From NCBI GenBank assembly GCA_028279405.1, contig JANQNU010000060.1:186001-250000 (forward strand): a stretch of DNA of 64,000 bases. Direction: 5' to 3'. Of this stretch, positions 1 through 64,000 are shown piece by piece. The stretch is from Phycisphaerae bacterium. GTDB taxonomy: Bacteria > Planctomycetota > Phycisphaerae > UBA1845 > Fen-1342. The translations under genes were made by a program, and so were the position numbers. Numbering within the stretch: the first letter of the stretch is position 1; every line of letters begins with the position of its first letter. A model generated the notes under the pieces. It had not been told where the DNA came from. It saw nothing but the letters and a program-made list of their open reading frames with translations, and ran no database searches.

Positions 1-414
1 AACCTCAGTGGTCGCAGCGTGGCGGCCTTGGCGCGTTTTTATCGCGTTCCACTGGCGGATGTCCTGGTTGTCTACGACGAGTTGGACTTGCCACTGGGGA
101 CGATTCGCGTCCGGGCGCGGGGCTCGGCCGGCGGGCACAACGGCATGTCCGACGTGATCCGTCATCTGAGCAGCGATCAGGTGGCGCGGGTACGCGTGGG
201 GATCGGCAAGGTGCACTCGGCGGCGACCGTCGAGCATGTGCTGAGCCGCTTCATGCCGAGCGAGCGCGAGGCCGCGGAGCAGGTGATCGACCTGGCGGCG
301 GACGCTGTGGAGTGCTGGCTGGCGCGTGGCGCCACTGAGGCGATGAACCAGTTTAATCGGAAGCCGGGCGGCCGGCGGAACACCGACGAGCCGTCCAAAG
401 GAGATCAGCGTTGA
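1..414 (+). CDS. pth: Peptidyl-tRNA hydrolase, 3' part (5' end outside window)
   Basis: Releases tRNA from prematurely terminated peptidyl-tRNA in the cytoplasm. The reading frame is open from the first base, so the gene begins before the window; about 137 C-terminal residues are present. Visible family motifs are NLSGRSV at the very start, VVYDELDLPLG containing the catalytic-region Asp, and GSAGGHNGM followed by RVRVGIG. The N-terminal catalytic His lies outside the window. The stop codon overlaps the TTG start of rpsF by three bases, so the two are probably translationally coupled. The tail is rich in Arg and Gly, which is common in this family. Confidence 0.95.
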   Translation, partial: NLSGRSVAALARFYRVPLADVLVVYDELDLPLGTIRVRARGSAGGHNGMSDVIRHLSSDQVARVRVGIGKVHSAATVEHVLSRFMPSEREAAEQVIDLAADAVECWLARGATEAMNQFNRKPGGRRNTDEPSKGDQR

Positions 415-965
415 GACGTTACGAAGGCATGTTCCTGTTCGACAACAACGCGGCCCGCGAATGGTCCGGCGTCGAGCAGGAAGTCCGGCGATTATGCGAT
501 CGCATCGGTGCGGAACTGGAAGTGTGCGTCAAGTTCGACGAGCGCAAGCTCGCGTACGAGATCGACAAGCGCAAGCGTGGCACGTTCGTGCTGACCTATT
601 TCCAGGCGCCGCCCGATCGGATCACGGACATGGAGCGCGACGTTCGGCTGAGCGAGGCGGTCCTGCGGATCCTGGTGCTGAAGGCCGAGGTCAAGGAGGA
701 GCGCATCGAGGAGCTCAAGGCGCGCAACGCCGAGGAGCCGCTTGATCCGGCCGGCGACGGTCGGCGTGAGGACGGCGATCGGCCGCGTCACGGTCGTGAT
801 CGAGACCGGGATCGAGACCGGGATCGTGATCGTGGACCGCGCGATCGTGACGATCGCGGCCCGCGTGAAGAGCGCAGTGCCGCGCCTGCCGGTGCGAGCG
901 CCGGTGATGACGGTGCGGCCGCGCCGGTCGCCGAAAGCGGCGGCGAAAGTGGCGGCGGCGAATAG
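411..965 (+). CDS. rpsF: 30S ribosomal protein S6 with long charged C-terminal extension
   Basis: Small-subunit ribosomal protein that binds 16S rRNA together with S18. Residues 1-95 are the S6 fold, starting MRRYEGMFLFD, with KLAYEIDKRKRGTFVL in the middle. S6 is usually about 95-135 residues; this one is 184 because of a tail of Arg-Asp repeats (about residues 125-150) followed by an Ala/Gly/Glu-rich end. The start is TTG at 411, overlapping the pth stop as TTGA, with AAAGGAG at 397-403 as ribosome-binding site. The tail is likely disordered; its role is unknown. The S6-ssb-S18-L9 order supports the identification. Confidence 0.95.
   Translation: MRRYEGMFLFDNNAAREWSGVEQEVRRLCDRIGAELEVCVKFDERKLAYEIDKRKRGTFVLTYFQAPPDRITDMERDVRLSEAVLRILVLKAEVKEERIEELKARNAEEPLDPAGDGRREDGDRPRHGRDRDRDRDRDRDRGPRDRDDRGPREERSAAPAGASAGDDGAAAPVAESGGESGGGE
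797..860 (+). repeat. Short tandem repeats encoding Arg-Asp runs in rpsF
   Basis: Degenerate tandem copies of a GATCGNGANCGG-like unit encode the RDRDRD stretch of the S6 tail. The repeats are in frame and confined to the extension, so copy-number change would lengthen or shorten only the tail. Confidence 0.6.
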
Positions 966-1086
966 GTCGAATGTGCTCGCCGCGCGACGCTGAGACGGGT
1001 TCCGGAAGGGCCGCGAGTCGAGGCGTATCGACGGTGCGTTCTCGACCTGAGGCGGAACAGCGCGACGTTTGCGCAAGGAGGCTGAT

Positions 1087-1551
1087 ATGGCCAGCTTTAA
1101 CCGAATCATCCTGCTGGGCAACCTGACCCGCGACCCCGAGCTGCGCTATCTGCCGAGCAACACGGCGGTCTGCAATTTCGGCCTGGCCACGAATCACAAG
1201 TGGCGGGACCGCGAAGGGAACCAGAAGGAAGAGACGTGTTTCGTCGACTGCTCGGCGTTCGGTCGAGCCGGCGAGACGATCAACCAGTACATGACCAAGG
1301 GGCGGCCGTTGCTGGTCGAGGGTCGCTTGCGACTGGAGACCTGGACGGCCCAGGACGGTGGCAAGCGGTCGCGCCACAGCGTCATCGTCGACAACTTCCA
1401 GTTTGTCGGCGGTCGTGGCGAGGGTGGCGGAGCCCCTGGTGGCGGCGGTGGCGCTCGCGTGGCGCGCGGAGGCGGCGACCGTCCGCCGATGGACGACAGT
1501 TACGAACGTGAGTCGCCGATGGCCGGCGGCGCTGATGATATTCCGTTCTAG
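1087..1551 (+). CDS. ssb: Single-stranded DNA-binding protein
   Basis: Binds single-stranded DNA during replication, repair and recombination. 154 residues. The OB fold covers residues 1-110 (ASFNRIILLGNLTRDPELRY, then TETI-like GETINQYMTKGRPLLVEGRL). The linker is Gly-rich. The protein ends in DDIPF, the acidic tip that contacts partner proteins. The start is ATG 1087, preceded by AAGGAGG at 1075-1081; an upstream in-frame start at 1069 is not supported by spacing. The gene lies between rpsF and rpsR in the usual bacterial order and is followed by rpsR after 26 bases. Confidence 0.97.
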   Translation: MASFNRIILLGNLTRDPELRYLPSNTAVCNFGLATNHKWRDREGNQKEETCFVDCSAFGRAGETINQYMTKGRPLLVEGRLRLETWTAQDGGKRSRHSVIVDNFQFVGGRGEGGGAPGGGGGARVARGGGDRPPMDDSYERESPMAGGADDIPF

Positions 1552-1577
1552 TTTGGATTCACGAGGAGAGATGATCC

Positions 1578-1820
1578 ATGGCAGCACCTGTTCGACGAAA
1601 GCGCCGTAGCCGACGCCCCGACGTGGGCCGGTTTCGCACGGTGCCGATCAAGCCTGACGAGATCAACTATAAGAACGTACAGCTCTTGCAGCGGCTGACC
1701 AGCACGCAGGGCAAACTGTTTTCGCGCAAGCGGACTGGTTTGAACGCACAGCTTCAACGGAAGCTTGCCGCTGAGCTGAAGCTGGCGCGTTTCATCGGCC
1801 TGATGCCGTACGTTTCCTAG
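1578..1820 (+). CDS. rpsR: 30S ribosomal protein S18
   Basis: Primary 30S protein that pairs with S6 on the platform. 80 residues, normal length. Family features are the basic N-terminus, the stretch KPDEINYKNVQLLQRLTSTQGK and the closing basic helix ending in ARFIGLMPYVS. A GAGGAGAG ribosome-binding site lies just upstream. The next gene, rplI, begins after a 133-base gap in which no gene is seen. Confidence 0.97.
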   Translation: MAAPVRRKRRSRRPDVGRFRTVPIKPDEINYKNVQLLQRLTSTQGKLFSRKRTGLNAQLQRKLAAELKLARFIGLMPYVS

Positions 1821-1953
1821 TCATTGTGCGCCGGACGATGTTAACTTGAATGGCGGATGCAGTCGGCGAGGGTAACGTCTCGCAGTGCTTCGCTCGTTTG
1901 CATAGCGGAGAGCGGCTCAGCTGAGGGTTGGGCGGTTCCAGCGGAGATTGATG

Positions 1954-2484
1954 ATGAAGATGCTGTTACTCAAGGACGTGCGCAAGCTCGGCTATGTCGG
2001 TGACGTTGTTACCGTCCGCCCGGGCTACGCGCGTAACTATCTATTGCCCGAGGGGCTGGCGACCGAGCCGACGGACGAGAACATCGCCGCGATCGACGAA
2101 GAGAAGAAGCGTGCGGCGGCGGAGCGTGCGGCACGGCTCAAGCAGTACCAGCTGATCGCGGAGAAGCTGGCGGACGTTTCGGTCACGATCGAGGCCAGTG
2201 CGAATCCCGAGGGAACGCTTTATGGCTCGGTGTCGGCACGCGACGTGGCGCAGGCGCTGAAGGAGCAGGGGCATCCGGTCGAGGCGGAGTTTGTTTTGCT
2301 TGATCCGCCGATCCGCTCGCTCGATAATCGCATGGTCAGGATCGAGTTCACGGACGAGGTGACGGCCGAGGTCAAGGTCTGGGTTGTCCGCGAAGGAGGC
2401 GCGATCGAGGATGGCGACGAAGCCGCAGCGGACGACAGCGGAACGGACGACGCCGACGTCGAATACGACGGAGCGGTCGAATAG
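1954..2484 (+). CDS. rplI: 50S ribosomal protein L9
   Basis: Large-subunit protein that binds 23S rRNA near the base of the L1 stalk. The N domain begins MKMLLLKDVRKLGYVGDVV and contains the signature VRPGYARNYLLPEGLA. A long connecting helix and C domain follow. At 176 residues it is somewhat longer than the usual 148, because of an acidic tail from about residue 155. ATG 1954 is preferred because it gives the usual MK start and sits seven bases after GCGGAG; ATG 1951 and TTG 1948 are in frame. The 3' end overlaps the start of dnaB by 74 bases in another frame. Confidence 0.96.
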   Translation: MKMLLLKDVRKLGYVGDVVTVRPGYARNYLLPEGLATEPTDENIAAIDEEKKRAAAERAARLKQYQLIAEKLADVSVTIEASANPEGTLYGSVSARDVAQALKEQGHPVEAEFVLLDPPIRSLDNRMVRIEFTDEVTAEVKVWVVREGGAIEDGDEAAADDSGTDDADVEYDGAVE

Positions 2485-3880
2485 CGCATTCGCGCGGCCG
2501 TTGCCACATGATCTCGACGCCGAGCGGGCGTTGCTCGGCTCGATGCTGCTGACCAAAGAGGCCATCGGCGAGGCGATCGTCGAGCTCGCGGACGCCAGCG
2601 CCGAGGCCTTTTTCCTCGAGAAGCACCAGCGGCTTTTCGAGGTGATGGTCGCGATCTACGACGTCGATCGGCCGATCGACGGCATTTTGATCAAAGACGA
2701 GTTGGAACGTCGGGGGATTTTCGAAAGTCTCGGCGGATACGATTTCCTTGCCGGCTTGTCGGCGGCGGTTCCGCATGCGCTGCGCGCCCGGCACTACGCG
2801 CAGTTGGTTCGGGAAAAGCACTTGCTGCGGCAGCTGATCGGCGCGACGCATCGTGTCATGGAGATTGCGTATGACGACGCGGATCCGGCCGAGCAGATTC
2901 TCGATCGGGCTGAGACCGAGTTGTTCGCGGTGACGCAGCGGCGGGTGACGACCGGCCTCCAGGCGCTGCCCGATCTAATTCGGGAGACTTTTGAGCGGAT
3001 TGAGCTGCACGCCGACGGTGCATTGACTGGAATGAGTACGGGCTTCCTGGAAATGGACGAGCTGACGTGCGGCTTGCAGCCCGCGGAGTTGATCATCGTT
3101 GCGGGTCGGCCGTCGATGGGTAAGACGGCGTTCGGCCTCAACCTGGCCGAGCATATGGCGGTGACCGAAAAGATGCCGGTGTTGTTCTTCTCGCTGGAGA
3201 TGAGCCGCCAGCAAGTGGCGCAGCGCATCCTGTGCAGTCGCGCCAGGGTCAACGCTCACCGCTTGCGGCGCGGTCGGCATTCGCAGGCTGACATCGGACG
3301 TTTGCAGGACACTGCCGACGAGCTGACGGGTGCACCGTTGTTGGTGGACGACTCGTCGAGTCTGACAGTGATGGAGCTGCGGGCGCGCGCTCGAATGGCT
3401 TATCGCAAACATCAGATCCGCGCCGTGTTCGTCGACTACCTGCAATTGATGCGCGCTCCGGGCACGGAGAGCCGGCACTTGGAGGTTGGTGCGATCTCGG
3501 CCGGACTAAAATCGCTCGCCAAGGAATTGGAGATACCGGTGATCGCGATGGCCCAGCTCAACCGGCAGGTCGAGGGCTCCCAGCGCCGCGGTAATCGTCC
3601 GCGGATGAGCGACCTGCGCGAGTCGGGCGCGATCGAGCAGGACGCGGACGTCATCATGCTGCTGCACCGTGAGTCGTACTATCAAACCCCCTCGGACGAC
3701 CCTGAGGTCGGACAGGACAATGCCGCGGAGGTGATCGTTGCGAAGCAGCGCAACGGTCCCACCGACACGATCAAGCTGCACTTCAACAAGCAATACACGC
3801 GCTTCGATAATCACGCGCCAGCAGGCGACTTCGAGCCAGGGCCATATCCAACCGGGGGTGGCAGCGACGCGCCGTTCTAG
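2411..3880 (+). CDS. dnaB: Replicative DNA helicase DnaB
   Basis: Hexameric 5'-3' helicase of the replication fork. 489 residues. The N-terminal domain starts with PHDLDAERALLGSMLL. The RecA-like C domain has a Walker A GRPSMGKT at residues 232-239, FFSLEMSRQQVAQRI, a Walker B VFVDYLQLM and the switch region DLRESGAIEQDADVIMLLHR. No intein interrupts the Walker A or B motifs. The chosen ATG lies within the rplI tail. TTG 2384 is a possible but less likely start. No terminator hairpin was found directly downstream. Confidence 0.97.
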   Translation: MATKPQRTTAERTTPTSNTTERSNSAFARPLPHDLDAERALLGSMLLTKEAIGEAIVELADASAEAFFLEKHQRLFEVMVAIYDVDRPIDGILIKDELERRGIFESLGGYDFLAGLSAAVPHALRARHYAQLVREKHLLRQLIGATHRVMEIAYDDADPAEQILDRAETELFAVTQRRVTTGLQALPDLIRETFERIELHADGALTGMSTGFLEMDELTCGLQPAELIIVAGRPSMGKTAFGLNLAEHMAVTEKMPVLFFSLEMSRQQVAQRILCSRARVNAHRLRRGRHSQADIGRLQDTADELTGAPLLVDDSSSLTVMELRARARMAYRKHQIRAVFVDYLQLMRAPGTESRHLEVGAISAGLKSLAKELEIPVIAMAQLNRQVEGSQRRGNRPRMSDLRESGAIEQDADVIMLLHRESYYQTPSDDPEVGQDNAAEVIVAKQRNGPTDTIKLHFNKQYTRFDNHAPAGDFEPGPYPTGGGSDAPF

Positions 3881-4374
3881 CGGGAGCGTGTTTTCCTTCC
3901 GAGAAGCGCACGTGTAACGGCAAGCACCCGACCGACAGCGCAATATCTGCGGCTGTTTCAATCGGGCCGGGAGCCATGCCGACACGCAGCGTTCGGCATG
4001 CCGGGGCACCCTTGCCAGCACCGTCCGCATCTTCAGAACAAGGGTACTTGCAACGTGACAACACGCACTTGGCGCGAACGAGCATCGTGCTCTACTCGGT
4101 CGTACGTGTTCGGCGTCGGTTACGTCTGATAGAAAAACAATTGACACCTTTGTGCGTCGCAAATTTATCCGGACTCCCTGAATTCCCTGTTTTTGCGCGC
4201 GGTTGCATTGATCGACTTTTCAGGAGCGGCATACAATCCGCAGCATGGGAGCGGAAGGGAAAGCAGGCGGTTCGCGCTGAACTGTCGATTCAGCACCAGT
4301 CTTCTTGTCACATCTGCGGCGTGTCTTTGAGCGCCGGGTGCCTGCTTCTTCTGCCCGAACGGAGGACAGGTTAC
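3881..4374. other. Long non-coding gap after dnaB
   Basis: 494 bases without a convincing gene. An open frame continues upstream of the next CDS through this gap, but it has no start with a ribosome-binding site and no family resemblance. The gap holds a possible promoter at 4208-4237, annotated separately, and a TTGACA hexamer at 4141-4146 without a good -10 partner. No terminator hairpin or structured RNA was recognised. Confidence 0.5.
4208..4237 (+). promoter_or_regulatory. Possible sigma-70-type promoter for the 4375 gene
   Basis: TTGATC at 4208-4213 and TACAAT at 4232-4237 are separated by 18 bases. The match is five of six at -10 and four of six at -35. It would leave a leader of about 130 bases. 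The call is based on sequence pattern only. Confidence 0.3.
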
Positions 4375-5028
4375 GTGTGTAACTGGAACGAAGTCGATCT
4401 GTTCCTCGACATCTGCACGCAGCAGGACTATTTGGATGACGCGGGCTGCGCGCTGGTGCCGAACGCCAATCAAGTACGCTCGAACGTCAAACACTTGATG
4501 GCTTTTGCTCGTTGGTCCCATTTCCCGACGCTCTCTTGTGTCGATGAGGCGTGGGGCATGAATCCGAACGGCGGGCAGGCGCCGGTGTCGAAGGGATCGC
4601 CGGTCGAGAAGAAGATCAGTTTCAGTGTCCTGCCGGACCATACATCGATCGAATCCGACAATTGCCTGTGCATCTCGTTGGACATCTTCGATCGCTACCA
4701 GCAAGCCATTCTCACCAAGTCACACGACGATCCATTCACCAACCCGAAGATCGATCGACTCCTGACCGAAGTGCCTGCACGACGGTATGTGATTTTCGGC
4801 ATCGCACTCGAGCAGGAAGTGCGACTGTTGACCCTGGGCTTGATGCTGCGTGGCCGTAAGGTGGTCGTCATCGCGGACGCGTGTGGCTATCACAGCACCG
4901 AGGGCGCCGACATGGCGTTGCGGCAGCTGGGCGCCAAGGGGTGCGAGTTGGTGTCCACTCAGGAGTTCATCGAATCGCGCATGGCCAAGCTCCGCGCGCG
5001 AACGAATCGTCGGCGCTCAGTGGCCTGA
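4375..5028 (+). CDS. Isochorismatase-like (cysteine hydrolase fold) protein lacking the catalytic cysteine
   Basis: 217 residues with an isochorismatase-like pattern. VDLFLDICTQQDYL near the N-terminus places the family Asp at residue 12. ILTKSHDDPF places the family Lys at 115. YVIFGIALEQEVR matches the strand that normally carries the nucleophilic Cys, and GRKVVVIADACG follows it. At the Cys position there is Glu148, so the usual hydrolase chemistry is not expected. The start is GTG 4375, nine bases after GGAGG at 4361-4365. The gene is monocistronic and converges with the membrane protein at 5071. It could be a catalytically dead or repurposed member; its substrate or role is unknown. Confidence 0.7.
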   Translation: MCNWNEVDLFLDICTQQDYLDDAGCALVPNANQVRSNVKHLMAFARWSHFPTLSCVDEAWGMNPNGGQAPVSKGSPVEKKISFSVLPDHTSIESDNCLCISLDIFDRYQQAILTKSHDDPFTNPKIDRLLTEVPARRYVIFGIALEQEVRLLTLGLMLRGRKVVVIADACGYHSTEGADMALRQLGAKGCELVSTQEFIESRMAKLRARTNRRRSVA

Positions 5029-5070
5029 CCGGCTTTTGCAATTGTTCCCGCAAATCAATAAGGGCGGTCG

Positions 5071-5727
5071 TCAACGGCCGCGGATGATCTCGGGCACGAT
5101 CATCACGTTGCTGGAGAGGCAGCGACCGACTGCGTCCGCATTGGCAAGCGCGCCACCGTTGTCCGGCTCCGTGGATGTGTGAACGAGGCATTCGAGCAAC
5201 GCGTCGGCGTCGTGGACCGATTGCGGCAGGTCCGATGAGTTCTTCGCGACCGCGAAAACGACCACTTGGTCCACGGTCGGTGACGTTTCCTCGAGATCGA
5301 CGAGCAGTTCCAGCGCCTCGCCGGGCGCTGCCAGCTTGACGAGATCGCCACCTTCCCAACGATGCACGTCCCAGACCAGGCACTGGCACTCTGAACTGAA
5401 GCGACGCAACAGCGCCAGAACACTACACGACTCGGCCGAGCTCGACTGGAGACAATCCGTTCGCAGACCATCGGTCGAAGACCCAACGCTCGGTAGATAT
5501 CGGACGTTAAACGGGATCTGCGCCTGGAAGGAACCGTTGCCGACTGGGATCTGCGGTCGCAGGAAGATCATCAGGCACGCCGCTACGCCGATCAGCGCAC
5601 CAATCGTGCGCGACCAGTTTCCGCCGCCGAAGTCGCGGCTGGCTGCGTAGTTCGGCCCGTCGAGCCCGTCAGCTTCGCGAAGCATCCGGGTGAGCAGTTC
5701 GACTTGACGATCTCGCATGTCCTTCAT
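5071..5727 (-). CDS. Single-pass membrane protein, putative partner of the upstream ECF sigma factor
   Basis: 218 residues. A short cytoplasmic N-terminal region (MKDMRDRQVELLTRML) is followed by one transmembrane segment around residues 47-65 and a long outer domain with several Cys. It begins 25 bases after the sigma gene and is probably co-transcribed. Position and topology suggest an anti-sigma or sensor role, but the zinc anti-sigma motif HxxxCxxC is absent, so this is inference. The start ATG at 5727 has AGGAG 12 bases upstream; ATG 5718 is an alternative. No named domain was recognised in the outer region. Confidence 0.65.
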   Translation of the reverse strand: MKDMRDRQVELLTRMLREADGLDGPNYAASRDFGGGNWSRTIGALIGVAACLMIFLRPQIPVGNGSFQAQIPFNVRYLPSVGSSTDGLRTDCLQSSSAESCSVLALLRRFSSECQCLVWDVHRWEGGDLVKLAAPGEALELLVDLEETSPTVDQVVVFAVAKNSSDLPQSVHDADALLECLVHTSTEPDNGGALANADAVGRCLSSNVMIVPEIIRGR

Positions 5728-5752
5728 GGGCCCTGCAACTCCTCTCACACGG

Positions 5753-6388
5753 TTATTCCGCGTGGCCCTGCCCGCGCTCGGACGAATCTCGGTGAAATCC
5801 CTTGTTCGCCAGGCACGCCCGAAGCTTGGCGTGCGCACTCTTTTTTCGGACGTGGACGGTGCTGGCAGCGAGGCCCAGCCGGGCAGCGAGCTGGCGTTCG
5901 GTCTCTTCGTCAGCAAGCCCGTTGATGACGGCACGCTCGTCGTCGGTCAACAGCCCATCCTGATCGATGCAGTGCCGCAGCGCCTCGAGCAGTTCGACCA
6001 GGTGCAGCGTGTTGTCCAGAGACATGTCCGACCCGATTTCCTCGGCGACAATCGCATCCATTTCGGGCATGGCGCTCTCGTACCCGTGCCCACGGCGGTC
6101 GCGCAGGTATTGCTTGTACGCGATCGCGTAGACGAACGTCGTCACGGCCGAGCGTGCGGGGTCGTAGCGCTTCTCGCGCATGGCGCGCCACGTCTCGAAC
6201 CAGGTCCGTTGCGCGATTTCCTCGACCCGTTCGGCGTCACGGCCCAGGCGGGTCTCGAGGAATCGCCGAACGCCGACGTTGAGCCGGCCATGTATCTGGG
6301 TGAATGCCTGCTGATCGCCGCCGGCCGCGCGGACCGCGAGTGCGTGAAGGGTACGTGCGCGCTCGGATTGCTCGGACGGTCCGACCAT
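5753..6388 (-). CDS. ECF-type RNA polymerase sigma factor
   Basis: 211 residues. Region 2 is represented by QRTWFETWRAM followed by TFVYAIAYKQYLRDRRG. Region 4 is represented by LTDDERAVINGLADEETERQLAARLGL-like sequence leading to the helix-turn-helix STVHVRKKSAHAKL. It redirects RNA polymerase to a specific promoter set. The gene is divergent from the flavoenzyme at 6559 and lies immediately upstream of a single-pass membrane protein, the arrangement of a sigma/anti-sigma pair. No self-regulating promoter motif could be identified in the 170-base divergent gap. Confidence 0.85.
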   Translation of the reverse strand: MVGPSEQSERARTLHALAVRAAGGDQQAFTQIHGRLNVGVRRFLETRLGRDAERVEEIAQRTWFETWRAMREKRYDPARSAVTTFVYAIAYKQYLRDRRGHGYESAMPEMDAIVAEEIGSDMSLDNTLHLVELLEALRHCIDQDGLLTDDERAVINGLADEETERQLAARLGLAASTVHVRKKSAHAKLRACLANKGFHRDSSERGQGHAE

Positions 6389-6558
6389 CTTACCCTCTTC
6401 AGCAACCGTACAGGTAACCGACGGGTTGAATGGTTTACCCGCTGGAACGCAAGATCGCCAGCGGCTTCATCGTCCAAAGTCGCAGGAATCGATCAGCATT
6501 TGGATGGCGGTGTCGCGTTTTATTAGGGCCGGTCCGCGCGGCTAATATGAGGGATGAG

Positions 6559-7716
6559 ATGCAGATGTGGGAGACGATCGTCATCGGGCTGGGCGGAATG
6601 GGTAGCGCCGCGTTCATGCACCTGGCGCGCCGTGGCGTGCGAACGCTCGGCATCGAACGGTTCGACGTCGCGCACGATCGCGGTAGCTCGCATGGCGACA
6701 CGCGGATCATTCGCAAGGCCTACTTCGAGCATCCCGATTACGTGCCGCTGGCCAAACAGGCCTATGACGGCTGGCACGAGATCGAAGAGGCGTCCGGTCA
6801 GCGCCTGCTCGAACGCTGCGGCTTGCTGCTGGCCGGGCCGACAGAAGGCGATGTCATCGCCGGCACCCGCGCGGCGGCCCGACAGCACGAACTGACACTG
6901 GAGACAATCGAGCCGAGCGACGTCCGCGCGCACTACCCGGCATTGCGACCTACCGACGACATGGAAGTCCTCCTCGAGCGAGATGCAGGGTTCCTGCGCG
7001 TGGAGGATTGCGTACGGACGCAGATCGAGCTCGGGCAACGCGCCGGCGGAACACTCGCGCTGAACCAACGCGTCCGCAAATGGCACTGCGCTGACGGCGT
7101 CGTCGAGGTTCAGACGGATTCCGAGCGCTATCGCGCACGGTCAGCAATCATCACCACCGGGCCTTGGGCACAGGAGCTGCTGAAGGACCTCGGTCTACCG
7201 CTCGCGGTCCAACGCAAGATGCAGCTCTGGTTTCCGACGATCGGCAAGGAGTTTCGCCTCGAAGCGCCCTGTCCCGTCTTCGGGTTTCAGATCGCTGATG
7301 CGTTCTACTACGGTTTTCCCGAAGTGCGGGCCGGCATGGTCAAGTTGGCTGAGCACACCGGAGCGTCGCCGGTTGGGTCGGCCGATGCGCTGGACCGGGC
7401 GTTGCGCGAGTCGGACGTCGAGCGCGTCCGTGGATTCGCTCGTACCTGTCTCGCGCCACTGGGCAAAACGCCGACGCGCCATGCGGCGTGTCTGTACACC
7501 ATGACCCGGGACGGGCACTTCATCGTCGATCGGCATCCGCAATCGCCGAACGTGGCGCTCGCCGTCGGCTTTAGCGGCCACGGCTTCAAATTTGCGCCAC
7601 TGATTGGCGAGATTCTTGTCGACCTGATCATGACCGGGCAGACGACCGCCCCGGTCGGATTCCTCGGACTCGGGCGATTCGGCGCGGGCGAATCGTCGGC
7701 GGGTGGGCTACGATAG
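6559..7716 (+). CDS. Sarcosine oxidase / N-methyltryptophan oxidase family flavoenzyme
   Basis: FAD-dependent amine oxidase, 385 residues. The dinucleotide-binding motif is GLGGMG at residues 10-15, followed by the family stretch FDVAHDRGSSHGDTRIIRKAY. Cys311 in ACLYTMTRDGHF matches the cysteine to which FAD is covalently attached in monomeric sarcosine oxidase. The usual product set is the demethylated amino acid, formaldehyde and hydrogen peroxide; the exact substrate cannot be read from sequence. ATG 6559 was chosen because GAGGG lies five bases upstream; ATG 6565 and 6547 are alternatives. The next gene starts 24 bases later. Confidence 0.85.
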   Translation: MQMWETIVIGLGGMGSAAFMHLARRGVRTLGIERFDVAHDRGSSHGDTRIIRKAYFEHPDYVPLAKQAYDGWHEIEEASGQRLLERCGLLLAGPTEGDVIAGTRAAARQHELTLETIEPSDVRAHYPALRPTDDMEVLLERDAGFLRVEDCVRTQIELGQRAGGTLALNQRVRKWHCADGVVEVQTDSERYRARSAIITTGPWAQELLKDLGLPLAVQRKMQLWFPTIGKEFRLEAPCPVFGFQIADAFYYGFPEVRAGMVKLAEHTGASPVGSADALDRALRESDVERVRGFARTCLAPLGKTPTRHAACLYTMTRDGHFIVDRHPQSPNVALAVGFSGHGFKFAPLIGEILVDLIMTGQTTAPVGFLGLGRFGAGESSAGGLR

Positions 7717-7740
7717 GTCCGTTGGAACGGAGTATTGCCA

Positions 7741-8184
7741 ATGGAAACACCGTCTGCAGCACCGCCGTCCGTCGTCTCGATGCTGATCTGCGACCAGGTG
7801 ATTGACGACAAGATTACGAACAAGAAGAGTGCGATCGGTCTCTTCAACATGATCCTGGTACCGCGCGTCCCGACCACGATCCCGAACCTCTCCGTGCTGG
7901 CGTCGGTGACGGAGATTTCCGGACGCCGGGACCTGCAGCTTCGGCTGATTCGCGAACACGACAACGCCGTCATTTTCGAGACCCACGGGCCGATCGCGGC
8001 GCCGGACCCGCTGACTACCGTCGATCTGGTCTTCGGTATCCAGGGGCTGCGGCTGGATCGCGACGGGCCGCACGCGTTCGAGCTATGCTACGAAGGCGAA
8101 ATCCTCTCCCGCCGACGTTTCCGCGTACGGCTTCCGCCGCCGGGTGCGCAAACCGGAAACCAGTCCGGCGGCGCTCCGTCGTAG
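7741..8184 (+). CDS. DUF6941-like protein
   Basis: 147 residues, no signal peptide or membrane segment. The pattern of a short Cys-Asp motif (SMLICDQVIDDK), then KKSAIGLFNMILVPRVPTTIP, then a beta-rich remainder, resembles the DUF6941 family found in planctomycetes and other bacteria. Function is unknown. ATG 7741 sits eight bases after GGAG. It probably shares a transcript with the upstream oxidase, from which it is separated by 24 bases. Family placement is from memory of the pattern and should be treated as tentative. Confidence 0.6.
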   Translation: METPSAAPPSVVSMLICDQVIDDKITNKKSAIGLFNMILVPRVPTTIPNLSVLASVTEISGRRDLQLRLIREHDNAVIFETHGPIAAPDPLTTVDLVFGIQGLRLDRDGPHAFELCYEGEILSRRRFRVRLPPPGAQTGNQSGGAPS

Positions 8185-8234
8185 GTCTGCTGCGTTGCGG
8201 TTTGGCGGCAGCTCGATGACGATACAATGTCCAG

Positions 8235-9182
8235 ATGAACCCAGTTCGAAACGAAACGAAACGGGACGCTCGGGCCCTCGTCGTCGATCGGTCGCCGTGC
8301 TTTGCGGCGCGTCTGATACCGCTCCTACTGTCGTTGTTGACGGCGTGTGCGCCGAACCCCAAGGTGCTGGAGCCGGCGCGCCTGTCGGAGCCACACTCCA
8401 CGAGTTCGTCGCAGTCGTCTCCCAACGCTCGAGTCATGCATCCGCTGCAACGTGATGATTCGGAAGCCGAATCGCCGCAAGATGATCCGCTGGCGTATCT
8501 GCGACGAGTCGCTGCGGAGACGGATGAGCTCACGTCCTACACCGTGCATCTGACGCGGTTCGAACGGCGCGGATGGCTCAGTCGTATGTTCGGCCCCGAG
8601 TTCATCGACTGCTGGTTTCGCCAGGAGCCCTTCAGTGTGCGGTTCTATTGGCGCAATGAAGATCTCAAGTACGGCGAGTCCGTATACATCGCCGGGCGCT
8701 ACGACGATCAGATCCGCTTCGTTCCGCGAATCTGGTTCCCGCCGTTGCGCCGAGGGATCAACGAGGTCGACTTGCGGACCCCCGTGTTGCTCGGCGAGAC
8801 CCTCAACCCCGTCACGGACTTCGGGCTGCGGCGTCTTATGGAACGGACGCTCGCGACGTTCGCGCGGTTTGGTCGGCGCGCCGAGGTCACGTTCCGCGGG
8901 CGAGTGGCGCACCCACTGAGTGAGGAGCCAATGTACTGGCTGCATATCGAGGTACCGCATGATGCCCATCCACAGCCGATCCAGGACCTCTACATCGATC
9001 CCGCGACCCACCTGCCGGCCGGCACGATCATTCGCCGACCCGACGGCGTGATTCACGCCGCCTATTACTATTCGGATCTTGATCGCAACGTGGTGCTGAC
9101 GGACGAGGATTTCCTGCTCGAATATGAGCGTAGCCGAACGCCGATCGACCAGGACGGGGCCGCTTCATCGGCGACGGAATAG
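8235..9182 (+). CDS. DUF1571 family lipoprotein
   Basis: 315 residues. The N-terminus has a basic stretch, a hydrophobic core and a lipobox LLTAC, so it is probably exported and lipidated. The mature part contains DPLAYLRRVAAETDELTSYT, then an alternating beta pattern with WFRQEPFSVRFYW and YIDPATHLPAGTII, typical of DUF1571. The family resembles outer-membrane lipoprotein-sorting folds but has no established function. A second member lies at 54766. A TACAAT hexamer ends six bases before the ATG, so a leaderless transcript is possible. ribD starts seven bases after the stop. Confidence 0.8.
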   Translation: MNPVRNETKRDARALVVDRSPCFAARLIPLLLSLLTACAPNPKVLEPARLSEPHSTSSSQSSPNARVMHPLQRDDSEAESPQDDPLAYLRRVAAETDELTSYTVHLTRFERRGWLSRMFGPEFIDCWFRQEPFSVRFYWRNEDLKYGESVYIAGRYDDQIRFVPRIWFPPLRRGINEVDLRTPVLLGETLNPVTDFGLRRLMERTLATFARFGRRAEVTFRGRVAHPLSEEPMYWLHIEVPHDAHPQPIQDLYIDPATHLPAGTIIRRPDGVIHAAYYYSDLDRNVVLTDEDFLLEYERSRTPIDQDGAASSATE

Positions 9183-9188
9183 CTGAGC

Positions 9189-10382
9189 ATGGGACGACAG
9201 CAACACGCGCGGGCAACGACGACGGCGGACGAGCGCTGGATGCAGCGCGCCATCGCGCTTGCCCGGCGCGGCGAGGGACGCGTCGAACCCAATCCGATGG
9301 TCGGGTGCGTGCTGGTGAAGAACGACCGGCTCGTTGGCGCCGGCTGGCATCGGCGATTCGGCGGACTTCATGCGGAGCGCGAGGCGCTGCGTGCCGCTGC
9401 CGCGTCTCCCGATGGTTCGACGGCGTACGTCAGTCTCGAGCCCTGCTGCCACCAGGGCAAGCAGCCTCCCTGTGTGGACGCGTTGCTCGAGGCCGGTGTT
9501 TCACGGGTAGTCGTCGGAGCCTGCGATCCGAATCCTCAAGTCAATGGCCGCGGCCTGGCCCGACTCCGGTCGGCCGGGGTCGCCGTGACGACGGGGGTTT
9601 GCGCCGCCGAGGCAGCATCGCTGATCGCGCCGTTCCGTATGCTCACGCTTCATGGACGGCCGTGGGTGATTGCGAAATGGGGGCAGAGCCTCGACGGTCG
9701 TATCGCGACAAGAACGCGCGACTCGAAGTGGATCAGTGATCAGACGATGCGCGCGCACGCCCATCGCGTCCGTGCACGGGTCGACGCGATTGCGGTCGGT
9801 CTCCGTACCGTTATCGCGGATGATCCACGCCTGACCTGCCGCGTCGGTCCGATTCGACGGACCGCCCAGCGCGTTGTCCTCGACAGCCGGTTGCGGATCC
9901 CGCGCGCGTCGGCGCTCGTGACCACGGCGCGCGAGGTGCCGACATGGATATTCTGTGGTTCCGAGCGGCGCGGTGTGCGAAACAGCGGTTTGGCGCGGCG
10001 CCGAGCGATCCTGGAGCGCGCGGGTTGTCGCGTCGTTCCGGTTCGCACGACCAAAGATGGACGACTCAGTGTACCCGCAATCCTCCAAACGCTCGGCAAG
10101 GCGCAAATGACGAACCTCATCGTGGAAGGTGGCCCGACCGTGCTCGGCGCGTTTCAGGATGCACAGCGCGTCGACGAGTTCCACATATACCTCAGTCCGA
10201 TGATCATCGGCGGCAACGAAGCCCCCGGAGCGGTCGGCGGCAACGGACCGGCGTACCTGGCACAGGCTCAGCGACTGCCGGAGGCGAAGCTGAAGCGGGT
10301 CGGCGAAGGCTGGCTGTGCGCGGCGCGTACGAGACGGACGACGGTCGATCCATCCAACGGAGCCGACGGATGCACCCAATGA
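9189..10382 (+). CDS. ribD: Bifunctional riboflavin biosynthesis protein RibD (deaminase/reductase)
   Basis: Catalyses deamination of the pyrimidine intermediate from GTP and then reduction of its ribosyl side chain, two early riboflavin steps. 397 residues. The deaminase domain has the zinc motif HAE at 61-63, with Cys86 and Cys95 in EPCCHQGKQPPC. It continues with CDPNPQVNGRGL. The reductase domain starts near residue 150 (VIAKWGQSLDGRIAT) and contains LIVEGGPTVLGAF. No other rib gene and no FMN riboswitch were seen nearby. The stop overlaps the next gene by 13 bases. The start lacks a clear ribosome-binding site, and ATG 9240 is possible. Confidence 0.93.
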   Translation: MGRQQHARATTTADERWMQRAIALARRGEGRVEPNPMVGCVLVKNDRLVGAGWHRRFGGLHAEREALRAAAASPDGSTAYVSLEPCCHQGKQPPCVDALLEAGVSRVVVGACDPNPQVNGRGLARLRSAGVAVTTGVCAAEAASLIAPFRMLTLHGRPWVIAKWGQSLDGRIATRTRDSKWISDQTMRAHAHRVRARVDAIAVGLRTVIADDPRLTCRVGPIRRTAQRVVLDSRLRIPRASALVTTAREVPTWIFCGSERRGVRNSGLARRRAILERAGCRVVPVRTTKDGRLSVPAILQTLGKAQMTNLIVEGGPTVLGAFQDAQRVDEFHIYLSPMIIGGNEAPGAVGGNGPAYLAQAQRLPEAKLKRVGEGWLCAARTRRTTVDPSNGADGCTQ

Positions 10383-11278
10383 CGATTCGCATCGCGGAGC
10401 GAGCCGACCTGGCGCCATTGCACGCGTTGGCGTGTGAGTCGCTCGGCTACGAGCAGTTTTCGGCGGAGTTGCTTGCGGAAAAGCTGTTCCGCAATCCGCG
10501 CCCGGAACGGTACGCGTGGGACACGCTTGTCGCGGAAGCGGGTGGGAGCGCCGTCGGCTTCCTTCATGCGGTCAACGACGCACAGGCCCGACGCGCCTGG
10601 GTCGGCATGTTCGCAGTCAGCCCGACGCACCGTCGACAGGGAATTGCACGCCGCTTGTTCGAACACGCGTTCGAGGACCTAACGGCGCCGCCGACTGCGC
10701 TGGAAGCACTCGCGATTCCAGGGAACTATTTCACTCCCGGACTGGATCCACGCTACACCGCGGCGCTGTGTTTGCTCGAACGACTGGGGTTCGAACGCTT
10801 CAAGGACTGCGTGAACATGACCGTGGCCCTCGACCGAGCGTTCGAAACGGCGCCCGCCGAGGAAGCACTTGCGGTACAAGGCGTCACGGTTCGAAGGGCA
10901 CGCGGAGACGACGCCCAGCTGCTCGACGAGTACTTCAGCGCCAATTTCGGCGACGATTGGCGGTATGAGGCGGGCCTGGCGTTCGAAGCGAACCCGGTTG
11001 GGCTGCACCTCGGATTGCGTGACGGGCAAGTGATCGCGTTCAGCGCGCATTCGACCCAGAATCGTGAGTGGGGCTTTTTCGGCCCGATGGGGACTTCGCC
11101 GAAGGCCCGCGGGTTGGGGATCGGTCGCGTCCTGCTGTGGCACTGTCTGAACGACCTTCGCGATGCCGGCCACCAGACCGCAATCATCCCGTGGGTCGGG
11201 CCAATCTCGTTCTATCATCGTTGGAGCGGCGCGCGGGTGGAGCGCGTCTTCTGGCGCCTTCGCAGAACTACGCAGTAG
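10370..11278 (+). CDS. GNAT acetyltransferase with two GNAT domains
   Basis: 302 residues. The first GNAT domain spans about 1-140 and has the acetyl-CoA loop in VSPTHRRQGIARRLF. The second spans about 165-300, with GTSPKARGLGIGRVLLWHC as its loop. It transfers an acyl group from CoA to an amine; the substrate is unknown. ATG 10370 has GGAG seven bases upstream; ATG 10379, overlapping the ribD stop as ATGA, is an alternative. It may be co-transcribed with ribD and converges with the collagen-like gene. Confidence 0.82.
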   Translation: MHPMTIRIAERADLAPLHALACESLGYEQFSAELLAEKLFRNPRPERYAWDTLVAEAGGSAVGFLHAVNDAQARRAWVGMFAVSPTHRRQGIARRLFEHAFEDLTAPPTALEALAIPGNYFTPGLDPRYTAALCLLERLGFERFKDCVNMTVALDRAFETAPAEEALAVQGVTVRRARGDDAQLLDEYFSANFGDDWRYEAGLAFEANPVGLHLGLRDGQVIAFSAHSTQNREWGFFGPMGTSPKARGLGIGRVLLWHCLNDLRDAGHQTAIIPWVGPISFYHRWSGARVERVFWRLRRTTQ

Positions 11279-11368
11279 CCGGTTCCCGGGCAGGACCGTG
11301 CGCAAAACGAAGGCGTCGAGCCGCGGGGACCCGACGCCAGCGCTTTGCTTTCCCGTTCCGTGCTTCTT

Positions 11369-11386
11369 CCCCGGAGTCATCCGGGG
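11369..11386. terminator. Hairpin between convergent genes
   Basis: CCCCGGA at 11369-11375 and TCCGGGG at 11380-11386 form a perfect seven-base-pair stem with a four-base loop. It lies between the convergent GNAT and collagen-like genes. There is no T-run on either side, so termination is inferred from position. A second inverted repeat, GGCGTCG/CGACGCC, lies at 11312-11338. Confidence 0.45.
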
Positions 11387-11397
11387 CATCATCAGTC

Positions 11398-12267
11398 CTA
11401 CGGTTCGAGGACGATGACGCTGAAGTCAGCGTTGTTGAACCTGGCCCCTTGCACGTCCAGAATCGAGACGCGGATCGTCAACGAACCTTCCGGCGTCAGA
11501 TTCAGCGGCTCGTAGCTGGCTACGAGCAACAGCGGCCGACCGCCGATGGGTGACGAGACGACCGATTCCAAGGTCACGAGAACGACGAAGTCGTTTGCGG
11601 TCGGGCCGTCGGTGCCGTTGGCAACCGGGTCCATCGCCGGGCTGACGTCCGCCGTGACGATATAGCGCCCGATCAACGCTTCCTGGCCGTCCATCTCACG
11701 CTCGGAGGTGATGTTCTCGCCGACGCGTAGCGTGCCGTTCGACGCCACGACGGCGCGTGCCAGGACACCGGTGAGGTCCTCACCGGGCATGCCCGGCTCG
11801 CCCTGCGCACCCGGCTCGCCCTGCGCACCCGGCTCACCTTGCGCACCAGGTTCGCCTTGTGCACCCGGTTCACCCTGCGCACCTGGTTCACCTTGTGCAC
11901 CCTGCTCACCTTGGGCGCCGGCTTCTCCTTGTGCACCCTGTTCTCCTTGGGCGCCGGCTTCTCCTTGGGCACCCTGCTCTCCTTGGGCGCCCTGCTCTCC
12001 TTGGGCGCCCTGTGCGCCCGGCTCACCCTGGGGACCTTGCTCGCCTTGCGGTCCGCGCGGTCCGGCGGTGGCCGGGATGTCCTGTCCGGCGTTGTTCTGA
12101 TCCTGGGTGGCCGCAACAGCGGCCTGGGTGGCGGCGTTGACTGACGCAGCGAAGAAGACCCCGTCGAGCAACCCGGCCGCTGCGACGTCCTTGCAGTCGA
12201 GCCTCAGGTCGCACAAGAGGAATGAGCAGCAGATGCTGCCGGTAAGGGCAAAATGACGAACCTTCAT
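11398..12267 (-). CDS. Exported collagen-like (Gly-X-Y repeat) protein
   Basis: 289 residues. A signal-like N-terminus ([18 protein letters not shown]) is followed by about 50 residues of Ala/Gln-rich sequence. Then come about 32 uninterrupted Gly-X-Y triplets, residues 69-164, mostly GAQ, GEP and GEQ. The C-terminal domain of about 125 residues looks beta-rich and unrelated to the repeat. Bacterial Gly-X-Y proteins form triple helices at the cell surface or in the matrix; here that role is inferred. The start ATG 12267 is preceded by CGGAGGAG, and the longer upstream frame is rejected. Cys residues in the N-terminal region could indicate lipidation but no good lipobox was seen. Confidence 0.8.
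11776..12063 (-). repeat. Tandem 9/18-bp repeats encoding Gly-X-Y triplets
   Basis: About 288 bases of tandem repeats, period nine with an 18-base higher order, encode the collagen-like region. The most uniform copies are at the low-coordinate end (11800-11890), suggesting recent amplification there. All units are in frame. Confidence 0.85.
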
Positions 12268-12438
12268 GGGATCTCCTCCGATCAACGGTTCGAACTGAGT
12301 TACAACCAGATTGTGCTTGGTCCGCGCCCTGGCGCGGAACAACTCATCAAGAAGTGGGAGCCTCTCTACCTAATGCTAGGCCGCCCGCTTGTAGATGTCA
12401 CTGCCTTTCGCCCGGATTTTCGTCATCCTTGGTCGGCT

Positions 12439-12762
12439 TCATCGAATCATCGTGCCCGAGCGGAAACTCTGCTGCACGCGGAACGAGAAGTTGAACGCGT
12501 CCGGTATCAGCTGATCGTCGAAGAGCACTTCCGTGTAGTCCGAGATCTCAGGCAGCCGATAGCCCGTCGAGGTCGCGGGCCAGTCGCTCCGTTGATTGAA
12601 CTCCGCGGCTAGCGCACCGTACTCTGCCGTCGGTCCCAGCGCCAGATTCGCGCCCCCCTTGCCGACGAGGACACCCTGCCCCGGAGCATGCGCCTGCGGC
12701 GCCGTGCAGCCGACGAGCGGTGTCAGCGAGGCCATCGTTATCGTAACAAGCATTCGCTTCAT
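12439..12762 (-). CDS. Small lipoprotein of unknown function
   Basis: 107 residues beginning MKRMLVTITMASLTPLVGC, with a lipobox LVGC and Cys19 as the likely lipid attachment site. The mature part contains GVLVGKGGANLALGPTAEYG and ends in a charged segment with no recognised domain. The ribosome-binding site is weak. It lies downstream of guaA with a 107-base gap and upstream of the collagen-like gene with a 171-base gap, so all three could be read in the same direction but are probably separate units. Confidence 0.65.
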   Translation of the reverse strand: MKRMLVTITMASLTPLVGCTAPQAHAPGQGVLVGKGGANLALGPTAEYGALAAEFNQRSDWPATSTGYRLPEISDYTEVLFDDQLIPDAFNFSFRVQQSFRSGTMIR

Positions 12763-12869
12763 CACCCGATTGAAGCGTTGTTTCGCCGAGGGGGTCAAGC
12801 GCCGGGGCATGACCAGTGGTTCGCCATGCCGGCGGCTCGGCCTGATAACAACTCCTCGTTCCGAGAAGA

Positions 12870-14423
12870 TTATTGCCATTCGATCGTCGCGGGCGGCTTG
12901 CTCGAAACGTCGTATGCGACGCGATTGACGCCGGGAATCTCGTTGATGATGCGATTGCTGATCAGGCCCAATAAATCCTGGTCGATTCGGACCCAGTCGG
13001 CCGTCATGAAATCGGACGTCTCCACCAGCCGGATGACCACGAGATGCTGGCCTTCGTAGGAGCGTCCATCGCCCATCACGCCGACGCTCTCGACCGGAAC
13101 CAGTACCGCAAAGCCCTGCGCGACCTTGCGATACCATCCGGCCGCGCGAAGCTCTTCGAGCAGAATCTCGTCCGCGGAGCGCAGCAGCTCGAGCCGCTCG
13201 ACGGTGAGCTCCCCCGCCACACGCACCGCGAGCCCAGGTCCGGGAAACGGGTGACGCCACACGAGATCCTCCGGGAGCCCGAGGGCTTCACCGAGGTGCC
13301 GCACTTCGTCCTTGAAGAGCAGCCGCAGCGGCTCGACCAGCTCGAAGCCCAGCTCTTCGGGCAGCCCGCCGACGTTGTGGTGCGACTTGATCATCGCGGC
13401 CTGACCAGTCGCCCCATGGCCGGACTCGATCACGTCCGGATAGATCGTCCCTTGCGCCAGGAAGTGCGCCTGCTCGACATCTTGCGCCGCTTCCTTGAAC
13501 ACGTCGATGAACTCGTGGCCGATAATTCGACGCTTCTCCTGAGGATCGAGGACGCCCGCAAGTCGATTCAGAAACCGCTCCCGGGCGTCGACGACACGCA
13601 ACGTCATCCCGAAGTGGTCGCGGAACGTGGACTCCACCATGTCGCGTTCGTCACGTCGCAGGAGTCCGTTATCGACGAAGACGCAGACCAGCCGCTCGCC
13701 GATCGCCCGGTGGACCAACGCCGCGACGACGCTGCTGTCGACGCCACCCGAGAGGCCGCAGATGACGCGCGCGTCGGGTCCGACCTGGGCGCGGACCGAC
13801 TCGACCAGATCGCCGATGACCCGTTCGACGCGCCAGTCGCCGCGACAGTTGCAAATGTCGTAGACGAAGTTGCGGACGATCTGCGATCCGAGCGGCGTAT
13901 GCGTCACTTCCGGATGAAACTGCACGCCAAAGACCGGGCGCGACGTGTGCCGGACGGCGGCGATCGGACAGTCGGCCGTGGCAGCGAGACTCACAAACGC
14001 GTCGTCGACGGCGCTGACGACGTCTCCGTGGCTCATCCAGACGGACGTCTCACTGGGCAGGTGGGCCAGGATTCCGGTCGGTTCCGTCACGTGCAGGCGA
14101 ACGCGCCCATACTCGCGGCTCTCCGACCCGTGAACGTTTCCGCCAAGCTGCGCGCAGGCTACCTGCATGCCGTAGCAGATGCCGAGGATCGGGACGTCGA
14201 GCGTGAAGATCGCGTTGTCGCATTGCGGCGCGTGCTCGTCATACACGCTGGCCGGGCCGCCGGAAAGAATGATCCCGCGAACGCCCATGGCGCGCAGTCG
14301 TTCGGCTGGAGTGTTCGGCGGAAGCAACTCGCAGTAGACGTGGTTCTCCCGCACGCGGCGCGCGATCAACTGCGAGTATTGACTGCCGAAGTCGAGGATT
14401 GCGATGGTTTCGTGGGCTTCCAT
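12870..14423 (-). CDS. guaA: GMP synthase (glutamine-hydrolysing)
   Basis: Converts XMP to GMP using ATP and glutamine-derived ammonia. 517 residues, normal length. The class I amidotransferase domain has Cys83 in LGICYGMQ, with His170 and Glu172 in FGVQFHPEV. The ATP pyrophosphatase domain has the PP-loop SGGVDS at 225-230. The C-terminal dimerisation domain ends [16 protein letters not shown], the usual terminus. It is followed by a lipoprotein gene and preceded, after 62 bases, by a membrane protein gene on the same strand. Confidence 0.98.
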
Positions 14424-14485
14424 GGATCAGAAATACCCGCGACCGGCGCTCTCGTCAATTCCGCCCCGTCGGGCGATGCGCAACG

Positions 14486-16489
14486 TCACACCCTGGGCGC
14501 CGGCGGCGCTTGTGCAGCCTGTTGAACAGTGATCTGTGGCACCTTCCCGACTGACGCGCCCGTCAGCCAGAGTGTGACCATCAACGGCACCAGCCAACCG
14601 ATTTGTTGCAGAGCGCCATCCTGGCTGGCGAGTAGAAGGGCCGCACTCACGACCGCGAATGCTCCCAGCAAATGCGACGGGCGGATCTGATTGCGAAGGA
14701 ACAAAGCGATCCCCGCCGCAAGCGACAGCAACGCCGCCAGTACCTTGATCGATCGGCGAATCAGTCGGTAGCGATCCGCATGCTGTTCCGAGAACGCCCC
14801 CCATAACTCCCAATGACCCGGCGTCGGCTGCGCCTCGGCAGCGTCCGGGCGCCACGTCTGCTCGAGCATGGTTCGCATGCCGGCCCAGGTTCGCGTGAGC
14901 GTCGACTCGTCGGCCAGATCGGCGCGATAGGCCTGCCGTAGCGTGGCACCGAGCGTCGGGTCCGCCTCGACGCTGCGGTAAAAGACCTCGGCCGGGTCGA
15001 CGCCGTTGCCCGTTTGCACCCACTCGATATCCGCGGAACTGCTTGCCGACGCGACCGTCGCACCCTCCGCGAGCAGCAGCCACTGAAAGACCTTGGCGAA
15101 CATATGCGCCGGAGCGCTCTCCGTCGGCTCGCGACGCTCGATCAGGATCAGGTTGTCCGCCTGTCGCGTCGCGCGAAATCCCGGTTGCAGGCCGGCATCG
15201 GCCATCAATCCGGCTGCGCGCGGAATCGTCGGCTGCGTCAGCGAACTCGCGGCGATCACCAATCCCGCGATTCCAGCCGCCAAACCGACCGTTGCGCTGA
15301 CGACCTGCCAACTGTGCCGCGCGAAGTATGCCAGCAACCCCGGAATCAACAGCCAGCACCAGGGCCACGCCAAACCAGCCGCCAGGATTGCGAGCAGGGA
15401 AAGCAGGCCACCAACGTACGGTACCATCGCAAACGCCAGGCTCCAGGCCACCAACATGGCAGCGATCGCGATTCCGGGGTCCGTCAGCAGATCCAGCGCA
15501 GGCGGCAACAGACATGTCAACGCAACTGCGACCAGCCCCGCTCCCTGTACACCCCACTGACGTCCGAGCACATAGATCGCGGTCAACAGCAGCGTTCCCA
15601 CCACGGCATTGACGAACCGCAGCGGATAGACGACGGCCAGCATCTCCAGTTCTTCGTCGTCGAAGCTGTAGTCACCCGGTGCGTGGCCAACCAACTCGTC
15701 GGCGGGCGGCGACGGAATCAGCCGAAACACCCCGGCATGCACCCAGTACACCAGCGGCGACGCCCCGTCATGCCCCGGCGCGTTCCCATAGGGCAGGTAT
15801 CCGGTCTCGGCCACGTGGATGCCCCCGGCAAGTCCGTCGTAGGAAGAGGGCTTGAGCGGTGCGTTTGCAACCACATGGCCCGCGACGGCGATCCCCGCCA
15901 CCAGCAGCAGTACACAGCCGGCTCGACTCAGGTTCACTTCGCGCGCATCGAGCGAAGGACGCATGAATTGCTGCACGCCACGAATCAGCCAGTAGACCAG
16001 CGTGCCCGCGAGCAACGTCGCGGACCACCATTGCCACGTGTGCTCCCCGTCCGGGGACATCGTCTGGTTGCCCCGAACCGCAAACAAGACACACGTCGCC
16101 GCAAGGATCAGCGCGTCCAGCGTACGGCGTGAGAGAATCGGCGCCCCGACGCCCATCAACAGGATCAACAGCGCCGCCGGCCACGCGATCCCCTCCAGCG
16201 AGATCTCCGGCCAAAGCGGCCAGTCCGTCACATTCCCGAAAAAGTCGGAAACCTCACTGACCATCGCCATCGTGTCATCTTCTGCATGCTCCACGATGCG
16301 CGGGGTCGTCGGCTCGCGAACGGCCGGCTGAGAAGTCGGGGAAGGGCGTTCGGACGCGGCCGCCGACACGGGCGCGGATGGATCGCGTGGCTCCGCCTGC
16401 GCAATGGCGAACGTAACCCCACCAAGCAGAAACGAGACCAGCGGCAAGATCAGCGGGCGTCTCAATTCAACCGTCCGGCACTTGAACAT
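14486..16489 (-). CDS. Large multi-pass membrane protein, possible glycosyltransferase-like
   Basis: 667 residues. A signal-like segment is followed by a Pro/Ser-rich linker and about 12-14 hydrophobic segments, interrupted by an outer loop at about residues 430-560. The stretch GGIHVAETGYLPYGNAPGHDG followed by PLVYWVH resembles the first periplasmic loop of membrane glycosyltransferases of the GT-C (PMT/ArnT) type, but a confident catalytic Asp-Glu pair could not be assigned. The start ATG 16489 has GTGGAGG upstream. Substrate and pathway are unknown. The gene lies between mutM and guaA on the same strand. Confidence 0.65.
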   Translation of the reverse strand: MFKCRTVELRRPLILPLVSFLLGGVTFAIAQAEPRDPSAPVSAAASERPSPTSQPAVREPTTPRIVEHAEDDTMAMVSEVSDFFGNVTDWPLWPEISLEGIAWPAALLILLMGVGAPILSRRTLDALILAATCVLFAVRGNQTMSPDGEHTWQWWSATLLAGTLVYWLIRGVQQFMRPSLDAREVNLSRAGCVLLLVAGIAVAGHVVANAPLKPSSYDGLAGGIHVAETGYLPYGNAPGHDGASPLVYWVHAGVFRLIPSPPADELVGHAPGDYSFDDEELEMLAVVYPLRFVNAVVGTLLLTAIYVLGRQWGVQGAGLVAVALTCLLPPALDLLTDPGIAIAAMLVAWSLAFAMVPYVGGLLSLLAILAAGLAWPWCWLLIPGLLAYFARHSWQVVSATVGLAAGIAGLVIAASSLTQPTIPRAAGLMADAGLQPGFRATRQADNLILIERREPTESAPAHMFAKVFQWLLLAEGATVASASSSADIEWVQTGNGVDPAEVFYRSVEADPTLGATLRQAYRADLADESTLTRTWAGMRTMLEQTWRPDAAEAQPTPGHWELWGAFSEQHADRYRLIRRSIKVLAALLSLAAGIALFLRNQIRPSHLLGAFAVVSAALLLASQDGALQQIGWLVPLMVTLWLTGASVGKVPQITVQQAAQAPPAPRV

Positions 16490-16570
16490 GCAAACACCGC
16501 CTCCACTACCGTGCTTGTTCCCTGATTGCGTTCGGTTCTCGCGCCCGACCCATCGCGCGACGCCCCGCCA

Positions 16571-17407
16571 TTATACACGTTTACGCCCCGACCGGCGGCG
16601 GCGAACCGCTAACGGAGGCTGGCATGCCGGACAGAAGTGCGTGCTGCGCTGGGCCACCCGCATGGCGGCGATCGGCGTCCCGCAACGCCGACACGGCGCA
16701 TCCGTGCGACCGTAGACGCGAAACACCTCCTGCATGGTGCCGCCCGGATACACCCAGTCGATCGACGCTCCGTTGCAGCGAATCCCGCGTCGAAGAACGG
16801 CGCGAATGGCACGTCGGAGCCGAAGGACTTCGCTACGGTCCAGTCGTCCCGCCGGATCGAGCGGATGCAGGCCCGCTGCGAACAGCGCCTCGTCCGCATA
16901 GATGTTGCCGATACCCGCGACGAGCGACTGATCGAGCAACAGCGGCTTGAGCTGCCGCGCGCGCCCATCCAAAAGCCTCGCTAAACACGCGGCACTGAAC
17001 TCCTGCGCCAACGGTTCGACCCCGAGGTGTGCCGTCGCCGCGCCAAGGTCATCCGTGTGCAGAATCCGCCCGAACTTTCGTGCGTCGCGGAACAGCAGCC
17101 GTCGACCGTCATCCAACCCCCACCATGCCCGAACGTGCTCCGGACGATCCGTTTCGTCCGCCCACGCCAACCGGCCACTCATTCGCAGGTGTACGAGCAG
17201 GTTCGCGCCATCATCCAGCGACATGACGATGTACTTCGCCCGGCGGGACACGTCCGTGATGGTCCGGTCGCGGAGCCGTCGCGCGACAATCGCCGCCCCC
17301 GGCGAAACATTTCGCGGCCACAGCGAACGAAACCGCGCAATACGCCGGCCCAACAGGCTCGGCCGCACACACCGGACAACGGTCTCGACTTCGGGAAGTT
17401 CAGGCAT
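16571..17407 (-). CDS. mutM: Formamidopyrimidine-DNA glycosylase
   Basis: Excises oxidised purines such as 8-oxoguanine and nicks the resulting abasic site. 278 residues. The N-terminus PELPEVETV carries the catalytic Pro and Glu. The central region includes GIGNIYADEALFAAGLHP, the helix-two-turn-helix. The C-terminal zinc finger is CRRCG with FCPACQ 20 residues later. Arg-rich residues end the protein. It lies 81 bases before the membrane protein gene on the same strand. Confidence 0.97.
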   Translation of the reverse strand: MPELPEVETVVRCVRPSLLGRRIARFRSLWPRNVSPGAAIVARRLRDRTITDVSRRAKYIVMSLDDGANLLVHLRMSGRLAWADETDRPEHVRAWWGLDDGRRLLFRDARKFGRILHTDDLGAATAHLGVEPLAQEFSAACLARLLDGRARQLKPLLLDQSLVAGIGNIYADEALFAAGLHPLDPAGRLDRSEVLRLRRAIRAVLRRGIRCNGASIDWVYPGGTMQEVFRVYGRTDAPCRRCGTPIAAMRVAQRSTHFCPACQPPLAVRRRRSGRKRV

Positions 17408-17503
17408 CAGTCGATCGTAGAACGCACGTGCCGTATGACCGTCGCGTCTCCGACGTACGTGTCGCAGCCCCCATACAAGAAAGGCCCGCGCTCCTGCGTG
17501 ACG

Positions 17504-17956
17504 TCAATCGCCGGCACCGAGCTCCTCGTTGAACACCAGCATCGTGATCATGTTCTCGCGTTGTTCATGCTGCGCAACGATCGCATTGAAGCGTTGGATT
17601 CGGGCACACGCGTCGGCGGCCAGCAACCGGTCCTCAGGCGTTGTCGCGGCCAGGTCGTCCCGGATGCTCTCGGCCATCTGCAACAGCTCGCCATGCTCGT
17701 GCTTGAGTCGGTCGACAACGCCGCTCAGACTGGGTCGGCGTTCCAGCAACTGGTCGAGCATGCCGCACTCCTCCTGCGTCTTGAACATACTCTGCAGATG
17801 GGAGTAATTGCGGTCGTACGCGGTCCGGAGCTCATTGAGCCAGCGCGTGATGTCAGCCTCCGGCATCGCCGCGATGTGCTCCTTGAGCACCTTGTTGAGC
17901 CCGAGTAGGGCTTGATAATGATCGCGCGCCTTGGGATTGGGCTGTGCTGCAGACAT
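17504..17956 (-). CDS. Hemerythrin-like (HHE) domain protein
   Basis: 150 residues, predicted all-helical and cytoplasmic. Conserved His/Glu pairs occur in RLKHEHGELLQMAESI and AIVAQHEQRENMITMLVF, the pattern of four-helix di-iron hemerythrin-like proteins. An earlier His lies near HIAAMPEADI. Such proteins bind oxygen or sense oxygen, nitric oxide or iron; which one applies cannot be read here. ATG 17956 has AAGGAG six bases upstream. A Cys at EECGML is not part of the motif. It is flanked by mutM and an HD-domain gene on the same strand. Confidence 0.75.
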   Translation of the reverse strand: MSAAQPNPKARDHYQALLGLNKVLKEHIAAMPEADITRWLNELRTAYDRNYSHLQSMFKTQEECGMLDQLLERRPSLSGVVDRLKHEHGELLQMAESIRDDLAATTPEDRLLAADACARIQRFNAIVAQHEQRENMITMLVFNEELGAGD

Positions 17957-18130
17957 GCCGGGCTCCTTCCATCCAGAACGAGAGCGCTTTCGGTCGACCC
18001 GCCGCCGGCTGCAATCAGTGGTGATGACCCGATCGCACCCCGCAGCACGCACCAGTGTAGCGCGCCGATCTGCGATCGTCACGAGAAATCGAGGAAACAG
18101 CGGGCCGTGCATCCGCCCACATCAAGCAGA

Positions 18131-18859
18131 TCACGTGCCGGTGGCTTCGCGCGTGGGTGTGTTCAGCACGCGCTCGAGGTCGAGCACGCCATGGTCACTG
18201 GCCAGAGTGTCCATCAGCAGGTTGACGTTCTTGAGCCGCTCGCGCGCGAGCGATTTGGTTGTCTCGAACCGGAAGCCATCATTGACGCGCATTTCCCAGT
18301 ATTGATACTCCTGCTGCCGTTGCCAGGATTGAACCAGATCGCCGAGCGGCCGTCCCTCGAACTGATACTGACGAAACAACCTCAGGAAGTACAGCAGGCC
18401 TACTTCGTCGAGGTTTTCCGCTTCCGATAACACCCGCGCTTCCAGCATCTCCGTGTTCCGACGATTACACTCACGGACCGCATCGGCGGCTGATCGAACC
18501 GCCTTCGCGGGAAGGATCGACGCCAGATTCTCCTGAAGCAGTACGGCGCCGAGCTCCCGTTGCATATCGGTCGTCGGTCGTGTGAGAATCTGCTCGCGCT
18601 TGACCTGCCCAGTCCGAAACTGGTCGGCCCAGCCGGCGTCGTGGAACAGCGCCGCAGCGGTCAATACCGAGTCGTCGAGCTCGAGGTTGGCCAGCTCGGG
18701 TATGTGACGCAGCAGCCGTGCGATCCGCGCAACCCGCAGACTGTGCTCCCAGAGGAACAAATCGACCCGGGACTCCGGGCACTCAATGGTGAGCACGTGG
18801 CGTGCAACGGCATTGAGACGTTCGTAGGGCGGACGGATCTGACTGTTTCTTGGCGGCAT
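18131..18859 (-). CDS. HD-domain protein
   Basis: 242 residues. The metal-binding HD pattern is His39 in FLWEHSLRVARIARLL, and His73-Asp74 in AAALFHDAGW. Later, EAENLDEVGLLYFLRLF supplies the downstream Asp/Glu seen in HD phosphohydrolases. This could be a nucleotide or cyclic-nucleotide phosphohydrolase; the substrate is unknown. The C-terminal helix region is charged. It is transcribed divergently from the HDOD gene at 19129, with a 269-base gap that holds no gene. Confidence 0.75.
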   Translation of the reverse strand: MPPRNSQIRPPYERLNAVARHVLTIECPESRVDLFLWEHSLRVARIARLLRHIPELANLELDDSVLTAAALFHDAGWADQFRTGQVKREQILTRPTTDMQRELGAVLLQENLASILPAKAVRSAADAVRECNRRNTEMLEARVLSEAENLDEVGLLYFLRLFRQYQFEGRPLGDLVQSWQRQQEYQYWEMRVNDGFRFETTKSLARERLKNVNLLMDTLASDHGVLDLERVLNTPTREATGT

Positions 18860-19128
18860 CGGTCACCTGGGAATGCGCCCCCGCGCCCCGTTCCGGCGGA
18901 CGGAAGGCAAAGTCAATACCAGTATGGTAGCAAACGTACCACTCCCGGTAAACCTGAGCCCTATAACGGGGCCCGGACCAATCATCCAATCTTCTCCCGG
19001 GAACCGGATATTCGGTCAGCGCGCCCGCTAATTGAATTCCGACCTCCTTCTTACCGAAACATTCTGAGACTGCTCTCAATCGGCGCAGTCGACACAATTT
19101 GGCACGCGGCGCATCACGTGAGGGAAGT

Positions 19129-20031
19129 ATGAGCACAACGGCCAATCAGTCGGGAATGCAGTCCGGCAGCAATCCGAAATCGCTTCCGCCCGAGCTGCAA
19201 AAGGCGATGTCCAAGGTCACGGACATCGCTTCGCTCCCCGAAATCACGACCCGCATCGTCGAGGTCGTCGAGGACCCGAAGGCCACCGCGCACGATATGC
19301 ACGAGATCGTCCGTAGCGATCCGGCCCTGGCCACCAAGATCCTCAAGGTCGTCAACTCGGCTTTCTACGGCTTGCCGTCGCAGATCGCGAGCCTCGACCG
19401 CGCAATCATTATGCTGGGCCTTTCAGCCGTCAAAAACATCGCGCTCGCGGCGTCCCTGACACGCTTTTTCAAAGGCGGCGAGCTCTCAGAGCACTTCGCA
19501 GCACGTGACTTGTGGCAACATTCGATCGCCGTCGGCGTATGCGCCAAGTCCATCGCCGACAAGGTCCGCTATGCCCAGGAAGAAGCGTTCGTTGGCGGAC
19601 TCGTGCACGACATGGGCCTGCTCGTCATCCAGCAGCTCTTCGCAGATCGGCTCAAGGAAGTCGCCGAGAAGTGCTACGCCGAGCCGCAGAACTTCCTCGA
19701 GCTCGAAACCAGCCTGATCGGCGCCGACCATCAAGCCTTCGGCGTCGCACTGGCCACGAAGTGGAAGTTCCCTCCAGCCCTGCGCTACGTCGTCTCATAC
19801 CACCACGATCCGCATCTGCTCAAGCCCGAGTTCCAGCGGCTGACGAGCATCATCTATATCGCCGACACGATCTGTTGCCAGAACAAGATCGGCTTCTGGC
19901 TCACCGGTGCCACCCAGGCGCTGACCGAGGAAGTGCTTGGCGCTGCTATGGTCACCCCCGACCAACTTCAGGAGGTCGCGCAAGAACTGCCCGAGCGACT
20001 CCAGGAGGCCGAGCAGATCTTCAACGAATAG
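19129..20031 (+). CDS. HDOD-domain regulatory protein
   Basis: 300 residues. A Ser/Asn-rich lead of 25 residues is followed by an HDOD domain at about 30-230. The stretch DPALATKILKVVNSAFYGLP and the region LDRAIIMLGLSAVKNIAL are typical. An HD doublet is retained in GGLVHDMGL, and SYHHDPHLL follows. HDOD proteins act in signalling, often with chemotaxis or second-messenger systems; catalysis is usually not shown. The start has AGGGA only three bases upstream. Its partner HDOD protein lies at 25901 in the chemosensory cluster. A strong terminator follows. Confidence 0.88.
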   Translation: MSTTANQSGMQSGSNPKSLPPELQKAMSKVTDIASLPEITTRIVEVVEDPKATAHDMHEIVRSDPALATKILKVVNSAFYGLPSQIASLDRAIIMLGLSAVKNIALAASLTRFFKGGELSEHFAARDLWQHSIAVGVCAKSIADKVRYAQEEAFVGGLVHDMGLLVIQQLFADRLKEVAEKCYAEPQNFLELETSLIGADHQAFGVALATKWKFPPALRYVVSYHHDPHLLKPEFQRLTSIIYIADTICCQNKIGFWLTGATQALTEEVLGAAMVTPDQLQEVAQELPERLQEAEQIFNE

Positions 20032-20065
20032 CTTCAGCGTTCAAATCGCCCGCGAAAAACACAAA

Positions 20066-20095
20066 ACGCCCTGCCAGTCTAGGACGGCAGGGCGT
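20066..20095. terminator. Bidirectional intrinsic terminator
   Basis: ACGCCCTGCC at 20066-20075 pairs perfectly with GGCAGGGCGT at 20086-20095. Three inner base pairs extend the stem past a one-base bulge. The + side is followed by CGTTGTTTG and the minus side by a T-rich run, so it can serve both the HDOD gene and the convergent ABM gene. Confidence 0.85.
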
Positions 20096-20130
20096 CGTTG
20101 TTTGTGACACAATCGATCGTGCGACGAGGA

Positions 20131-20463
20131 CTAGTGCGGGACCGGACACTGGCCGGCGCCGGTCGCGGCCTGATCGCTGGTACCGCCGTAGACTTCATGC
20201 TTCGGGGTGGTTTGCAGGATCTTGCTCTTGCCCCACGCAGTGACGCTGGCAAACTTGTCTGAGCCGGTGAACGCGCGGAAGGCCGTTTCCGTCTCCCACT
20301 GCGAGATCACCAGGTAGCTCTGCGGGTCGGTGACCGCTCGGAACAGGTGCGTTTCTTCGTGGCCGTCGAGCTCCGCCATCACGGTCAACACTTTGTCAAA
20401 GACCGTCTCGAACTCGACTTCCTTGCCCGGAATGACCTTGTAGTTCATGCCTACGGTGACCAT
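20131..20463 (-). CDS. Antibiotic biosynthesis monooxygenase (ABM) domain protein
   Basis: 110 residues, a single ferredoxin-like ABM domain. The pattern MVTVGMNYKVIPGKEVEFETVF, then HLFRAVTDPQSYLVISQWET and the final FRAFTGSDKFAS stretch, is typical. Members include haem-degrading and quinone monooxygenases; the role here is unknown. GGGAGG lies six bases before ATG 20463. It ends in a small Cys/Pro-containing tail. Transcription ends at the shared hairpin at 20066-20095. Confidence 0.8.
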   Translation of the reverse strand: MVTVGMNYKVIPGKEVEFETVFDKVLTVMAELDGHEETHLFRAVTDPQSYLVISQWETETAFRAFTGSDKFASVTAWGKSKILQTTPKHEVYGGTSDQAATGAGQCPVPH

Positions 20464-20578
20464 CGACCGCCTCCCAGGGTGCTCGGTGTTATGACTCTTC
20501 TCAGTGAGACATCCGCGCTATCGGGCGCCGCGCGGTGCCATCTTGAGCGGAGCGCGTGATCGCGGGAGTGGGTGCGGC

Positions 20579-21862
20579 TCACGCGTCGGGACGCGTATCC
20601 CGAGATGCCGGAAATCCACGGGCGCCACCGAACACGTCGCGGCGCCAGAGCCGCAGCAGCAGCGGCAGCGTGAGCAGGGCGCACAGGATCTGCGTGAAGC
20701 CCGCGAAGACGAATGCGAGCTGGTACGCGGCCGTCGTTCCGAAAGGCGTAGTCGCGAGCTGACAGATCGTTCCGGCCACGATGGGGCCGGCAATGAACCC
20801 GAGTGAACCCGCGGCATTGAAGCCCGCGTAGGCGCTACCACGCAATCGTTGCGGCGCAAAAGTTGCGCAGAGCGACAGCGTCGGAGCGAACATGAGCGCG
20901 CTGACGACGCCGGACGCGAGCATCACCCCCGGCAGCCAGTTCACGTCGACGAAGCCATAGGACGCGATGAGCACGCCGAAGCTCAGGCTTCCGATCACCA
21001 ATGGAAAGACCGGTCCGATGCGATCGATGACGCGCCCGGCGGGGTACACCAGCAGGGCAAAGGGGACCAGGAACATCACCAATAGCCGGGAACGCGTCGC
21101 GGGGAGCATCTCGTGCGTATCCGCGAGAAAGAGCACGAAGCTGGAGATGATCACGCCGACGCAGAAGCGATCGATGAACGTATAGGCGAAGGGGATCAGC
21201 AGTTGACGGTGTTTGCGCAAGACTGCCCACGTCCAGCGGGTGCGTTCCGCCCGATCCTGCGCGCGATTGCGCAGGAACATCAGTGTCAGCAGCGCGCCGC
21301 CCGCCGCTACGATCGCTGCGACGACGAATGCGATATGCGGTGCCGCCAGGCCGCCGAGGCGCGTTCCCGCCGCCGTGCCGAGCATCATGCACGCGCCGAC
21401 CACGCCCATAACCCGTCCCCGGCTTCCCGGCCGGGATAGGTCCGCGCCGCACGCCATCAGCGCCGAGAGCGCCAGCATGTGCGCCACACCTTCCAACCCG
21501 CGCAGCAGCAGCAGTGTGCGCAAGTCCGGCGCGAACTGCAGGCCAAGCAGCAGCAACGCATCGAGTAGTAGCCCGCTGGCCACTACCCAGACGCGGGTGT
21601 AGCGGTCGCAACAATGGGCGATCAGCGGCGTCGCGCAAATGGCGCCGATCAGGTTGGCCGACATGAACGAGTGGGTCCAAAACGCGCCGGCGCCGAACCG
21701 TTCCGCGACGACCTCCTTGAGCACCGGCACGATCAGCGACGATGGGACCATCGCAACCAGCGTCAGGCCCGCAATCGGCCAAACCGCCGACCATGGAACG
21801 GTATGGTCCGAGGACGTGGTCGGTCGTGACAGCTTCCAAGGATGATTCGCCGAGATGCCCAT
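20579..21862 (-). CDS. Major facilitator superfamily transporter
   Basis: 427 residues with about 12 hydrophobic segments and the usual central loop (around RNRAQDRAERTRWTWAVLRKH). An MFS-like motif occurs after the second helix (LIAHCCDRYTRVWVVASG). Proton-coupled efflux or uptake of a small molecule is likely, but the substrate cannot be inferred. ATG 21862 has GGAAG five bases upstream; a longer frame to 21928 is not supported. It lies 115 bases from the ABM gene on the same strand. Confidence 0.85.
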   Translation of the reverse strand: MGISANHPWKLSRPTTSSDHTVPWSAVWPIAGLTLVAMVPSSLIVPVLKEVVAERFGAGAFWTHSFMSANLIGAICATPLIAHCCDRYTRVWVVASGLLLDALLLLGLQFAPDLRTLLLLRGLEGVAHMLALSALMACGADLSRPGSRGRVMGVVGACMMLGTAAGTRLGGLAAPHIAFVVAAIVAAGGALLTLMFLRNRAQDRAERTRWTWAVLRKHRQLLIPFAYTFIDRFCVGVIISSFVLFLADTHEMLPATRSRLLVMFLVPFALLVYPAGRVIDRIGPVFPLVIGSLSFGVLIASYGFVDVNWLPGVMLASGVVSALMFAPTLSLCATFAPQRLRGSAYAGFNAAGSLGFIAGPIVAGTICQLATTPFGTTAAYQLAFVFAGFTQILCALLTLPLLLRLWRRDVFGGARGFPASRDTRPDA

Positions 21863-22345
21863 GTTCGCTTCCGTTGGCGTGCGACCGGGTGTCGCCGTCC
21901 GATATCCGTGCGGCCTAGAAAAGACCACCGCACCCGATCCTATCCCCGTATCGGCCCCGCGCCACCCCCTCCATTAGCTGACGGTGAGGCTCTCCGCGCC
22001 GGCGCCGCTGTTTCTCCGAGGGAAACTCTGAGGGTACTGGCGCATCGGTTTCGGTCCCGTCGAGGAGCCGACGACTCGGTAGCGGCGGTTCGTCCCGGCT
22101 CGTGTTGCGCATTCGTTTCTTGCGCGGAACGCGGCGTCCGGCCCGCAAATCCCGCTCCTAACTGAATGGTCCCTGAAGGCTGACCGATATCCATTGCGGG
22201 CCTCGTTGCAAGGAGCGGTTGCCTTGACCGCCGGGGCCGGTCGTGAATGGCCTTCGGGTTCGCTCGTCAGACGGATTTGTGCCCCCCGCGGCTACCACGG
22301 CCGATGTGAATCGAACAACTCGTTGAAACCTGTGAGGAGCCTCTG
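21863..22345. other. Gap before the five-PAS receptor gene
   Basis: 483 bases between the divergent MFS and receptor genes, so both promoters should lie here. Short open frames occur but none has a ribosome-binding site with family resemblance. No clear sigma-70 or sigma-28 pair, hairpin or repeat was found. GAGGAG at 22334-22339 is the ribosome-binding site of the receptor gene. Confidence 0.5.
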
Positions 22346-25273
22346 ATGTCCGACGCGGGCACGACCAACAACGTCAGCCTCAACACCCTCTCCACGATGC
22401 TCGATGAGAGTCCGACGCCGATGATGTTGGCGGATCAGGACCTCAACATCGTCTATATGAACAAGGTTTCACTCGAGAAGCTGCGGAGCGTCGAGCAGTA
22501 CCTGCCCTGTACGGCGGACCAGGTCGTCGGCCAGAGCATCGACTTCTTCCACAAACAGCCGGCGCATCAGCGGAAGCTGTTGAGCAATCCGCGAAACCTG
22601 CCGCATCAGACAATCATCGAGCTGGGACCGGAGAAGCTCGACCTGTTGGTCAGCCCGATCTTCGACGAGGGCGGCAAGCAGCAGGGCACGATGGTCACCT
22701 GGACGGTCGTGACGGAGAAGATCCGTGCCGAGGGCGAGCAGAAGCGGCTCCAGCAGATGGTCGAGAACTCGCCGACACCGGTGATTCTGGCCGACGCCGA
22801 CTTCAACATCACCTACATGAACCCGGTCTCGCTCGAAACGCTCAAGAGCGTGCAGCAGTATCTACCGTGCGCGGCCGAAGAGATCGTCGGGAAGAACGTC
22901 GACTTCTTCCACAAGAACCCATCCTACCAGCGCGGAATCCTGAGCAACCCGAAAGCCAATCTGCCGAAGCAAGCCATCATCGAGGTCGGCCCGGAGAAGC
23001 TGGACCTGCTGGTGAGCGGCATCTTCGATGACGACGGCAACTTCCTCGGACCGATGGTCACCTGGAGCGTCGTCACGCAGAAGCTCAAGGCCGAGGCAGA
23101 GCAGAAGCGGCTCGAGCAGATGGTCGAGAACTCGCCGACGCCGGTGATTCTGGCGGACGCCGACTTCAACATCACCTACATGAATCCGATCTCGCTCGAG
23201 ACACTCAAGAGCGTACAGCAGTACCTGCCCTGTACGGCGGAAGAAATCGTCGGGAAGAACATCGACTTCTTCCATAAGGACCCGTCATACCAGCGCGGCA
23301 TCCTGCGTGATCCGAAGCGCACGCTTCCGCGACAGGCGATCATCCAGGTCGGCCCGGAGAAGCTCGACCTGCTGGTCAGCGGCATCTTCGATGACGAGGA
23401 TAACTTCCTCGGACCGATGGTCACCTGGAGCGTGGTCACGCAAAAGCTCAAGGCCGAGGCAGAGCAGAAGCGCCTGCAGCAGATGGTGGAGAACTCGCCG
23501 ACGCCGGTGATGTTGGCCGACAAGGACCTGAACATCACCTACATGAACCCCATCTCGCTCAAGACCTTGAAGACGGTTGAGCAGTACCTGCCTTGCTCGG
23601 CGGACGACATCATCGGGAAGAGCGTCGACTTCTTCCACAAGGATCCGAGCTACCAGCGCGGCATCCTCGGCAACCCGAAGGCCAACCTGCCGCGGCAGGC
23701 GATCATTCAGGTCGGACCCGAGAAACTTGACCTGCTGGTCAGCCCGATCTTCGACGCCGACGGCGAATTCCTCGGACCGATGGTCACCTGGAGCGTCGTG
23801 ACGGCGAAGCTCAAGGCCGACTTCGAGTCGTCGATGAAGACGGCGATGATCGAGAACGCGCCGGTCAACATCATCCTGGCCGACAAGGACCTGACGATCA
23901 CGTACGTCAACCCGGCGACTGTCAAGAACCTGCAGCCGTACCAGCACTACCTGCCGGTGCCGCTCGACAAGGTCGTTGGAAGCTGCATCGATATCTTCCA
24001 CAAGAACCCGGCCGGTCCGCGGCAGATTCTCGCAGATCCCAAGAACCTTCCGCACCAGGCGAACATCCAGCTCGGCGACCAGACGCTCGATCTGCTGGTC
24101 AGCGCGATCTATGACAACAATAACGAATACGTTGGCCCGATGGTCACGTGGGAGAACATCACCGAGCGACTCAAGCTCGAAGAAGACACCAAGCGCATGT
24201 CCGAAGAAGCCCAGCAGCGCGAAGCGGAGCTGCGCGAGAAGGTCTCGGTCCTGCTGGAGACCGTCAACTCGGCCGCCAACGGCGACCTGACCACGGACGT
24301 CGCCATCGAGGGCGACGACGCGGTCGGCCAGATGGCGGAAGGCATGCGGAAGATGATCGGAAACCTGCGCGAGCTGATCGTCAAGATCAAGGAAGCGGTC
24401 GAGCAGGTGGGTGCCGGTGCGACCGAAGTCAGCTCGTCGTCGCAACAGCTCGCTGAAGGTGCCAGTGAGCAGGCCTCTTCGCTCGAAGAGACGTCCAGCG
24501 CGCTCGAAGAGATGACCGCCATGACGCGGACCAACGCCGAGAACGCCGGCAAGGCCGACGAGCTCAGCGGCCAGGCACGCAAGTCGGCGCTGGAAGGCAC
24601 GGACATCATGAAGCGCCTGACCGGCACGATGTCCGGGATCACCGATGCGTCGGAGCAGATCTCGAAGATCATCAAGGTCATCGAGGAGATCGCGTTCCAG
24701 ACCAACCTGCTCGCCTTGAACGCGGCCGTGGAAGCCGCACGGGCCGGCGAGCATGGCAAGGGCTTCGCAGTCGTCGCCGAAGAGGTTCGAAACCTGGCTC
24801 AGCGCAGTGCCCAGGCCGCAAAGGAAACGACGGCGCTGATCGAAAACTCGGTGAACCGGGCGAAGGAAGGCACGTCGGTCACCGGCGAAGCGGCCAAGGC
24901 GCTCGACTCGATCGTCGAGAACATCGGGAAGGTCGCCGAACTGATCAACGGCATCAATACCGCTTGCTCGGAACAGGCCCAGGGCATCGAGCAGATCAAC
25001 AACGCGGTCACGCAGATGGACAAGGTCACGCAACAGAACGCTGCGGGTGCCGAAGAGTCCGCCAGTGCGTCCGAAGAGATGAACGCCCAGGCGGTCTCGC
25101 TCAAGGAGATGGTCGATTCGTTCAAGGTCAGCGAAGAAGGCGCCGGGTCGCCATTCGGTGGCGGATCCAAGCCCGCCCCGTCGGCCAAACCGAAGGCTAA
25201 CGGGCGTACGGCGACCTCCAACGGCTCCGATGACGCCGCCTTCGAAAGTCTCGCCGACCTGGCTGAGTTCTGA
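22346..25273 (+). CDS. Soluble methyl-accepting chemotaxis protein with five tandem PAS domains
   Basis: 975 residues and no transmembrane segment, so it is cytoplasmic. Five PAS domains of about 121 residues fill positions 15-612. A HAMP-like stretch follows at about 635-690. The MCP signalling domain runs from about 690 to 925, with its hairpin tip at 781-822 ([19 protein letters not shown]). Each PAS unit has a conserved His in [FI]FHK (69, 189, 310, 431, 552) and a Trp in MVTW (119, 240, 361, 482, 602). These resemble the haem-ligand His and ligand-binding Trp of Aer2-type PAS domains, so oxygen sensing is inferred. A Gly/Pro/Ala tail ends in LAEF. cheD, an HDOD gene and cheY follow. Confidence 0.92.
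22400..24165 (+). repeat. Five 363-bp tandem repeats encoding PAS domains
   Basis: Units two to four are nearly identical at the DNA level with a period of 363 bases, measured on the conserved GAGAACTC segment at 22763, 23126 and 23489. Units one and five are more diverged. This indicates recent internal duplication within an older array. Confidence 0.9.
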
Positions 25274-25291
25274 TTCGCAGGGTGAAGGCTG

Positions 25292-25323
25292 GCCGGGAGG
25301 AGCCCGACGGGGGCTCCTCCGGC
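25292..25323 (+). terminator. Strong hairpin between the receptor and cheD genes
   Basis: GCCGG-AGGAGCCC pairs with GGGCTCCTCCGGC, 13 base pairs with one bulged G and a GACGG loop. It is followed by ACTTTCC. It lies in the 88-base gap between the receptor gene and cheD and could be a partial terminator that lowers cheD expression, or an RNA-stability element. Confidence 0.6.
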
Positions 25324-25361
25324 ACTTTCCAGAACCATCCTGAACGGAACCAGGCGGCGGA

Positions 25362-25901
25362 ATGAGCTCGACCAGCGTTGAACAGAAGAAACCCGGGCAG
25401 ACTGCGCTCCAGCGCCGATCGAAGAACGACATCGTCGTCGATATCGCGGACCTGGCAGTCTCCGGCGACGTCGACAAGACGCTCGTCACCTACTCGCTCG
25501 GAAGCTGTATCGGCGTCGCACTGTGGGACCCGGTGGCCAAGGTGGCCGGCATGCTGCACTACATGCTGCCCGAGTCCTCCATCTCCGCCGAGAAGGCCAA
25601 GGCCAACCCGGCGATGTTCTGCGACACCGGCATCCCCAAGCTGTTTCGGGCGGCCTATGAGCTGGGCGCCAGCAAGACCCGTATCGTGGTCAAGATCGCC
25701 GGCGGTTCCCAGCTGCTGGACGCGCAGGGGACGTTCAACATCGGGAAACGCAACTATCTGGCGCTTCGAAAGATCTTCTGGAAGAATGGCGTGATGGTCG
25801 AGACCGAGCACGTCGGCGGCAGCCTCAGCCGAACGTTGCGGCTGGAGGTCGGCACCGGGCGGACGAGCATCCGCTTTCGCGGTACCGAGGAGGTCCTCTG
25901 A
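25362..25901 (+). CDS. cheD: Chemoreceptor glutamine deamidase CheD
   Basis: Deamidates glutamines on chemoreceptors and can interact with CheC-type phosphatases. 179 residues. The catalytic set is visible: Thr43 and Cys49 in TYSLGSCIG and His66 in GMLHYMLPES. The first 25 residues are a polar extension. The natural substrate candidate is the five-PAS receptor upstream. The ribosome-binding site is a weak GGCGGA. The stop overlaps the ATG of the HDOD gene by one base, indicating coupling. Confidence 0.95.
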   Translation: MSSTSVEQKKPGQTALQRRSKNDIVVDIADLAVSGDVDKTLVTYSLGSCIGVALWDPVAKVAGMLHYMLPESSISAEKAKANPAMFCDTGIPKLFRAAYELGASKTRIVVKIAGGSQLLDAQGTFNIGKRNYLALRKIFWKNGVMVETEHVGGSLSRTLRLEVGTGRTSIRFRGTEEVL

Positions 25902-26758
25902 TGACGCAGACCATTCAGCAGCTCATCGAACGGGTCGAGTCGCTGCCGCGGATGCGCGACACCACCGTCCGGTTGATCGGAATGGTCAGCGACCCGTCCA
26001 CTCCGATCGGCGACATCGTCGACGTTCTGCGCTACGATCCGATCCTCACGACCGACTTGCTGCGCATCGCGAACTCCGCCGCTTCCGGCGTCGTTCGTCG
26101 CATCGAATCGGTCGAAGAGGCAGTCAAGCTCGTCGGTACCGGGCGTGTTCTGCAACTCGTGCTGGCGGCAAATACCCAGAGCGTGCTCGAAGCGCCGCAA
26201 GAAGGCTACGGGCTGTTCGAAGGGGCGCTCTGGCAACACTCGATCGCGACCGCGCTCGCTGGTCAGACGCTTGCCGCCTACTTGAAGCGACGTGACACCG
26301 GTGCGATCTACACGGCCGGGCTACTGCACGACATCGGCAAGGTTGTGCTGAACGAATGCGTCGCGGACGACTACGCCACGATCCTGCGGCTGGTTTCCGA
26401 GGAGGGCCATTCGTTCCTCGAAGCCGAGTCGAGCGTGCTCGGCTTTACGCACGCGGAGGCCGGGGCGCGCCTGGCGGAATGCTGGGGCCTGCCGCCGTCC
26501 ATCATCAAGTGCATCCGGTTCCATCACACTCCCGACGAATGCGAGGAGGACGTGCTCGTGGACCTGACCCACATTGCGGACACCATCGCGCTCTCCACCG
26601 GCATCGGCGGCGGCTACGACGGACTCGCCTATCGGGCGCACCCGGAAATCATCAAACGGTATGGCCTCAAGGAGCCCGACTTGGAACGCATCGGGCTCGA
26701 AACGATCACCGAGGTCAAGGATGTTCGTTCCTTGTTTGCAAGCGAAGCCGGGGTGTAA
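25901..26758 (+). CDS. HDOD-domain protein of the chemosensory operon
   Basis: 285 residues. The HDOD domain spans about 10-215. Features are SLPRMRDTTVRLIGMVSDPST, YDPILTTDLLRIANSAASG, and VEEAVKLVGTGRVLQLVL. The HD doublet is present in LLHDIGK, and IRFHHTPDE follows. This domain is less similar to the HDOD protein at 19129 than expected for a recent duplicate. It overlaps cheD by one base and is followed by cheY after three bases, so it is part of the receptor operon. HDOD function in such clusters is usually signal output or adaptation; here it is inferred. Confidence 0.88.
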   Translation: MTQTIQQLIERVESLPRMRDTTVRLIGMVSDPSTPIGDIVDVLRYDPILTTDLLRIANSAASGVVRRIESVEEAVKLVGTGRVLQLVLAANTQSVLEAPQEGYGLFEGALWQHSIATALAGQTLAAYLKRRDTGAIYTAGLLHDIGKVVLNECVADDYATILRLVSEEGHSFLEAESSVLGFTHAEAGARLAECWGLPPSIIKCIRFHHTPDECEEDVLVDLTHIADTIALSTGIGGGYDGLAYRAHPEIIKRYGLKEPDLERIGLETITEVKDVRSLFASEAGV

Positions 26759-26761
26759 ATC

Positions 26762-27184
26762 ATGGCGGCCAATATCCTCATTGTGGACGACTCGGCGACG
26801 ATGCGCCGGATGATCCGACGAACCCTCGAACTCGCCGGGCTGGACGTGGCCGAGATCATCGAGGCATCCAACGGAATCGAGGCCTTCGCCAAGCTCGGCC
26901 AGGCGCACGTCGACGTCATCATGCTCGATATCAATATGCCCGTCATGGGCGGCGTGCAGTTCATGGAACGTATCGCCGACGATCCGAAGCTCTCGCAGAT
27001 CCCCATCATCATCGCGTCGACAGAGGGCAGCGAGACGCGCATCGAGAAGCTCGTCGAAACGGGCGCCAAGGGTTACCTGCGCAAGCCGTTCCGGCCCGAA
27101 CAGGTCCGCAGCCTGCTCGAACCGTTCGTCGGTGTTCGCGAGCAACCCGCCGCGGCCCTCGACGACGACGATATGTCCTTCTAA
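26762..27184 (+). CDS. cheY: CheY-type response regulator
   Basis: 140 residues, a single receiver domain. The acidic pocket is Asp9-Asp10, the phosphorylation site is Asp56 in VIMLDINMP, the switch residue is Ser86 in IIIASTEGS, and the Lys is 108 in YLRKPF. It has no output domain, so it should act by protein-protein contact. It closes the receptor-cheD-HDOD operon, three bases after the HDOD stop. No cheA or cheW is in the window. The final Asp-rich tail (DDDDMSF) is unusual but short. Confidence 0.92.
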   Translation: MAANILIVDDSATMRRMIRRTLELAGLDVAEIIEASNGIEAFAKLGQAHVDVIMLDINMPVMGGVQFMERIADDPKLSQIPIIIASTEGSETRIEKLVETGAKGYLRKPFRPEQVRSLLEPFVGVREQPAAALDDDDMSF

Positions 27185-27212
27185 ACCCCGCCGCACTCCG
27201 AGCAGGCCAAGC

Positions 27213-27248
27213 GGGCGCTGCGGTTCACCCGACCGCGTTGTCGCCCGC
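27213..27248. terminator. Compound hairpin between convergent cheY and HAF-repeat genes
   Basis: Outer arms GCGGGCG (27213-27219) and CGCCCGC (27242-27248) enclose an inner stem GCGGT/ACCGC. The position between convergent genes supports termination in one or both directions. No T-run is present. Confidence 0.5.
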
Positions 27249-27262
27249 ACCCGTCCACCCGA

Positions 27263-28564
27263 TCATCCGCCCGTTACCAGCGCCACGAAACAGTTGATAT
27301 CGCCGACGCTGACCTGCTCATCTCCGGTGCAGTCACCCGCCAGAATGTCACAGTCTGGAAACTGCTTCGCATACGCCGTCGGATTCGTCAGCGCAAGTAC
27401 GAACGCGTTGATGTCCCCGACGCTGACCGTGCCGTCGCAGTTGAGGTCGCCAGTGAGCGGTCCGGTCGGCGTCAACTCGGCGCGCCAGGCTTCGATAACG
27501 CCATCCGGGTTGATGCCGGTGCCCACGATGACGGTTCCATCGTCGCTGATGCCGTTGGCCGACTGTAAGGTCCAGTCGGTCAGTTCCGCAGCCAGACCGT
27601 ACTCGTCGATGAGCACGTCGCGCAGGTTCTGCATGCCGTCCGCGACGGTCCAGAGAAAGGCGCGGTCGCCGTCGGCGGTGCTTCCCTGGCCGACGATCCG
27701 CGACCCGTCGGCCGACATCGCGCGCGCACTGCTATTGAATCCGCCACCCGCAAGATCGCCGAGCCCAACCATGCCGCCGGCCTCTGTCCAGCGGAACGCC
27801 TCCGGCCCGTTTGCGGAGCGGCCGGTGCCGGAGACCACCTGCCCGTCGGACGAGATTGCATTTGCGCTGCTTGCGAAGGTGCCGCCGGCCAGATCGCCCA
27901 GTCCGACGATGCCGCCCGTAGCGGTCCAGCGAAACGCTTCGGCGCCATTCTCCGAGGTTCCGTCTCCGACGATGACCGTTCCATCCGCCGATACGGCGAG
28001 TGCCAGACTCTCGAAGAAGCTGCCTTCGAGATCGCCGATCCCTTCGAGGCCACCGCCGGGCGTCCAGCGGAACGCCTCGAAACCGCTGGTCGATGTGCCT
28101 TGACCGACGACAACCTGTCCGTCCGCGGACACGTCCCGGCCGATGCTCCCGAAAACGGCGCCGGGCAGATCGCCGATGCCGGTGATCCCATCCGCCATTG
28201 TCCAGCGAAATGCTTCTGACCCATCGCTCCCGAACGCGGTCCCTACCACGACGGCGCCGTCGGCCGAGGCGGCCTGGGCGAAGCTCAGAAACGGTCCGCC
28301 CGCTAGGTCGCCGATTCCGGTCATTACGTCCGCGGCCCAACGGAAGGCCTCTGTCCCATTGGTGGACTGCGAGAACCCGACGACCACCAACCCATCGCCG
28401 GAAACACCGTTTGCCGAGCTGCCAACGAGGCCGCCGGGCAGGTCGCCGAGGCCGTGAAACTCCGCCCCAACACCTGTGCTGATGCCCCCGATGGCTGCCA
28501 ACAGCGCCATCGAAATCCTCACGCGCAGGGTCTGCGCGCTCCGAACCGTATCGTCGTGCAACAT
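27263..28564 (-). CDS. Secreted HAF-repeat protein with C-terminal dockerin-like motif pair
   Basis: 433 residues with a signal peptide (about 1-32, ending GVGA). About seven imperfect repeats of about 45 residues follow, each with LGDLAGG-like and GEAFRWT-like elements, the HAF-repeat pattern, and SADG...VVG between them. The C-terminal 70 residues hold two calcium-loop motifs, GDLNCDGTVSVGDIN and GDCTGDEQVSVGDIN, as in planctomycete dockerin-like tails. An extracellular or surface role is likely; the substrate is unknown. ATG 28564 has AAGGAGG upstream. The gene converges with cheY. Confidence 0.85.
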   Translation of the reverse strand: MLHDDTVRSAQTLRVRISMALLAAIGGISTGVGAEFHGLGDLPGGLVGSSANGVSGDGLVVVGFSQSTNGTEAFRWAADVMTGIGDLAGGPFLSFAQAASADGAVVVGTAFGSDGSEAFRWTMADGITGIGDLPGAVFGSIGRDVSADGQVVVGQGTSTSGFEAFRWTPGGGLEGIGDLEGSFFESLALAVSADGTVIVGDGTSENGAEAFRWTATGGIVGLGDLAGGTFASSANAISSDGQVVSGTGRSANGPEAFRWTEAGGMVGLGDLAGGGFNSSARAMSADGSRIVGQGSTADGDRAFLWTVADGMQNLRDVLIDEYGLAAELTDWTLQSANGISDDGTVIVGTGINPDGVIEAWRAELTPTGPLTGDLNCDGTVSVGDINAFVLALTNPTAYAKQFPDCDILAGDCTGDEQVSVGDINCFVALVTGG

Positions 28565-28650
28565 GCTTCGATCCTCCTTCAGCGTCGACATGTCGCGGTC
28601 GGCGGTGTCAGCCGTGATCCCGCGTGAGGCGCTCGCCAGCCGCGACCATT

Positions 28651-29805
28651 CTACTTTCGCGACGCCCCGGCGCGAAACCACGTTCGTAGCACATCCGCGG
28701 CCGGTTTGTTCTTCGGCGTATACCCGTAGTCGCCTGGACCGCCCGGACCGTCGGTCCATTCCCACCAGATCACGCCTTCCAGGCCGCCTGTGCCGTCCCA
28801 GACGCGCAGAAACGCCTCGTACAAACGACGCTGTTCTTCCATTCCCGCCGGCGTTGCGCGCATGGATTGATAATAGTTCCAGGGGGCCCGGGCGGCTCCC
28901 TCCTGACTACACCAGCCGACCTCGGTCAGCATGAGCGGTTTGTTGATTTTGGTCCGCCACGCCATGATTTCGCGGTGAATCGGTTTCCACCGCTCGACGA
29001 TCTGTGCAACAGACGGATTTGCCTCGTCGGCGAGCGTGTAGTAACTGGTCATCCCGACGAAATCGAGCTTGTCCCAAAAACCGATCGGCTTGTAGTGGTC
29101 CCAGTTTGCCGAGTAGCCGAGCTTGCCCTCCGGGAAGTGCTTGCGGACCGTCGCGATGACGCGGACCCATTGCGACGTGTACTTCTCCGTCGAAACCAGT
29201 TCGGAACCGACCAGCAGTCCCTCGGCTCCGCCGTCGCGCGCGATGTCCGCGAAATGCACGACGAACTCTTCGTACTGCCGCCACCAGTCCTTCCAGTCCG
29301 GCGGGTCCAGCACGCCGCGCCACTCACTACCGCGCGGCTTGGTCAGCAGCAGGATCGGCATGACGAAGACCCGCAGGCCGCGCTGCCGCGCATACGCGAT
29401 GAGTTCCTTGAACTGTGCGGGGCTGGGACCCTTACGGACGTCGATGAAAATCGACTGTGCCCGGGCATGCTCCATGAACCCCGCCATGCTGAGCAGTACC
29501 GTGTTGGCCCCCAACTCGGCGATCTCGTCGATGGCCGGTTTGTAGTAACGACCGGGGTCGAAACCCGTACGCATTTGCAGGGCCAAACCGCGATACGTCG
29601 CCCCCGTCTGACTGGGTTGCCATGCTTCGTGCGGGACCACGCTGGTCGCTGCACCGGGGACGGACTGGCGCGCCGACGGCGCTGCCCGCGCGTTCGGCTG
29701 CCCGCTCGTCAGTAACCAGTATCCGCCAAACCCTACGAGTAACGCCGGAATCAGCACGACCCAGAGGATCGCGTATCGGCCAGGCTTGTGTTGCGTCGCG
29801 TCCAT
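28651..29805 (-). CDS. Membrane-anchored GH113-like glycoside hydrolase
   Basis: 384 residues. One N-terminal transmembrane segment (about 12-33) anchors a TIM-barrel-like domain. The pattern VGSELVS with Glu202 and LMLTEVGW with Glu295 matches the acid/base and nucleophile pair of GH113 and related clan A hydrolases. ANWDHYKPIGFWDKLDFVGMTSYY lies between them. GH113 includes beta-mannanases, but the substrate here is inferred at best. The start is ATG 29805. The gene overlaps no neighbour; the HAF-repeat gene follows after 86 bases on the same strand. Confidence 0.75.
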   Translation of the reverse strand: MDATQHKPGRYAILWVVLIPALLVGFGGYWLLTSGQPNARAAPSARQSVPGAATSVVPHEAWQPSQTGATYRGLALQMRTGFDPGRYYKPAIDEIAELGANTVLLSMAGFMEHARAQSIFIDVRKGPSPAQFKELIAYARQRGLRVFVMPILLLTKPRGSEWRGVLDPPDWKDWWRQYEEFVVHFADIARDGGAEGLLVGSELVSTEKYTSQWVRVIATVRKHFPEGKLGYSANWDHYKPIGFWDKLDFVGMTSYYTLADEANPSVAQIVERWKPIHREIMAWRTKINKPLMLTEVGWCSQEGAARAPWNYYQSMRATPAGMEEQRRLYEAFLRVWDGTGGLEGVIWWEWTDGPGGPGDYGYTPKNKPAADVLRTWFRAGASRK

Positions 29806-29864
29806 GACGCTATTATCCGCCAGCCACCGCCACGTTCAACCAAAGCGCCGCAGCGTACGCGTTC

Positions 29865-30107
29865 CTACATTCCCCAGCGCAGGACCGCTTCGTGCAAGCC
29901 GTAGAAGCCGACCGCAATGGCCACCATCCCCACCAGAATGTTGAGCGCTGCCTTGAGCGACGCCAGCGGTAACTCAGCAACCTGCCGGGACCGCGTCGCG
30001 CGATAAACGACCGCAATACACAGGACCAGCGGGATCACCATCCACAGCCGCGCCCCGGCCGGCAGCGTCAACGGGTGTACAAACAACGTTGCCAGCACAC
30101 TATCCAC
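29865..30107 (-). CDS. Small membrane protein (80 aa)
   Basis: Two or three hydrophobic segments, one near residues 20-38 and one near 52-72. No family was recognised. The GTG start at 30107 lies inside the last eight bases of the upstream DUF6677-like gene, with GGAGG about nine bases upstream, so translation is probably coupled. It may form a unit with the DUF6677-like and FmdB-type genes. Confidence 0.6.
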   Translation of the reverse strand: MDSVLATLFVHPLTLPAGARLWMVIPLVLCIAVVYRATRSRQVAELPLASLKAALNILVGMVAIAVGFYGLHEAVLRWGM

Positions 30108-30633
30108 CGCCGTCGGCCTCCGTCTCCGTGTGCGGACGAAATGTCGGCAAGCCCCCAGTCGCCGCCCGTGCGATGGCGTCGATAATGCACAAGATGTTCA
30201 ACAGGCCCGCCGTCGCCAGGTAAATCTGAGCCAGGTCGGACTCGGGGAAAAAGCTGACGTACTTCACCAGCGCCGCCTGGTACCGTTCCCGCTGGGTCGG
30301 CGAGAGCGATTGATACCAACGTCCGTTCTTCGCAATCACCTGCGAAACAACGTCCGCCGGGAGTTCACTCATCGTTCGGTTCGCGAGCAGCGCCGCGGTC
30401 GTATAACCACCGGTACCCAACTCCGCCATGAACAGCCAGCGGTTGCTCCACGGATTGACCGAGTTCTTGATGCCGCCGATCGCAAGCCCGACCGCGTACG
30501 GCGTCGAGATCGCAACCAGGAAGACCGCCGCAAATCCACGATGTCCAAGGTAGAAATGCCCCGCACCGGGCAGGATCCAACTCAGGATGCCGGCCAGAAC
30601 AGCACGGTCGGCGCGCGGTTTGTTCGATGGCAT
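30100..30633 (-). CDS. DUF6677-like membrane protein
   Basis: 177 residues with about three or four hydrophobic segments. The N-terminal LAGILSWILPGAGHFYLGHRG pattern is the signature of small planctomycete membrane proteins of this type and related TM2-like proteins. A 60-residue soluble loop separates the first and last membrane segments. Function is unknown. ATG 30633 lies 11 bases after the FmdB-type gene and the stop overlaps the next gene. Confidence 0.65.
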   Translation of the reverse strand: MPSNKPRADRAVLAGILSWILPGAGHFYLGHRGFAAVFLVAISTPYAVGLAIGGIKNSVNPWSNRWLFMAELGTGGYTTAALLANRTMSELPADVVSQVIAKNGRWYQSLSPTQRERYQAALVKYVSFFPESDLAQIYLATAGLLNILCIIDAIARAATGGLPTFRPHTETEADGGG

Positions 30634-30644
30634 GTTCTGCAAGG

Positions 30645-30872
30645 TCAATCCCAATTGCAGGAGCCGTTGGGGTCGCCGCAACGGCCGCAACCACCATTCG
30701 GCGGCACAGGCTGCCCTTCGCGCGACTTGCCGGCAGCGAAAACGCTGAACTCGCGCGACACGCGCCGACTCTCGCAATGTGGGCACGCGGCTGACGGGCG
30801 CGACAGCTGAGAGCGGTGCAACAGCTCAAACCGCTCCCCACAATCCCGACACGTGTACTCGTAAACCGGCAT
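30645..30872 (-). CDS. FmdB-type zinc ribbon protein
   Basis: 75 residues, starting MPVYEYTC. Two CxxC pairs, CRDC and CPHC, separated by 20 residues form a putative zinc ribbon of the FmdB/CxxC_CxxC_SSSS type. The C-terminal region holds more Cys and Gly but no second canonical ribbon. Such proteins are small regulators of unclear function. ATG 30872 was chosen over an upstream frame because of the conserved start. Confidence 0.75.
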   Translation of the reverse strand: MPVYEYTCRDCGERFELLHRSQLSRPSAACPHCESRRVSREFSVFAAGKSREGQPVPPNGGCGRCGDPNGSCNWD

Positions 30873-31223
30873 CGCTCGATCTCCGGGAAGCCCGCCGCAA
30901 GAAATCATTTCGCCGCGAGCCTTGTTGCGCCGTCTTCGCTTGACAGCTCGGCACGACTATAGATAGCCCGCGCAAGTCCTGCAACCCGACCCGGGAAGCA
31001 GGCCCGCATAGCGCTGCCGGGTATCTGCGCCACCGCGCCCAGCGCGAACGGGACACCTGACCCAACGAGCCCCGAGCGCAAGCGACGGGTCAATAACGGC
31101 GAACGAGACGCCTGCCCCATCCTGGATTCCCGGGGACCGCTCTTGCCGAGGTGCCCCACCCTTCTAGGGTGGGGGACGCGTCACTCAACCAGTCGGCGAG
31201 TCTCACATCACTCCTGATGTCGT
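30873..31223. other. Gap containing a 32-bp palindromic element
   Basis: 351 bases between genes on the minus strand. It contains one copy of the 32-bp palindromic element at 31150-31181. No gene with a ribosome-binding site and family features was seen. Confidence 0.6.
31150..31181 (+). repeat. 32-bp palindromic element, copy 1
   Basis: The element begins GGTGCCCC and ends GGGGGACGCGT. The core CCCCACCCT-tct-AGGGTGGGG is a perfect nine-base-pair stem with a three-base loop. Two related copies occur at 48269-48348. The ends are conserved between copies, while the inner stem bases change in a compensated way between this copy and copy 2. Confidence 0.8.
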
Positions 31224-33002
31224 CTATTCGGCCTTGTCCGCAAGCTGTGCTGTCCGGTCGAAGTAGCCCTTCATCGCCTTGTGATAGAGGCGTGGGATCT
31301 TGTTTTGAGCCACCTCGTTCTCCGCCTCCGCCTTCGCGCTCAAGACGACGTCCCGCACCTGGGCGGCGGCCTCCCCCTTGAGTTGCGACACATCCACCAT
31401 CATCTTCCCGATGATCTCTCCATCCGTGACTCGTGTGTTGGCCTTGGTGGGCGAGAAATCGTGAGCGACCCGTTCCGCGCCGATCCGCGATCCATATCCG
31501 AGGCCATACTGCGGCCCCTGACCGCCGACACTGTTCGGGTCCATCGGCTGACCATCGCGGTTGCCAAAGCCGGGGTTCTGACAGGCACCCTGACCGACGT
31601 TGTCCCGCAGGTTGTTGAGGTCTGCGATCTGGGCCTCCAGCTCGTTCATCATCTGCTCGTTCATTTCCATCTGTGAGAGCTGGTTCATCGCGTCAGACAG
31701 CGCGCTGGCCGACGAGGCTTGACCACCGCTGCCATCACTGGACTGCTGACCCTGTTGCTGCGCCAGTGATTGGGCGGCTTGCGCGAGGCTTTGTGCCATG
31801 TTCTGGCAGGATTGCTGTGCCTGCGCCTGCTTTTGGATCTTCTGCGCCAACTGCTGCGCCTGCTGCTGATCCATGCCCTGCTGTGCGAGCTGCTGTTGCA
31901 GTTGCTTGGCCAGCTCGTTCGGGTCCATCTTGGAAAGCTGTTCCATGAGCTTCTTGGCGTCTTCCCCCGACATTCCAGCCCGCTTCTGCAACTCCATCGC
32001 CATCTGCTTCTGCGCATCCAGCTTGTCCATCTGCTGACTCAGCCGCTTCAGCTGATCCTGCATCTTCTGGGCCGTCTTGCGGGTCTCCGGATCGTCCGAT
32101 TTCTCCGCCTCTTCCAACTTGTCCTTGAGATCCTTCAACGCCTCCTGGGCGTTCTGGAGATTGCCCTCCGCCAAGCTCCGGCTCAACTTCGACACCGGAT
32201 CGGTACCGGTCGACGGACTGAGCTGGGCCATCATCCGCTTGAACGCGTCGACCTGCTCCTTCATCTCGACGTCCATCTGACTTTCCAGCTTGTCATTGAG
32301 CCGGTCGATCTTCTTCAGCGCCTCCCGGCGAAGATCCTCCTGCGTCAAGTCCGGCGTCTCCGGCATCTCCAACGGCTCGAGGTCGATCTCCAGGTCCTTC
32401 AGCGCCGGGTTGCTCTCCGTCAGCTGCTCGATCCGCGCCATCTTCGCCTTGAGCTCTTCATTGATCGTCTGCTGTTCCTGACGCAACGCGTCGCGCGATT
32501 CCATCGACGGGGTGGGGTCCGCGCTGAGCAGGTTCAACGGCGGCATCAGCCAGAACACCAGCGCCGCCACCGTCAGACCCGCGAACGACCAAGGCGTCCA
32601 AGGGGGGTTCCTCACCGGTATCTGCGACGGAACGTGGATCCGACCAGCGGCCTCGAGACCGTCCCGGTACGCCGCCCGTGCAAACTCGTCTTCCATACCG
32701 CTTACGAGCAACGCCGTGCTCAGGCGTTCCTTCATCCCGCTACGCTGGTCGAGCGTCACCGCCGACAGCAGCGGGTCAATCCCGCTCCGCATCATCCCCG
32801 TCAGGCCGATGAACAACGCCAGCACCGCCGCGCCACCGGCAATCGACCACAGCGGCATCTCCAGCGCAAAACAGCGATCAACCAACACCGCCAGCGCCCA
32901 GACTCCAGCCGCGACCAGCAGCCCAAGCGTCAGCCAGTGCAGGAAGGAATTGGTCAGCAATCGCCGACGGGCCATCGCTACTTGTCGTTCAAGCGTGCTC
33001 AT
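31224..33002 (-). CDS. Membrane-anchored long coiled-coil protein
   Basis: 592 residues. Two or three transmembrane segments (about 22-42, 50-75 and 140-160) are followed by some 250 residues of charged heptad-like and Gln-rich sequence. This includes Gln-rich stretches at about 340-420, and a C-terminal domain with VAHDFSPTKANTRVTDGEIIGK. No catalytic motif is visible. The family looks planctomycete-type (DUF4175-like architecture) but I cannot name it securely. The start ATG 33002 has a weak ribosome-binding site. The gene lies divergently from the metallophosphatase-like gene. Confidence 0.6.
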   Translation of the reverse strand: MSTLERQVAMARRRLLTNSFLHWLTLGLLVAAGVWALAVLVDRCFALEMPLWSIAGGAAVLALFIGLTGMMRSGIDPLLSAVTLDQRSGMKERLSTALLVSGMEDEFARAAYRDGLEAAGRIHVPSQIPVRNPPWTPWSFAGLTVAALVFWLMPPLNLLSADPTPSMESRDALRQEQQTINEELKAKMARIEQLTESNPALKDLEIDLEPLEMPETPDLTQEDLRREALKKIDRLNDKLESQMDVEMKEQVDAFKRMMAQLSPSTGTDPVSKLSRSLAEGNLQNAQEALKDLKDKLEEAEKSDDPETRKTAQKMQDQLKRLSQQMDKLDAQKQMAMELQKRAGMSGEDAKKLMEQLSKMDPNELAKQLQQQLAQQGMDQQQAQQLAQKIQKQAQAQQSCQNMAQSLAQAAQSLAQQQGQQSSDGSGGQASSASALSDAMNQLSQMEMNEQMMNELEAQIADLNNLRDNVGQGACQNPGFGNRDGQPMDPNSVGGQGPQYGLGYGSRIGAERVAHDFSPTKANTRVTDGEIIGKMMVDVSQLKGEAAAQVRDVVLSAKAEAENEVAQNKIPRLYHKAMKGYFDRTAQLADKAE

Positions 33003-33295
33003 TGACAACCCCGATTTATCGGAACTTCGTCGAACTCTTCCAATCCACGCTTAGAGTACGCAAAGGATAGATCGGTTCCCTGCACTGAACAACAAAATTC
33101 GCCCCGAACGACACATTCCTGCAAGGTGGGCTGTGGATCTTGCGCCCGAGAGACCAAAACCGATAATTCGCACGCTTCTGACGCGAACCCGGGGGATTGC
33201 CCCCCGTACGTTTCCGTACAATCGACCGCCCGCGGTCATTTCCCGGGGGAAAGCCGTCACCAAACGCCGCCGATAGGACGGGACAGGAAGCAGCA

Positions 33296-34453
33296 ATGGA
33301 CGAAATCCAGCTTTTTCGCATTCTGTTGTACGTCGGGACCGCGATGCAGGTGCTAACGATCCTGCTGGTCTGCCTCTGGCCCCGACGTCGACCGCCGACC
33401 GGCGCCCGAACGCTCGTCGCGGGGATGATGATGGTCACGTTGCTCGGTGGAATCGGGCTGGTCACCGTCAGTGTCGTTACCCGTTCCTTGTTCGCGGTTA
33501 TTCACGAGGCGTACTTGATCCTGATGATCTTGCTGCCCAGCGTGGGGGTCTGCACGCTTTGGTCGGTTTTGCAACCCATGGCATCGGAGCGGCGCCGGCA
33601 GCCCATCGCCGGCATGATTGGTCTTGGATTGCTCGTTCCCGGGGCAATCGGGTTCCATTCCTCCTACATCAGCCCTTACCAGCTTCGGGTGGAACGAGAA
33701 ACGGTCGCGTTACCGGGGTTGCTGCGTGAGACTCCCCTCCGCGTCGCCGTCGTCGCGGACCTTCAGACGGAGTCGATCTCCTCATACGAGCACGCCGTGC
33801 GCGACACGATCAACGATCTGCAGCCCGACCTGCTGCTCCTCACCGGCGACTACTTTCAGGGCAGCACGAAACGCTACAAGAAGCGCCGCTCAGAGTTCGC
33901 GCATTGGTTCGCGGGCCTCCGTGCCACTTATGGGGGATTCTCGGTCGCCGGTGACACCGACCGGGTGCACCGCATGCCGGTGTTCTTTGACGGAACGGAC
34001 ATTCGTTTTCTGGACAACGAGATCGCCGTCATTGACACCCGGGTCGGGCGAATCGCCGTCGGCGGTGTCGCCTTGCGCTACCATGCAGATGCTGCCCAAC
34101 GCACGATTCGAGAGTTGGCCCGGACGGAAGCCGACGCGCGGATCCTGATCGCGCATCGGCCGGACGTCGCGCTGACGCTCGAACCGGACGTCAACATCGA
34201 TCTCGTGGTGGCCGGCCACACGCACGGCGGCCAAGTCGTGTTCCCAGGCGTCGGACCGTTGATTACCCTGTCACGGGTCCCGCGTCACGTTGCCGCCGGC
34301 GGCCTTCATACGTTGAACGACACGCCCATCTATGTCAGCCGCGGCGTCGGTATGGAACGGAGCGTCGCGCCGCCAGTGCGGTTCCTGTGTCCGCCGGAAC
34401 TCACGCTATTGACGCTGGAAGGCCGCGCTACTGAAATCAGCCGCGTACCCTAG
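33296..34453 (+). CDS. Membrane metallophosphatase-like protein with altered metal-site residues
   Basis: 385 residues. Four N-terminal transmembrane segments lead into a calcineurin-like phosphoesterase domain from about 145. The domain keeps Asp155, Gly184-Asp185, Ala-His at 286-287 and GHTHGG at 307-312. The usual DxH motif reads DLQ (Gln157), and the GNHD motif reads GDTD (219-222). Two metal-site positions therefore differ from the textbook family, although some bacterial subfamilies may share this. The location suggests membrane lipid or envelope phosphoesters as substrates, by analogy with YkuE-type proteins. ATG 33296 has GGAAG upstream. Confidence 0.7.
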   Translation: MDEIQLFRILLYVGTAMQVLTILLVCLWPRRRPPTGARTLVAGMMMVTLLGGIGLVTVSVVTRSLFAVIHEAYLILMILLPSVGVCTLWSVLQPMASERRRQPIAGMIGLGLLVPGAIGFHSSYISPYQLRVERETVALPGLLRETPLRVAVVADLQTESISSYEHAVRDTINDLQPDLLLLTGDYFQGSTKRYKKRRSEFAHWFAGLRATYGGFSVAGDTDRVHRMPVFFDGTDIRFLDNEIAVIDTRVGRIAVGGVALRYHADAAQRTIRELARTEADARILIAHRPDVALTLEPDVNIDLVVAGHTHGGQVVFPGVGPLITLSRVPRHVAAGGLHTLNDTPIYVSRGVGMERSVAPPVRFLCPPELTLLTLEGRATEISRVP

Positions 34454-34499
34454 CGCCGCGCCGCCTGGGCGCCCGCTGTGCTCGTACCGGAGGATTGCG

Positions 34500-34895
34500 A
34501 TGCGCGTTTCATTCGCCGGGGCGGCGCGCCCGCCGTTCGAGATCCTCGCCGCATATGGGATGGGGGCATTGTTGCCCGTCATCGAGACGTGTCGGCGACG
34601 CACCGATTTCAGCGAGCTGCCCCTCTATGTGGATGACTATTTGCTGGGTGCCTTGCTACTCAGTTCGGCCTGGGCCTGTACGTCCGGCCGAGCATCCGGT
34701 CCCGCGTGGCTCGTCGGCGCATGGGGCGTTTTCTGCGGGGGAATGTACTACAGCTTCTTCGGGCAGCTGGCCGCACAAGAGGCCGATCCCTCCGGGCTCC
34801 CACACTGGATCGTGGCGTCGATCAAGGCCGTGTTCCTGGCCACCGGAGTACTCGCCTTCATTTGCGCCGCGCGTCGAGCAACGCCAGGCGTCTGA
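34500..34895 (+). CDS. Hypothetical membrane protein (131 aa)
   Basis: About four hydrophobic segments and no recognised domain. It begins 46 bases after the metallophosphatase-like gene, with CGGAGG at 34488-34492. The N-terminus starts MRVSFAGAARPPFEIL. It converges with the small transporter subunit gene. Function is unknown. Confidence 0.6.
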   Translation: MRVSFAGAARPPFEILAAYGMGALLPVIETCRRRTDFSELPLYVDDYLLGALLLSSAWACTSGRASGPAWLVGAWGVFCGGMYYSFFGQLAAQEADPSGLPHWIVASIKAVFLATGVLAFICAARRATPGV

Positions 34896-34904
34896 CGGGC
34901 GCCA

Positions 34905-35114
34905 TCACGTCCCTTGATCGCGCGTATCGATGTCCAGCGGGGCGTGCATATGTTCGACCGTCGAAGGGCGCGTCAGCACTTTAAAGTAGCAGAAACTGAC
35001 GAGAATGGTGACGCTGGTGATCGACGTAATCATGAACACCCACCCCATCGCGGTCATCTCGGTGACGGCTGGCGCGGAGGTCGTGGTCGCTTGAGCGATC
35101 AGCCACGCGATCAT
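34905..35114 (-). CDS. Small membrane subunit of the NSS transporter
   Basis: 69 residues with one transmembrane segment near 22-46 and short charged ends. It overlaps the transporter stop as ATGA, so it is coupled to it. Small single-pass partners of this kind accompany some NSS amino-acid transporters (MetS-like subunits); assignment here rests on position and topology. The sequence has little else to identify it. Confidence 0.65.
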
Positions 35115-36763
35115 TGTCCACCTCCGACCGGGAATCCGCGTGTCTTATGCGTATCCAGCGTCTCCGCTTGCCACCGCGGTCCGGCGATCGCAACCAGCAG
35201 CGTAAGGAAGATGAACAGCGCCGCCAGCACCATGATGGCCCCCAGCGCGACTCCGCCCGCAGCGATTCCCTCGATCCGGGCCGGCAGGTTGTTCATGCAC
35301 CACATGACGAAGATCACGAACAGGAAGGTCGGCGAAACGTACTTGATGATGAACTTGAAGAACGCCGGGATTCGAATCGCGGCGCCGCGGTGCGCTTCTT
35401 CGAAGCCACGTTCAACCCCCATCACCCACCCGAACAGCACTACCTCGACCATCGCCAGCACGAAGATCATGGCGGTTCCGACCCAGAAGTCGATTGTGTC
35501 GAGTGCGACCAGACCCTTGCTGAAGTAGATCACGAAAAACGAACCGAGTGCGGTGATCAGCCCCAGGAGCGCAACCGACGCGCGCCGGCCGATGCCCAGC
35601 CCTTCCTCGAGAAACGCGATGGCCGGCTGGAGCATCGAAAGCGAACTCGTGATTGCCGCCAGGAACAGCATGAAGAACCACAGAAAACCAACGACCCGCC
35701 CGGTCTGGAACCCGCCGACTTCCGGCATGTGCATGAACACCGCGGGCAGCGTGTTAAAGCCCAATCCGAACGTACCCCCCGCGGCGCCGGACGTGGCACC
35801 CGCAACCCCCAGGAACACGAAGGCGGCCGGCAGCGTGATCAAACCGCCGAGGCAGACCTCGAAGAACTCGTTCGTCGACGCGGCCGTCAGGCCCGAGAGC
35901 ACGACGTCGTCATCCTGACGGAGATAACTGGCATAGTTGACGATGATGCCGAATCCGACCGAGAGGCTGAAAAAGACCTGACCACAAGCCGCCAGCCAAA
36001 CCTCGGCGTCCGCCAATGCATACCACCAGGGTTCGCCCGGCCCGGCCTTGGGGTTCCACATGAAGGCTAGGCCGTTTACGACGTTCTGCTCTGGATGAGC
36101 GGGGTCCGGCGTCCCCAGCGTCAGTACGCGAATCAGCACCAGGAACGCGCAGACCGTCATGATGGGCATCGCGATGATGCAAAAACGCTCGATACCCTTG
36201 GCGATCCCGCGATAGATCAGGATGAAGTTGAGCGTGAACGTGATCAGCCAGAAGAACACCGCGCTTTGAATGCCCCCACCGGCACTGGTGAGTCCGTCCG
36301 CTTCCGCCCCGACGAACTTGTCGAAGAACTTCCCGCTATTGCTGGCGTACTCGGCCGGAGCCGTGCCGAGCTGGTTGACGATGTCGCCGGTGAAGTAGGA
36401 CCAGGCATACCCCAGGCACCACGCCTCCAGGTAAACGTAGTACATATAGACGCCGACCGGGATCAGCAGTCCGAGCACACCCGAGAAGCGCCAGAACTTG
36501 TTGCGTCCGATGACGCCGAAGATCGCCGGACAGGAGTTGAATCCGAAGCGGCCGCCGTAGCGCCCCATGGTCCACTCGGCCCAGCACATCGGGATCGCGA
36601 TGAGAACCAGCGCGAGGAAGTAGGGGATCATAAAGGCCCCGCCGCCGTTCTGAGCCGCCTGGCCGGGGAATCGCAGGAAGTTACCGAGGCCGACGGCCGA
36701 ACCGGCGACCGCGAGGATCACGCCGACCTTCGTTCCCCACTGCTCCTTGGGCCTGGATGCCAT
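35111..36763 (-). CDS. Sodium:neurotransmitter symporter (NSS/SNF) family transporter
   Basis: 550 residues and about 12 transmembrane segments. The first helix has [22 protein letters not shown], the NSS signature containing the unwound sodium-binding region. EWTMGRYGG follows in helix 2. Sodium-driven uptake of an amino acid or related small molecule is expected; the substrate is not known. The start ATG 36763 has AAGGAG upstream. It is followed by the 69-residue partner. The promoter must be in the gap that also holds the 110-bp repeats. Confidence 0.9.
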
Positions 36764-37232
36764 TCGTCTTGGCTCCTTCGTCGCGCGGAAATGAGCTGAA
36801 TTGGCGGAAGTCTACCGATCGCGTGCGGCCCTGGCAAACCGATCGGGTGGCACTGGCGGCTTGTCCGCCAGTGTTCGGGCCGTGCGCTTGCCAAGGGTGG
36901 GTCGGGTGTCTCGCCTGCCATTGGACCCGTCGCCCGCGCTCGGGGCTCGTGATTGGGTGGCACTGGCGGCTCGTCCGCCAGTGTTCGGGCCGTGCGCTTG
37001 CCAAGGGTGGGTCGGGTGTTTCGCCCGCCATTGGACCCCTCGCTCGCGCTCGGGGCTCGTGATTGGGTGGCACTGGCGGCTTGCCCGCCAGTGTTGGGAA
37101 CGTGCTCGCTCGTCCGTCGCGGACAAATGCGAGCGGTCTTGACGGTCCCGGCCGTCTTTCGTATGGCATATAGCAGGACGATCGGCGTAGACGTCGTGGC
37201 CGGACGCCGACCAGGATTGCAGGGATGACGCG
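36764..37232. other. Divergent gap holding the 110-bp tandem repeats
   Basis: 469 bases between the transporter and the DUF58 operon. More than half is the repeat array annotated at 36845-37100. The remaining 132 bases before the DUF58 gene probably contain its promoter; no clear -10/-35 pair was identified. Confidence 0.6.
36845..37100 (+). repeat. 2.3 copies of a 110-bp tandem repeat with 9-bp palindromes
   Basis: Unit starts at 36845, 36955 and 37065, exactly 110 bases apart; the third copy is truncated. Each starts GGGTGGCACTGGCGG and contains a hairpin CACTGGCGG-nnnnn-CCGCCAGTG at 36851-36873, 36961-36983 and 37071-37093. Loops differ (CTTGT, CTCGT, CTTGC) while arms are unchanged. Open frames crossing it have no coding signature. 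The element resembles REP-type intergenic palindromes. Confidence 0.88.
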
Positions 37233-38108
37233 ATGATTCCGACGGAGATCCTCAAGAAAGTCCGCCGCATTCAGATTCTGACGTCGGCGATGGTCAATGA
37301 CCTTCTCGCCGGGCAATACCACTCCGCATTCAAGGGACGCGGGATGGAGTTCGAGGAGGTTCGCGAGTACCAGCCGGGGGACGACGTCCGGACGATCGAC
37401 TGGAACGTCACGGCCCGAACCGGTCGGCCGTTCATCAAGAGCTATCGTGAAGAGCGTGAGCTGACCGTGGTCCTGGTCGTCGACATCAGCGCTTCGCAGG
37501 AGTTCGGCACGCACCGCCAACGCAAGAGCGAGCTGGTGGCGGAGCTGGGGGCCACGCTGGCGCTCTCGGCCATCCAGAACAACGACAAGGTCGGATTGAT
37601 ACTGTTTACCGATCGGATCGAGCGCGTCGTCCCGGCCAAGAAGGGCAAGCGCCACGTGCTGCGCGTCATCCGCGAGCTTCTTTACCATCAGCCGCTCGGG
37701 CGCGGCACAGACGTTGGAATGGCGTTGGAGTATGTCAGCCGGGTGATGACGCGTCGCGCCGTTATTTTCCTCGTCAGCGACTTTCAGTCCCCGGCGTTCA
37801 CCCAGCCGCTACGGGTGTTGCGCCATCGGCATGACCTGATTCCGGTCGTGATCCGCGATCGACGTGAAAAGGCGCTGCCTCCCGTGCGGTTCGTCGAGCT
37901 CGAAGATCCGGAAACAGGTGAGCGCTGGCTGGTCGACACGAGTTCGCGCCGTTTTCGCAAGCGGTTCGCCGCGTTGGCCGCGGAGCGCGACGACCAGCTT
38001 CGGACCGAATTTCGTCGAACGCGTCTCGACATGATCGAGGTCGAGACGGGTGAATCGTTCGTGGAGCCGTTGCGCCGGTTCTTCAAGAAACGAGGAACCC
38101 GTCGATGA
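37233..38108 (+). CDS. DUF58 (vWA-like) protein of the Bat operon
   Basis: 291 residues. The N-terminal region has GMEFEEVREYQPGDDVRTIDWNVTAR, the DUF58 signature. A vWA-like fold follows with VVDISASQEFGT. The C-terminal part includes LVSDFQSP. DUF58 proteins usually pair with a MoxR-type ATPase and vWA membrane proteins; here no moxR is upstream, within the window. It overlaps the next gene as ATGA, so the five genes form one operon. Biochemical function is not established. Confidence 0.9.
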   Translation: MIPTEILKKVRRIQILTSAMVNDLLAGQYHSAFKGRGMEFEEVREYQPGDDVRTIDWNVTARTGRPFIKSYREERELTVVLVVDISASQEFGTHRQRKSELVAELGATLALSAIQNNDKVGLILFTDRIERVVPAKKGKRHVLRVIRELLYHQPLGRGTDVGMALEYVSRVMTRRAVIFLVSDFQSPAFTQPLRVLRHRHDLIPVVIRDRREKALPPVRFVELEDPETGERWLVDTSSRRFRKRFAALAAERDDQLRTEFRRTRLDMIEVETGESFVEPLRRFFKKRGTRR

Positions 38109-39178
38109 TTCCGTGCGGGAAGGGGCGAGCCGCACGGCGCCAAGGCGCGTGGTGGCTGATCGTCGTCGCGTCCGGGTTGGCTGTCGGGGTTGGTTGTCGG
38201 CCGCCGACGCCCGAACCGTCGCGTGTGGAGGATGTGGTCGAGCGCGGCCCATTCCGGCTGGTCGTTTCAGTAACGCCGGCCGAAGTATGGGTCGGCGATC
38301 CGCTCGAAATTGATGTGCGGGTCACCACGCCACAACGGCACGAGGTCGTTTTTCCCGACGCGCCGACAGCGCTGCCGGGATTCGACGTCAGTGACACCCG
38401 CGCGCCACTTCCGATCGTAACTGCCGACGATGAACGCGAGTGGTCGCAGACGTATGTTCTGGACGTCCTCACGACCGGTACGGTGGAGATTCCGCCGATT
38501 ACGGTCCAATACACGAGCCAGCCTGTTGATGATCCGTCGGCACTCAATGAGTCCGCGTACGACGCCGAGTTGACCAGTGATCCGCTGGAAGTATCGGTGC
38601 GATCGGTCCTGACGACCCAAGACAGCATGATGTCGCCGCGCGGAATTACCGGGATGCACGCTCCGTCGATCCCGCGCTGGCCCTGGTGGGTCTACTTCGC
38701 GATCGGCAGCGTCATCGTCGTGCTGATCTTCGTCCTGGCGGTTGTTGTTCGTGCAATTGCGGGCGGCGGGGCGTCGACGGCGCCGCCGTTGCCGCCGGAG
38801 ATTTGGGCCTTGCGTGCCCTGCGCGAGCTTGCGGCTCGGGGATTGGCGACGCACGGTGCCGTCCGCGAGCACTATTACCAGCTCAGCGAGATCGTTCGGC
38901 GTTACGTGGAAGGCAAGTTCCGCCTGGCAGCGCCCGAGATGACGACGGAGGAGTTTTTGCGCGTACTGGCGGTTGACGAAACGCGATTGCCGACCGATCC
39001 CCGGCCGCTTGCCGAGTTTCTCGAGGCCTGCGACCTGGTAAAGTATGCGGCGTTCGAGCCCGGGCCGGATGACGCCGAGGGTGCTTTGGAGAAGGCGCGC
39101 GCGTTCGTCAACGCCAGTGCTGCTGCGGCCGCCGCACTCGACGCGGAAGCTCCGGCTTCGCAGGAGCCAGTCGCATGA
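38105..39178 (+). CDS. BatD-like protein with one transmembrane segment
   Basis: 357 residues. A lipobox-like VGVGC near residue 31 suggests lipidation or a cleaved signal. An immunoglobulin-like outer domain (about 45-170) has the pattern VSVTPAEVWVGDPLEIDV typical of BatD. One transmembrane helix lies near 196-220, and a cytoplasmic helical region of about 130 residues follows. It is encoded between DUF58 and BatA genes with ATGA overlaps at both ends. Its role in envelope stress or folding is inferred from Bat operons. Confidence 0.78.
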   Translation: MIPCGKGRAARRQGAWWLIVVASGLAVGVGCRPPTPEPSRVEDVVERGPFRLVVSVTPAEVWVGDPLEIDVRVTTPQRHEVVFPDAPTALPGFDVSDTRAPLPIVTADDEREWSQTYVLDVLTTGTVEIPPITVQYTSQPVDDPSALNESAYDAELTSDPLEVSVRSVLTTQDSMMSPRGITGMHAPSIPRWPWWVYFAIGSVIVVLIFVLAVVVRAIAGGGASTAPPLPPEIWALRALRELAARGLATHGAVREHYYQLSEIVRRYVEGKFRLAAPEMTTEEFLRVLAVDETRLPTDPRPLAEFLEACDLVKYAAFEPGPDDAEGALEKARAFVNASAAAAAALDAEAPASQEPVA

Positions 39179-40236
39179 GCCCTGTGCATTTCAGTGGTAC
39201 ACCGGAGTGGCTCTATTGGCGCTACCCTTGGGTGCTGGCCGGGCTGCTGTTGCTGCCGGCGCTGTGGTGGTTCTGGCACCGGCCGAGTCGCCGACCGGTC
39301 ATTCGCTTCACGACATTGACGATCGTTCGTGAGGTCGGGGGTTCGGTTGCAGCGCGTCTGCGCCGGATTCTCCCCGTGCTTCGGCTGGCGGCGCTGGCGT
39401 GCCTGATCGTTGCCGTGGCGCGACCGCAGCAAGCGGACCAGACCAGCCGGACGTTCGCCGAAGGGATCGCGATCCAGATGGCGGTCGACGTCTCCAGCAG
39501 CATGAACGATACAGATCTCGCGCCGCGCGGGCGTCAGCGCACCCGATTGGATATCGTCAAGGACGTCTTCCGCGAGTTCGTTGTCGGCAATCCCGACAGT
39601 GATCTACAGGGTCGGCCAAACGACCTGATCGGCATGATTCGGTTTGCGCGGTACGCCGACAGCGTTTGTCCGTTGGCGCTCGATCGCGACAGCCTTCTCG
39701 AGATCCTCGAGCAGACACGAACGATCAATCCGAACTGGCAGCGTCAGGAAGATGGTACGGCCATCGGCGACGGGCTGGCGCTTGCCGTTGAACGGCTCAA
39801 GGACCTCAAGCGAACGAGCGGCACCGGGGAGCAGCATACAATCAAGAGCAAGATCGTCGTCCTGCTGACCGACGGCCAGAACAACATGGGGATCGTCGAG
39901 CCGCGCCAAGCCGGGGAGTTGGCAGCGCTGCACAATATCAAGGTATACACGATCCTTGCCGGTACCGGCGAGCGTTCCGGCTTCTTCCTGCGGCCGATCG
40001 ATGACTCGGACCTGCGACACATCGCGACGGTGACCAAGGGCAAGTTCTTCAAGGCCGACAGCGCCGACGCACTCCGGGAGATCTACGAAGAGATCGATAC
40101 ACTGGAACGAACCCGAACCGAGGAACGCAGCTTCGAGCGTTGGGGAGATCTGACATTAGGTTGGCTCGTCGCTGCGTTCGGGCTGCTCGCATTGCAGACG
40201 CTGCTGGCGGCAACGTGGCTGAGGAAGATCCCGTGA
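39175..40236 (+). CDS. vWA-domain membrane protein BatA-like
   Basis: 353 residues. Two N-terminal transmembrane segments, a vWA domain at about 95-300, and a C-terminal transmembrane segment near 325-347. The metal site motif is DxSxS at Asp105, Ser107, Ser109 (VDVSSSMND), followed by DGTAIGDGLALAVERLK and LLTDGQNN. It overlaps the neighbouring genes. The Bat system is linked to envelope integrity and oxygen tolerance in some bacteria, but the role here is inferred. Confidence 0.88.
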   Translation: MSPVHFSGTPEWLYWRYPWVLAGLLLLPALWWFWHRPSRRPVIRFTTLTIVREVGGSVAARLRRILPVLRLAALACLIVAVARPQQADQTSRTFAEGIAIQMAVDVSSSMNDTDLAPRGRQRTRLDIVKDVFREFVVGNPDSDLQGRPNDLIGMIRFARYADSVCPLALDRDSLLEILEQTRTINPNWQRQEDGTAIGDGLALAVERLKDLKRTSGTGEQHTIKSKIVVLLTDGQNNMGIVEPRQAGELAALHNIKVYTILAGTGERSGFFLRPIDDSDLRHIATVTKGKFFKADSADALREIYEEIDTLERTRTEERSFERWGDLTLGWLVAAFGLLALQTLLAATWLRKIP

Positions 40237-41297
40237 CGCGCGTAGCCTTCGACAACCCGCATACAGTACACCTGATCTGGGCGGCGGCGCTGGTGGCGCT
40301 CAGCGTGCTCTATGCCGTCTGGCAACGGCGCCGCGGCCTGGCGCGGTTCAGCGACGCGCACCTGCTGCCGGCACTCGCACCGCCGATCACCTGGTGGCGC
40401 GGAGCGGCCCGTGCGCTGCTGATCTTTGCGACGCTCGTCGCGCTGGTGATTGCAATCATGGGTCCGCGCTGGGGCGCCGAGACGCTGCGGGTCTTCAAAC
40501 GCAACGTCGACGTCATGGTGCTGCTCGACGTGTCACGGTCCATGCTGGCGCGCGATATCGCGCCCAGTCGCCTCGAACGCGCCAAGATCAGCCTGCGCGA
40601 CGATCTCATTCCGGCGCTTGCCGGCGATCGTGTCGGGGTCATCACCTTCGCCGGTGTGCCCACGCTGACGTGTCCGCTGACCGATGACTACGGCTTCCTG
40701 CGCATGGCGATCGACGACATCACGACCCGCAGCAGTCCGCGCGGCGGCACTCTGATCGGCGATGCGATCCGCAAGGCCAACGAGGCGTTCCAGGACGTCC
40801 TCGACACCCACAAAGTCATCCTGCTGATCACCGACGGAGAGGATCACGACAGCTATCCCGTCCAGGCCGCTGCGGCGCTGTGGAACGAGCACGAGATTCC
40901 CGTGATCGCGATCGCGCTCGGCGATGAGCGCGAAGGGGCGAGAATTCCGGTCAGCACAGACCGCGGTACAGACTACCTCAAGTACGAAGGCCAGACCGTC
41001 TGGAGCAAAGCGAACTTCGACGACCTGCGCCGCATCGCCGCCGTCTCGGACTTCGATTCGTTCATCCCGGTCGGGACGCGCAATTTCAACCTCGGCGAAA
41101 TCTACCAAAAGATCGTCGTTCCGCGCATTCGCCACCGCGAGCGGGTGGAGGAGGAGACGGACGGGGCACCGCTACAGTCTCACTGGTTCGCGGCCGCTGG
41201 ATTGCTACTGCTGCTGCTGGACTCATTGTTGCGCGACGCGCCGCGCTCCTCCGCGTTCGCCGCAAGACCCGGACTGCCGTCAGGAGGATCGACATGA
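40233..41297 (+). CDS. vWA-domain membrane protein BatB-like
   Basis: 354 residues. The start is GTG 40233, overlapping the upstream stop as GTGA, with GAGGAAG five bases upstream; a frame extending to 40140 is not needed. Two transmembrane segments precede a vWA domain with Asp99, Ser101, Ser103 in LDVSRSM. GGTLIGDAIRKANEAF and LLITDGEDHD follow. A C-terminal transmembrane segment ends the protein. It is a paralogue of the preceding gene, in the usual BatA-BatB order. Confidence 0.87.
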   Translation: MTRVAFDNPHTVHLIWAAALVALSVLYAVWQRRRGLARFSDAHLLPALAPPITWWRGAARALLIFATLVALVIAIMGPRWGAETLRVFKRNVDVMVLLDVSRSMLARDIAPSRLERAKISLRDDLIPALAGDRVGVITFAGVPTLTCPLTDDYGFLRMAIDDITTRSSPRGGTLIGDAIRKANEAFQDVLDTHKVILLITDGEDHDSYPVQAAAALWNEHEIPVIAIALGDEREGARIPVSTDRGTDYLKYEGQTVWSKANFDDLRRIAAVSDFDSFIPVGTRNFNLGEIYQKIVVPRIRHRERVEEETDGAPLQSHWFAAAGLLLLLLDSLLRDAPRSSAFAARPGLPSGGST

Positions 41298-42346
41298 TCG
41301 TGAAGCGCATGGACGACAGTTCGTTCGGATGTCGACCTACGGCTCAGCGCCGTGTCGCTGTATGGCGCAGACCCAGTGTCGCACCGGCGTTCGTAGTGGC
41401 CGGGCTGTGGTTGGTTGCGCCGGCGGTCGGCGACAGCGATCCACGCGATGCGATTCGTGCCGGGGTCGCGGCCTACGAGCGCGGCGACTACCAGACGGCG
41501 CTTGATCGCTTCGATGCCGCGGCCGAAGGCGGCGAGTTGGTGGGGCCGCTGGTGCCGGAGTTGTTGCACAATCGGGCCGCAGCCCTGTATCGACTGGGAC
41601 GCATCGCGGACGCGCGCGAGGCCTGGGTGCAGTCACTTTCGCAAGGAACGCCGGCGTTCGAGGCCCGCAGCCGATACAACCTCGGAAACTGCGCCTACCA
41701 GGAGGCGCTTGCCGCATTCGATCAACAGGAGTCCGGCACCGTTCGCGAGGCGCTCGACCGCGCGATCGTGCAGTACCGTGACGCGATTCGGCTCGATCCT
41801 TCGCTCCAGGATGCGCGGGCCAATCTCGAACTCGCGGCGCAACTGAAGAAGAAGCTCGATGAACAATCGTCGAGCCAGCCCTCCTCCCAACCGAACGAGA
41901 ATCAGGATCAGCAACAGGAGGGGGAGGGAGAGGGGGAGGGAGAGCCGTCCGACTCGCAACAGAATGAGCAGCAGCAGGACCAGTCGCAGGATCAGGAGCA
42001 GTCGGACTCGTCGGATCAGCAGGAGTCGCAGCAACAGTCAGGCGACAATCAGCAGCAACAACAGCAGCAGGAAGGGAACGAATCGGATTCCCAGGAGCAG
42101 CAGCCGCAGCCGGACGGACAGCAAGGGCAGGAAGAAGAGTCTCAGCAGCAGCCCCAGGATGGTGAGCAGCAAGGCGAACAGCAGGAGGCACAATCTGCCG
42201 ACGGGCAGTCGCCGGTTCCGATCGAGTTGACGCCGGAACAGGCCGAACGGCTGCTGCAACTCGTCCGCGACGCCGAGAAGGCGCGTCGTGAAGCACTCGC
42301 CAAGCGTCAGCGCGCCCGCCAAAAGAAAGTCGAACGCGACTGGTAG
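41294..42346 (+). CDS. TPR protein with Gln-rich tail (BatC-like)
   Basis: 350 residues. A signal-like N-terminus is followed by TPR-like helices at about 50-195 (RAGVAAYERGDYQTALDRFDAAA and similar). A 110-residue Gln/Glu/Ser-rich segment at about 195-305 follows, and the C-terminal helix is charged (DAEKARREALAKRQRARQKK). The low-complexity region is probably disordered. ATGA overlap with BatB. The stop is 24 bases from the convergent HD gene. A BatC/BatE-type role is inferred from operon position and TPRs. Confidence 0.75.
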   Translation: MIVKRMDDSSFGCRPTAQRRVAVWRRPSVAPAFVVAGLWLVAPAVGDSDPRDAIRAGVAAYERGDYQTALDRFDAAAEGGELVGPLVPELLHNRAAALYRLGRIADAREAWVQSLSQGTPAFEARSRYNLGNCAYQEALAAFDQQESGTVREALDRAIVQYRDAIRLDPSLQDARANLELAAQLKKKLDEQSSSQPSSQPNENQDQQQEGEGEGEGEPSDSQQNEQQQDQSQDQEQSDSSDQQESQQQSGDNQQQQQQQEGNESDSQEQQPQPDGQQGQEEESQQQPQDGEQQGEQQEAQSADGQSPVPIELTPEQAERLLQLVRDAEKARREALAKRQRARQKKVERDW

Positions 42347-42370
42347 CGGCGCAGTTTGTGTGTTTCCGTT

Positions 42371-42928
42371 CTAGTCCAGGCCGAGCTGCGGCGCGATTTG
42401 CGTCAGGGCAGTCACGCAGTTGCGGATATGGTCGTCCAGTTCGAGATCGAGCAGCTGCGCGCCATCGCGGATGTCGTCGCGCGAGACCGATGCCGCGAAC
42501 GAAGCGGTCTTCATCTTCTTCTTGACGCTCTTGGGCTCGAGGCCGTCGAGTTTGCCGGGACGGACGAGCGCGCATGCCGTAATGAAGCCGCACAGTTCGT
42601 CGACGGCAAATAGTGTTTTGCGGATCGGGCGATCGCGGGGGTATTCGTCGAGGTTCCAGTTCGCGTGTGCCAGAATCGCGCCGACGATCTCCTCGTCGAG
42701 AGCGCGCTCACGCAGAATACGTGCCCCCTCGCGCGTATGGTCCGGCGGTTCCGGCCACCGCTCGTAGTCGAAGTCGTGCAGAAGCCCCGCGAGCGCCCAC
42801 GTATGTTCGTCGGCACCACCCAGCGCAGCATAGTGTCGCATCGCCGCCTCGACTGCTAGCGCGTGCTTGCGGAGCGATTCGCTCGCAGTGTATTCGCACA
42901 GCAGGTTCCAAGCTTCGTCGCGCGTCAT
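42371..42928 (-). CDS. HD-domain hydrolase (HDIG-type)
   Basis: 185 residues. His22 lies in LRKHALAVEAAMRHYA and His51-Asp52 in LAGLLHDFDYERWP. A third His-Asp region lies near AILAHANWNLDEYP. This matches the HDIG metal-dependent phosphohydrolase pattern. The substrate is unknown. It is transcribed divergently from mntR with a 146-base gap. GGAGACC-type sequence lies before the start. Confidence 0.82.
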   Translation of the reverse strand: MTRDEAWNLLCEYTASESLRKHALAVEAAMRHYAALGGADEHTWALAGLLHDFDYERWPEPPDHTREGARILRERALDEEIVGAILAHANWNLDEYPRDRPIRKTLFAVDELCGFITACALVRPGKLDGLEPKSVKKKMKTASFAASVSRDDIRDGAQLLDLELDDHIRNCVTALTQIAPQLGLD

Positions 42929-43074
42929 ATCGGTCTCCTTTGCTCGTCAGATCGAATCGTACCGACGGATGTCGGGACAGTTCCAGCGTTCGGGCCAGGA
43001 CGATTGGAATCCCGCGTCGGAATCGCTAGACTTTCCAGAACGAGCGACAAACGAGATCCGGTACGGAAGCTGGC

Positions 43075-43557
43075 ATGCCGGCGAAGAAAACCAGCAGCAC
43101 CAAGAAGAGCACACGAGTGCGCAAGCCCGCCGACGAGGCCCGCAGTCGGGCAGCGGCGCAGCAGGCGGCGCGCCACTCGCGCATCCGACGTGACCACTCG
43201 GCCGAGATTGCCGAGGACTACGTCGAACTGATTGCCCAGTTGACGGTCGAGCGCGGCGAAGCCCGAACGGTCGAGCTCGCCGAACGCCTCGGCGTTTCGC
43301 ACGTCACGGTCACCAAGACGATCAACCGTCTGAAGCGAGAAGGATTGGTGACGTCGGAGCCGTACCGGTCGATCTTTCTGACCGAGCGTGGCAAGACCCT
43401 CGCCGAGGACTCGGCGGCCCGTCACGAGTTGGTCGTGCGATTTCTGCGAAAGCTCGGCGTGAACGCCGGGGACGCTGAAACCGACGCCGAGGGAATCGAG
43501 CACCACCTGAGCAAAGCCACCCTCGACGCCATGCGCGCCTTCCTCGGCGAACGCTGA
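43075..43557 (+). CDS. mntR: Manganese-responsive regulator MntR
   Basis: DtxR-family transcriptional regulator that senses Mn(II). 160 residues. A basic, Lys/Arg/Ser-rich lead of 40 residues precedes the winged helix (AEDYVELIAQL..VELAERLGVSHVTVTKTINRLKREG). The metal-binding residues of MntR are present in register: Asp48 and Glu51, His117 in ARHELV, and Glu139, Glu142, His143 in AEGIEHHLS. The long basic lead resembles the extended MntR of proteobacteria. No manganese transporter is in the window. A parS site follows 19 bases after the stop. Confidence 0.88.
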   Translation: MPAKKTSSTKKSTRVRKPADEARSRAAAQQAARHSRIRRDHSAEIAEDYVELIAQLTVERGEARTVELAERLGVSHVTVTKTINRLKREGLVTSEPYRSIFLTERGKTLAEDSAARHELVVRFLRKLGVNAGDAETDAEGIEHHLSKATLDAMRAFLGER

Positions 43558-43909
43558 GTGACACATCGGACAACGGCGTTTCACGTGAAACACGATTGCG
43601 AGCCTCAGTCGACCTTGATTGTGGCGATCGTTGTAACCTCTTTTTTTATAGCGAGTTAGGCTCAGGACTCGGGAGTTCCGAACGGGTGCGCGCCTCTGGC
43701 GAGCGGCCGATGGGACGCAGTCGTCGTTTTTGCGCGTTAGCGCAACAATCGTCCATTGCTGTCGGAAAACCCCCCGATAACCAATGACGGCTGCGCCCGT
43801 TTTGCCATAGGATACGGAGTCCCGCAGCGGACGGAGTTGGCGCGCGGGGCGCGCGTGCTTTGGTGAACCAGGGACGGTTTCATGGAAGTAACGGAAGGGA
43901 CTCAGGCGG
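43558..43909. other. Gap with parS site
   Basis: 352 bases between mntR and the L,D-transpeptidase gene. It contains the parS-like site at 43577-43592 and a run of seven T at 43641-43647 without a convincing hairpin before it. No gene with a ribosome-binding site was recognised. Confidence 0.6.
43577..43592. promoter_or_regulatory. parS-like ParB-binding site
   Basis: The 16 bases CGTTTCACGTGAAACA match the chromosomal parS consensus TGTTTCACGTGAAACA at 15 of 16 positions; the inner 14 bases are a perfect palindrome. The site lies in an intergenic gap, not in a gene. ParB binds parS to form the partition complex and load SMC. No parA or parB gene is in the window. Confidence 0.9.
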
Positions 43910-45058
43910 ATGGCACGTTATCGATCTTCCCGGCGTCGGGCTCAATGGCCACGGTATCTCGTTTCAGTCGTAGCGGTCGGAATCGTCGGCGGGGGTGGGT
44001 GGTGGTATTTCAGCCGAACGTCGGAGACGGATGGCGGCCCGCGGAACGTCGCGCCGCCGTTGACCGCAGAAAGTGAACTCGCATCCGAAGCCGGCGCGGG
44101 TTCGGACGGGTCGGAACCGGCATCGGTAACCGCTCCGCCGGACGAGGTATTGACGCCGCAACGGGGTACTCGGCCGCCAGTCGCGGAGGCGGCGCTCGCG
44201 GCGAACCCGATCGACGCCGAGGCAGATGCGGACCTGGAGGGTGTGGAGGACGAGCGCGCAGGCGCGTCGGCCAACGACTTGCCACGGCCCGGCCCGCTTT
44301 CGGTGGCCACGGGGAATGCGGCGATCGGATCGGCGCGCCGGACCTATCAGCAAGGACGTCCGATCGAGGCGCGGCACGCACTCAACAGTCTGCTCAATAA
44401 GCGGTTGACCAATGCTGAGCAGAATGAGGTCCGTGCGCTGCTGACGCGAATCGCGAACGAGACGGTCTTCTCCAAGGATCGCCCCGAGAACGATCCAATC
44501 GTAGAAATGTACAAGATCGAGTCCGGCGACTCGCTCGACCGCATCGGTCGAACGTTCAGTGTGCCCTACGAAGTGATCATGACGATCAATCAGATGCGGG
44601 GGCCGAACATTCGTGCGGGCAAGTCGATCAAGGTTCCGCGCGGTCCGTTCCACGCGAAGATCTACAAGTCGGCGTTCCGCATGGATCTGTACCTTCAGGA
44701 CGTTTACGTGCGTAGTTACCGGGTCGGCCTGGGCAAGCATTCCGGAACTCCGACCGGGCTTTGGAAGGTGAAGGACCGCTTGCCCAATCCGCGCTATTAC
44801 CCGCCGGCGTCCGCGGAACGCAAGGTCATCATCGAGCCCAATGACCCGACCAATCCACTGGGCGAGCATTGGATCGGTCTCAAAGGGATTGAGGGTGATT
44901 GTGTCGGCGAGGTCGGCTTCGGCATCCACGGGACGATCGAGCCCGAGTCCATCGGCAAGGCAGCCTCGGCCGGCTGCGTCCGCATGCACAACGAGGACGT
45001 CGCGTTCGTCTACCAACTCTTGCGACCCGGCAAGTCCACGGTCACAATCCTGCCCTGA
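43910..45058 (+). CDS. L,D-transpeptidase with LysM domain
   Basis: 382 residues. One N-terminal transmembrane segment or signal (about 14-34), a Pro/Ala/Glu-rich linker, a LysM-like domain at about 203-245 (YKIESGDSLDRIGRTF) and a YkuD catalytic domain from about 248. The catalytic motif includes His340 and Cys356 (IHGTIEPESIGKAASAGCVRMHN). It forms or remodels 3-3 crosslinks in peptidoglycan, or attaches protein to it, outside the membrane. Start ATG 43910 has only weak AGGCGG upstream. The MBOAT gene follows after 61 bases. Confidence 0.9.
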   Translation: MARYRSSRRRAQWPRYLVSVVAVGIVGGGGWWYFSRTSETDGGPRNVAPPLTAESELASEAGAGSDGSEPASVTAPPDEVLTPQRGTRPPVAEAALAANPIDAEADADLEGVEDERAGASANDLPRPGPLSVATGNAAIGSARRTYQQGRPIEARHALNSLLNKRLTNAEQNEVRALLTRIANETVFSKDRPENDPIVEMYKIESGDSLDRIGRTFSVPYEVIMTINQMRGPNIRAGKSIKVPRGPFHAKIYKSAFRMDLYLQDVYVRSYRVGLGKHSGTPTGLWKVKDRLPNPRYYPPASAERKVIIEPNDPTNPLGEHWIGLKGIEGDCVGEVGFGIHGTIEPESIGKAASAGCVRMHNEDVAFVYQLLRPGKSTVTILP

Positions 45059-45119
45059 GCCGCGTCGCGGCGCCGCGATTTGCACGCGCGCGGCGCCGTG
45101 TCGTTAGCAGGGAGTCGGA

Positions 45120-46379
45120 TTGGACTGGTTCATCCCCGGTACGCTCTTCAATGTCACGACGGCACCTGAGCCGCTGAGCGGCTGGCAGGTGATTGCCGGG
45201 CCGATGGGGCTGGCGCTGTTCCTACCGTTGGCGCCGCTCATGCGCCTGCTGGCGATCTGGAGCCGATGGCTTTCGATCGCGCTGTGCAGCCTGGCGTGGC
45301 TGGTCCTCACGCTCAATCCACGGGCAACCGCGATTTTTCTCGGCCTGATCCTCGTAGGGGCGGCGTTCGTTTACACGCTTGGAGCATTGCGGCGGCGCGA
45401 CTGGTTGTCTCAGCGGCAAATGATCGCGCTGGTCTGGATCGGTCTGCATTTGATGGCGTTGCCGTTTTGGTTGCACCCCGACCTGATGCACTACGGGTGG
45501 GAGCACGGAGCGATTGCGGCGCTCCATGCGCTGGGGTTGGCCTACTACCTGTTTCGCTATGTCGATTGGGGTGTCGCACTGGCGCGGGATCCGCATCAGC
45601 CGGCACGGCTTGGCGATACGATCTGCTGGATACTCTATCCGCCTTGCATGCGGCTGGGACCTGTGCTGCGCCGGGCGACGTTCTTCGAACGGCTCGAGAC
45701 CTGGCGGCCGCGCAAGCAGGCGCCGGTGTTTCCCGTCCTGCGGCGTTTCGGACTCTTTTTGTTGGGGGGGATTGGCCTGTTGCTCGTGCTGGAGAACACG
45801 CCGCGGGTTGCGCCCGGTCAGCCGGACTTTTTCGCAGCTCCGGAGCAGTACTCGCTCGCGGCGCTCGTTCGGTTGTACTACCTGTTGCCGATTCAGATCT
45901 ACCTGATCCTGTGGACTTACAACGAACTCGCGAAGGTGACGTCGCTGCTGGTCGGCATTGAAGTGGACAACAACTTCGATTGGCTTCCGTTGGCGACCGA
46001 TACGCGGACTTTTTGGCGGCGCTGGCACGTGACCGTCGGCGCCTGGCTGCGCGATCACGTCTACATCCCGCTCGGTGGCAACCGCATGGTCCCGACGATG
46101 GGCTTCATCGCGGTGTTTGGCTATTGCGCGGTTTGGCACGGTGCCAGTTGGTCTTTCATCGCGTGGGGCATGCTGCAGGCATTGGCGCTCGCGTGGCAGC
46201 GCGTCTGGGAAGCCTGGCGTGCGCGGCTACCGGCGCCGTGGGTGCCGCGGGGACCGGTATGGAGCGGTGCTTGCTGGCTGGTCACGATGCATTTTCAGAT
46301 CTTCTCGATCGTGGTGTTCGTCGACTTTGAGCACAGCGGCGTTCGTTTTTTCCGCGAGCTGATTACCCGGTTCTTGTGA
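45120..46379 (+). CDS. MBOAT family O-acyltransferase
   Basis: 419 residues, many transmembrane segments. The MBOAT signature is present: FWRRWHVTVGAWLRDHVYIPLGG and VWHGASWSFIAWG with His340. Such proteins transfer acyl groups to polysaccharides, lipids or peptidoglycan across or at the membrane. TTG 45120 has CAGGGAG about six bases upstream. It follows the transpeptidase gene, which is compatible with a cell-envelope acylation role, but the acceptor is unknown. Confidence 0.88.
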   Translation: MDWFIPGTLFNVTTAPEPLSGWQVIAGPMGLALFLPLAPLMRLLAIWSRWLSIALCSLAWLVLTLNPRATAIFLGLILVGAAFVYTLGALRRRDWLSQRQMIALVWIGLHLMALPFWLHPDLMHYGWEHGAIAALHALGLAYYLFRYVDWGVALARDPHQPARLGDTICWILYPPCMRLGPVLRRATFFERLETWRPRKQAPVFPVLRRFGLFLLGGIGLLLVLENTPRVAPGQPDFFAAPEQYSLAALVRLYYLLPIQIYLILWTYNELAKVTSLLVGIEVDNNFDWLPLATDTRTFWRRWHVTVGAWLRDHVYIPLGGNRMVPTMGFIAVFGYCAVWHGASWSFIAWGMLQALALAWQRVWEAWRARLPAPWVPRGPVWSGACWLVTMHFQIFSIVVFVDFEHSGVRFFRELITRFL

Positions 46380-46476
46380 GAGGTCACAGACTGTTCTGTG
46401 TTCGGCGGCGTTCATCGCGACTTTTTTGAACCGCTGGACGTGGCGTCGACGTCTCGATTTTCCGGTTGAATCAGCG

Positions 46477-46482
46477 TATAAA
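46477..46482 (+). promoter_or_regulatory. Possible -10 element upstream of the M32 peptidase gene
   Basis: TATAAA at 46477-46482 matches -10 at five of six positions; the upstream region has no good -35. It lies about 200 bases before the start. The 305-base gap (46380-46684) otherwise shows no gene or hairpin. Confidence 0.25.
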
Positions 46483-46684
46483 ACGGGAAGTGTTCACGCC
46501 TGCACGCCCGATCCCGGGTTCGTGCAGGTTCGATCGGCACTTCGGCCCGGTGTCGGGAACACGGACGTTCGCCGGGGCACGCTCTCCAGTTGTGGCGGAC
46601 GGTGGCCGACTCTGACGGATTTGATAGGTTGTGTGTTCGGAGCGGCGCGGCGTCCCTACGCCCCGGCCGCTAGAGGAGATGTGC

Positions 46685-48184
46685 ATGGGTTCCGCGGGAT
46701 ATGACCGATTCCTGGCTCTGCTCAAGGATCACTATTCGCTGCGATATGTGCTCGCGCTGTTGGATTGGGACCAGGAAACGGGCATGCCGTTACGGGCAGC
46801 GGGCGAACGGGCCAACCAGATTGCGCTGGTTTCCGGGATGGCGCACGACCTGCTTGTCGGGGACGCGTTTGCCGCGGCGTTGGCGTCGGCGGAAGCGGCC
46901 GGTGCGAACGACGACCCCGTCGTCGAAACCAACCTGCGCGAAGCGCGTCGCGATCACGACCGGGCGCGGAAGCTTCCGCAGGAGCTGATCAAGACCATCG
47001 CTCACGTGTCGACAATCGCGAAGAGTGCCTGGACGGAAGCGCGGCGGGACAACGACTTTCCGCGTTTTGCGCCGCACCTCGAGCGCCTGCTCGAGCTGAA
47101 GCGCGAGGTGGCGGAGCGAATCGGCTACGAAGACGACCCTTACGACGCATTGATGGACGAGTTCGAGCCGGAAATGCGGGCGGCTACTGTCGCGAGCGTC
47201 TTTGAGTCCTTGCGACCCCAATTGGTGGAGTTGGTCGAAGCGACCCGATCGGCGCCGCGGCAGCCGGATCTCGGTGTGTTGCGTCGCAACTGCCCCGTCG
47301 ACGACCAGGCCCGCTTTTGTCGGAAGCTGGTCAGCGCGATGCACTTCGACCTAACGGCCGGCCGGATCGACGTATCGACACATCCGTTCTGCACGTCGCT
47401 TTCGCCGCTCGATGTGCGCCTGACGACACGCTATGACGCCGAGTATCTGCCGCAGTCGTTGTTCGGCATGTTGCACGAGGCGGGTCATGGCTTGTACGAA
47501 CAGGGGTTGGATCCAGCGCACGCGAGCACGCCGATGGCGCATTACACGTCGATGGGAATTCACGAGTCGCAGTCGCGGATGTGGGAGAACATGGTCGGGC
47601 GCAGCCGGGCGTACTGGGAGCACATGTACCCGGACTTGCAGGCGACGTTTTCCTCGATGGCAGGCGTGTCGCTCGATGACTGGCACTTTGCCATCAACGC
47701 GGTACGGCCGTCGTTGATCCGCGTCGAGGCTGACGAGGTCACGTATGGCCTGCACATCATGCTGCGGTTCGATCTGGAGCGGCGGCTGCTCTCGAAGCAA
47801 CTCGAGGTTCGGGACGTTCCGGAGGCGTGGAACACGGGGATGCAGCAGATGATGGGGCTCACGCCGCCCGACGACGCGCGCGGCTGCCTCCAGGATATCC
47901 ACTGGTCAATGGGGGCCTTTGGCTACTTCCCGACTTACCAGCTCGGAAACCTCTACGCGGCGCAGTTCTTCGACGCGGCACGGCGTGATCTCGGGGATAT
48001 GGACGCGCAGTTTCGCAAGGGGTCCTTCGAACCGTTGCGGGAGTGGCTGCGCGAGAACGTCCATCGGCACGGCCAGCGGTTCCGCCCGGCCGAACTCCTT
48101 CAGCGAGTGGCGGGACAGGAGTTATCCGCCGAGCCGTACATGGCTTACTTGCGCGGCAAGTTCCAACCGCTCTATGGTTACTGA
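46685..48184 (+). CDS. M32 family metallocarboxypeptidase
   Basis: 499 residues, no signal peptide, so cytoplasmic. The zinc motif HEAGH is at 264-268 (MLHEAGHGLYEQG), and GIHESQSRMWEN with Glu294 provides the third ligand. QSLFGML and the long all-helical N domain fit the carboxypeptidase Taq family. It removes C-terminal residues from peptides. ATG 46685 is favoured because AGAGGAG lies six bases upstream; ATG 46679 abuts that site. A hairpin at 48199-48223 follows. Confidence 0.93.
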   Translation: MGSAGYDRFLALLKDHYSLRYVLALLDWDQETGMPLRAAGERANQIALVSGMAHDLLVGDAFAAALASAEAAGANDDPVVETNLREARRDHDRARKLPQELIKTIAHVSTIAKSAWTEARRDNDFPRFAPHLERLLELKREVAERIGYEDDPYDALMDEFEPEMRAATVASVFESLRPQLVELVEATRSAPRQPDLGVLRRNCPVDDQARFCRKLVSAMHFDLTAGRIDVSTHPFCTSLSPLDVRLTTRYDAEYLPQSLFGMLHEAGHGLYEQGLDPAHASTPMAHYTSMGIHESQSRMWENMVGRSRAYWEHMYPDLQATFSSMAGVSLDDWHFAINAVRPSLIRVEADEVTYGLHIMLRFDLERRLLSKQLEVRDVPEAWNTGMQQMMGLTPPDDARGCLQDIHWSMGAFGYFPTYQLGNLYAAQFFDAARRDLGDMDAQFRKGSFEPLREWLRENVHRHGQRFRPAELLQRVAGQELSAEPYMAYLRGKFQPLYGY

Positions 48185-48198
48185 TCAAGTCAAAACAC

Positions 48199-48223
48199 TC
48201 GTGTGACCCGAAGGGTCGCACGA
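48199..48223 (+). terminator. Hairpin downstream of the M32 peptidase gene
   Basis: TCGTGTGACCC pairs with GGGTCGCACGA around a three-base GAA loop: 11 base pairs with one G-U. It starts 15 bases after the stop. There is no T-run, so termination is inferred from position. Confidence 0.5.
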
Positions 48224-48268
48224 ACGGCGCGATGGATGAGCACCTGCGTCTGGTGGTAGATATGGTTT

Positions 48269-48300
48269 GGTGCCCCAGGGTTCGACCCTGGGGGACACGT
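48269..48300 (+). repeat. 32-bp palindromic element, copy 2
   Basis: GGTGCCCC start and GGGGGACACGT end, with a perfect stem CCCCAGGG-ttcga-CCCTGGGG. Together with copy 3 in opposite orientation 16 bases away, it forms an inverted pair in the 285-base gap between the M32 and DUF502 genes. Confidence 0.8.
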
Positions 48301-48316
48301 TGGCTTGGTGCGCGAA

Positions 48317-48348
48317 ACACGTCCCCCACCCTGGAAGGCCGGGGCACC
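48317..48348 (-). repeat. 32-bp palindromic element, copy 3 (inverted)
   Basis: On the minus strand it reads GGTGCCCC, then GGCCTTCCAGGGT, then GGGGGACGTGT, the same 32-bp layout as copies 1 and 2. Its stem has one mismatch and one wobble. It is the mirror partner of copy 2. Confidence 0.78.
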
Positions 48349-48469
48349 ACGCACGCTGATCCGGGTATAGAATTCGGGGGCAATGCCGGTCACCGGAAGC
48401 CGAATACCGACTGGAGGCGCTGGGAATGCGCGCCGGTAGGCTATCCCGCAGTGGAGGATTGGAACGATC

Positions 48470-49300
48470 ATGTCCAACCCAGAGGGGCACCCCCGAAAAC
48501 GGCTGTCGCTTGCAGCAACGCTGAAGGCACTGGTCCGTGCCCGCTTGACTGCCGGGCTGCTACTGGTTCTGCCGATCTGGATCACGATCCTGCTGATCCG
48601 GTTCCTGTTCACGCTCATGCGCGACGCGTCGGCGTGGGTCATCCTGGGGCTCATGCAAAGCACGACTGTCGCCGACTGGGTCCGCGCGATCGGCTTCGTC
48701 GACTACCAGCCACTGGCAACGGAGTTGCGCGAGTTGCCGGTAGGCGTACAGATTGGCGTGTCCATCTTCTCGGTCGTCCTGACGTTCACCTTGCTGTACA
48801 CGATCGGTTTGCTCGCCGCGAACATTGTCGGTCGGCGCTTGATTCACTCGCTCGAGTCGGTGGTCGACCGCGTACCGTTCGTCAAAACGGTCTATCGCTC
48901 ATCGAAACAGATCCTGGAAACCTTCGCTGGCGACCAGACGCAGAACTTCCAGCGCGTCGCGCTGATTCCCTTTCCACACGAACGAATGCGGTGCGTGGGG
49001 TTCATTACCGCCGTGTTTCACGATTCGGTGACGCAGGAAGAGCTCGCGACCGTGTTCATCCCCACCACCCCCAATCCGACGACCGGGTATCTCCAGATCC
49101 TCCGGCGGGCCGACCTGACCGAAGTCGACTGGAATGTCGAGGACGCCGTCCGCACGATCATGTCCGGCGGCATCATCCGTCCCGAGTTCCTGACGATTCA
49201 GCAGGGCCAGTTTACCGGGCCGGGGACGCCGGTGATTGCAGCGCCATCGGTTCCCGGTTCGACGGCTCCGACGGGCTCTACCCCTTCCTCGCCTTCGTAG
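48470..49300 (+). CDS. DUF502 family membrane protein
   Basis: 276 residues. Two transmembrane segments near 28-50 and 92-118 bracket an outer loop. The motif VPFVKTVYRSSKQILETF, and FVFIPTTPNPTTGYLQI-like ATVFIPTTPNPTTGYL, are typical of DUF502. The C-terminal tail is Pro/Ser/Thr-rich. Function is unknown. GGAGG lies 12 bases before the ATG. A long hairpin follows. Confidence 0.85.
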   Translation: MSNPEGHPRKRLSLAATLKALVRARLTAGLLLVLPIWITILLIRFLFTLMRDASAWVILGLMQSTTVADWVRAIGFVDYQPLATELRELPVGVQIGVSIFSVVLTFTLLYTIGLLAANIVGRRLIHSLESVVDRVPFVKTVYRSSKQILETFAGDQTQNFQRVALIPFPHERMRCVGFITAVFHDSVTQEELATVFIPTTPNPTTGYLQILRRADLTEVDWNVEDAVRTIMSGGIIRPEFLTIQQGQFTGPGTPVIAAPSVPGSTAPTGSTPSSPS

Positions 49301-49328
49301 CGGGATGCAACCACGGGCCTTTTGCGCA

Positions 49329-49365
49329 GCACGGCACGCGCCACGGTGAGCGACGCGTGCCGTGC
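49329..49365. terminator. 12-bp hairpin between convergent genes
   Basis: GCACGGCACGCG (49329-49340) and CGCGTGCCGTGC (49354-49365) pair perfectly around a 13-base loop. It separates the DUF502 gene and the convergent sigma-operon membrane protein gene. No T-run is present. Confidence 0.55.
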
Positions 49366-49401
49366 GGTCTCAAGCGACCGGGAGTATTGAGAGCGGATTG
49401 G

Positions 49402-50826
49402 CTACTCTGAGTCGTCCTTGCCCCCTTGACCGGCGCTGCTGTCGAGCAGCCGCATTCCGCCGATCGGTGTGCTGTACGTCGGCGACCCTGACTTCGCACG
49501 CCCACTCGGCTCGCCGGCAATCCACGGGTACGTTCGCGTCTCCACGACGGTCCCGTCGGCGTCGGACCAGTTTGCCGTCATGGCGCCCTCGGCGCGGTCG
49601 ACGTCGAGAGTGAGCTCGTGGTCACGAAGGTGGATCGGGATGAAGTCGGAAAAGAGGAACACACCGGCCGACTTCACCAGCACCCGCAGGCCAAGCTGCT
49701 CGTCGCTGCCATAGTCGATCACGTGCGCCACGACCCGGGCACCGTCCTCTGCTTTCCACTCGGCATCGGGCTCGTCGATTGACATGTTGCGATACGCATC
49801 GCTGCTGGTCAGCTTGCGAAGCTCGCTGTTATCCGGTCGCGATGAAGCGGGTCGGCGCTTCCCGAACGTGAAGCTGTCGACGGTCTTGTTCGTCGTCGCA
49901 CCAGCGTTCTGGCCGGGGTTGACCGAGACACGGATGTTGCCACCGGGGAAGTTCATGTTCGGCGGCAGCGGGATGCCCGGCGTCCTGCCATTGCTGGTCG
50001 CGGTCCGGCTCGAGCGGAACTGCATCTCGCGGACCTCGCCGGCACCGTTGTCCCAGATGACGGTTACGTTGTCGCCATCGACGCTGACGCTCGGGGCGAA
50101 CCCTGGCTGGTCGGGCATCATCGACATACCGACGAGCGAAAGCCCTTCGTCAAGGCCGTGGAAGTTGTGACCGATCGCGGCCACTCGGACTCGATCGCTA
50201 CCGTCGACCGGGACGATGTGCAGCGTCACGCGGCGCGTACCGTCCTCATTCGACCACTCCGCCGCGGGCGTCTCCTTGGCCGCATCTTCGAGCGAGAAGC
50301 CTTCGCGCATTTCGGTGAACATCTCGGGCGCTCCTGCCTTACGCATGGCTGCGACCGCGAACTCTTCTTCGATCTCACCCTCGAAAGGCACCCACTCACC
50401 ATCTTCGTTGCGGACCATGCCGCCTTCTTTCTGAACCTCGACCGTGGTGGAGTAGGAGTCTTCGTCCTGCTTATGCTGGACGTGCACCGTTGCGGTTCCG
50501 CCGTCCTCCGTATCAACTTCGAACGTGCTTTCGCCGTTCTCGTCCAGTTCGATGTCCGTAACCTTGCCGTTGATCTCGATTTGCAGGAACCGCTTCAGCG
50601 CCGAGATGCCGTCGGTGGCGGCGAAGGCGGCACCACCCAGCAGCAGCAGTGCGAAGCAGGAAACCGCGGTGACCGACGAGCGGTTGAATCGCGCCCGATG
50701 GGCTTGTTGATGGTCGTGTTGTGTCATGAGTCGGTTCTCCATCTCTGGCGTGAACGGATCGACCGTCCACGATTCATTTCGCAGCATGTCCAATGCGCCG
50801 TCCACGGGGTCTTTCGACGGTTTCAC
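49402..50826 (-). CDS. Single-pass membrane protein with large outer domain, ECF-sigma partner
   Basis: 474 residues. A cytoplasmic N-terminal segment of about 45 residues precedes one transmembrane helix near 47-66 (SSVTAVSCFALLLLGGAAFA). The outer region has acidic beta-rich repeats (IELDENGESTFEVDTEDGG and others) and no recognised domain. The GTG start overlaps the sigma stop as GTGA, with AAAGGAG six bases upstream. Anti-sigma or co-sensor function is inferred from topology and coupling; no zinc anti-sigma motif is seen in the N-terminal part. Confidence 0.7.
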   Translation of the reverse strand: MKPSKDPVDGALDMLRNESWTVDPFTPEMENRLMTQHDHQQAHRARFNRSSVTAVSCFALLLLGGAAFAATDGISALKRFLQIEINGKVTDIELDENGESTFEVDTEDGGTATVHVQHKQDEDSYSTTVEVQKEGGMVRNEDGEWVPFEGEIEEEFAVAAMRKAGAPEMFTEMREGFSLEDAAKETPAAEWSNEDGTRRVTLHIVPVDGSDRVRVAAIGHNFHGLDEGLSLVGMSMMPDQPGFAPSVSVDGDNVTVIWDNGAGEVREMQFRSSRTATSNGRTPGIPLPPNMNFPGGNIRVSVNPGQNAGATTNKTVDSFTFGKRRPASSRPDNSELRKLTSSDAYRNMSIDEPDAEWKAEDGARVVAHVIDYGSDEQLGLRVLVKSAGVFLFSDFIPIHLRDHELTLDVDRAEGAMTANWSDADGTVVETRTYPWIAGEPSGRAKSGSPTYSTPIGGMRLLDSSAGQGGKDDSE

Positions 50827-51386
50827 GACATTCTCCTTTGCAACTTCGTGCGAAGCGCGTCGCGTCCGCGCGACAGGCGCGACTTCACCGTACCCGGCCG
50901 GCACCCGACGGTGCGTGCCACTTCCTCGACGGATAGCCCTTCCAGGTAGTGCAAGGCGAGTACGGTCTGATACTTCGGCGCCAGTGTCAGCAGAGCAGCC
51001 CGGGCAAGCTCCCTGGTCAACGTGACGTCCTCGATACGCGAATCGGTGCCGACGAGCTCGAGCGAAAGCTGACGGTTGGCGTGCCGCCGCTGTCGCCGGG
51101 CCCAACGGTTGACCTCGTTACAAGCGATGCGATAGAGCCAGGAGCGCAGCGGCAGTCCGCGATTTCGATACCGCGGGAAGTAACGCAGCGCTGCCAGGAA
51201 GACGTTGGAAGAGAGATCCTCTGCGACGTGCGGATCCCCGACACGTCGGTACACGTAGCGCGTGATGACTGGATGGTGCAGCCGATACAGCGCAGCGAAG
51301 GCGTTACGGTCCTTCCCGGCACGGGCGATCAGCGCCGGCTCGTCCAGCGGTTGTTTGCTGGCTGCAGCGATTGCGGGCATCTCCAT
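50823..51386 (-). CDS. ECF sigma-70 family factor
   Basis: 187 residues. Region 2 contains AEDLSSNVFLAALRYFPRYR and SWLYRIACNEVNRWARR. Region 4 has APKYQTVLALHYLEGLSVEEVA followed by GCRPGTVKSRLSRGRDAL. This is a standard ECF layout. The start was set at ATG 51386 because AGGAG lies nine bases upstream; ATG 51392 and GTG 51407 are also in frame. It is coupled to the membrane protein downstream. Confidence 0.9.
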   Translation of the reverse strand: MEMPAIAAASKQPLDEPALIARAGKDRNAFAALYRLHHPVITRYVYRRVGDPHVAEDLSSNVFLAALRYFPRYRNRGLPLRSWLYRIACNEVNRWARRQRRHANRQLSLELVGTDSRIEDVTLTRELARAALLTLAPKYQTVLALHYLEGLSVEEVARTVGCRPGTVKSRLSRGRDALRTKLQRRMS

Positions 51387-51747
51387 CACCATCGACTCCT
51401 CTGGCACCTAATGAGCGACCGTCATGCTGGTCGCTTATGCCCATACAAGTCCGCAGACGCCGAAAAGGTTGCATTGCGACCTCAAAAGCCGGAAAAAATG
51501 CGAAAAATCGGCGGTGAACGTCCGCCCGGCTGGGCCCGCGCTGCGTCGCTTGGCGCACCGAGCGCCGAAAGCGAAATGGTCCCTGACAAGCGCGGCCGAG
51601 GTTCTTCGATCGAGCCACGGCGAAAGGCTTAGTGTGTCATTTCACCCACTATATACAGGTCCGTTACCGCTTTCGCCATTTCTGAAGCCTGGGGCTATGC
51701 GTGCCGATACGGGCAAGAGGATTGATTGGATCGGAGAGCGTCACTGC
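51387..51747. other. Divergent gap between sigma and PAS receptor genes
   Basis: 361 bases. An in-frame extension of the PAS gene crosses part of it but has no PAS similarity. A TATATACA stretch at 51650-51657 could be a promoter element but lacks a -35. No hairpin or repeat was identified. Confidence 0.45.
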
Positions 51748-52296
51748 ATGGCCGCCGTCAGCTCACCAGCCCAGCGGACGCGACACCTGACCGGGGTGGA
51801 GCGCACCTTCGGCAACGACGAGATCATCGTCAGCAAGACCGATACGCGCGGGTGCATCACGTACGCGAACGAGGTGTTTCTGCGCGTGGCGCAGTACACC
51901 GAGTCCGAGTTGATCGGGAAGAATCACAACATCATCCGCCACCCGGCGATGCCCCGATGTGTCTTCAAGTTTCTGTGGGACACGATTCAGGCGGGTCGGG
52001 AGATCTTCGCGTACGTGATCAATCGTACAAAGTATGGTGACTATTACTGGGTGTTTGCGCACGTCACGCCAACGTTCGACGATGATCGTCGGATCGTCGG
52101 GTACCACTCGAACCGGCGCGTTCCGGATCGACAGGCCGTTAAGGTGTTCGAAGGGATCTACAAGAAGCTGACTGCGGTCGAGGCGCGGCACAGCAACCCG
52201 CGCGAGGCCTGGCAGGCGTCACTACCGGTGCTGGTGCAGACGCTCGAGCAGCAAGGCATGTCATACGACGAGTTCATTTTCTCGCTGACGCGGTGA
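51748..52296 (+). CDS. Stand-alone Aer-type PAS protein
   Basis: 182 residues, no membrane segment. The PAS fold begins after a 20-residue lead (GNDEIIVSKTDTRGCITYAN) and includes GKNHNIIRHPAMPRCVFKFLWDTIQAG and WVFAHVTPTFDDDRRIVGYHS, which is the Aer/aerotaxis-type pattern. FAD binding is possible but key residues cannot be confirmed. The gene ends six bases before a short MCP gene, suggesting a receptor split into two proteins. ATG 51748 was chosen over 51697 on ribosome-binding-site grounds. Confidence 0.75.
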   Translation: MAAVSSPAQRTRHLTGVERTFGNDEIIVSKTDTRGCITYANEVFLRVAQYTESELIGKNHNIIRHPAMPRCVFKFLWDTIQAGREIFAYVINRTKYGDYYWVFAHVTPTFDDDRRIVGYHSNRRVPDRQAVKVFEGIYKKLTAVEARHSNPREAWQASLPVLVQTLEQQGMSYDEFIFSLTR

Positions 52297-52302
52297 GCGA
52301 TC

Positions 52303-53073
52303 ATGAGCAGCGACTACGAAACTCCATACGACCCTGCTGAAAGCGACCGTTGGGCCGCGGAAGCGGGTCTTGCATCCGGCGCGTCTGATTCCGAAAGCGC
52401 ATCGGACGAGGTGGCGAGTGCTGACACGCTGCGCGAATGGCTGCTCCGCGCCACCGATGTTTGCCAGCAGGCGTCGCGTGGTCACCTCGAAGCGCGGTTG
52501 CTGCGGATCGGTAGCGATCCTGAGATCGCAGCGTTTGCCCATGCGATCAATCATATGTTGGACATGACTGACGCCTTCGTGCGTGAGGCGACAGCTTCTT
52601 TGCAGCATGCGAGCGAAGGCAAGTTCTTTCGACGCGTCCTGCTCAACGGGATGCTCGGTTCGTTTCGGGCGGCCGCGGTGTCGATCAACGACGCCACGCA
52701 AGCGATGCACGCGAAAACCGACGAACTCAAGGCCGCCGAGCGCCGTCGACTCGATCTTGCGGACGAGGTGAAGGAGACGGTCGAGGTCGTCGAAGGTCTG
52801 ATGGAGACGTCCAACCGGATCGCGGACTTTTCGGGCGTCATCGGGCGGATTGCGCGGCAGACCAACATTCTCGCGATCAACGCGAGTATCGAAGCGGCGC
52901 GGGTCGGCGATGCGGGCCGCGGGTTCGCAGTGGTCGCTGGCGAGGTCAAAAAACTCGCAACCCAGACCGCCGACGCTGCCAAGCGGATTGTCGAAGAGCT
53001 GGGGCAGATCCGCGAGGCGACGGGCGCATCGGTCAAGTCCATCGAGCACATCTGGAAAACCATCCAATCCTGA
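52303..53073 (+). CDS. Short soluble MCP-type signalling protein
   Basis: 256 residues. No transmembrane segment. A helical region of about 130 residues ([17 protein letters not shown] and on) is followed by a truncated MCP tip at about 180-225 ([34 protein letters not shown]) that ends shortly after. The typical second half of the hairpin is shorter than in full receptors. It is translated from the same operon as the PAS protein and may form the output part of a two-piece sensor. No CheA in the window. Confidence 0.78.
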
Positions 53074-53193
53074 CGGCCCGCGAACCCGGCATAGGTTCGG
53101 GAGGCGAGGCGCCAACCCTGTACATCGCTGTGCGTCGCGGGTAGGCTACCGTGAAGGTGAAGCAGTAGTCTTATTCTTTCCTGACAGTGATCC

Positions 53194-53658
53194 ATGGATT
53201 TCGGGCCTCTCGAAACCGCGGAAGGCAGTGAGTTTTCCGGTTGCCGACAGCTTTCGGTGTTCCTGGAGAACCGCCTGGGGCAGCTCCTCCGGCTGACTCG
53301 CCTGCTGGAGCACGAGTCGATACGGATTCTCGGACTATCGGTCGAGGGTACCATCGATTGTGCGATCGTGCGGATGATCGTCAACGATCCGGACGGTGCG
53401 CGGGAGATGTTCGTGCAGAACCGCTTTGCGGTGGCCGAATGTGACATGCTTGTTGTCGAGTTGCCTGCGGGCCGTCGCGGAATCATGGCGATTTCGGCGG
53501 CACTGATTGCCGGCGAGGTGAACATCAACTACCTGTATCCGATCTGGTCCGACGTGACGCATGGCCAGGGGCTCGCGATTCAGGTGGACAATCTGCCGCT
53601 GGCGACGCAGGTTCTCAGCGAGAAGAATTTTCGGCTGCTCGAGCAGGAAGAGTTGTAG
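53194..53658 (+). CDS. Two-domain ACT protein
   Basis: 154 residues, two ACT-like repeats. The first has CRQLSVFLENRLGQLLRLTRLLE and the second has VELPAGRRGIMAISAALIAGEVNINYLYPIW. ACT domains bind small ligands such as amino acids. No enzyme is fused. The alpha/beta hydrolase gene follows after 12 bases. Function and ligand are unknown. Confidence 0.72.
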   Translation: MDFGPLETAEGSEFSGCRQLSVFLENRLGQLLRLTRLLEHESIRILGLSVEGTIDCAIVRMIVNDPDGAREMFVQNRFAVAECDMLVVELPAGRRGIMAISAALIAGEVNINYLYPIWSDVTHGQGLAIQVDNLPLATQVLSEKNFRLLEQEEL

Positions 53659-53670
53659 CCGAGTAGACCG

Positions 53671-54585
53671 ATGCGCACTCCGCTTTCCGCCCCTCGATTC
53701 GATACCTGGACGTACAGTGACGGATATGTTGCCCGCGGGCGCGTCTGGGATCCGCCGACGGATCGTCCAGTGCGCGGCGTCGTGCTCTATCTCCACGGTA
53801 TTCAGTCGCATTCCGGCTGGTATCCCTGGTCGGCGTCGCTGTTGCACGCTTGCGGATACGCGGTTGTGGTCCCGGATCGGCGGGGTAGCGGTCTCAACGC
53901 CGACCAGCGCGGCGACGTCCCGGAAGCCCGTCGTTGGTTCGCGGACCTGGATGAGCATTTTGGTTGGATTCAGGCGGCCTGGGGCGTCGAACGGATCACG
54001 CTGTTCGGGGTAAGTTGGGGGGGTAAACTGGCGGCTGCCTGGCTGCAACGTCATCCTCAGCGGGTGGATCGCGTCCTGATGATCGCGCCTGGTGTGTTTC
54101 CGCTCGTCGACATCACCTGGTGGGAAAAAATGGGCGTTGGCGTCTCGCTGTTTCGCGAGCCGACCCGACTCTTCCCCATTCCGCTCATGGAGGAGTCGCT
54201 GTTTACGGACAACCCGGCCGGACAAGCGTTTATCCGCGACGATTCGCTCAAACTGACCCACGTGACTGCTCGATTTCTGGTGCAATCGCGCAAGCTCGAC
54301 CGGCCGTTGCACCGGGCCAAGCCCGGGTCGATTCCGGTGCCGGCGACGATTTTCTTCGCGGGCCAGGAGAAGATCATCCGGGCGGAAAAGACCGCCGAAT
54401 GGGCCTCGCAGGTGTTCGTCCCACCCCCGGATATCCGCTGGTTTACGCCGGATCGGCATACGCTGGAGTTCGCCGAAGATGTCTCGCGGTACGAACAAGC
54501 CCTGCGTTCGTGGGCTGAGTTGCAACCGATAACTGAACCGCGGGTAGAACACCGCGGAAACGCGTCGGCCGAAGAAAGTACTTGA
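53671..54585 (+). CDS. Alpha/beta hydrolase (lysophospholipase-like)
   Basis: 304 residues. The oxyanion region is in VVLYLHGIQSHSGWY, the nucleophile elbow is GVSWGG (Ser in the middle) and a late His lies in TPDRHTLEF, with an Asp in between. The fold fits serine hydrolases of the monoglyceride lipase or lysophospholipase kind. No signal peptide. It follows the ACT gene closely. The natural substrate is unknown. Confidence 0.85.
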   Translation: MRTPLSAPRFDTWTYSDGYVARGRVWDPPTDRPVRGVVLYLHGIQSHSGWYPWSASLLHACGYAVVVPDRRGSGLNADQRGDVPEARRWFADLDEHFGWIQAAWGVERITLFGVSWGGKLAAAWLQRHPQRVDRVLMIAPGVFPLVDITWWEKMGVGVSLFREPTRLFPIPLMEESLFTDNPAGQAFIRDDSLKLTHVTARFLVQSRKLDRPLHRAKPGSIPVPATIFFAGQEKIIRAEKTAEWASQVFVPPPDIRWFTPDRHTLEFAEDVSRYEQALRSWAELQPITEPRVEHRGNASAEEST

Positions 54586-54765
54586 AAAACGCCGATTGCG
54601 GTCAGATAATTCGAACGGTATTGGTGCAACGGAGGCTGCACACGGATTTGTTCCGCACAAAGCTGAAGGGGTTTTGGCGAAACAGTCGATGTTTCGAATA
54701 GTAACACTGGAGCCAAAGCGCCCCGATTGAAGCGCTCCCCTTGATGCGGACGGAGTAATACCTTG

Positions 54766-55656
54766 ATGATCACCAAGCGGCGAGGCTTTCTGTACGCGGC
54801 TGGAGCTGTGCTTAGCACGACGTTGGTCGTGTCCTGGGCCCTTGTCAGCAATGCCACCGTTGAAGCGGCGTTCTCTCCCGATCCGGAACCGGCCCTAGCG
54901 GCCTATACCGACCCTGCGGCCCCATCGAGCGGCGGCGGCGGCAGCGGCACGATGTCGATGGCGGACCTGGCCGCGGCGGACCCGTTGCGGTTCACCGAGA
55001 CCGTCCGGGATCGCTTCGACAAGCGCAGTCACGAGTACCGCTGCACGTTGATCAAGCGCGAGCGAATTGGTGGCAAGCTCAAGCCGGAGGAGCACATCGA
55101 GGTCCGCTACCGGTCGGAGCCGCGCGAAACGATTTACATGATCTGGAAGAAGAACGTCGACCAGGTCCGTCGGGCACTGTACATCAACGGCCACCGGGAC
55201 TACGTCAATCGCAAGGGTGAGAAGCTTGCCCGCGTGGAGCCCAACGGCGCGATCGTACGGCTGTTCACGCGCGACGTCATGATCGAGATCGATGGTTCAC
55301 GGGCCCGCAAGGCCAGCCGTCGCAGCATTGCGAACTGCGGTTTTGCCGGGACGTTCCGTTTGCTCGACCGCTTCAATTCGATCGCCTCCAAGAATGGTGA
55401 CCTTGACTACCGTTACGAGGGCGAAGGGACGATCGATGGTCGCCCGACGTTCGTATTGGTGCGATACCTGCCGAAGAAGCGCGGCCGGATCCGCTACCCC
55501 GATGGCAAGATGATTATGCACGTGGACCAGGAGTATCTCGTGCCGACCGCGGTGTTCTCCTACGCCGATCGACAGGGGACGGTGCTTCAGGGAAGCTATC
55601 AGTTCATCAACATCGACATGGACCCGCGTTTCACGGACCGCGACTTCAAGTTCTAG
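54766..55656 (+). CDS. DUF1571 family exported protein
   Basis: 296 residues. The N-terminus has a signal anchor (MITKRRGFLYAAGAVLSTTLVVSW). The DUF1571 region begins near DPLRFTETVRDRFDKRSHEYRC and continues with WKKNVDQVRRALYINGHRD. ATG 54766 is nine codons into a TTG-initiated frame; GGAG lies about ten bases upstream. It has a Gly/Ser-rich linker after the signal. Related to the lipoprotein at 8235 but lacks the lipobox. The transcript ends at a strong terminator. Confidence 0.82.
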   Translation: MITKRRGFLYAAGAVLSTTLVVSWALVSNATVEAAFSPDPEPALAAYTDPAAPSSGGGGSGTMSMADLAAADPLRFTETVRDRFDKRSHEYRCTLIKRERIGGKLKPEEHIEVRYRSEPRETIYMIWKKNVDQVRRALYINGHRDYVNRKGEKLARVEPNGAIVRLFTRDVMIEIDGSRARKASRRSIANCGFAGTFRLLDRFNSIASKNGDLDYRYEGEGTIDGRPTFVLVRYLPKKRGRIRYPDGKMIMHVDQEYLVPTAVFSYADRQGTVLQGSYQFINIDMDPRFTDRDFKF

Positions 55657-55694
55657 CGAACAATCCGGGCCGCTCCGGCCCGAGGAACGAGCTG

Positions 55695-55736
55695 ACGGCC
55701 GTCTTGCAGGCATGCAGGCGGCCGTTTCTCTTTGTT
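55695..55736 (+). terminator. Intrinsic terminator after the DUF1571 gene
   Basis: ACGGCCGTCT pairs with AGGCGGCCGT (55716-55725), ten base pairs with one wobble, around an 11-base loop. A T-rich run TTTCTCTTTGTT follows. It lies 38 bases after the stop and is well formed for Rho-independent termination. Confidence 0.75.
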
Positions 55737-55743
55737 GGGGGGA

Positions 55744-56115
55744 TCAGCGCGGCTCGCGGGGCAGTTTCTCGATCGCCTCATCGACCGACGCGTAGATTCG
55801 CAGCAGATCGTCGACACGCATCAGATGCAGGGCCCGCAGCACGGTCGGCTGCGGGTTGACCAATGCCAATCGGCCGTTGAGGTCGTGCGCACGTCGATCG
55901 CAGGCAAGCATCAGCGAAATGCCGTTCGTGTTGACGTAATGCAACGCGGCCAGATCGAGCACAAGGTTTGGGGCCGATTCCGTCAGGGAACCCAGCAGTT
56001 GGCGGGCGACGTCTTCTACGCCGCTGAGCCAGTTGCCGCCGCTGATCCGCGCGACGTTGAACGATCCGCGCGTTTCTTGCGCCAGCTGCAACGGTTCCGA
56101 GAGGGCATCGCTCAT
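55744..56115 (-). CDS. STAS-domain anti-sigma antagonist-like protein
   Basis: 123 residues. Pattern PNLVLDLAALHYVNTNGISLMLACDRR and ALVNPQPTVLRALHLM fit STAS. The usual Ser that is phosphorylated by the kinase aligns near Asn/Thr in the VNTNGISL motif, so phosphorylation here is uncertain. The start overlaps the RsbW-type gene stop as ATGA, the usual arrangement of a switch pair. Target sigma factor unknown. Confidence 0.8.
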   Translation of the reverse strand: MSDALSEPLQLAQETRGSFNVARISGGNWLSGVEDVARQLLGSLTESAPNLVLDLAALHYVNTNGISLMLACDRRAHDLNGRLALVNPQPTVLRALHLMRVDDLLRIYASVDEAIEKLPREPR

Positions 56116-56564
56116 GGCATACCTGAATCGGCGCGGTCCTTGAGCATCCAGACCTCGTTCCCCTTGTCGTTGTAATGGATGCTCGTCATGTAACAACGCA
56201 TCAGCATCACCCCGCGTCCACAGGGCCGTTCGAGGTTCTCGTCGAGCGTAGGGTCGGGAACGCTTTCGGGGTCGAACCCGCGACCCTGGTCGCGCACCAT
56301 GATGATGACGCGCTGCGCGTCGACGCGATATCGGACCTGGATCGATTTCTGCGTATCGTTGGCGTGCCCGTGCCGGATGGCGTTGGTGAGGGCCTCTTCC
56401 AAGGCGAGCTTGATGGCAAAGCGGAAGTCGTCGTCGTATCCGTGGCGTTCGATTCCGTCCAGGATCGCTTCCTCACAGCTTCGCACCGCGTCGTAGTCGC
56501 TGGTGAGAGTGAGCTCGATCAGCTCGGGTTCCGAAAGCTGGGGGAATCCCGGGGGCAGCTTCAT
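56112..56564 (-). CDS. RsbW-type anti-sigma kinase (HATPase_c)
   Basis: 150 residues. The GHKL ATP-binding fold is indicated by KLALEEALTNAIRHGHAND, VRDQGRGFDPESVPDP and RGVMLMRCYM. Such kinases phosphorylate an antagonist and hold a sigma factor or other partner. The start ATG 56564 was chosen; an upstream frame start at 56588 is possible. It is coupled to the STAS gene downstream. Another STAS gene lies upstream at 56792-57148. Confidence 0.86.
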   Translation of the reverse strand: MKLPPGFPQLSEPELIELTLTSDYDAVRSCEEAILDGIERHGYDDDFRFAIKLALEEALTNAIRHGHANDTQKSIQVRYRVDAQRVIIMVRDQGRGFDPESVPDPTLDENLERPCGRGVMLMRCYMTSIHYNDKGNEVWMLKDRADSGMP

Positions 56565-56791
56565 AATGGTCGCCCCATCCGGCCCCACGACGGCGGTTTA
56601 GGGCATGCGGGGCACCATCCGGCCGTCTGACGGCCTCGTTTCGGAACACTCGCAGTGTTCGGCGAGGATTGGACACGGAGTTGCGACGCTGCCATCGATA
56701 CCGCCCGAAAACGAGTTCTGTTGGCCTGTCGCGGATTGTATGCCGCTAGCGATGAGGAAGGGAAGTACTGCGATGACGCCATCGAACCGCC

Positions 56792-57148
56792 CTAGAAACC
56801 GACCAGCGCCTCCTCCGTATTGTCGAAGATCTCGAACACCTTGTTCAAGCGGGTGATCTTGAAGACTTCGAAGATTTGCCGGTTGATGTTCGCGAGCCGC
56901 AGCTTGCCGCTGTGCTCCTGGACCTTATTGCGAACGGTAATGAGCATCCCGAGGGCCGAGCTGGTCATATGATCGACGTTTCGGAAGTCGAGCAGCAGCT
57001 TGATGCCCGGCTCGGAATCGATGATGTGGTTCAATTCCTCGCCGATCTCGTAGATATCGAGCTCGTCCAGGATCTTCCGATCGGCGAACTCGACCACCGA
57101 GACCGAGTCCGAACGGCTGACCTTCAGGTGCGTGGACGGTTTTTCCAT
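56792..57148 (-). CDS. STAS-domain anti-sigma factor antagonist
   Basis: 118 residues. The motif RNVDHMTSSALGMLITVRNKV has the two Ser residues at which phosphorylation usually occurs. GKLRLANINRQIFEVFKITRL follows. AGGAGG lies about 11 bases upstream of ATG 57148. It is separated by 227 bases from the RsbW-type gene, so the unit may be transcribed independently, but the three genes form one switch cluster. Confidence 0.88.
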   Translation of the reverse strand: MEKPSTHLKVSRSDSVSVVEFADRKILDELDIYEIGEELNHIIDSEPGIKLLLDFRNVDHMTSSALGMLITVRNKVQEHSGKLRLANINRQIFEVFKITRLNKVFEIFDNTEEALVGF

Positions 57149-57330
57149 TGGGCCACTGCCTCCTGTCGTCGAGCGGCCCTCCAGTTCGGACCGCGGGCGG
57201 CGAATTTCGGTATTCTGCGAGCCGGGCGCGACGGTGTCAAACGCCGATTGGCTTTTGGCACTCCTTGACGTAAAATTCCGATCCCTGTGGGCTGATTTCG
57301 ACGTATTCATCCGTTGGAGACTCCTTCCAA

Positions 57331-57744
57331 GTGCCGGCTGCAAGCGTTCTCGTTGTCGGAAACTGCGATCCGGATCATGCCGGGATCCGTGACATGCTCA
57401 CGGGGACATTCGACGTCCGTGTCGATCGCGCGCGAACCCGGGCCGCCGCCGATGAGCAGGTGACCGGACAGCGCTACGCGCTGATTCTGGTCAATCGCGT
57501 TTTCTTTCATGACGGCGCCTCGGGCCATGAATTCCTCGATTATCTGCGATCGATCGGAAACGAAACGCCGACCATGCTCATCAGCAACTATGCGGATGCC
57601 CAAAAGCAGGCCGTGGCGCGCGGCGCGCGACCCGGATTCGGCAAGGCCGCGCTCCACGAGCGTCAGACGCTGACGTTGCTCGCGGAGTGCCTGCCTATCA
57701 GAGAATCGGCAGGCGGCCGGCCCGCAGTGGAGACGAAAGCGTGA
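57331..57744 (+). CDS. Pseudo-receiver protein
   Basis: 137 residues with a receiver-like fold (VLVVGNCDPDHAGIRDML, then TPTMLISNYAD and GFGKAAL). Asn55 (LILVNRVFF) stands where the phosphorylated Asp is expected, so phosphorylation is unlikely. Lys105 is kept. The start is GTG 57331 with GGAGA about ten bases upstream. The stop overlaps the btaB GTG as GTGA, so the protein is made in step with the lipid enzymes. Confidence 0.75.
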   Translation: MPAASVLVVGNCDPDHAGIRDMLTGTFDVRVDRARTRAAADEQVTGQRYALILVNRVFFHDGASGHEFLDYLRSIGNETPTMLISNYADAQKQAVARGARPGFGKAALHERQTLTLLAECLPIRESAGGRPAVETKA

Positions 57745-58352
57745 CGAGTTCGGTACAGCGGTTCTATCGTTATCACGCCATGATCTACGACAGCACGCGC
57801 TGGATGATCCTGCACGGGCGCCGGGCCGCGGTCGCTCGGATGGGACTCACGCGGGATGCGCGCGTGCTCGAGGTCGGCTGCGGAACGGGTCTGAACTTCC
57901 GGCATGTTTTGCGCCACCTGGGCTCCGGGCCAGGGCGGCTTACAGGCCTCGACTTCTCGGCGGACATGCTCCGCAAGGCCGAGCACCGCCTGCAGCACCG
58001 GGGCTGGGAGAACGTCGACCTTGTCCAGGGTGACGCAACCCAGCTCGATCTACCCGAACGCTACGACGGCATCCTGTTTGCCTACAGCCTCACCATGATT
58101 CCCGATTGGCGCCGCGCTCTGGAATGCGCTGCGGCGCACCTGGCCCCCCACGGGCGGCTGGTCGTGCTCGATTTCGGGCCGTTCGACCGGTGGGGACCGT
58201 TGGGGCCGGCGATGCGCACCTGGCTGCGGCTCAACCACGTAGACACGCGTCAGCCGTACGTGGATTTCATGCGCGGCTTGTTTGACGACTTGGAGACGCA
58301 CTATTGGCTCGGCGGCTACAATTTTACCGCGGTCGGGCGGAGGACGCAGTGA
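57741..58352 (+). CDS. btaB: SAM-dependent methyltransferase, BtaB-like
   Basis: Adds the three N-methyl groups that turn diacylglyceryl-homoserine into the betaine lipid DGTS. 203 residues with the SAM-binding motif LEVGCGTG at 43-50, TGLDFSADMLRKAE and the later VVLDFGPFDRWG. Start GTG 57741 overlaps the upstream stop; GGAG lies eight bases upstream. The identification is strengthened by the DUF3419/BtaA gene directly downstream. A general methyltransferase is the alternative. Confidence 0.82.
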   Translation: MTSSVQRFYRYHAMIYDSTRWMILHGRRAAVARMGLTRDARVLEVGCGTGLNFRHVLRHLGSGPGRLTGLDFSADMLRKAEHRLQHRGWENVDLVQGDATQLDLPERYDGILFAYSLTMIPDWRRALECAAAHLAPHGRLVVLDFGPFDRWGPLGPAMRTWLRLNHVDTRQPYVDFMRGLFDDLETHYWLGGYNFTAVGRRTQ

Positions 58353-59578
58353 CGATGGTCGATGTGCTGGAAATGCCAACTCCTGGCAAGCGAGGCCGCG
58401 TGGAACGCCTCGTTTTTCGCGGGATCGTCTTCAACATGTCCTGGGAAGACCCGGAGATGGACCGCCGAGCGTTCCAGTTGACGTCCGATGATACCGTCAT
58501 CTCGATCACGTCCGCCGGGTGCAATCCGCTGAATTTCCTGTGTGCCGGCCCGAAGCGACTGATCAGCATCGATGGCAATCCGGCGCAGAATGCCGTGCTG
58601 GAACTGAAGCTGGCCGCCATCCGCACACTGGACTATGAAACGTTCTTCGACATCTTCGCTGCTCGTGCCCCGCAGGTGGCCTGCGCGGTGTATCGCGCCA
58701 AGCTGCGGCCGCATCTCTCCGAGCCGGCCCGTCAGTTCTGGGACGGCAACCTCTGGATGCTTCGGCGCAACCTGTACAACTTCGGCCGTATGGGGCTGGC
58801 CTGTCGACTCGTGCGGATGTTGCTGCCGGTACTCGGGATCAGTCGCGCGCGGACCGAGCAGTTCTTCGAGCTGCGAACGCTCGCGGAGCAGAAGGAGTGG
58901 TACGATCTCTACGTCGCGCCGCGATTGTGGGGGCCGGTTGCCGAGCGGCTGTGCAAGTCACGGCTGTTCATGTATCTCTGTGGCGTCCATCCAAACCAAT
59001 ACGATCTGGTACACGACCGGCACAACATCTACGATTTCGTCAAAGAGCGAATCGAGTACGTCCTGACCAAGGTGCCGATCTACGACAACTACTTCCTGAG
59101 TGTGACGGTCACCGGCAAGTTCCGCGGCGATCGTGTGCCGCCGTACCTGCGGGCCGAGAACTTCCAAACGTTGCGCGACAACCTCGACCGCGTGCAGGTC
59201 GTCTACGGTTGGCTCGGACCGTTCCTGGATACCCAGCCGGAGAGTTCCATCAACCGGTTCAACCTGCTCGATATCTTCGATTGGATGCCGCCCGATGTGC
59301 TCGAAGGCACCTGGCGCAGCATCCTCCGAGCCGCGGCGCCGGATGCGATCATGATCTTCCGTTCGGGTAGCTATCAACTCGATCTTCCGGATGCCATCGA
59401 GTCGCAGCTCGTCAGTCACGACGGGCTGGCGAGCGAGCTCTTCGCGATCGACCGCTCCGCGACCTACGGCAGCTTCTACATCAAGTCGCTGAAGGATGCC
59501 CCTGACTCTCGGCCGACGCACCTGCTGAACGGGCATGGTTCGCGAGTTGCTGCGGCCACAGCGGTAGGGGTATCTTGA
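58349..59578 (+). CDS. btaA: Diacylglyceryl-homoserine synthase, BtaA-like (DUF3419)
   Basis: Transfers the 3-amino-3-carboxypropyl group from SAM to diacylglycerol, the first step of betaine-lipid synthesis. 409 residues. Typical DUF3419 features are NMSWEDPEMDRRAF, ISITSAGCNPLNFL, SIDGNPAQN, and YDLVHDRHNIYDFVKERIEYVL later. GTG 58349 overlaps the btaB stop as GTGA with GGAGG five bases upstream; ATG 58355 is an alternative. DGTS commonly substitutes for phospholipids under phosphate limitation. It is followed by a coupled small membrane protein. Confidence 0.88.
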   Translation: MTMVDVLEMPTPGKRGRVERLVFRGIVFNMSWEDPEMDRRAFQLTSDDTVISITSAGCNPLNFLCAGPKRLISIDGNPAQNAVLELKLAAIRTLDYETFFDIFAARAPQVACAVYRAKLRPHLSEPARQFWDGNLWMLRRNLYNFGRMGLACRLVRMLLPVLGISRARTEQFFELRTLAEQKEWYDLYVAPRLWGPVAERLCKSRLFMYLCGVHPNQYDLVHDRHNIYDFVKERIEYVLTKVPIYDNYFLSVTVTGKFRGDRVPPYLRAENFQTLRDNLDRVQVVYGWLGPFLDTQPESSINRFNLLDIFDWMPPDVLEGTWRSILRAAAPDAIMIFRSGSYQLDLPDAIESQLVSHDGLASELFAIDRSATYGSFYIKSLKDAPDSRPTHLLNGHGSRVAAATAVGVS

Positions 59579-59775
59579 ACCGGATCAAGGGACTGCTGCG
59601 GGACGCCTGGTGGGTGCTGCTGATCGTGCTCGTCGCGGCGATCACTTTCGGCATCGTGATTCAGGTCTGGGTCGGTATCGCGACTGCGCTGATCGGCTGT
59701 TCGATGTTCGTCTACTTCGCGATCATCCGCTACGACGATACCGGTAAGGAACGCGAATCCGACACTGACTACTGA
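59575..59775 (+). CDS. Small membrane protein coupled to btaA
   Basis: 66 residues with two transmembrane segments (about 12-32 and 34-50). The TTG start overlaps the btaA stop as TTGA, so it is likely co-translated with it. No family was recognised. It ends in a charged tail. It may anchor or assist the lipid enzymes, but that is inferred from position alone. Confidence 0.6.
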   Translation: MNRIKGLLRDAWWVLLIVLVAAITFGIVIQVWVGIATALIGCSMFVYFAIIRYDDTGKERESDTDY

Positions 59776-59826
59776 GCGCTCGACGCGCAGCGCCGGTCGG
59801 CGTAGCAAGCGGGGTCGGCGGCGCCC

Positions 59827-60345
59827 TCACGGGTTGAGCGCGAACGCGATCTCGCGGGCTTGTTCACGGGTGAAGTTGCCGATGATGTTGACTTGACCGT
59901 TCGGCACTGTTCCCATGATTCGTGGCGCAGCGACCAGTTTGTCGTTTACGAGGATTGCGAGTCGTGAACCGGGATGGCTCGCCGTCGTGCGCTCCAGCAA
60001 CTGGGCGCCGAGTCCGGAGAACTCGACCTGGATGATGTGCTGGGTTCCGCTCGAGAGCAGGGCCGCGGATGCAATGTGATCTTCGGTCAGGGCCGCGGTC
60101 GGCTCGAGGAACAGCGCAACGCCTTGTTCGTCCTGCAACTCGCGGAACCCCTCCTGCGTTTGTTCCTGCGCAACGTGAAAGCGGACGAGTGTCGGTGGTG
60201 CAGGCTCGACGCCAGTCGACGCTTCGGACGCCGTTGTTTCGCAGCCGCTGATCCACAGCAGCGCCGTCGCACAGCCGACCGCCGCGCTCCACGACATGTT
60301 GCGCCGCGTGTTCAATTTACGCCGCCCGATTCGGGTAGCGTCCAC
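59827..60345 (-). CDS. Lipoprotein with SecD P1-head-like domain
   Basis: 172 residues. The N-terminus has a signal and lipobox (LWISGC), so it is likely lipidated. The rest contains LAILVNDKLVAAPRI and GQVNIIGNFTREQAREIAFALNP, which is the pattern of the SecDF P1 head domain, in a protein without the other SecD parts. No secDF gene is nearby. Function is unknown; a protein-binding role is possible by analogy. It converges with the BtaA-linked small gene and lies in the same direction as the aldehyde dehydrogenase upstream. Confidence 0.75.
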   Translation of the reverse strand: MDATRIGRRKLNTRRNMSWSAAVGCATALLWISGCETTASEASTGVEPAPPTLVRFHVAQEQTQEGFRELQDEQGVALFLEPTAALTEDHIASAALLSSGTQHIIQVEFSGLGAQLLERTTASHPGSRLAILVNDKLVAAPRIMGTVPNGQVNIIGNFTREQAREIAFALNP

Positions 60346-60399
60346 TTCCGACTCCTTCGTTCGAGGTGATGGTTGCGGTGCGGATGCGTCGTAGGAAAA

Positions 60400-60439
60400 C
60401 GGACGGAGAGGGAATCAAGCGCGACTGCCTCTCCGTCCG
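60400..60439 (-). terminator. Terminator of the aldehyde dehydrogenase gene
   Basis: CGGACGGAGAGG and CCTCTCCGTCCG form a perfect 12-base-pair stem with a 16-base loop. On the minus strand it is followed by GTTTTCC, a short T-run. It starts 22 bases after the aldehyde dehydrogenase stop. Confidence 0.7.
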
Positions 60440-60460
60440 GCGGCGAAGCCGCCTTCCATG

Positions 60461-61948
60461 TTACAGCTTCACCGTTACTGTCTTGATCTCGGTGTAGTTG
60501 GCCAGTCCGTATTCGCCCAACTCGCGGCCGATGCCGGACAGCTTGTAGCCGCCGAACGGTGCCGCGGCATCGAAAACGTCGTAGCAGTTTACCCAGACAG
60601 TTCCTGCGCGGACTTCGTTCGCGACGCGGTGCGCTTTCTCGATGTCGCGCGTCCAGACCGCGGCAGCGAGTCCGTAGAGGTTTTTGTTGGCCCTTTGAAT
60701 GACATCGTCGACGTTCTTGAAAGAGAGCACGCTCAGCACCGGCCCGAAGATCTCCTCTTTGCCGATTCGCATGTCCTCGTCGACGTTATCGAAGACGGTT
60801 GGCTCAATGAAGTAGCCGCGGTCGGACTTGCGACCGCCGCCGCACAGCATGTTGGCGCCATCCTGGTTGCCGTACTCGATGTACTTGAGCACCTTGTCGA
60901 ACTGTGCCTTGTCCACCTGCGGCCCCTGTTCGGTCTCGTTCGCGAACGGGTCGCCGACTTTGCGATTCCGTGCCCGCTCGACGACCTTGGCGACGAACTC
61001 TTCGTGTACGCTTTCTTCGACGTACAGCCGTGAACCAGCGCAGCAGCACTGCCCTTGATTGAAGAACAACGCGAAGTGGGCGCCGTCGGCTGCCTTGTCG
61101 AGGTCAGTATCCGCAAAGACGATGTTCGGGCTCTTGCCGCCGAGTTCCAACGTCACCCGTTTCAGATTGCTTTCGGCCGAAGCCTTCATGATCTCGTGTC
61201 CGACTTCGGTCGAACCGGTGAAGGCGACCTTGTCGACATCCATGTGCCGCGCCAGGGGTGCCCCGGCGGTGGGGCCCTGTCCGGTGAGGACGTTGATCAC
61301 GCCCGGCGGATAGCCGGCCTCGAGCGCCAGTTCCGCGACGCGCAGCGCTGACAACGGCGTCTGCTCCGCAACCTTCATCACGACCGTGCAGCCCGCCGCG
61401 AGCGCCGGACCCCACTTCCACGCCTGCATCAGCAGCGGGAAGTTCCACGGGATGATCTGCGCGCAGACGCCTACCGGTTCATGTCGCGTGTAGCAGAAGA
61501 AGGGGCCGTTGATCGGGATCGTCTTGCCCTGAATCTTGTCTGCCCAGCCGGCGTAGTAGCGGTAGCACGCGATGGTGAGCGGCAGATCCGCGTTGAGTGA
61601 GTCGTTCAGCGGCTTGCCGTTGTCGAGCGTTTCCAGGCGGGCCAGTTCCTCCTTGTTGGCCTCGATCAGGTCTGCCAGCTTGAACATCAGCCGGCCGCGC
61701 TCCGAGGCTGACATTTTTCGCCAGGCCCCACCGTCGAATGCCCGCCGGGCCGCGGCCACCGCCAGCTCGACGTCGCGCAGATCGGCGTCGGGCACTTCCG
61801 TGATGAGTTCTTCCGTTGCTGGGTTGATGGTGGCGAACGTCTTGCCGCTCTGGGCCGTGACCCACTCGTTGTTGATGAGCATCTTCGCGGGACCGATGGG
61901 AATATCCACGGGCGCGCGCGTCGCGCTGGGGGCGTTCATGACCGACAT
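60461..61948 (-). CDS. NAD(P)-dependent aldehyde dehydrogenase
   Basis: Oxidises aldehydes to carboxylic acids. 495 residues. The catalytic Cys302 lies in [11 protein letters not shown] and the general base Glu268 in [10 protein letters not shown], the same numbers as in ALDH2. The NAD-binding pattern is [21 protein letters not shown] and [10 protein letters not shown]. Substrate cannot be inferred. ATG 61948 has AAGGAG five bases upstream. A well-formed terminator lies after the stop. Confidence 0.95.
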
Positions 61949-62095
61949 GCTGTCTCCTTCTCCGGTGGGTCCGTTCCTGGTGTCCGAAGCATGGCGATCT
62001 GGTCGCATGAGCCAGCTCCGGGGACATGAGCGCAAAGTTTCCCGCGCCGCACGGCTTGCGTCAACGATAAAACGAGGCCCCGTCGGCGGTCTCCG

Positions 62096-63850
62096 TCACC
62101 GCGTGTAGTTGAAATTGTCGTGTTGCACGCCGTGGCAGACGAGCGTACACGAGCCGCTGAAGCGTCCCGTATCCACGAACTGTCGCTGTCCCTGCACGAT
62201 CGCGGTGTCGAAGTTGATCAGGTGGCTGTGCTCGCGCGGACTGCCCTCGACGCCGTGCGGCGTATGGCAGGCGCTGCATGGCGAGCGCCCGTCGATGATA
62301 TGCCGGCGATGGAGCGAAAAACTCTCGTCCGCAAGGATCGAATTGCGGTCATGGCAGCGATAACACAGCGCGAATGTGTTCGCTGACTCGATCGTGAAGT
62401 CAGCGGTCTCGTAGCGCGCGACCAGCAGGTTGTCGAACCGCGAGCCGTGCGGTCCGTTGGCAGCGGCGCCGCCGAACCGTCGGCTATCCGGGTTGTCGTG
62501 ACAGTCCTGACAGCTCATCTGCCCCTGGGTGCGTGCCCCCGGGAGGAGGCTCGGATTGTCGACCGTCGACTGCGACGCCGCGATCGCGATCGGATGGGCC
62601 GAGGCGGCGGACGGCTGGAATTGGCGGCGAATGTTCCCGAACGTATCTCGATCGCGAACGATGCGTCGATCGATCGGTACCGGTTTGTCAGCATGACACC
62701 GGAAGCAAACCTCATACGAGAACCGTGCTTTGTCGATCACGCTGCCCTGGATCGAAACGCCTTGCACATGCTCCATTGTCTCGATCCGCGCCGGTCCTTG
62801 TTGGCGGGCGACGTTCGCGGTTCCCGCACCGCTTGCCTGGGCCGCGTGTGGGTTGTGACAGTCCACACAATTGACGTGTGGCGGCATCGACAGCGGGTCT
62901 TCCGCAGGATCGTGCCGGTCGCGGCGCGCAAATCGCGTGCCGTGGCCGCTGCGTTGTCCGATCGCGGACCGGACATCGACGCCGCTGATGCCGTCGTGGC
63001 AGCCGAGGCACAAGTCCTGTGTCGGGCCCCGGAGCAAACGTTCCCGCTGCGGCGCCCCATGCGAAACGTGGCAGGTGCCGCAGGCGTTGTCGGCCAGCGA
63101 CGTGAACGCCAATGGCTCGCCGGTCGTCAGGGTCGCCGGCACGGGCCGACCGCTGTTCGCGTGGGCCGACCGCCGCCATCCGTCGAGCTGGTGGCAGGTC
63201 AGGCACAGCGCGCCGCGCCGGGTCGGCGCCCGGAGGAAGTCGCCCAATTCGTTGTTGTGCGGGTCGTGGCAGGCGGTACATTCCAGCTCGCCGCGGTCGC
63301 CGAGCGGAATGCTGCGTCCTACCTGGTCCGGCGTGCGCAACTGCGGGTCGCGATTGCTCAGCAGCCGATCGAATCGCAGACCGACCGGGTGATCGTCGGA
63401 AAGGTCGTTGGTCAGGTCGCTGGGACCGGTCGGAATGAACGGATGGGTCATGGGGATCGGCTGCTCGCGACTGACCGTCAGCCCCAGTGCGATGCTGCCG
63501 TCGTGGCAGCTCAGGCACAACTTGCTCGCGGCGCCCGGCTGATCGATCCGGGCGTCGATCGTGCTGCTGTTGTAGATCCGATAGTGCGTTCGGGGGTTGT
63601 AGCGGTTCCAGAGCGGCGCGGCCGGGTTCGCGTTGTGCGGCGTATGACAGAATATGCACACGCGCGACTCGTTGATCGCTCGAACGCGGCCCGGACCGAA
63701 ACGCGACAGGTCATGTCGCGAGTTGACCACGCTGTCGTCGGCGAGCGCGACAGACGCCACGATCGCCGAAGGCAGGCCGGTTGCAATGAGCACGAGACAC
63801 GCTTCCAGTCGAGCGCGCCGACGTCTGGTTATTGCACGGGGTCGTTCCAT
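62096..63850 (-). CDS. Secreted multihaem c-type cytochrome (11 CXXCH plus one CXXXCH)
   Basis: 584 residues with a signal peptide (about 1-37). Eleven CXXCH motifs were counted, the first in CIFCH and the last in CSACH; a final CTLVCH has three residues between the Cys and would bind haem only if the spacing is tolerated. Several motifs occur in the doubled CXXCH arrangement. It should carry out periplasmic or extracellular electron transfer; the partner is unknown. The start overlaps the NHL-repeat gene stop by 22 bases, and GGAGAAG lies about six bases upstream. Confidence 0.88.
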   Translation of the reverse strand: MERPRAITRRRRARLEACLVLIATGLPSAIVASVALADDSVVNSRHDLSRFGPGRVRAINESRVCIFCHTPHNANPAAPLWNRYNPRTHYRIYNSSTIDARIDQPGAASKLCLSCHDGSIALGLTVSREQPIPMTHPFIPTGPSDLTNDLSDDHPVGLRFDRLLSNRDPQLRTPDQVGRSIPLGDRGELECTACHDPHNNELGDFLRAPTRRGALCLTCHQLDGWRRSAHANSGRPVPATLTTGEPLAFTSLADNACGTCHVSHGAPQRERLLRGPTQDLCLGCHDGISGVDVRSAIGQRSGHGTRFARRDRHDPAEDPLSMPPHVNCVDCHNPHAAQASGAGTANVARQQGPARIETMEHVQGVSIQGSVIDKARFSYEVCFRCHADKPVPIDRRIVRDRDTFGNIRRQFQPSAASAHPIAIAASQSTVDNPSLLPGARTQGQMSCQDCHDNPDSRRFGGAAANGPHGSRFDNLLVARYETADFTIESANTFALCYRCHDRNSILADESFSLHRRHIIDGRSPCSACHTPHGVEGSPREHSHLINFDTAIVQGQRQFVDTGRFSGSCTLVCHGVQHDNFNYTR

Positions 63851-64000
63851 TCCGGCTTCTCCCGCAAGTATTGAAACACCTGGACGCGGCGATTGCGCGT
63901 GTCCGCGACCCAGATGCGATCCTGATCATCAATCGTAATCCCCGATGGCAGGTTGAACATCCCGGGATCGCTCCCGCCCTGCCCGAACGCCATCAGCAAC
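63829..64000 (-). CDS. NHL-repeat protein, C-terminal part (5' end outside window)
   Basis: 57 residues to the stop at 63829, cut by the window edge. LPSGITIDDQDRIWVADTRNRRVQVFQYL is one NHL repeat, the blade unit of a six-bladed propeller, ending the protein with a short tail. It lies just upstream of, and overlaps, the cytochrome gene, so the two may be expressed together. Confidence 0.8.
   Translation of the reverse strand, partial: LLMAFGQGGSDPGMFNLPSGITIDDQDRIWVADTRNRRVQVFQYLREKPEWNDPVQ

Follow-up and report, generated by a model that had tools for sequence, protein, structure and literature searches.

Oxygen receptors of the Aer2 kind have been described in several bacteria. Aer2 (McpB) of Pseudomonas aeruginosa is a soluble haem PAS chemoreceptor in which one PAS domain is flanked by three and two HAMP domains, and its role in aerotaxis is debated (PMC13401364). 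Its C-terminal GWEEF binds CheR2 and CheB2 (PMC7698151). The Aer2 receptors of Vibrio vulnificus and Vibrio cholerae carry three and two N-terminal PAS-haem domains, respectively (PMC13401364). In V. vulnificus, all three PAS domains bind haem and have a similar O2 affinity, and the units differ in signalling role: PAS2 modulates PAS3, and PAS3 communicates with the downstream part of the receptor (PMC13401364). Leptospira interrogans Aer2 is an oxygen receptor with three N-terminal PAS units that gives a response of opposite sign in E. coli, and it is membrane-bound according to a title cited in the same source (PMC13401364).

In a survey of PAS domains (Sci Adv 2023), Aer2-type haem PAS domains were assigned to PAS cluster 119 and the FixL/DosP type to cluster 3, and a His in the E-eta region was identified as the residue on which haem binding chiefly depends in the Aer2 cluster (PMC10468136). 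The residue required on F-alpha is a Trp in FAD-type PAS domains and a His in haem PAS domains of the FixL type (PMC10468136). The haem-ligand His position of P. aeruginosa Aer2 is H234 (PMC13401364).

The receptor reported here is a longer addition to the known multi-PAS-haem Aer2 kind, for which one to three units have been described so far. It is probably a cytoplasmic oxygen chemoreceptor of the Aer2 type that senses through haem, its sensor part enlarged to five PAS units.

Receptor gene and domain organization

The receptor gene lies at 22346..25273 on the + strand of the window (the whole 64,000-nucleotide stretch of DNA that was analysed) and encodes a protein of 975 aa, its ORF, length and frame being as stated in the first-pass annotation. 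The ATG start is directly preceded by a Shine-Dalgarno-like GAGGAG. Antisense to the gene there is a 734-aa open frame (23285-25489, – strand), most likely an effect of the high GC content.

The protein consists of five PAS units (~121 aa each), followed by a HAMP domain and an MCP signalling domain. PAS families of Pfam cover the first 610 residues, and DNA repeats with a spacing of 360-363 nt span about aa 12-614. The units, all on the + strand, are unit 1 (22379..22738, aa 12-131, as seen in a model of the array, with His69 and Trp119), unit 2 (22739..23101, aa 132-252, His189 and Trp240), unit 3 (23102..23464, aa 253-373, His310 and Trp361), unit 4 (23465..23827, aa 374-494, His431 and Trp482) and the HAMP-proximal unit 5 (23828..24187, aa 495-614, His552 and Trp602). 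A whole-genome search also recovered the five copies first annotated, and no sixth copy elsewhere in the genome. Examination of the hydropathy of all 19-mers revealed no transmembrane-like segment, the highest Kyte-Doolittle mean (1.04) falling within the MCP tip, which supports the earlier description of the receptor as soluble.

The HAMP domain (24251..24373, + strand, aa 636-676) scores 20.5 bits, under the Pfam cut-off of 25, and the HAMP domain of an orthologue, L030, scores 27.7 bits, over the same cut-off. The MCP signalling domain (24560..25030, + strand, aa 739-895) matches PF00015 at 2.3e-52. The best NCBIfam match of the whole protein is the Vibrio Aer2 model NF041847 (817.4 bits, E 1.3e-245), to which the HAMP-MCP part aligns over residues 636-931 (296 residues). 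The curated equivalog cut-off of this model is 1200 bits, and the receptor is thus related to Vibrio Aer2 but not the same equivalog.

Like the Vibrio receptors, the protein couples an N-terminal row of Aer2-type PAS units, with the His and Trp conserved, to HAMP and MCP in a single chain. It differs from them in having five units rather than three or two, in a shorter loop ahead of the His (~5 residues shorter than in Aer2 by alignment), in its planctomycete host and in adjoining a cheD-HDOD-cheY cluster. Its PAS row also resembles the three N-terminal units of the L. interrogans receptor. With P. aeruginosa Aer2 it shares a soluble PAS architecture, the unit fold (to 1.2 A), a His on the position of H234 and an acidic-aromatic C-terminus, haem in the planctomycete receptor being predicted. 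However, it has five PAS units and one HAMP domain in place of one PAS domain between poly-HAMP flanks, and the DxT motif is absent; orthology with P. aeruginosa Aer2 is rejected on these grounds.

Aer2-type character of the PAS units

The PAS region was compared with all PDB chain sequences, and only 3vol (3e-19), 4hi4 (9e-17) and 6ceq (3e-15) were retrieved. All three are haem PAS domains of Aer2, the first two from P. aeruginosa and the third from V. cholerae. When 75 units from the receptor and its relatives were combined in a profile, the PDB again yielded these three entries and nothing more. The motifs [FI]FHK (FFHK in units 1-4, IFHK in unit 5) and MVTW (5/5 units) are present as first annotated, each of the His and Trp residues given above was confirmed by codon, and the claimed spacing of about 50 residues is 50-51 in all five units.

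The alignment pairs FHK of unit 1 with the FHK of Aer2, and MVTW with AVQW. HMM alignments to 3vol, 4hi4 and 6ceq, together with the structure, place the E-eta-region His of all five units on Aer2 H234. The I-beta Trp of all five units aligns with W283, with the register set by model residue 113 on Aer2 287, and in 3vol itself the Trp was counted 49 residues past the His, fitting H234 and W283. W283 is the Trp at the O2 site of Aer2; its role is reportedly treated in Sawai 2012 and Garcia 2017. Unit 1 additionally carries His74, at the position of Aer2 H239. Units 1-4 have VVT and unit 5 has NIT where Aer2 carries its DxT signalling motif, which is thus not conserved.

An AlphaFold2 model of unit 2 (pLDDT 92, pTM 0.83) was searched with Foldseek, which returned the three Aer2 entries on top. 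VIA-align gave Z 17.7 for 4hi4 (1.2 A over 111 residues), 17.2 for 3vol and 14.9 for 6ceq, compared to 11.8 for the best non-Aer2 fold. Residues 1..113 of the model superpose on Aer2 172..287, so that unit 2 lies on a haem-bound crystal structure; the model does not place the His away from the pocket, the outcome that the first-pass annotation had named as refuting its claim. A model of the array (700 residues) showed five well-predicted PAS units, of which units 4, 2 and 5 were matched by 3vol, 4hi4 and 6ceq, respectively (unit 4 with 3vol as its best match at Z 16.5, unit 5 with 6ceq at Z 14.8). The PAS fold is thus nearest Aer2 by model in units 2, 4 and 5, and by sequence only in units 1 and 3. 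The units are connected by linker helices (122-140, 244-261, 365-382 and 486-503), and downstream of unit 5 the model has a helix (606-644) and, after a break, a second one (659-699), as expected for HAMP; the overall pTM of 0.42 means that the relative placement of the units is not to be trusted. Since the only PDB matches and the best structural match are both Aer2, and the His and Trp align with H234 and W283, the central claim of the first-pass annotation, Aer2-type PAS units with a predicted axial His and O2-site Trp, is supported by the computational evidence.

Two other PAS types were considered and rejected. In FixL/DosP-type haem PAS domains the His is on F-alpha, whereas here it comes after a short helix (54-57), the E-eta place, and the Z scores are 10.8 for DOS and 10.5 for FixL against 17.7 for Aer2. 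In FAD-binding PAS domains of the Aer/NifL type a Trp is required on F-alpha, whereas the sole invariant Trp of these units is residue 109, on the last strand.

Eight columns (N28, G51, D55, F57, H58, P61, P76 and W109) do not vary across 75 diverse units, and these include both the His (58 in unit numbering) and the Trp (109). Among 202 high-scoring, closely related units from outside the window, the His is present in 201/202 and the Trp in 202/202, a sample that is partly biased for the His because one retrieval pattern contained FHK. Units retrieved by profile search (n = 59) have the His in 48/59 and the Trp in 56/59. The His-less units of the relatives, mostly weak-scoring first units of other receptors, retain the Trp in 10/13 cases, and conservation of the Trp alone is therefore no proof of a haem site.

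The units might have the Aer2 fold and yet bind no ligand, or a different one, with the His and Trp serving the fold or some other cofactor. The persistence of the Trp in His-less units and the lack of a conserved DxT would fit such a role, as would the ferrochelatase search: ferrochelatase (PF00762) was not found in the genome of the receptor or in most of its family, being absent in 33/41 of the neighbourhood genomes searched (present in 8/41). For AhbD, nothing scored above cut-off in the receptor's genome. These missing matches are a caveat on haem supply and not a refutation. The genome does use haem, since it encodes two COX1 proteins and one haem A synthase (CtaA), and the His and Trp align with the haem ligand and the O2-site residue in the only relatives of known structure. 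Furthermore, the His is the primary haem-binding determinant in the Aer2 cluster, and the FAD-type Trp and the FixL-type His both sit in a different place, on F-alpha (PMC10468136). Binding of another ligand, or of none, consequently appears very unlikely to us, and the haem interpretation of the five units is well supported by homology.

Divergence of the units and long arrays in relatives

Units 2-4 had been described as almost identical and recently expanded, and both descriptions proved too strong. Protein identity is 89% for units 2/3, 82% for 2/4 and 79% for 3/4, and DNA identity is 81-88%. The pairwise dS of 0.48-0.62 (dN 0.055-0.14) indicates that the copies are not recent on a strain scale. 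With dN/dS at about 0.11-0.24, purifying selection has acted on the copies ever since they were duplicated. At fourfold sites, between 15/51 and 19/47 (29-40%) differ among the three units, and duplication of the array as an artefact of assembly is rejected on this basis. Unit 1 is 59-63% identical to the other units, and unit 5 is 43-48% identical to the others.

Selection may, however, have acted on the fold, in which case only some of the five units would be haem-loaded sensors and the rest spacers or dimerisation modules. Part of the His and Trp invariance among recent copies is inherited, several of the eight invariant columns (N28, G51, P61 and P76) are probably structural, and His-less first units occur in otherwise haem-type receptors, such as L086, L091 and L107; in addition, the three units of V. 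vulnificus Aer2 differ in role (PMC13401364). Yet both key residues are present in all five units at a dS of 0.5-1.0 between units, which argues for selection on each pocket, and the V. vulnificus receptor bound haem in all three of its units (PMC13401364). Partial loading is thus possible, if somewhat unlikely, and a haem in each of the five units is the reading that we prefer.

A tree of 99 units, which rests on 115 columns and is rough in its inner branching, placed unit 5 in a clade (support 100/99) whose members are mostly last, HAMP-proximal units from related receptors. Another clade (94/86) holds units 1-4 beside upstream units of relatives, with unit 3 as the sister of unit 2. The separate position of unit 5 implies that the upstream units multiplied while the putative relay unit stayed single. 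Separate duplications of upstream units seem to have taken place in L133 (units 2 and 3), L147, L017, L049, L008 and L086. Because these duplications are separate and the last units form a clade of their own, the ancestral form in the order probably had at least one upstream unit and one last unit, with growth upstream. A polar residue at the DxT position was considered as a mark of the relay unit and rejected, as it occurs in 18/98 last units and 22/128 upstream units (Fisher p 0.86).

Among 142 relative ORFs, units with both His and Trp number one in 40 ORFs, two in 69, three in 26, four in 6 and five in 1, the sole five-unit ORF being the receptor at 22346-25273. The ORFs include genes that were retrieved twice and genes truncated at contig ends, and the retrieval favours close relatives; the counts are not population frequencies. 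A proteobacterium (L049) and planctomycetes (L017, L133, L145 and L006/L143) have four-unit receptors. In a more distant receptor from another planctomycete, L158 (1452-5453; G017 contig 72), seven Aer2-type units are followed by an MCP domain, and five units as a record length is thereby rejected. Like the five-unit receptor, L158 is a soluble-looking Aer2-type array joined to an MCP domain, but it has more units and a longer, Aer2-like loop. The Trp is present in 7/7 of its units and the FH motif in 6/7, N masking the His position of the remaining unit; its inner units are 88-94% identical in DNA, in a stretch whose assembly contains 16 N. L158 ends in an acidic-aromatic tail, DDDNLGRY.

The array had been called unusual. 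It is indeed rare, but it is not unique, given the four-unit receptors and the seven-unit one, and receptors with two or three PAS-haem domains have been described (PMC13401364). Long arrays recur, as the four-unit receptors and L158 show, and five is not an upper limit. A search of open-licence papers found none on PAS-haem arrays longer than three units.

Gene neighbourhood, chemotaxis genes and proposed signalling

The receptor gene heads a cluster that continues with cheD, encoding a receptor deamidase (25362..25901, + strand, Pfam CheD 2.7e-26), a gene for an HDOD domain protein (25901..26758, + strand, Pfam HDOD 2.3e-55), whose start overlaps the cheD stop, and a gene for a CheY-like response regulator (26762..27184, + strand, Pfam Response_reg 2.1e-26), 3 nt past the HDOD gene. 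The same receptor-cheD-HDOD-cheY order, with HDOD inside the cheD-cheY cluster, is found in L030, of the same family. A scan of 22000-27500 for promoters and terminators, with a scanner for sigma-70-like sites only, gave nothing. A second HDOD gene lies on the other flank of the receptor gene (19129-20031, + strand). At 2-5 kb upstream, on the – strand, are genes for a weak hemerythrin-domain protein (17504-18112; 25.9 bits against a cut-off of 25.3) and an ABM-domain protein (20131-20463), which could touch oxygen chemistry.

The orthologue L030/L138 resembles the receptor in gene order and in its HAMP-MCP type. It has two haem-type PAS units and an ELADF end, and unlike the receptor it has two TM segments and an extracytoplasmic domain ahead of its PAS units. 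The sensor part before the conserved core of unit 5, HAMP and MCP has therefore been swapped or extended from one genus to another.

The receptor ends in DLAEF (25256..25270, + strand). This is a candidate tether for adaptation enzymes by comparison with Aer2 GWEEF, from which it differs in lacking a Trp. Acidic-aromatic C-termini without Trp are also found in L139 (GLAEF), L030/L138 (ELADF) and L152/L153 (DLSNF), and by analogy with Aer2 these tails, too, are possible docking sites for such enzymes. The pentapeptides sit at the end of long low-complexity tails.

In the genome, which is 95.5% complete in 92 contigs, MCPsignal was found twice, both times within the window: in the receptor and in a 256-aa mini-MCP (52303-53073, + strand) whose match to MCPsignal is confined to positions 13-117 of 172 and which has no recognised sensor domain. 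The receptor is therefore the only full-length MCP found in this genome. CheA and CheW are encoded on contig 23, and a further CheW-domain protein on contig 70; only one CheA, which carries a CheW domain, was found. Flagellin has four matches.

We infer haem and O2 binding by the units from their homology to Aer2 and propose the following route for the signal. The E-eta-region His of every unit most likely binds one b-type haem, and O2 would bind opposite the His, beside the Trp on the last strand. Occupancy by O2 would alter the PAS fold, and the change would travel from unit to unit along continuous linker helices. Through unit 5 and HAMP, the signal would reach the MCP hairpin and set the activity of CheA; the flagella would respond through CheY, with CheD and methylation resetting the receptor. 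Unit 5 would act as the relay and units 1-4 as modulators, a division suggested by phylogeny and by analogy with V. vulnificus Aer2; the separate ancestry of unit 5 fits it. The extra units may serve affinity tuning, cooperativity or plain signal gain, among which the sequence does not choose. The first-pass annotation had suggested a tuning of affinity or dynamic range; in the three-PAS receptor of V. vulnificus, the units are alike in O2 affinity and differ in signalling role (PMC13401364).

The output of the receptor would be aerotaxis. The receptor might also sense oxygen but feed another CheA-controlled process than swimming, as its gene adjoins HDOD genes, cheA and cheW are far off on another contig, and the aerotaxis role of P. 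aeruginosa Aer2 is itself debated (PMC13401364). On the other hand, the one CheA found carries a CheW domain, flagellins are present, and genes for CheD and CheY follow the receptor gene directly. We consider an output other than swimming unlikely and retain aerotaxis as the preferred output.

A bolder reading, which we put forward as doubtful, is that the chemotaxis of this flagellated bacterium runs on essentially one receptor, which reads oxygen through ten haems per dimer. With repeated expansions of the upstream units in separate lineages and a HAMP-proximal unit that remained single, the array would then count oxygen at several sites, in a graded or cooperative way, and pass the result to a single relay unit.

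Multi-PAS-haem receptors with two and three units are known. The four-, five- and seven-unit arrays, independently expanded in several lineages and with the last unit apart, offer a natural series for studying whether additional haem units alter affinity, cooperativity or signal gain, and so for asking why a receptor should have several equal sensors. Since the five-unit receptor is the only full-length MCP found in its genome, its stimulus would be nearly the whole chemotaxis input of the organism.

Follow-up and report, generated by a model that had tools for sequence, protein, structure and literature searches.

Four genes lie head to tail on the forward strand of the window, the whole 64,000-nucleotide stretch of DNA analysed here. 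The first encodes a 137-aa receiver-like protein without the phosphorylation-site Asp, which we call the pseudo-receiver (57331..57744, GTG start), and is supported by its open reading frame (ORF), Pfam, alignments, AF2 models and PDB matches. It is followed by btaB, encoding a putative SAM-dependent N-methyltransferase of 203 aa (57741..58352, GTG start), and btaA, encoding a putative DUF3419 / 3-amino-3-carboxypropyltransferase of 409 aa (58349..59578, GTG start), both called from their ORFs, Pfam matches and identity to Sinorhizobium meliloti proteins; the fourth is an ORF for a hydrophobic 66-aa peptide with probably two membrane segments (59575..59775, TTG start). A sequence-only reading had proposed that these four genes are joined by start-stop coupling, and the ORFs confirm three successive 4-nt overlaps on the one strand, namely, GTGA between the receiver gene and btaB, GTGA between btaB and btaA, and TTGA between btaA and the peptide gene. 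That reading did not include a HATPase-STAS operon that lies immediately upstream of the pseudo-receiver in the opposite orientation. On the reverse strand, this operon encodes an anti-anti-sigma-like STAS-domain protein (56792..57148; PF01740, E 2.1e-13), a HATPase_c_2 protein with an RsbW/SpoIIAB-like anti-sigma kinase domain (56112..56564; PF13581, E 9.4e-29), and a second STAS-domain protein (55744..56115; PF01740, E 1.4e-12) that overlaps the HATPase stop by ATGA. Scanning positions 56700-60000 for promoters returned three sigma70-like sites against 0.9 expected, two of which, candidates by consensus match only, form a back-to-back pair spanning 57212-57276 (57240-57212 on the reverse strand and 57248-57276 on the forward strand). 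Adjoining the STAS/HATPase genes is a gene whose product is assigned to DUF1571 and weakly resembles LolA (54763-55656, forward). Also present in the window are genes for a small protein whose N-terminus is lipobox-like and which carries a stand-alone SecDF P1-head domain (59827-60345, reverse; PF22599, E 9.3e-17), and for a multihaem c-type cytochrome whose CXXCH motifs are doubled and which has an MtrC/MtrF-like match (62096-63850, reverse).

BtaA matches PF11899 (DUF3419) across the whole protein (residues 23-378, E 3.8e-92) and is 31.4% identical to the S. meliloti protein across 89% of the length. The adjoining BtaB is a class I methyltransferase of the SAM-dependent BtaB type (Methyltransf_25, E 2.4e-20); at the S. 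meliloti locus the BtaA homologue is likewise followed by a methyltransferase gene, with whose product BtaB shares 39% identity over 180 aa. No solved structure related to BtaA was found at E ≤ 1. The identities of BtaA and BtaB are well supported by these sequence comparisons. Transfer of the head group by BtaA and its triple methylation by BtaB are known biochemistry; judging from homology, BtaA of the window would add the homoserine head from SAM to diacylglycerol, and BtaB would methylate that head three times. There is therefore good reason, from homology, to regard btaBA as a putative operon for synthesis of the betaine lipid DGTS, the predicted product. Since btaBA occurs in the window's family (btaA was found in 23 of its 27 genomes), DGTS is predicted for the family as well; among the titles and abstract openings listed by a literature search, none reported it there, and one listed paper mentions both betaine lipids and Phycisphaerae. 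The named loci related to the window come from planctomycete MAGs, mostly Phycisphaerae, and planctomycete BtaA sequences are already included in the data described in passages of PMC10685587.

According to the parts of PMC3972451 and PMC10685587 available to us, DGTS is made by BtaA and BtaB in S. meliloti and Rhodobacter sphaeroides, and the window shares with their operons a DUF3419 BtaA and a SAM methyltransferase BtaB encoded by adjacent, overlapping genes. However, the order is btaB-btaA in the window and btaA-btaB at the S. meliloti locus, and only the window has the upstream receiver, the downstream membrane peptide and the divergent STAS/HATPase genes. Within the window's family btaB lies 5' of btaA, whereas it lies 3' of btaA in the more distant genomes of the class in which both were detected (L056-L062); both domain orders, BtaA-BtaB and BtaB-BtaA, are described among the fused eukaryotic enzymes in the same passages of PMC10685587. 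One genome of the family (G077) has a second, partial btaA copy of about 110 residues (L055, 5546-5911, reverse), about 3 kb from the intact gene. Unlike the known btaA-btaB operon, the window operon gave no evidence of PhoB control. At nine loci, the intergenic regions contained no match to simple patterns for a Pho-box-like repeat, a weak test with patterns derived from other phyla; the 9-mers shared among these regions were mostly GC-rich runs.

The 66-aa membrane peptide, which scores above the cut-off of no Pfam family, adjoins btaA in one of the 23 btaA-bearing genomes of the family, a count on which the sequences downstream of btaA, some of them on contigs that end early, and genome-wide peptide searches agree. 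Clear homologues (E < 1e-5) are found in three other genomes of the 27, in none of them beside btaA, and one genome with a homologue (G299) has no btaA match. A four-row peptide profile matched six of 298 genomes of the class at E ≤ 1e-4, the window's genome included; four of the matching genomes (G080, G115, G121 and G213) lie outside the family and have no btaA match. The expectation in the sequence-only reading that relatives would share the four-gene arrangement is thus contradicted by synteny. Since the four-gene order occurs in the window's genome alone, we rejected a private four-gene betaine-lipid system, and we likewise rejected the peptide as a conserved partner of BtaA because no homologue was found beside btaA. 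The peptide would rather be a recent, genome-specific addition to the operon.

The pseudo-receiver scores 17.5 bits against PF00072 (Response_reg), below the gathering cut-off of 30.2; 25 of 48 members of its family match PF00072 at E ≤ 1e-3, and NCBIfam returned mainly scattered response-regulator matches on the members. The receiver fold is supported by two confident AlphaFold (AF2) models (pLDDT 91.9 and 94.7), by an alignment with the solved receiver 3gl9_B in VIA-align (Z 17.6, rmsd 2.0, 117 residues aligned), and by a Foldseek match to 3eul (E 4.1e-6). None of the VIA-align matches listed was recognised as a pseudo-receiver of known structure, which is uninformative either way. With the GTG at 57331 as residue 1, Asn55 does occupy the phosphorylation position of a canonical response regulator's Asp and Lys105 is retained, as had been read from the sequence; the acidic pair is also lost, being replaced by Gly10-Asn11. 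We aligned 68 members of our own choosing, namely, eight from the window's family, 40 strong class matches picked for family spread, and 20 of 52 phylum matches. In this alignment Cys12, Asp15, Asn55, Arg56, Gly98, Gly102, Gly104 and a Ser or Thr at position 85 are present in 68/68, Gly10 and Lys105 in 67/68, and Asn86 in 65/68; 67/68 have Asn, Gln or His at position 11. All 68 have therefore lost both the phospho-Asp, replaced by Asn and followed by Arg, and the acidic pair, and all carry a Cys in the loop after it. The family motif reads G-[NQH]-C-x-x-D ... N-R ... [ST]-N ... G-x-x-x-G-[FIY]-G-K, with the caveat that the profiles used to collect members were themselves made from members, a procedure biased towards the motif. 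One divergent member (L169, 4045-4431, reverse) has the sequence Cys-Pro-Cys where the DD site lies, and its Lys105 is replaced by Arg.

The pseudo-receiver is a member of an undescribed, widely conserved orphan family of planctomycetes, found mostly in genomes without btaA. A profile of the eight members from the window's family matched 178 of 397 genomes sampled from the class at E ≤ 1e-3 and, by hand count, 137 at E < 1e-10, and a 48-row profile matched 52 of 392 genomes sampled from the phylum, all at E ≤ 5.3e-26 and with nothing between that value and the 1e-8 limit. The receiver is nearly always single-copy where it occurs, and plasmid records gave no match. Among the 298 genomes G000-G297, where G000 is the window's own, 111 have a strong receiver match, 28 have btaA (E ≤ 1e-10) and 11 have both (odds ratio 1.1, p 0.84), as counted by hand on the assumption, since the numbers fit, that these genomes are the sample of the btaA search; 98 of the 111 have no btaA match even at E ≤ 1e-3 by the same kind of count. 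In the five genomes outside the window's family that have both genes (G071, G039, G072, G143 and G205), these are separated by about 1 Mb or placed on separate contigs. Neighbours of the receiver vary by lineage; in other families they were named by eye from a crude ORF caller, and the subset checked against Pfam includes an aminotransferase, NfeD, LolA with an MMPL exporter, and aminopeptidase P. In another family (L166, 4402-7646, and also L167) the pseudo-receiver gene overlaps a LolA-like gene by 4 nt, followed by the MMPL exporter gene, again a neighbour of membrane-lipid type.

Within the window's family, the receiver occurs in eight of the 27 genomes, one copy each, and all eight have btaA. 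It lies directly upstream of btaB in six of them, belonging to six genera (G000, G095, G224, G077, G248 and G106), and on a different contig from btaBA in the other two (G302 and G307); in the five linked genomes other than the window's, the three genes are close without the window-type overlap. Such next-door placement of receiver and btaB is found only in this family, and its recurrence in six genera indicates that the coupling is no accident of one genome. On the other hand, 15 of the 23 btaA-bearing genomes have no receiver match, partly perhaps through incompleteness, the MAGs of the family being 62-98% complete. The STAS/HATPase genes are divergent to btaBA in eight of the 23 loci (G000, G306, G089, G239, G298, G106, G304 and G101), two others (G305 and G309) having too little upstream sequence to judge, and divergent to the receiver in three of eight (G000, G106 and G302). 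In one genome without a btaA match (G303; L213, ~3708-3830, forward), a decayed receiver fragment is divergent from STAS/HATPase; this remnant scores 38 bits, has Glu in place of the Lys, and is unrecognisable in its first half. A STAS orthologue (E < 1e-40) occurs in 26 of the 27 genomes, and it is paired with the HATPase in all eight relatives' loci examined away from btaA.

These distributions bear on what the additional genes may do. The sequence-only reading had suggested that they regulate or localise lipid synthesis, in which case the receiver and the peptide would be dedicated parts that control BtaA/BtaB or place them at the membrane. The 4-nt overlaps in the window and the position of the receiver directly 5' of btaB in six genera speak for it, and to this extent the suggestion has partial support; however, the presence of the receiver across the class is independent of btaA, most genomes with a strong receiver match and the majority of btaA-bearing genomes of the family have one gene without the other, and the peptide is nearly always away from btaA, also in genomes without it, so that we regard dedicated parts as quite unlikely. 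The STAS/HATPase genes offer another account, in which btaBA expression is governed from the shared intergenic region by this pair acting as a partner switch, to which the pseudo-receiver would supply input or from which it would take output. In the RsbV/RsbW partner switch, the HATPase phosphorylates the STAS protein and holds a sigma factor. Like the RsbV/RsbW (SpoIIAA/SpoIIAB) pairs, the window pair has STAS and HATPase_c_2 domains encoded together, and its STAS protein has a Ser-Ser-Ala stretch at what we take to be the position of the target Ser. Control of btaBA by this pair would fit its placement beside btaBA and the receiver in part of the family, the receiver remnant in G303 and the back-to-back promoter candidates. 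We consider it doubtful all the same, since nearly all genomes of the family have the pair, usually away from btaBA, and no sigma factor gene was seen at the locus, as distinct from RsbV/RsbW. Moreover, none of the 40 loci examined in the class beyond this family has a match to the window STAS or HATPase (E ≤ 1e-4) closer than about 4 kb to the receiver; one of these loci (L179) has a weak match of the second STAS near the receiver.

The receiver might also be an ordinary switch in disguise if Asn55 were deamidated to Asp, a reaction at the phosphorylation site of a receiver that is discussed in the part of PMC4395418 available to us, and the retained Lys and Ser/Thr would be in keeping with it. 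Against this, the Mg2+-binding acidic pair is Gly followed by Asn, Gln or His in 67/68 members and Cys-Pro in the remaining one, Asn55 itself is invariant, and Arg56 stands next to it; cryptic phosphorylation is thus highly improbable. Normal phosphorylation through Mg2+ and a phospho-Asp is, from the residues present, very unlikely.

The explanation that we consider probable is that btaB-btaA is a DGTS operon that was once part of a divergent ancestral block, that the pseudo-receiver is a switch of a conserved orphan family and not specific to betaine lipids, and that the peptide is recent. The block would have had the order HATPase-STAS <-> pseudo-receiver-btaB-btaA in the ancestor of the family and would later have been broken up differently in each genus. 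We propose one ancestral block because all of its pairwise remnants survive, which makes this the simplest history; the order of events follows from parsimony, the btaA tree (good support for 6 of its 26 inner branches within the family, one outgroup row dropped) being too poorly resolved to prove or date the linkage. As the wider receiver family occurs mostly without btaA, and over half of the family's btaA genomes appear to lack the receiver, a betaine-specific role for it is unlikely, and a lineage-specific link to btaBA is possible. What the linkage makes likely is lineage-specific co-expression instead of a dedicated role, the receiver in the window's family presumably being merely, or additionally, co-transcribed with btaBA. 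As a counterpoint, adjacency to btaB in six genera suggests more than would be expected of a mere passenger, and the 4-nt receiver/btaB overlap, found in the window only, hints at translational coupling.

As to its mode of action, the pseudo-receiver keeps the receiver fold and would most likely act as a phosphorylation-independent interaction switch or a ligand/redox switch. The passages of PMC4395418 available to us give Asn as a common replacement of the phospho-Asp (16%), and those of PMC12632262 describe pseudo-receivers (PsRs) that respond to ligands or to thiol oxidation, the Cys of known redox PsRs being located either at DD+19 or in the linker; the 2025 review (PMC12632262) calls PsR switching a mystery. 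The orphan receiver family shares with these domains the receiver fold, the missing phospho-Asp and the orphan gene, but differs in being a stand-alone domain whose invariant Cys immediately follows the DD site, with an invariant Asn-Arg as well. By analogy, the Cys in the old active-site loop points to a switch that responds to a ligand or to redox state and acts on a partner protein. A more specific proposal, which we offer tentatively and with more doubt than confidence, is that the phosphorylation pocket was rebuilt as a kinase-free sensor of redox state or a small ligand (Cys12, Asp15, Asn55-Arg56 and Lys105), wired through the operon to membrane lipid replacement in the window's family. 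Our literature search found no paper joining planctomycetes with pseudo-receivers and no closely matching paper on planctomycete response regulators, and the string 'planctomyc' does not occur in the main text of the PsR review (PMC12632262). As a discrete, phylum-wide orphan family with the same old active-site residues in all aligned members, these proteins provide a clean system for asking what replaced phosphorylation.
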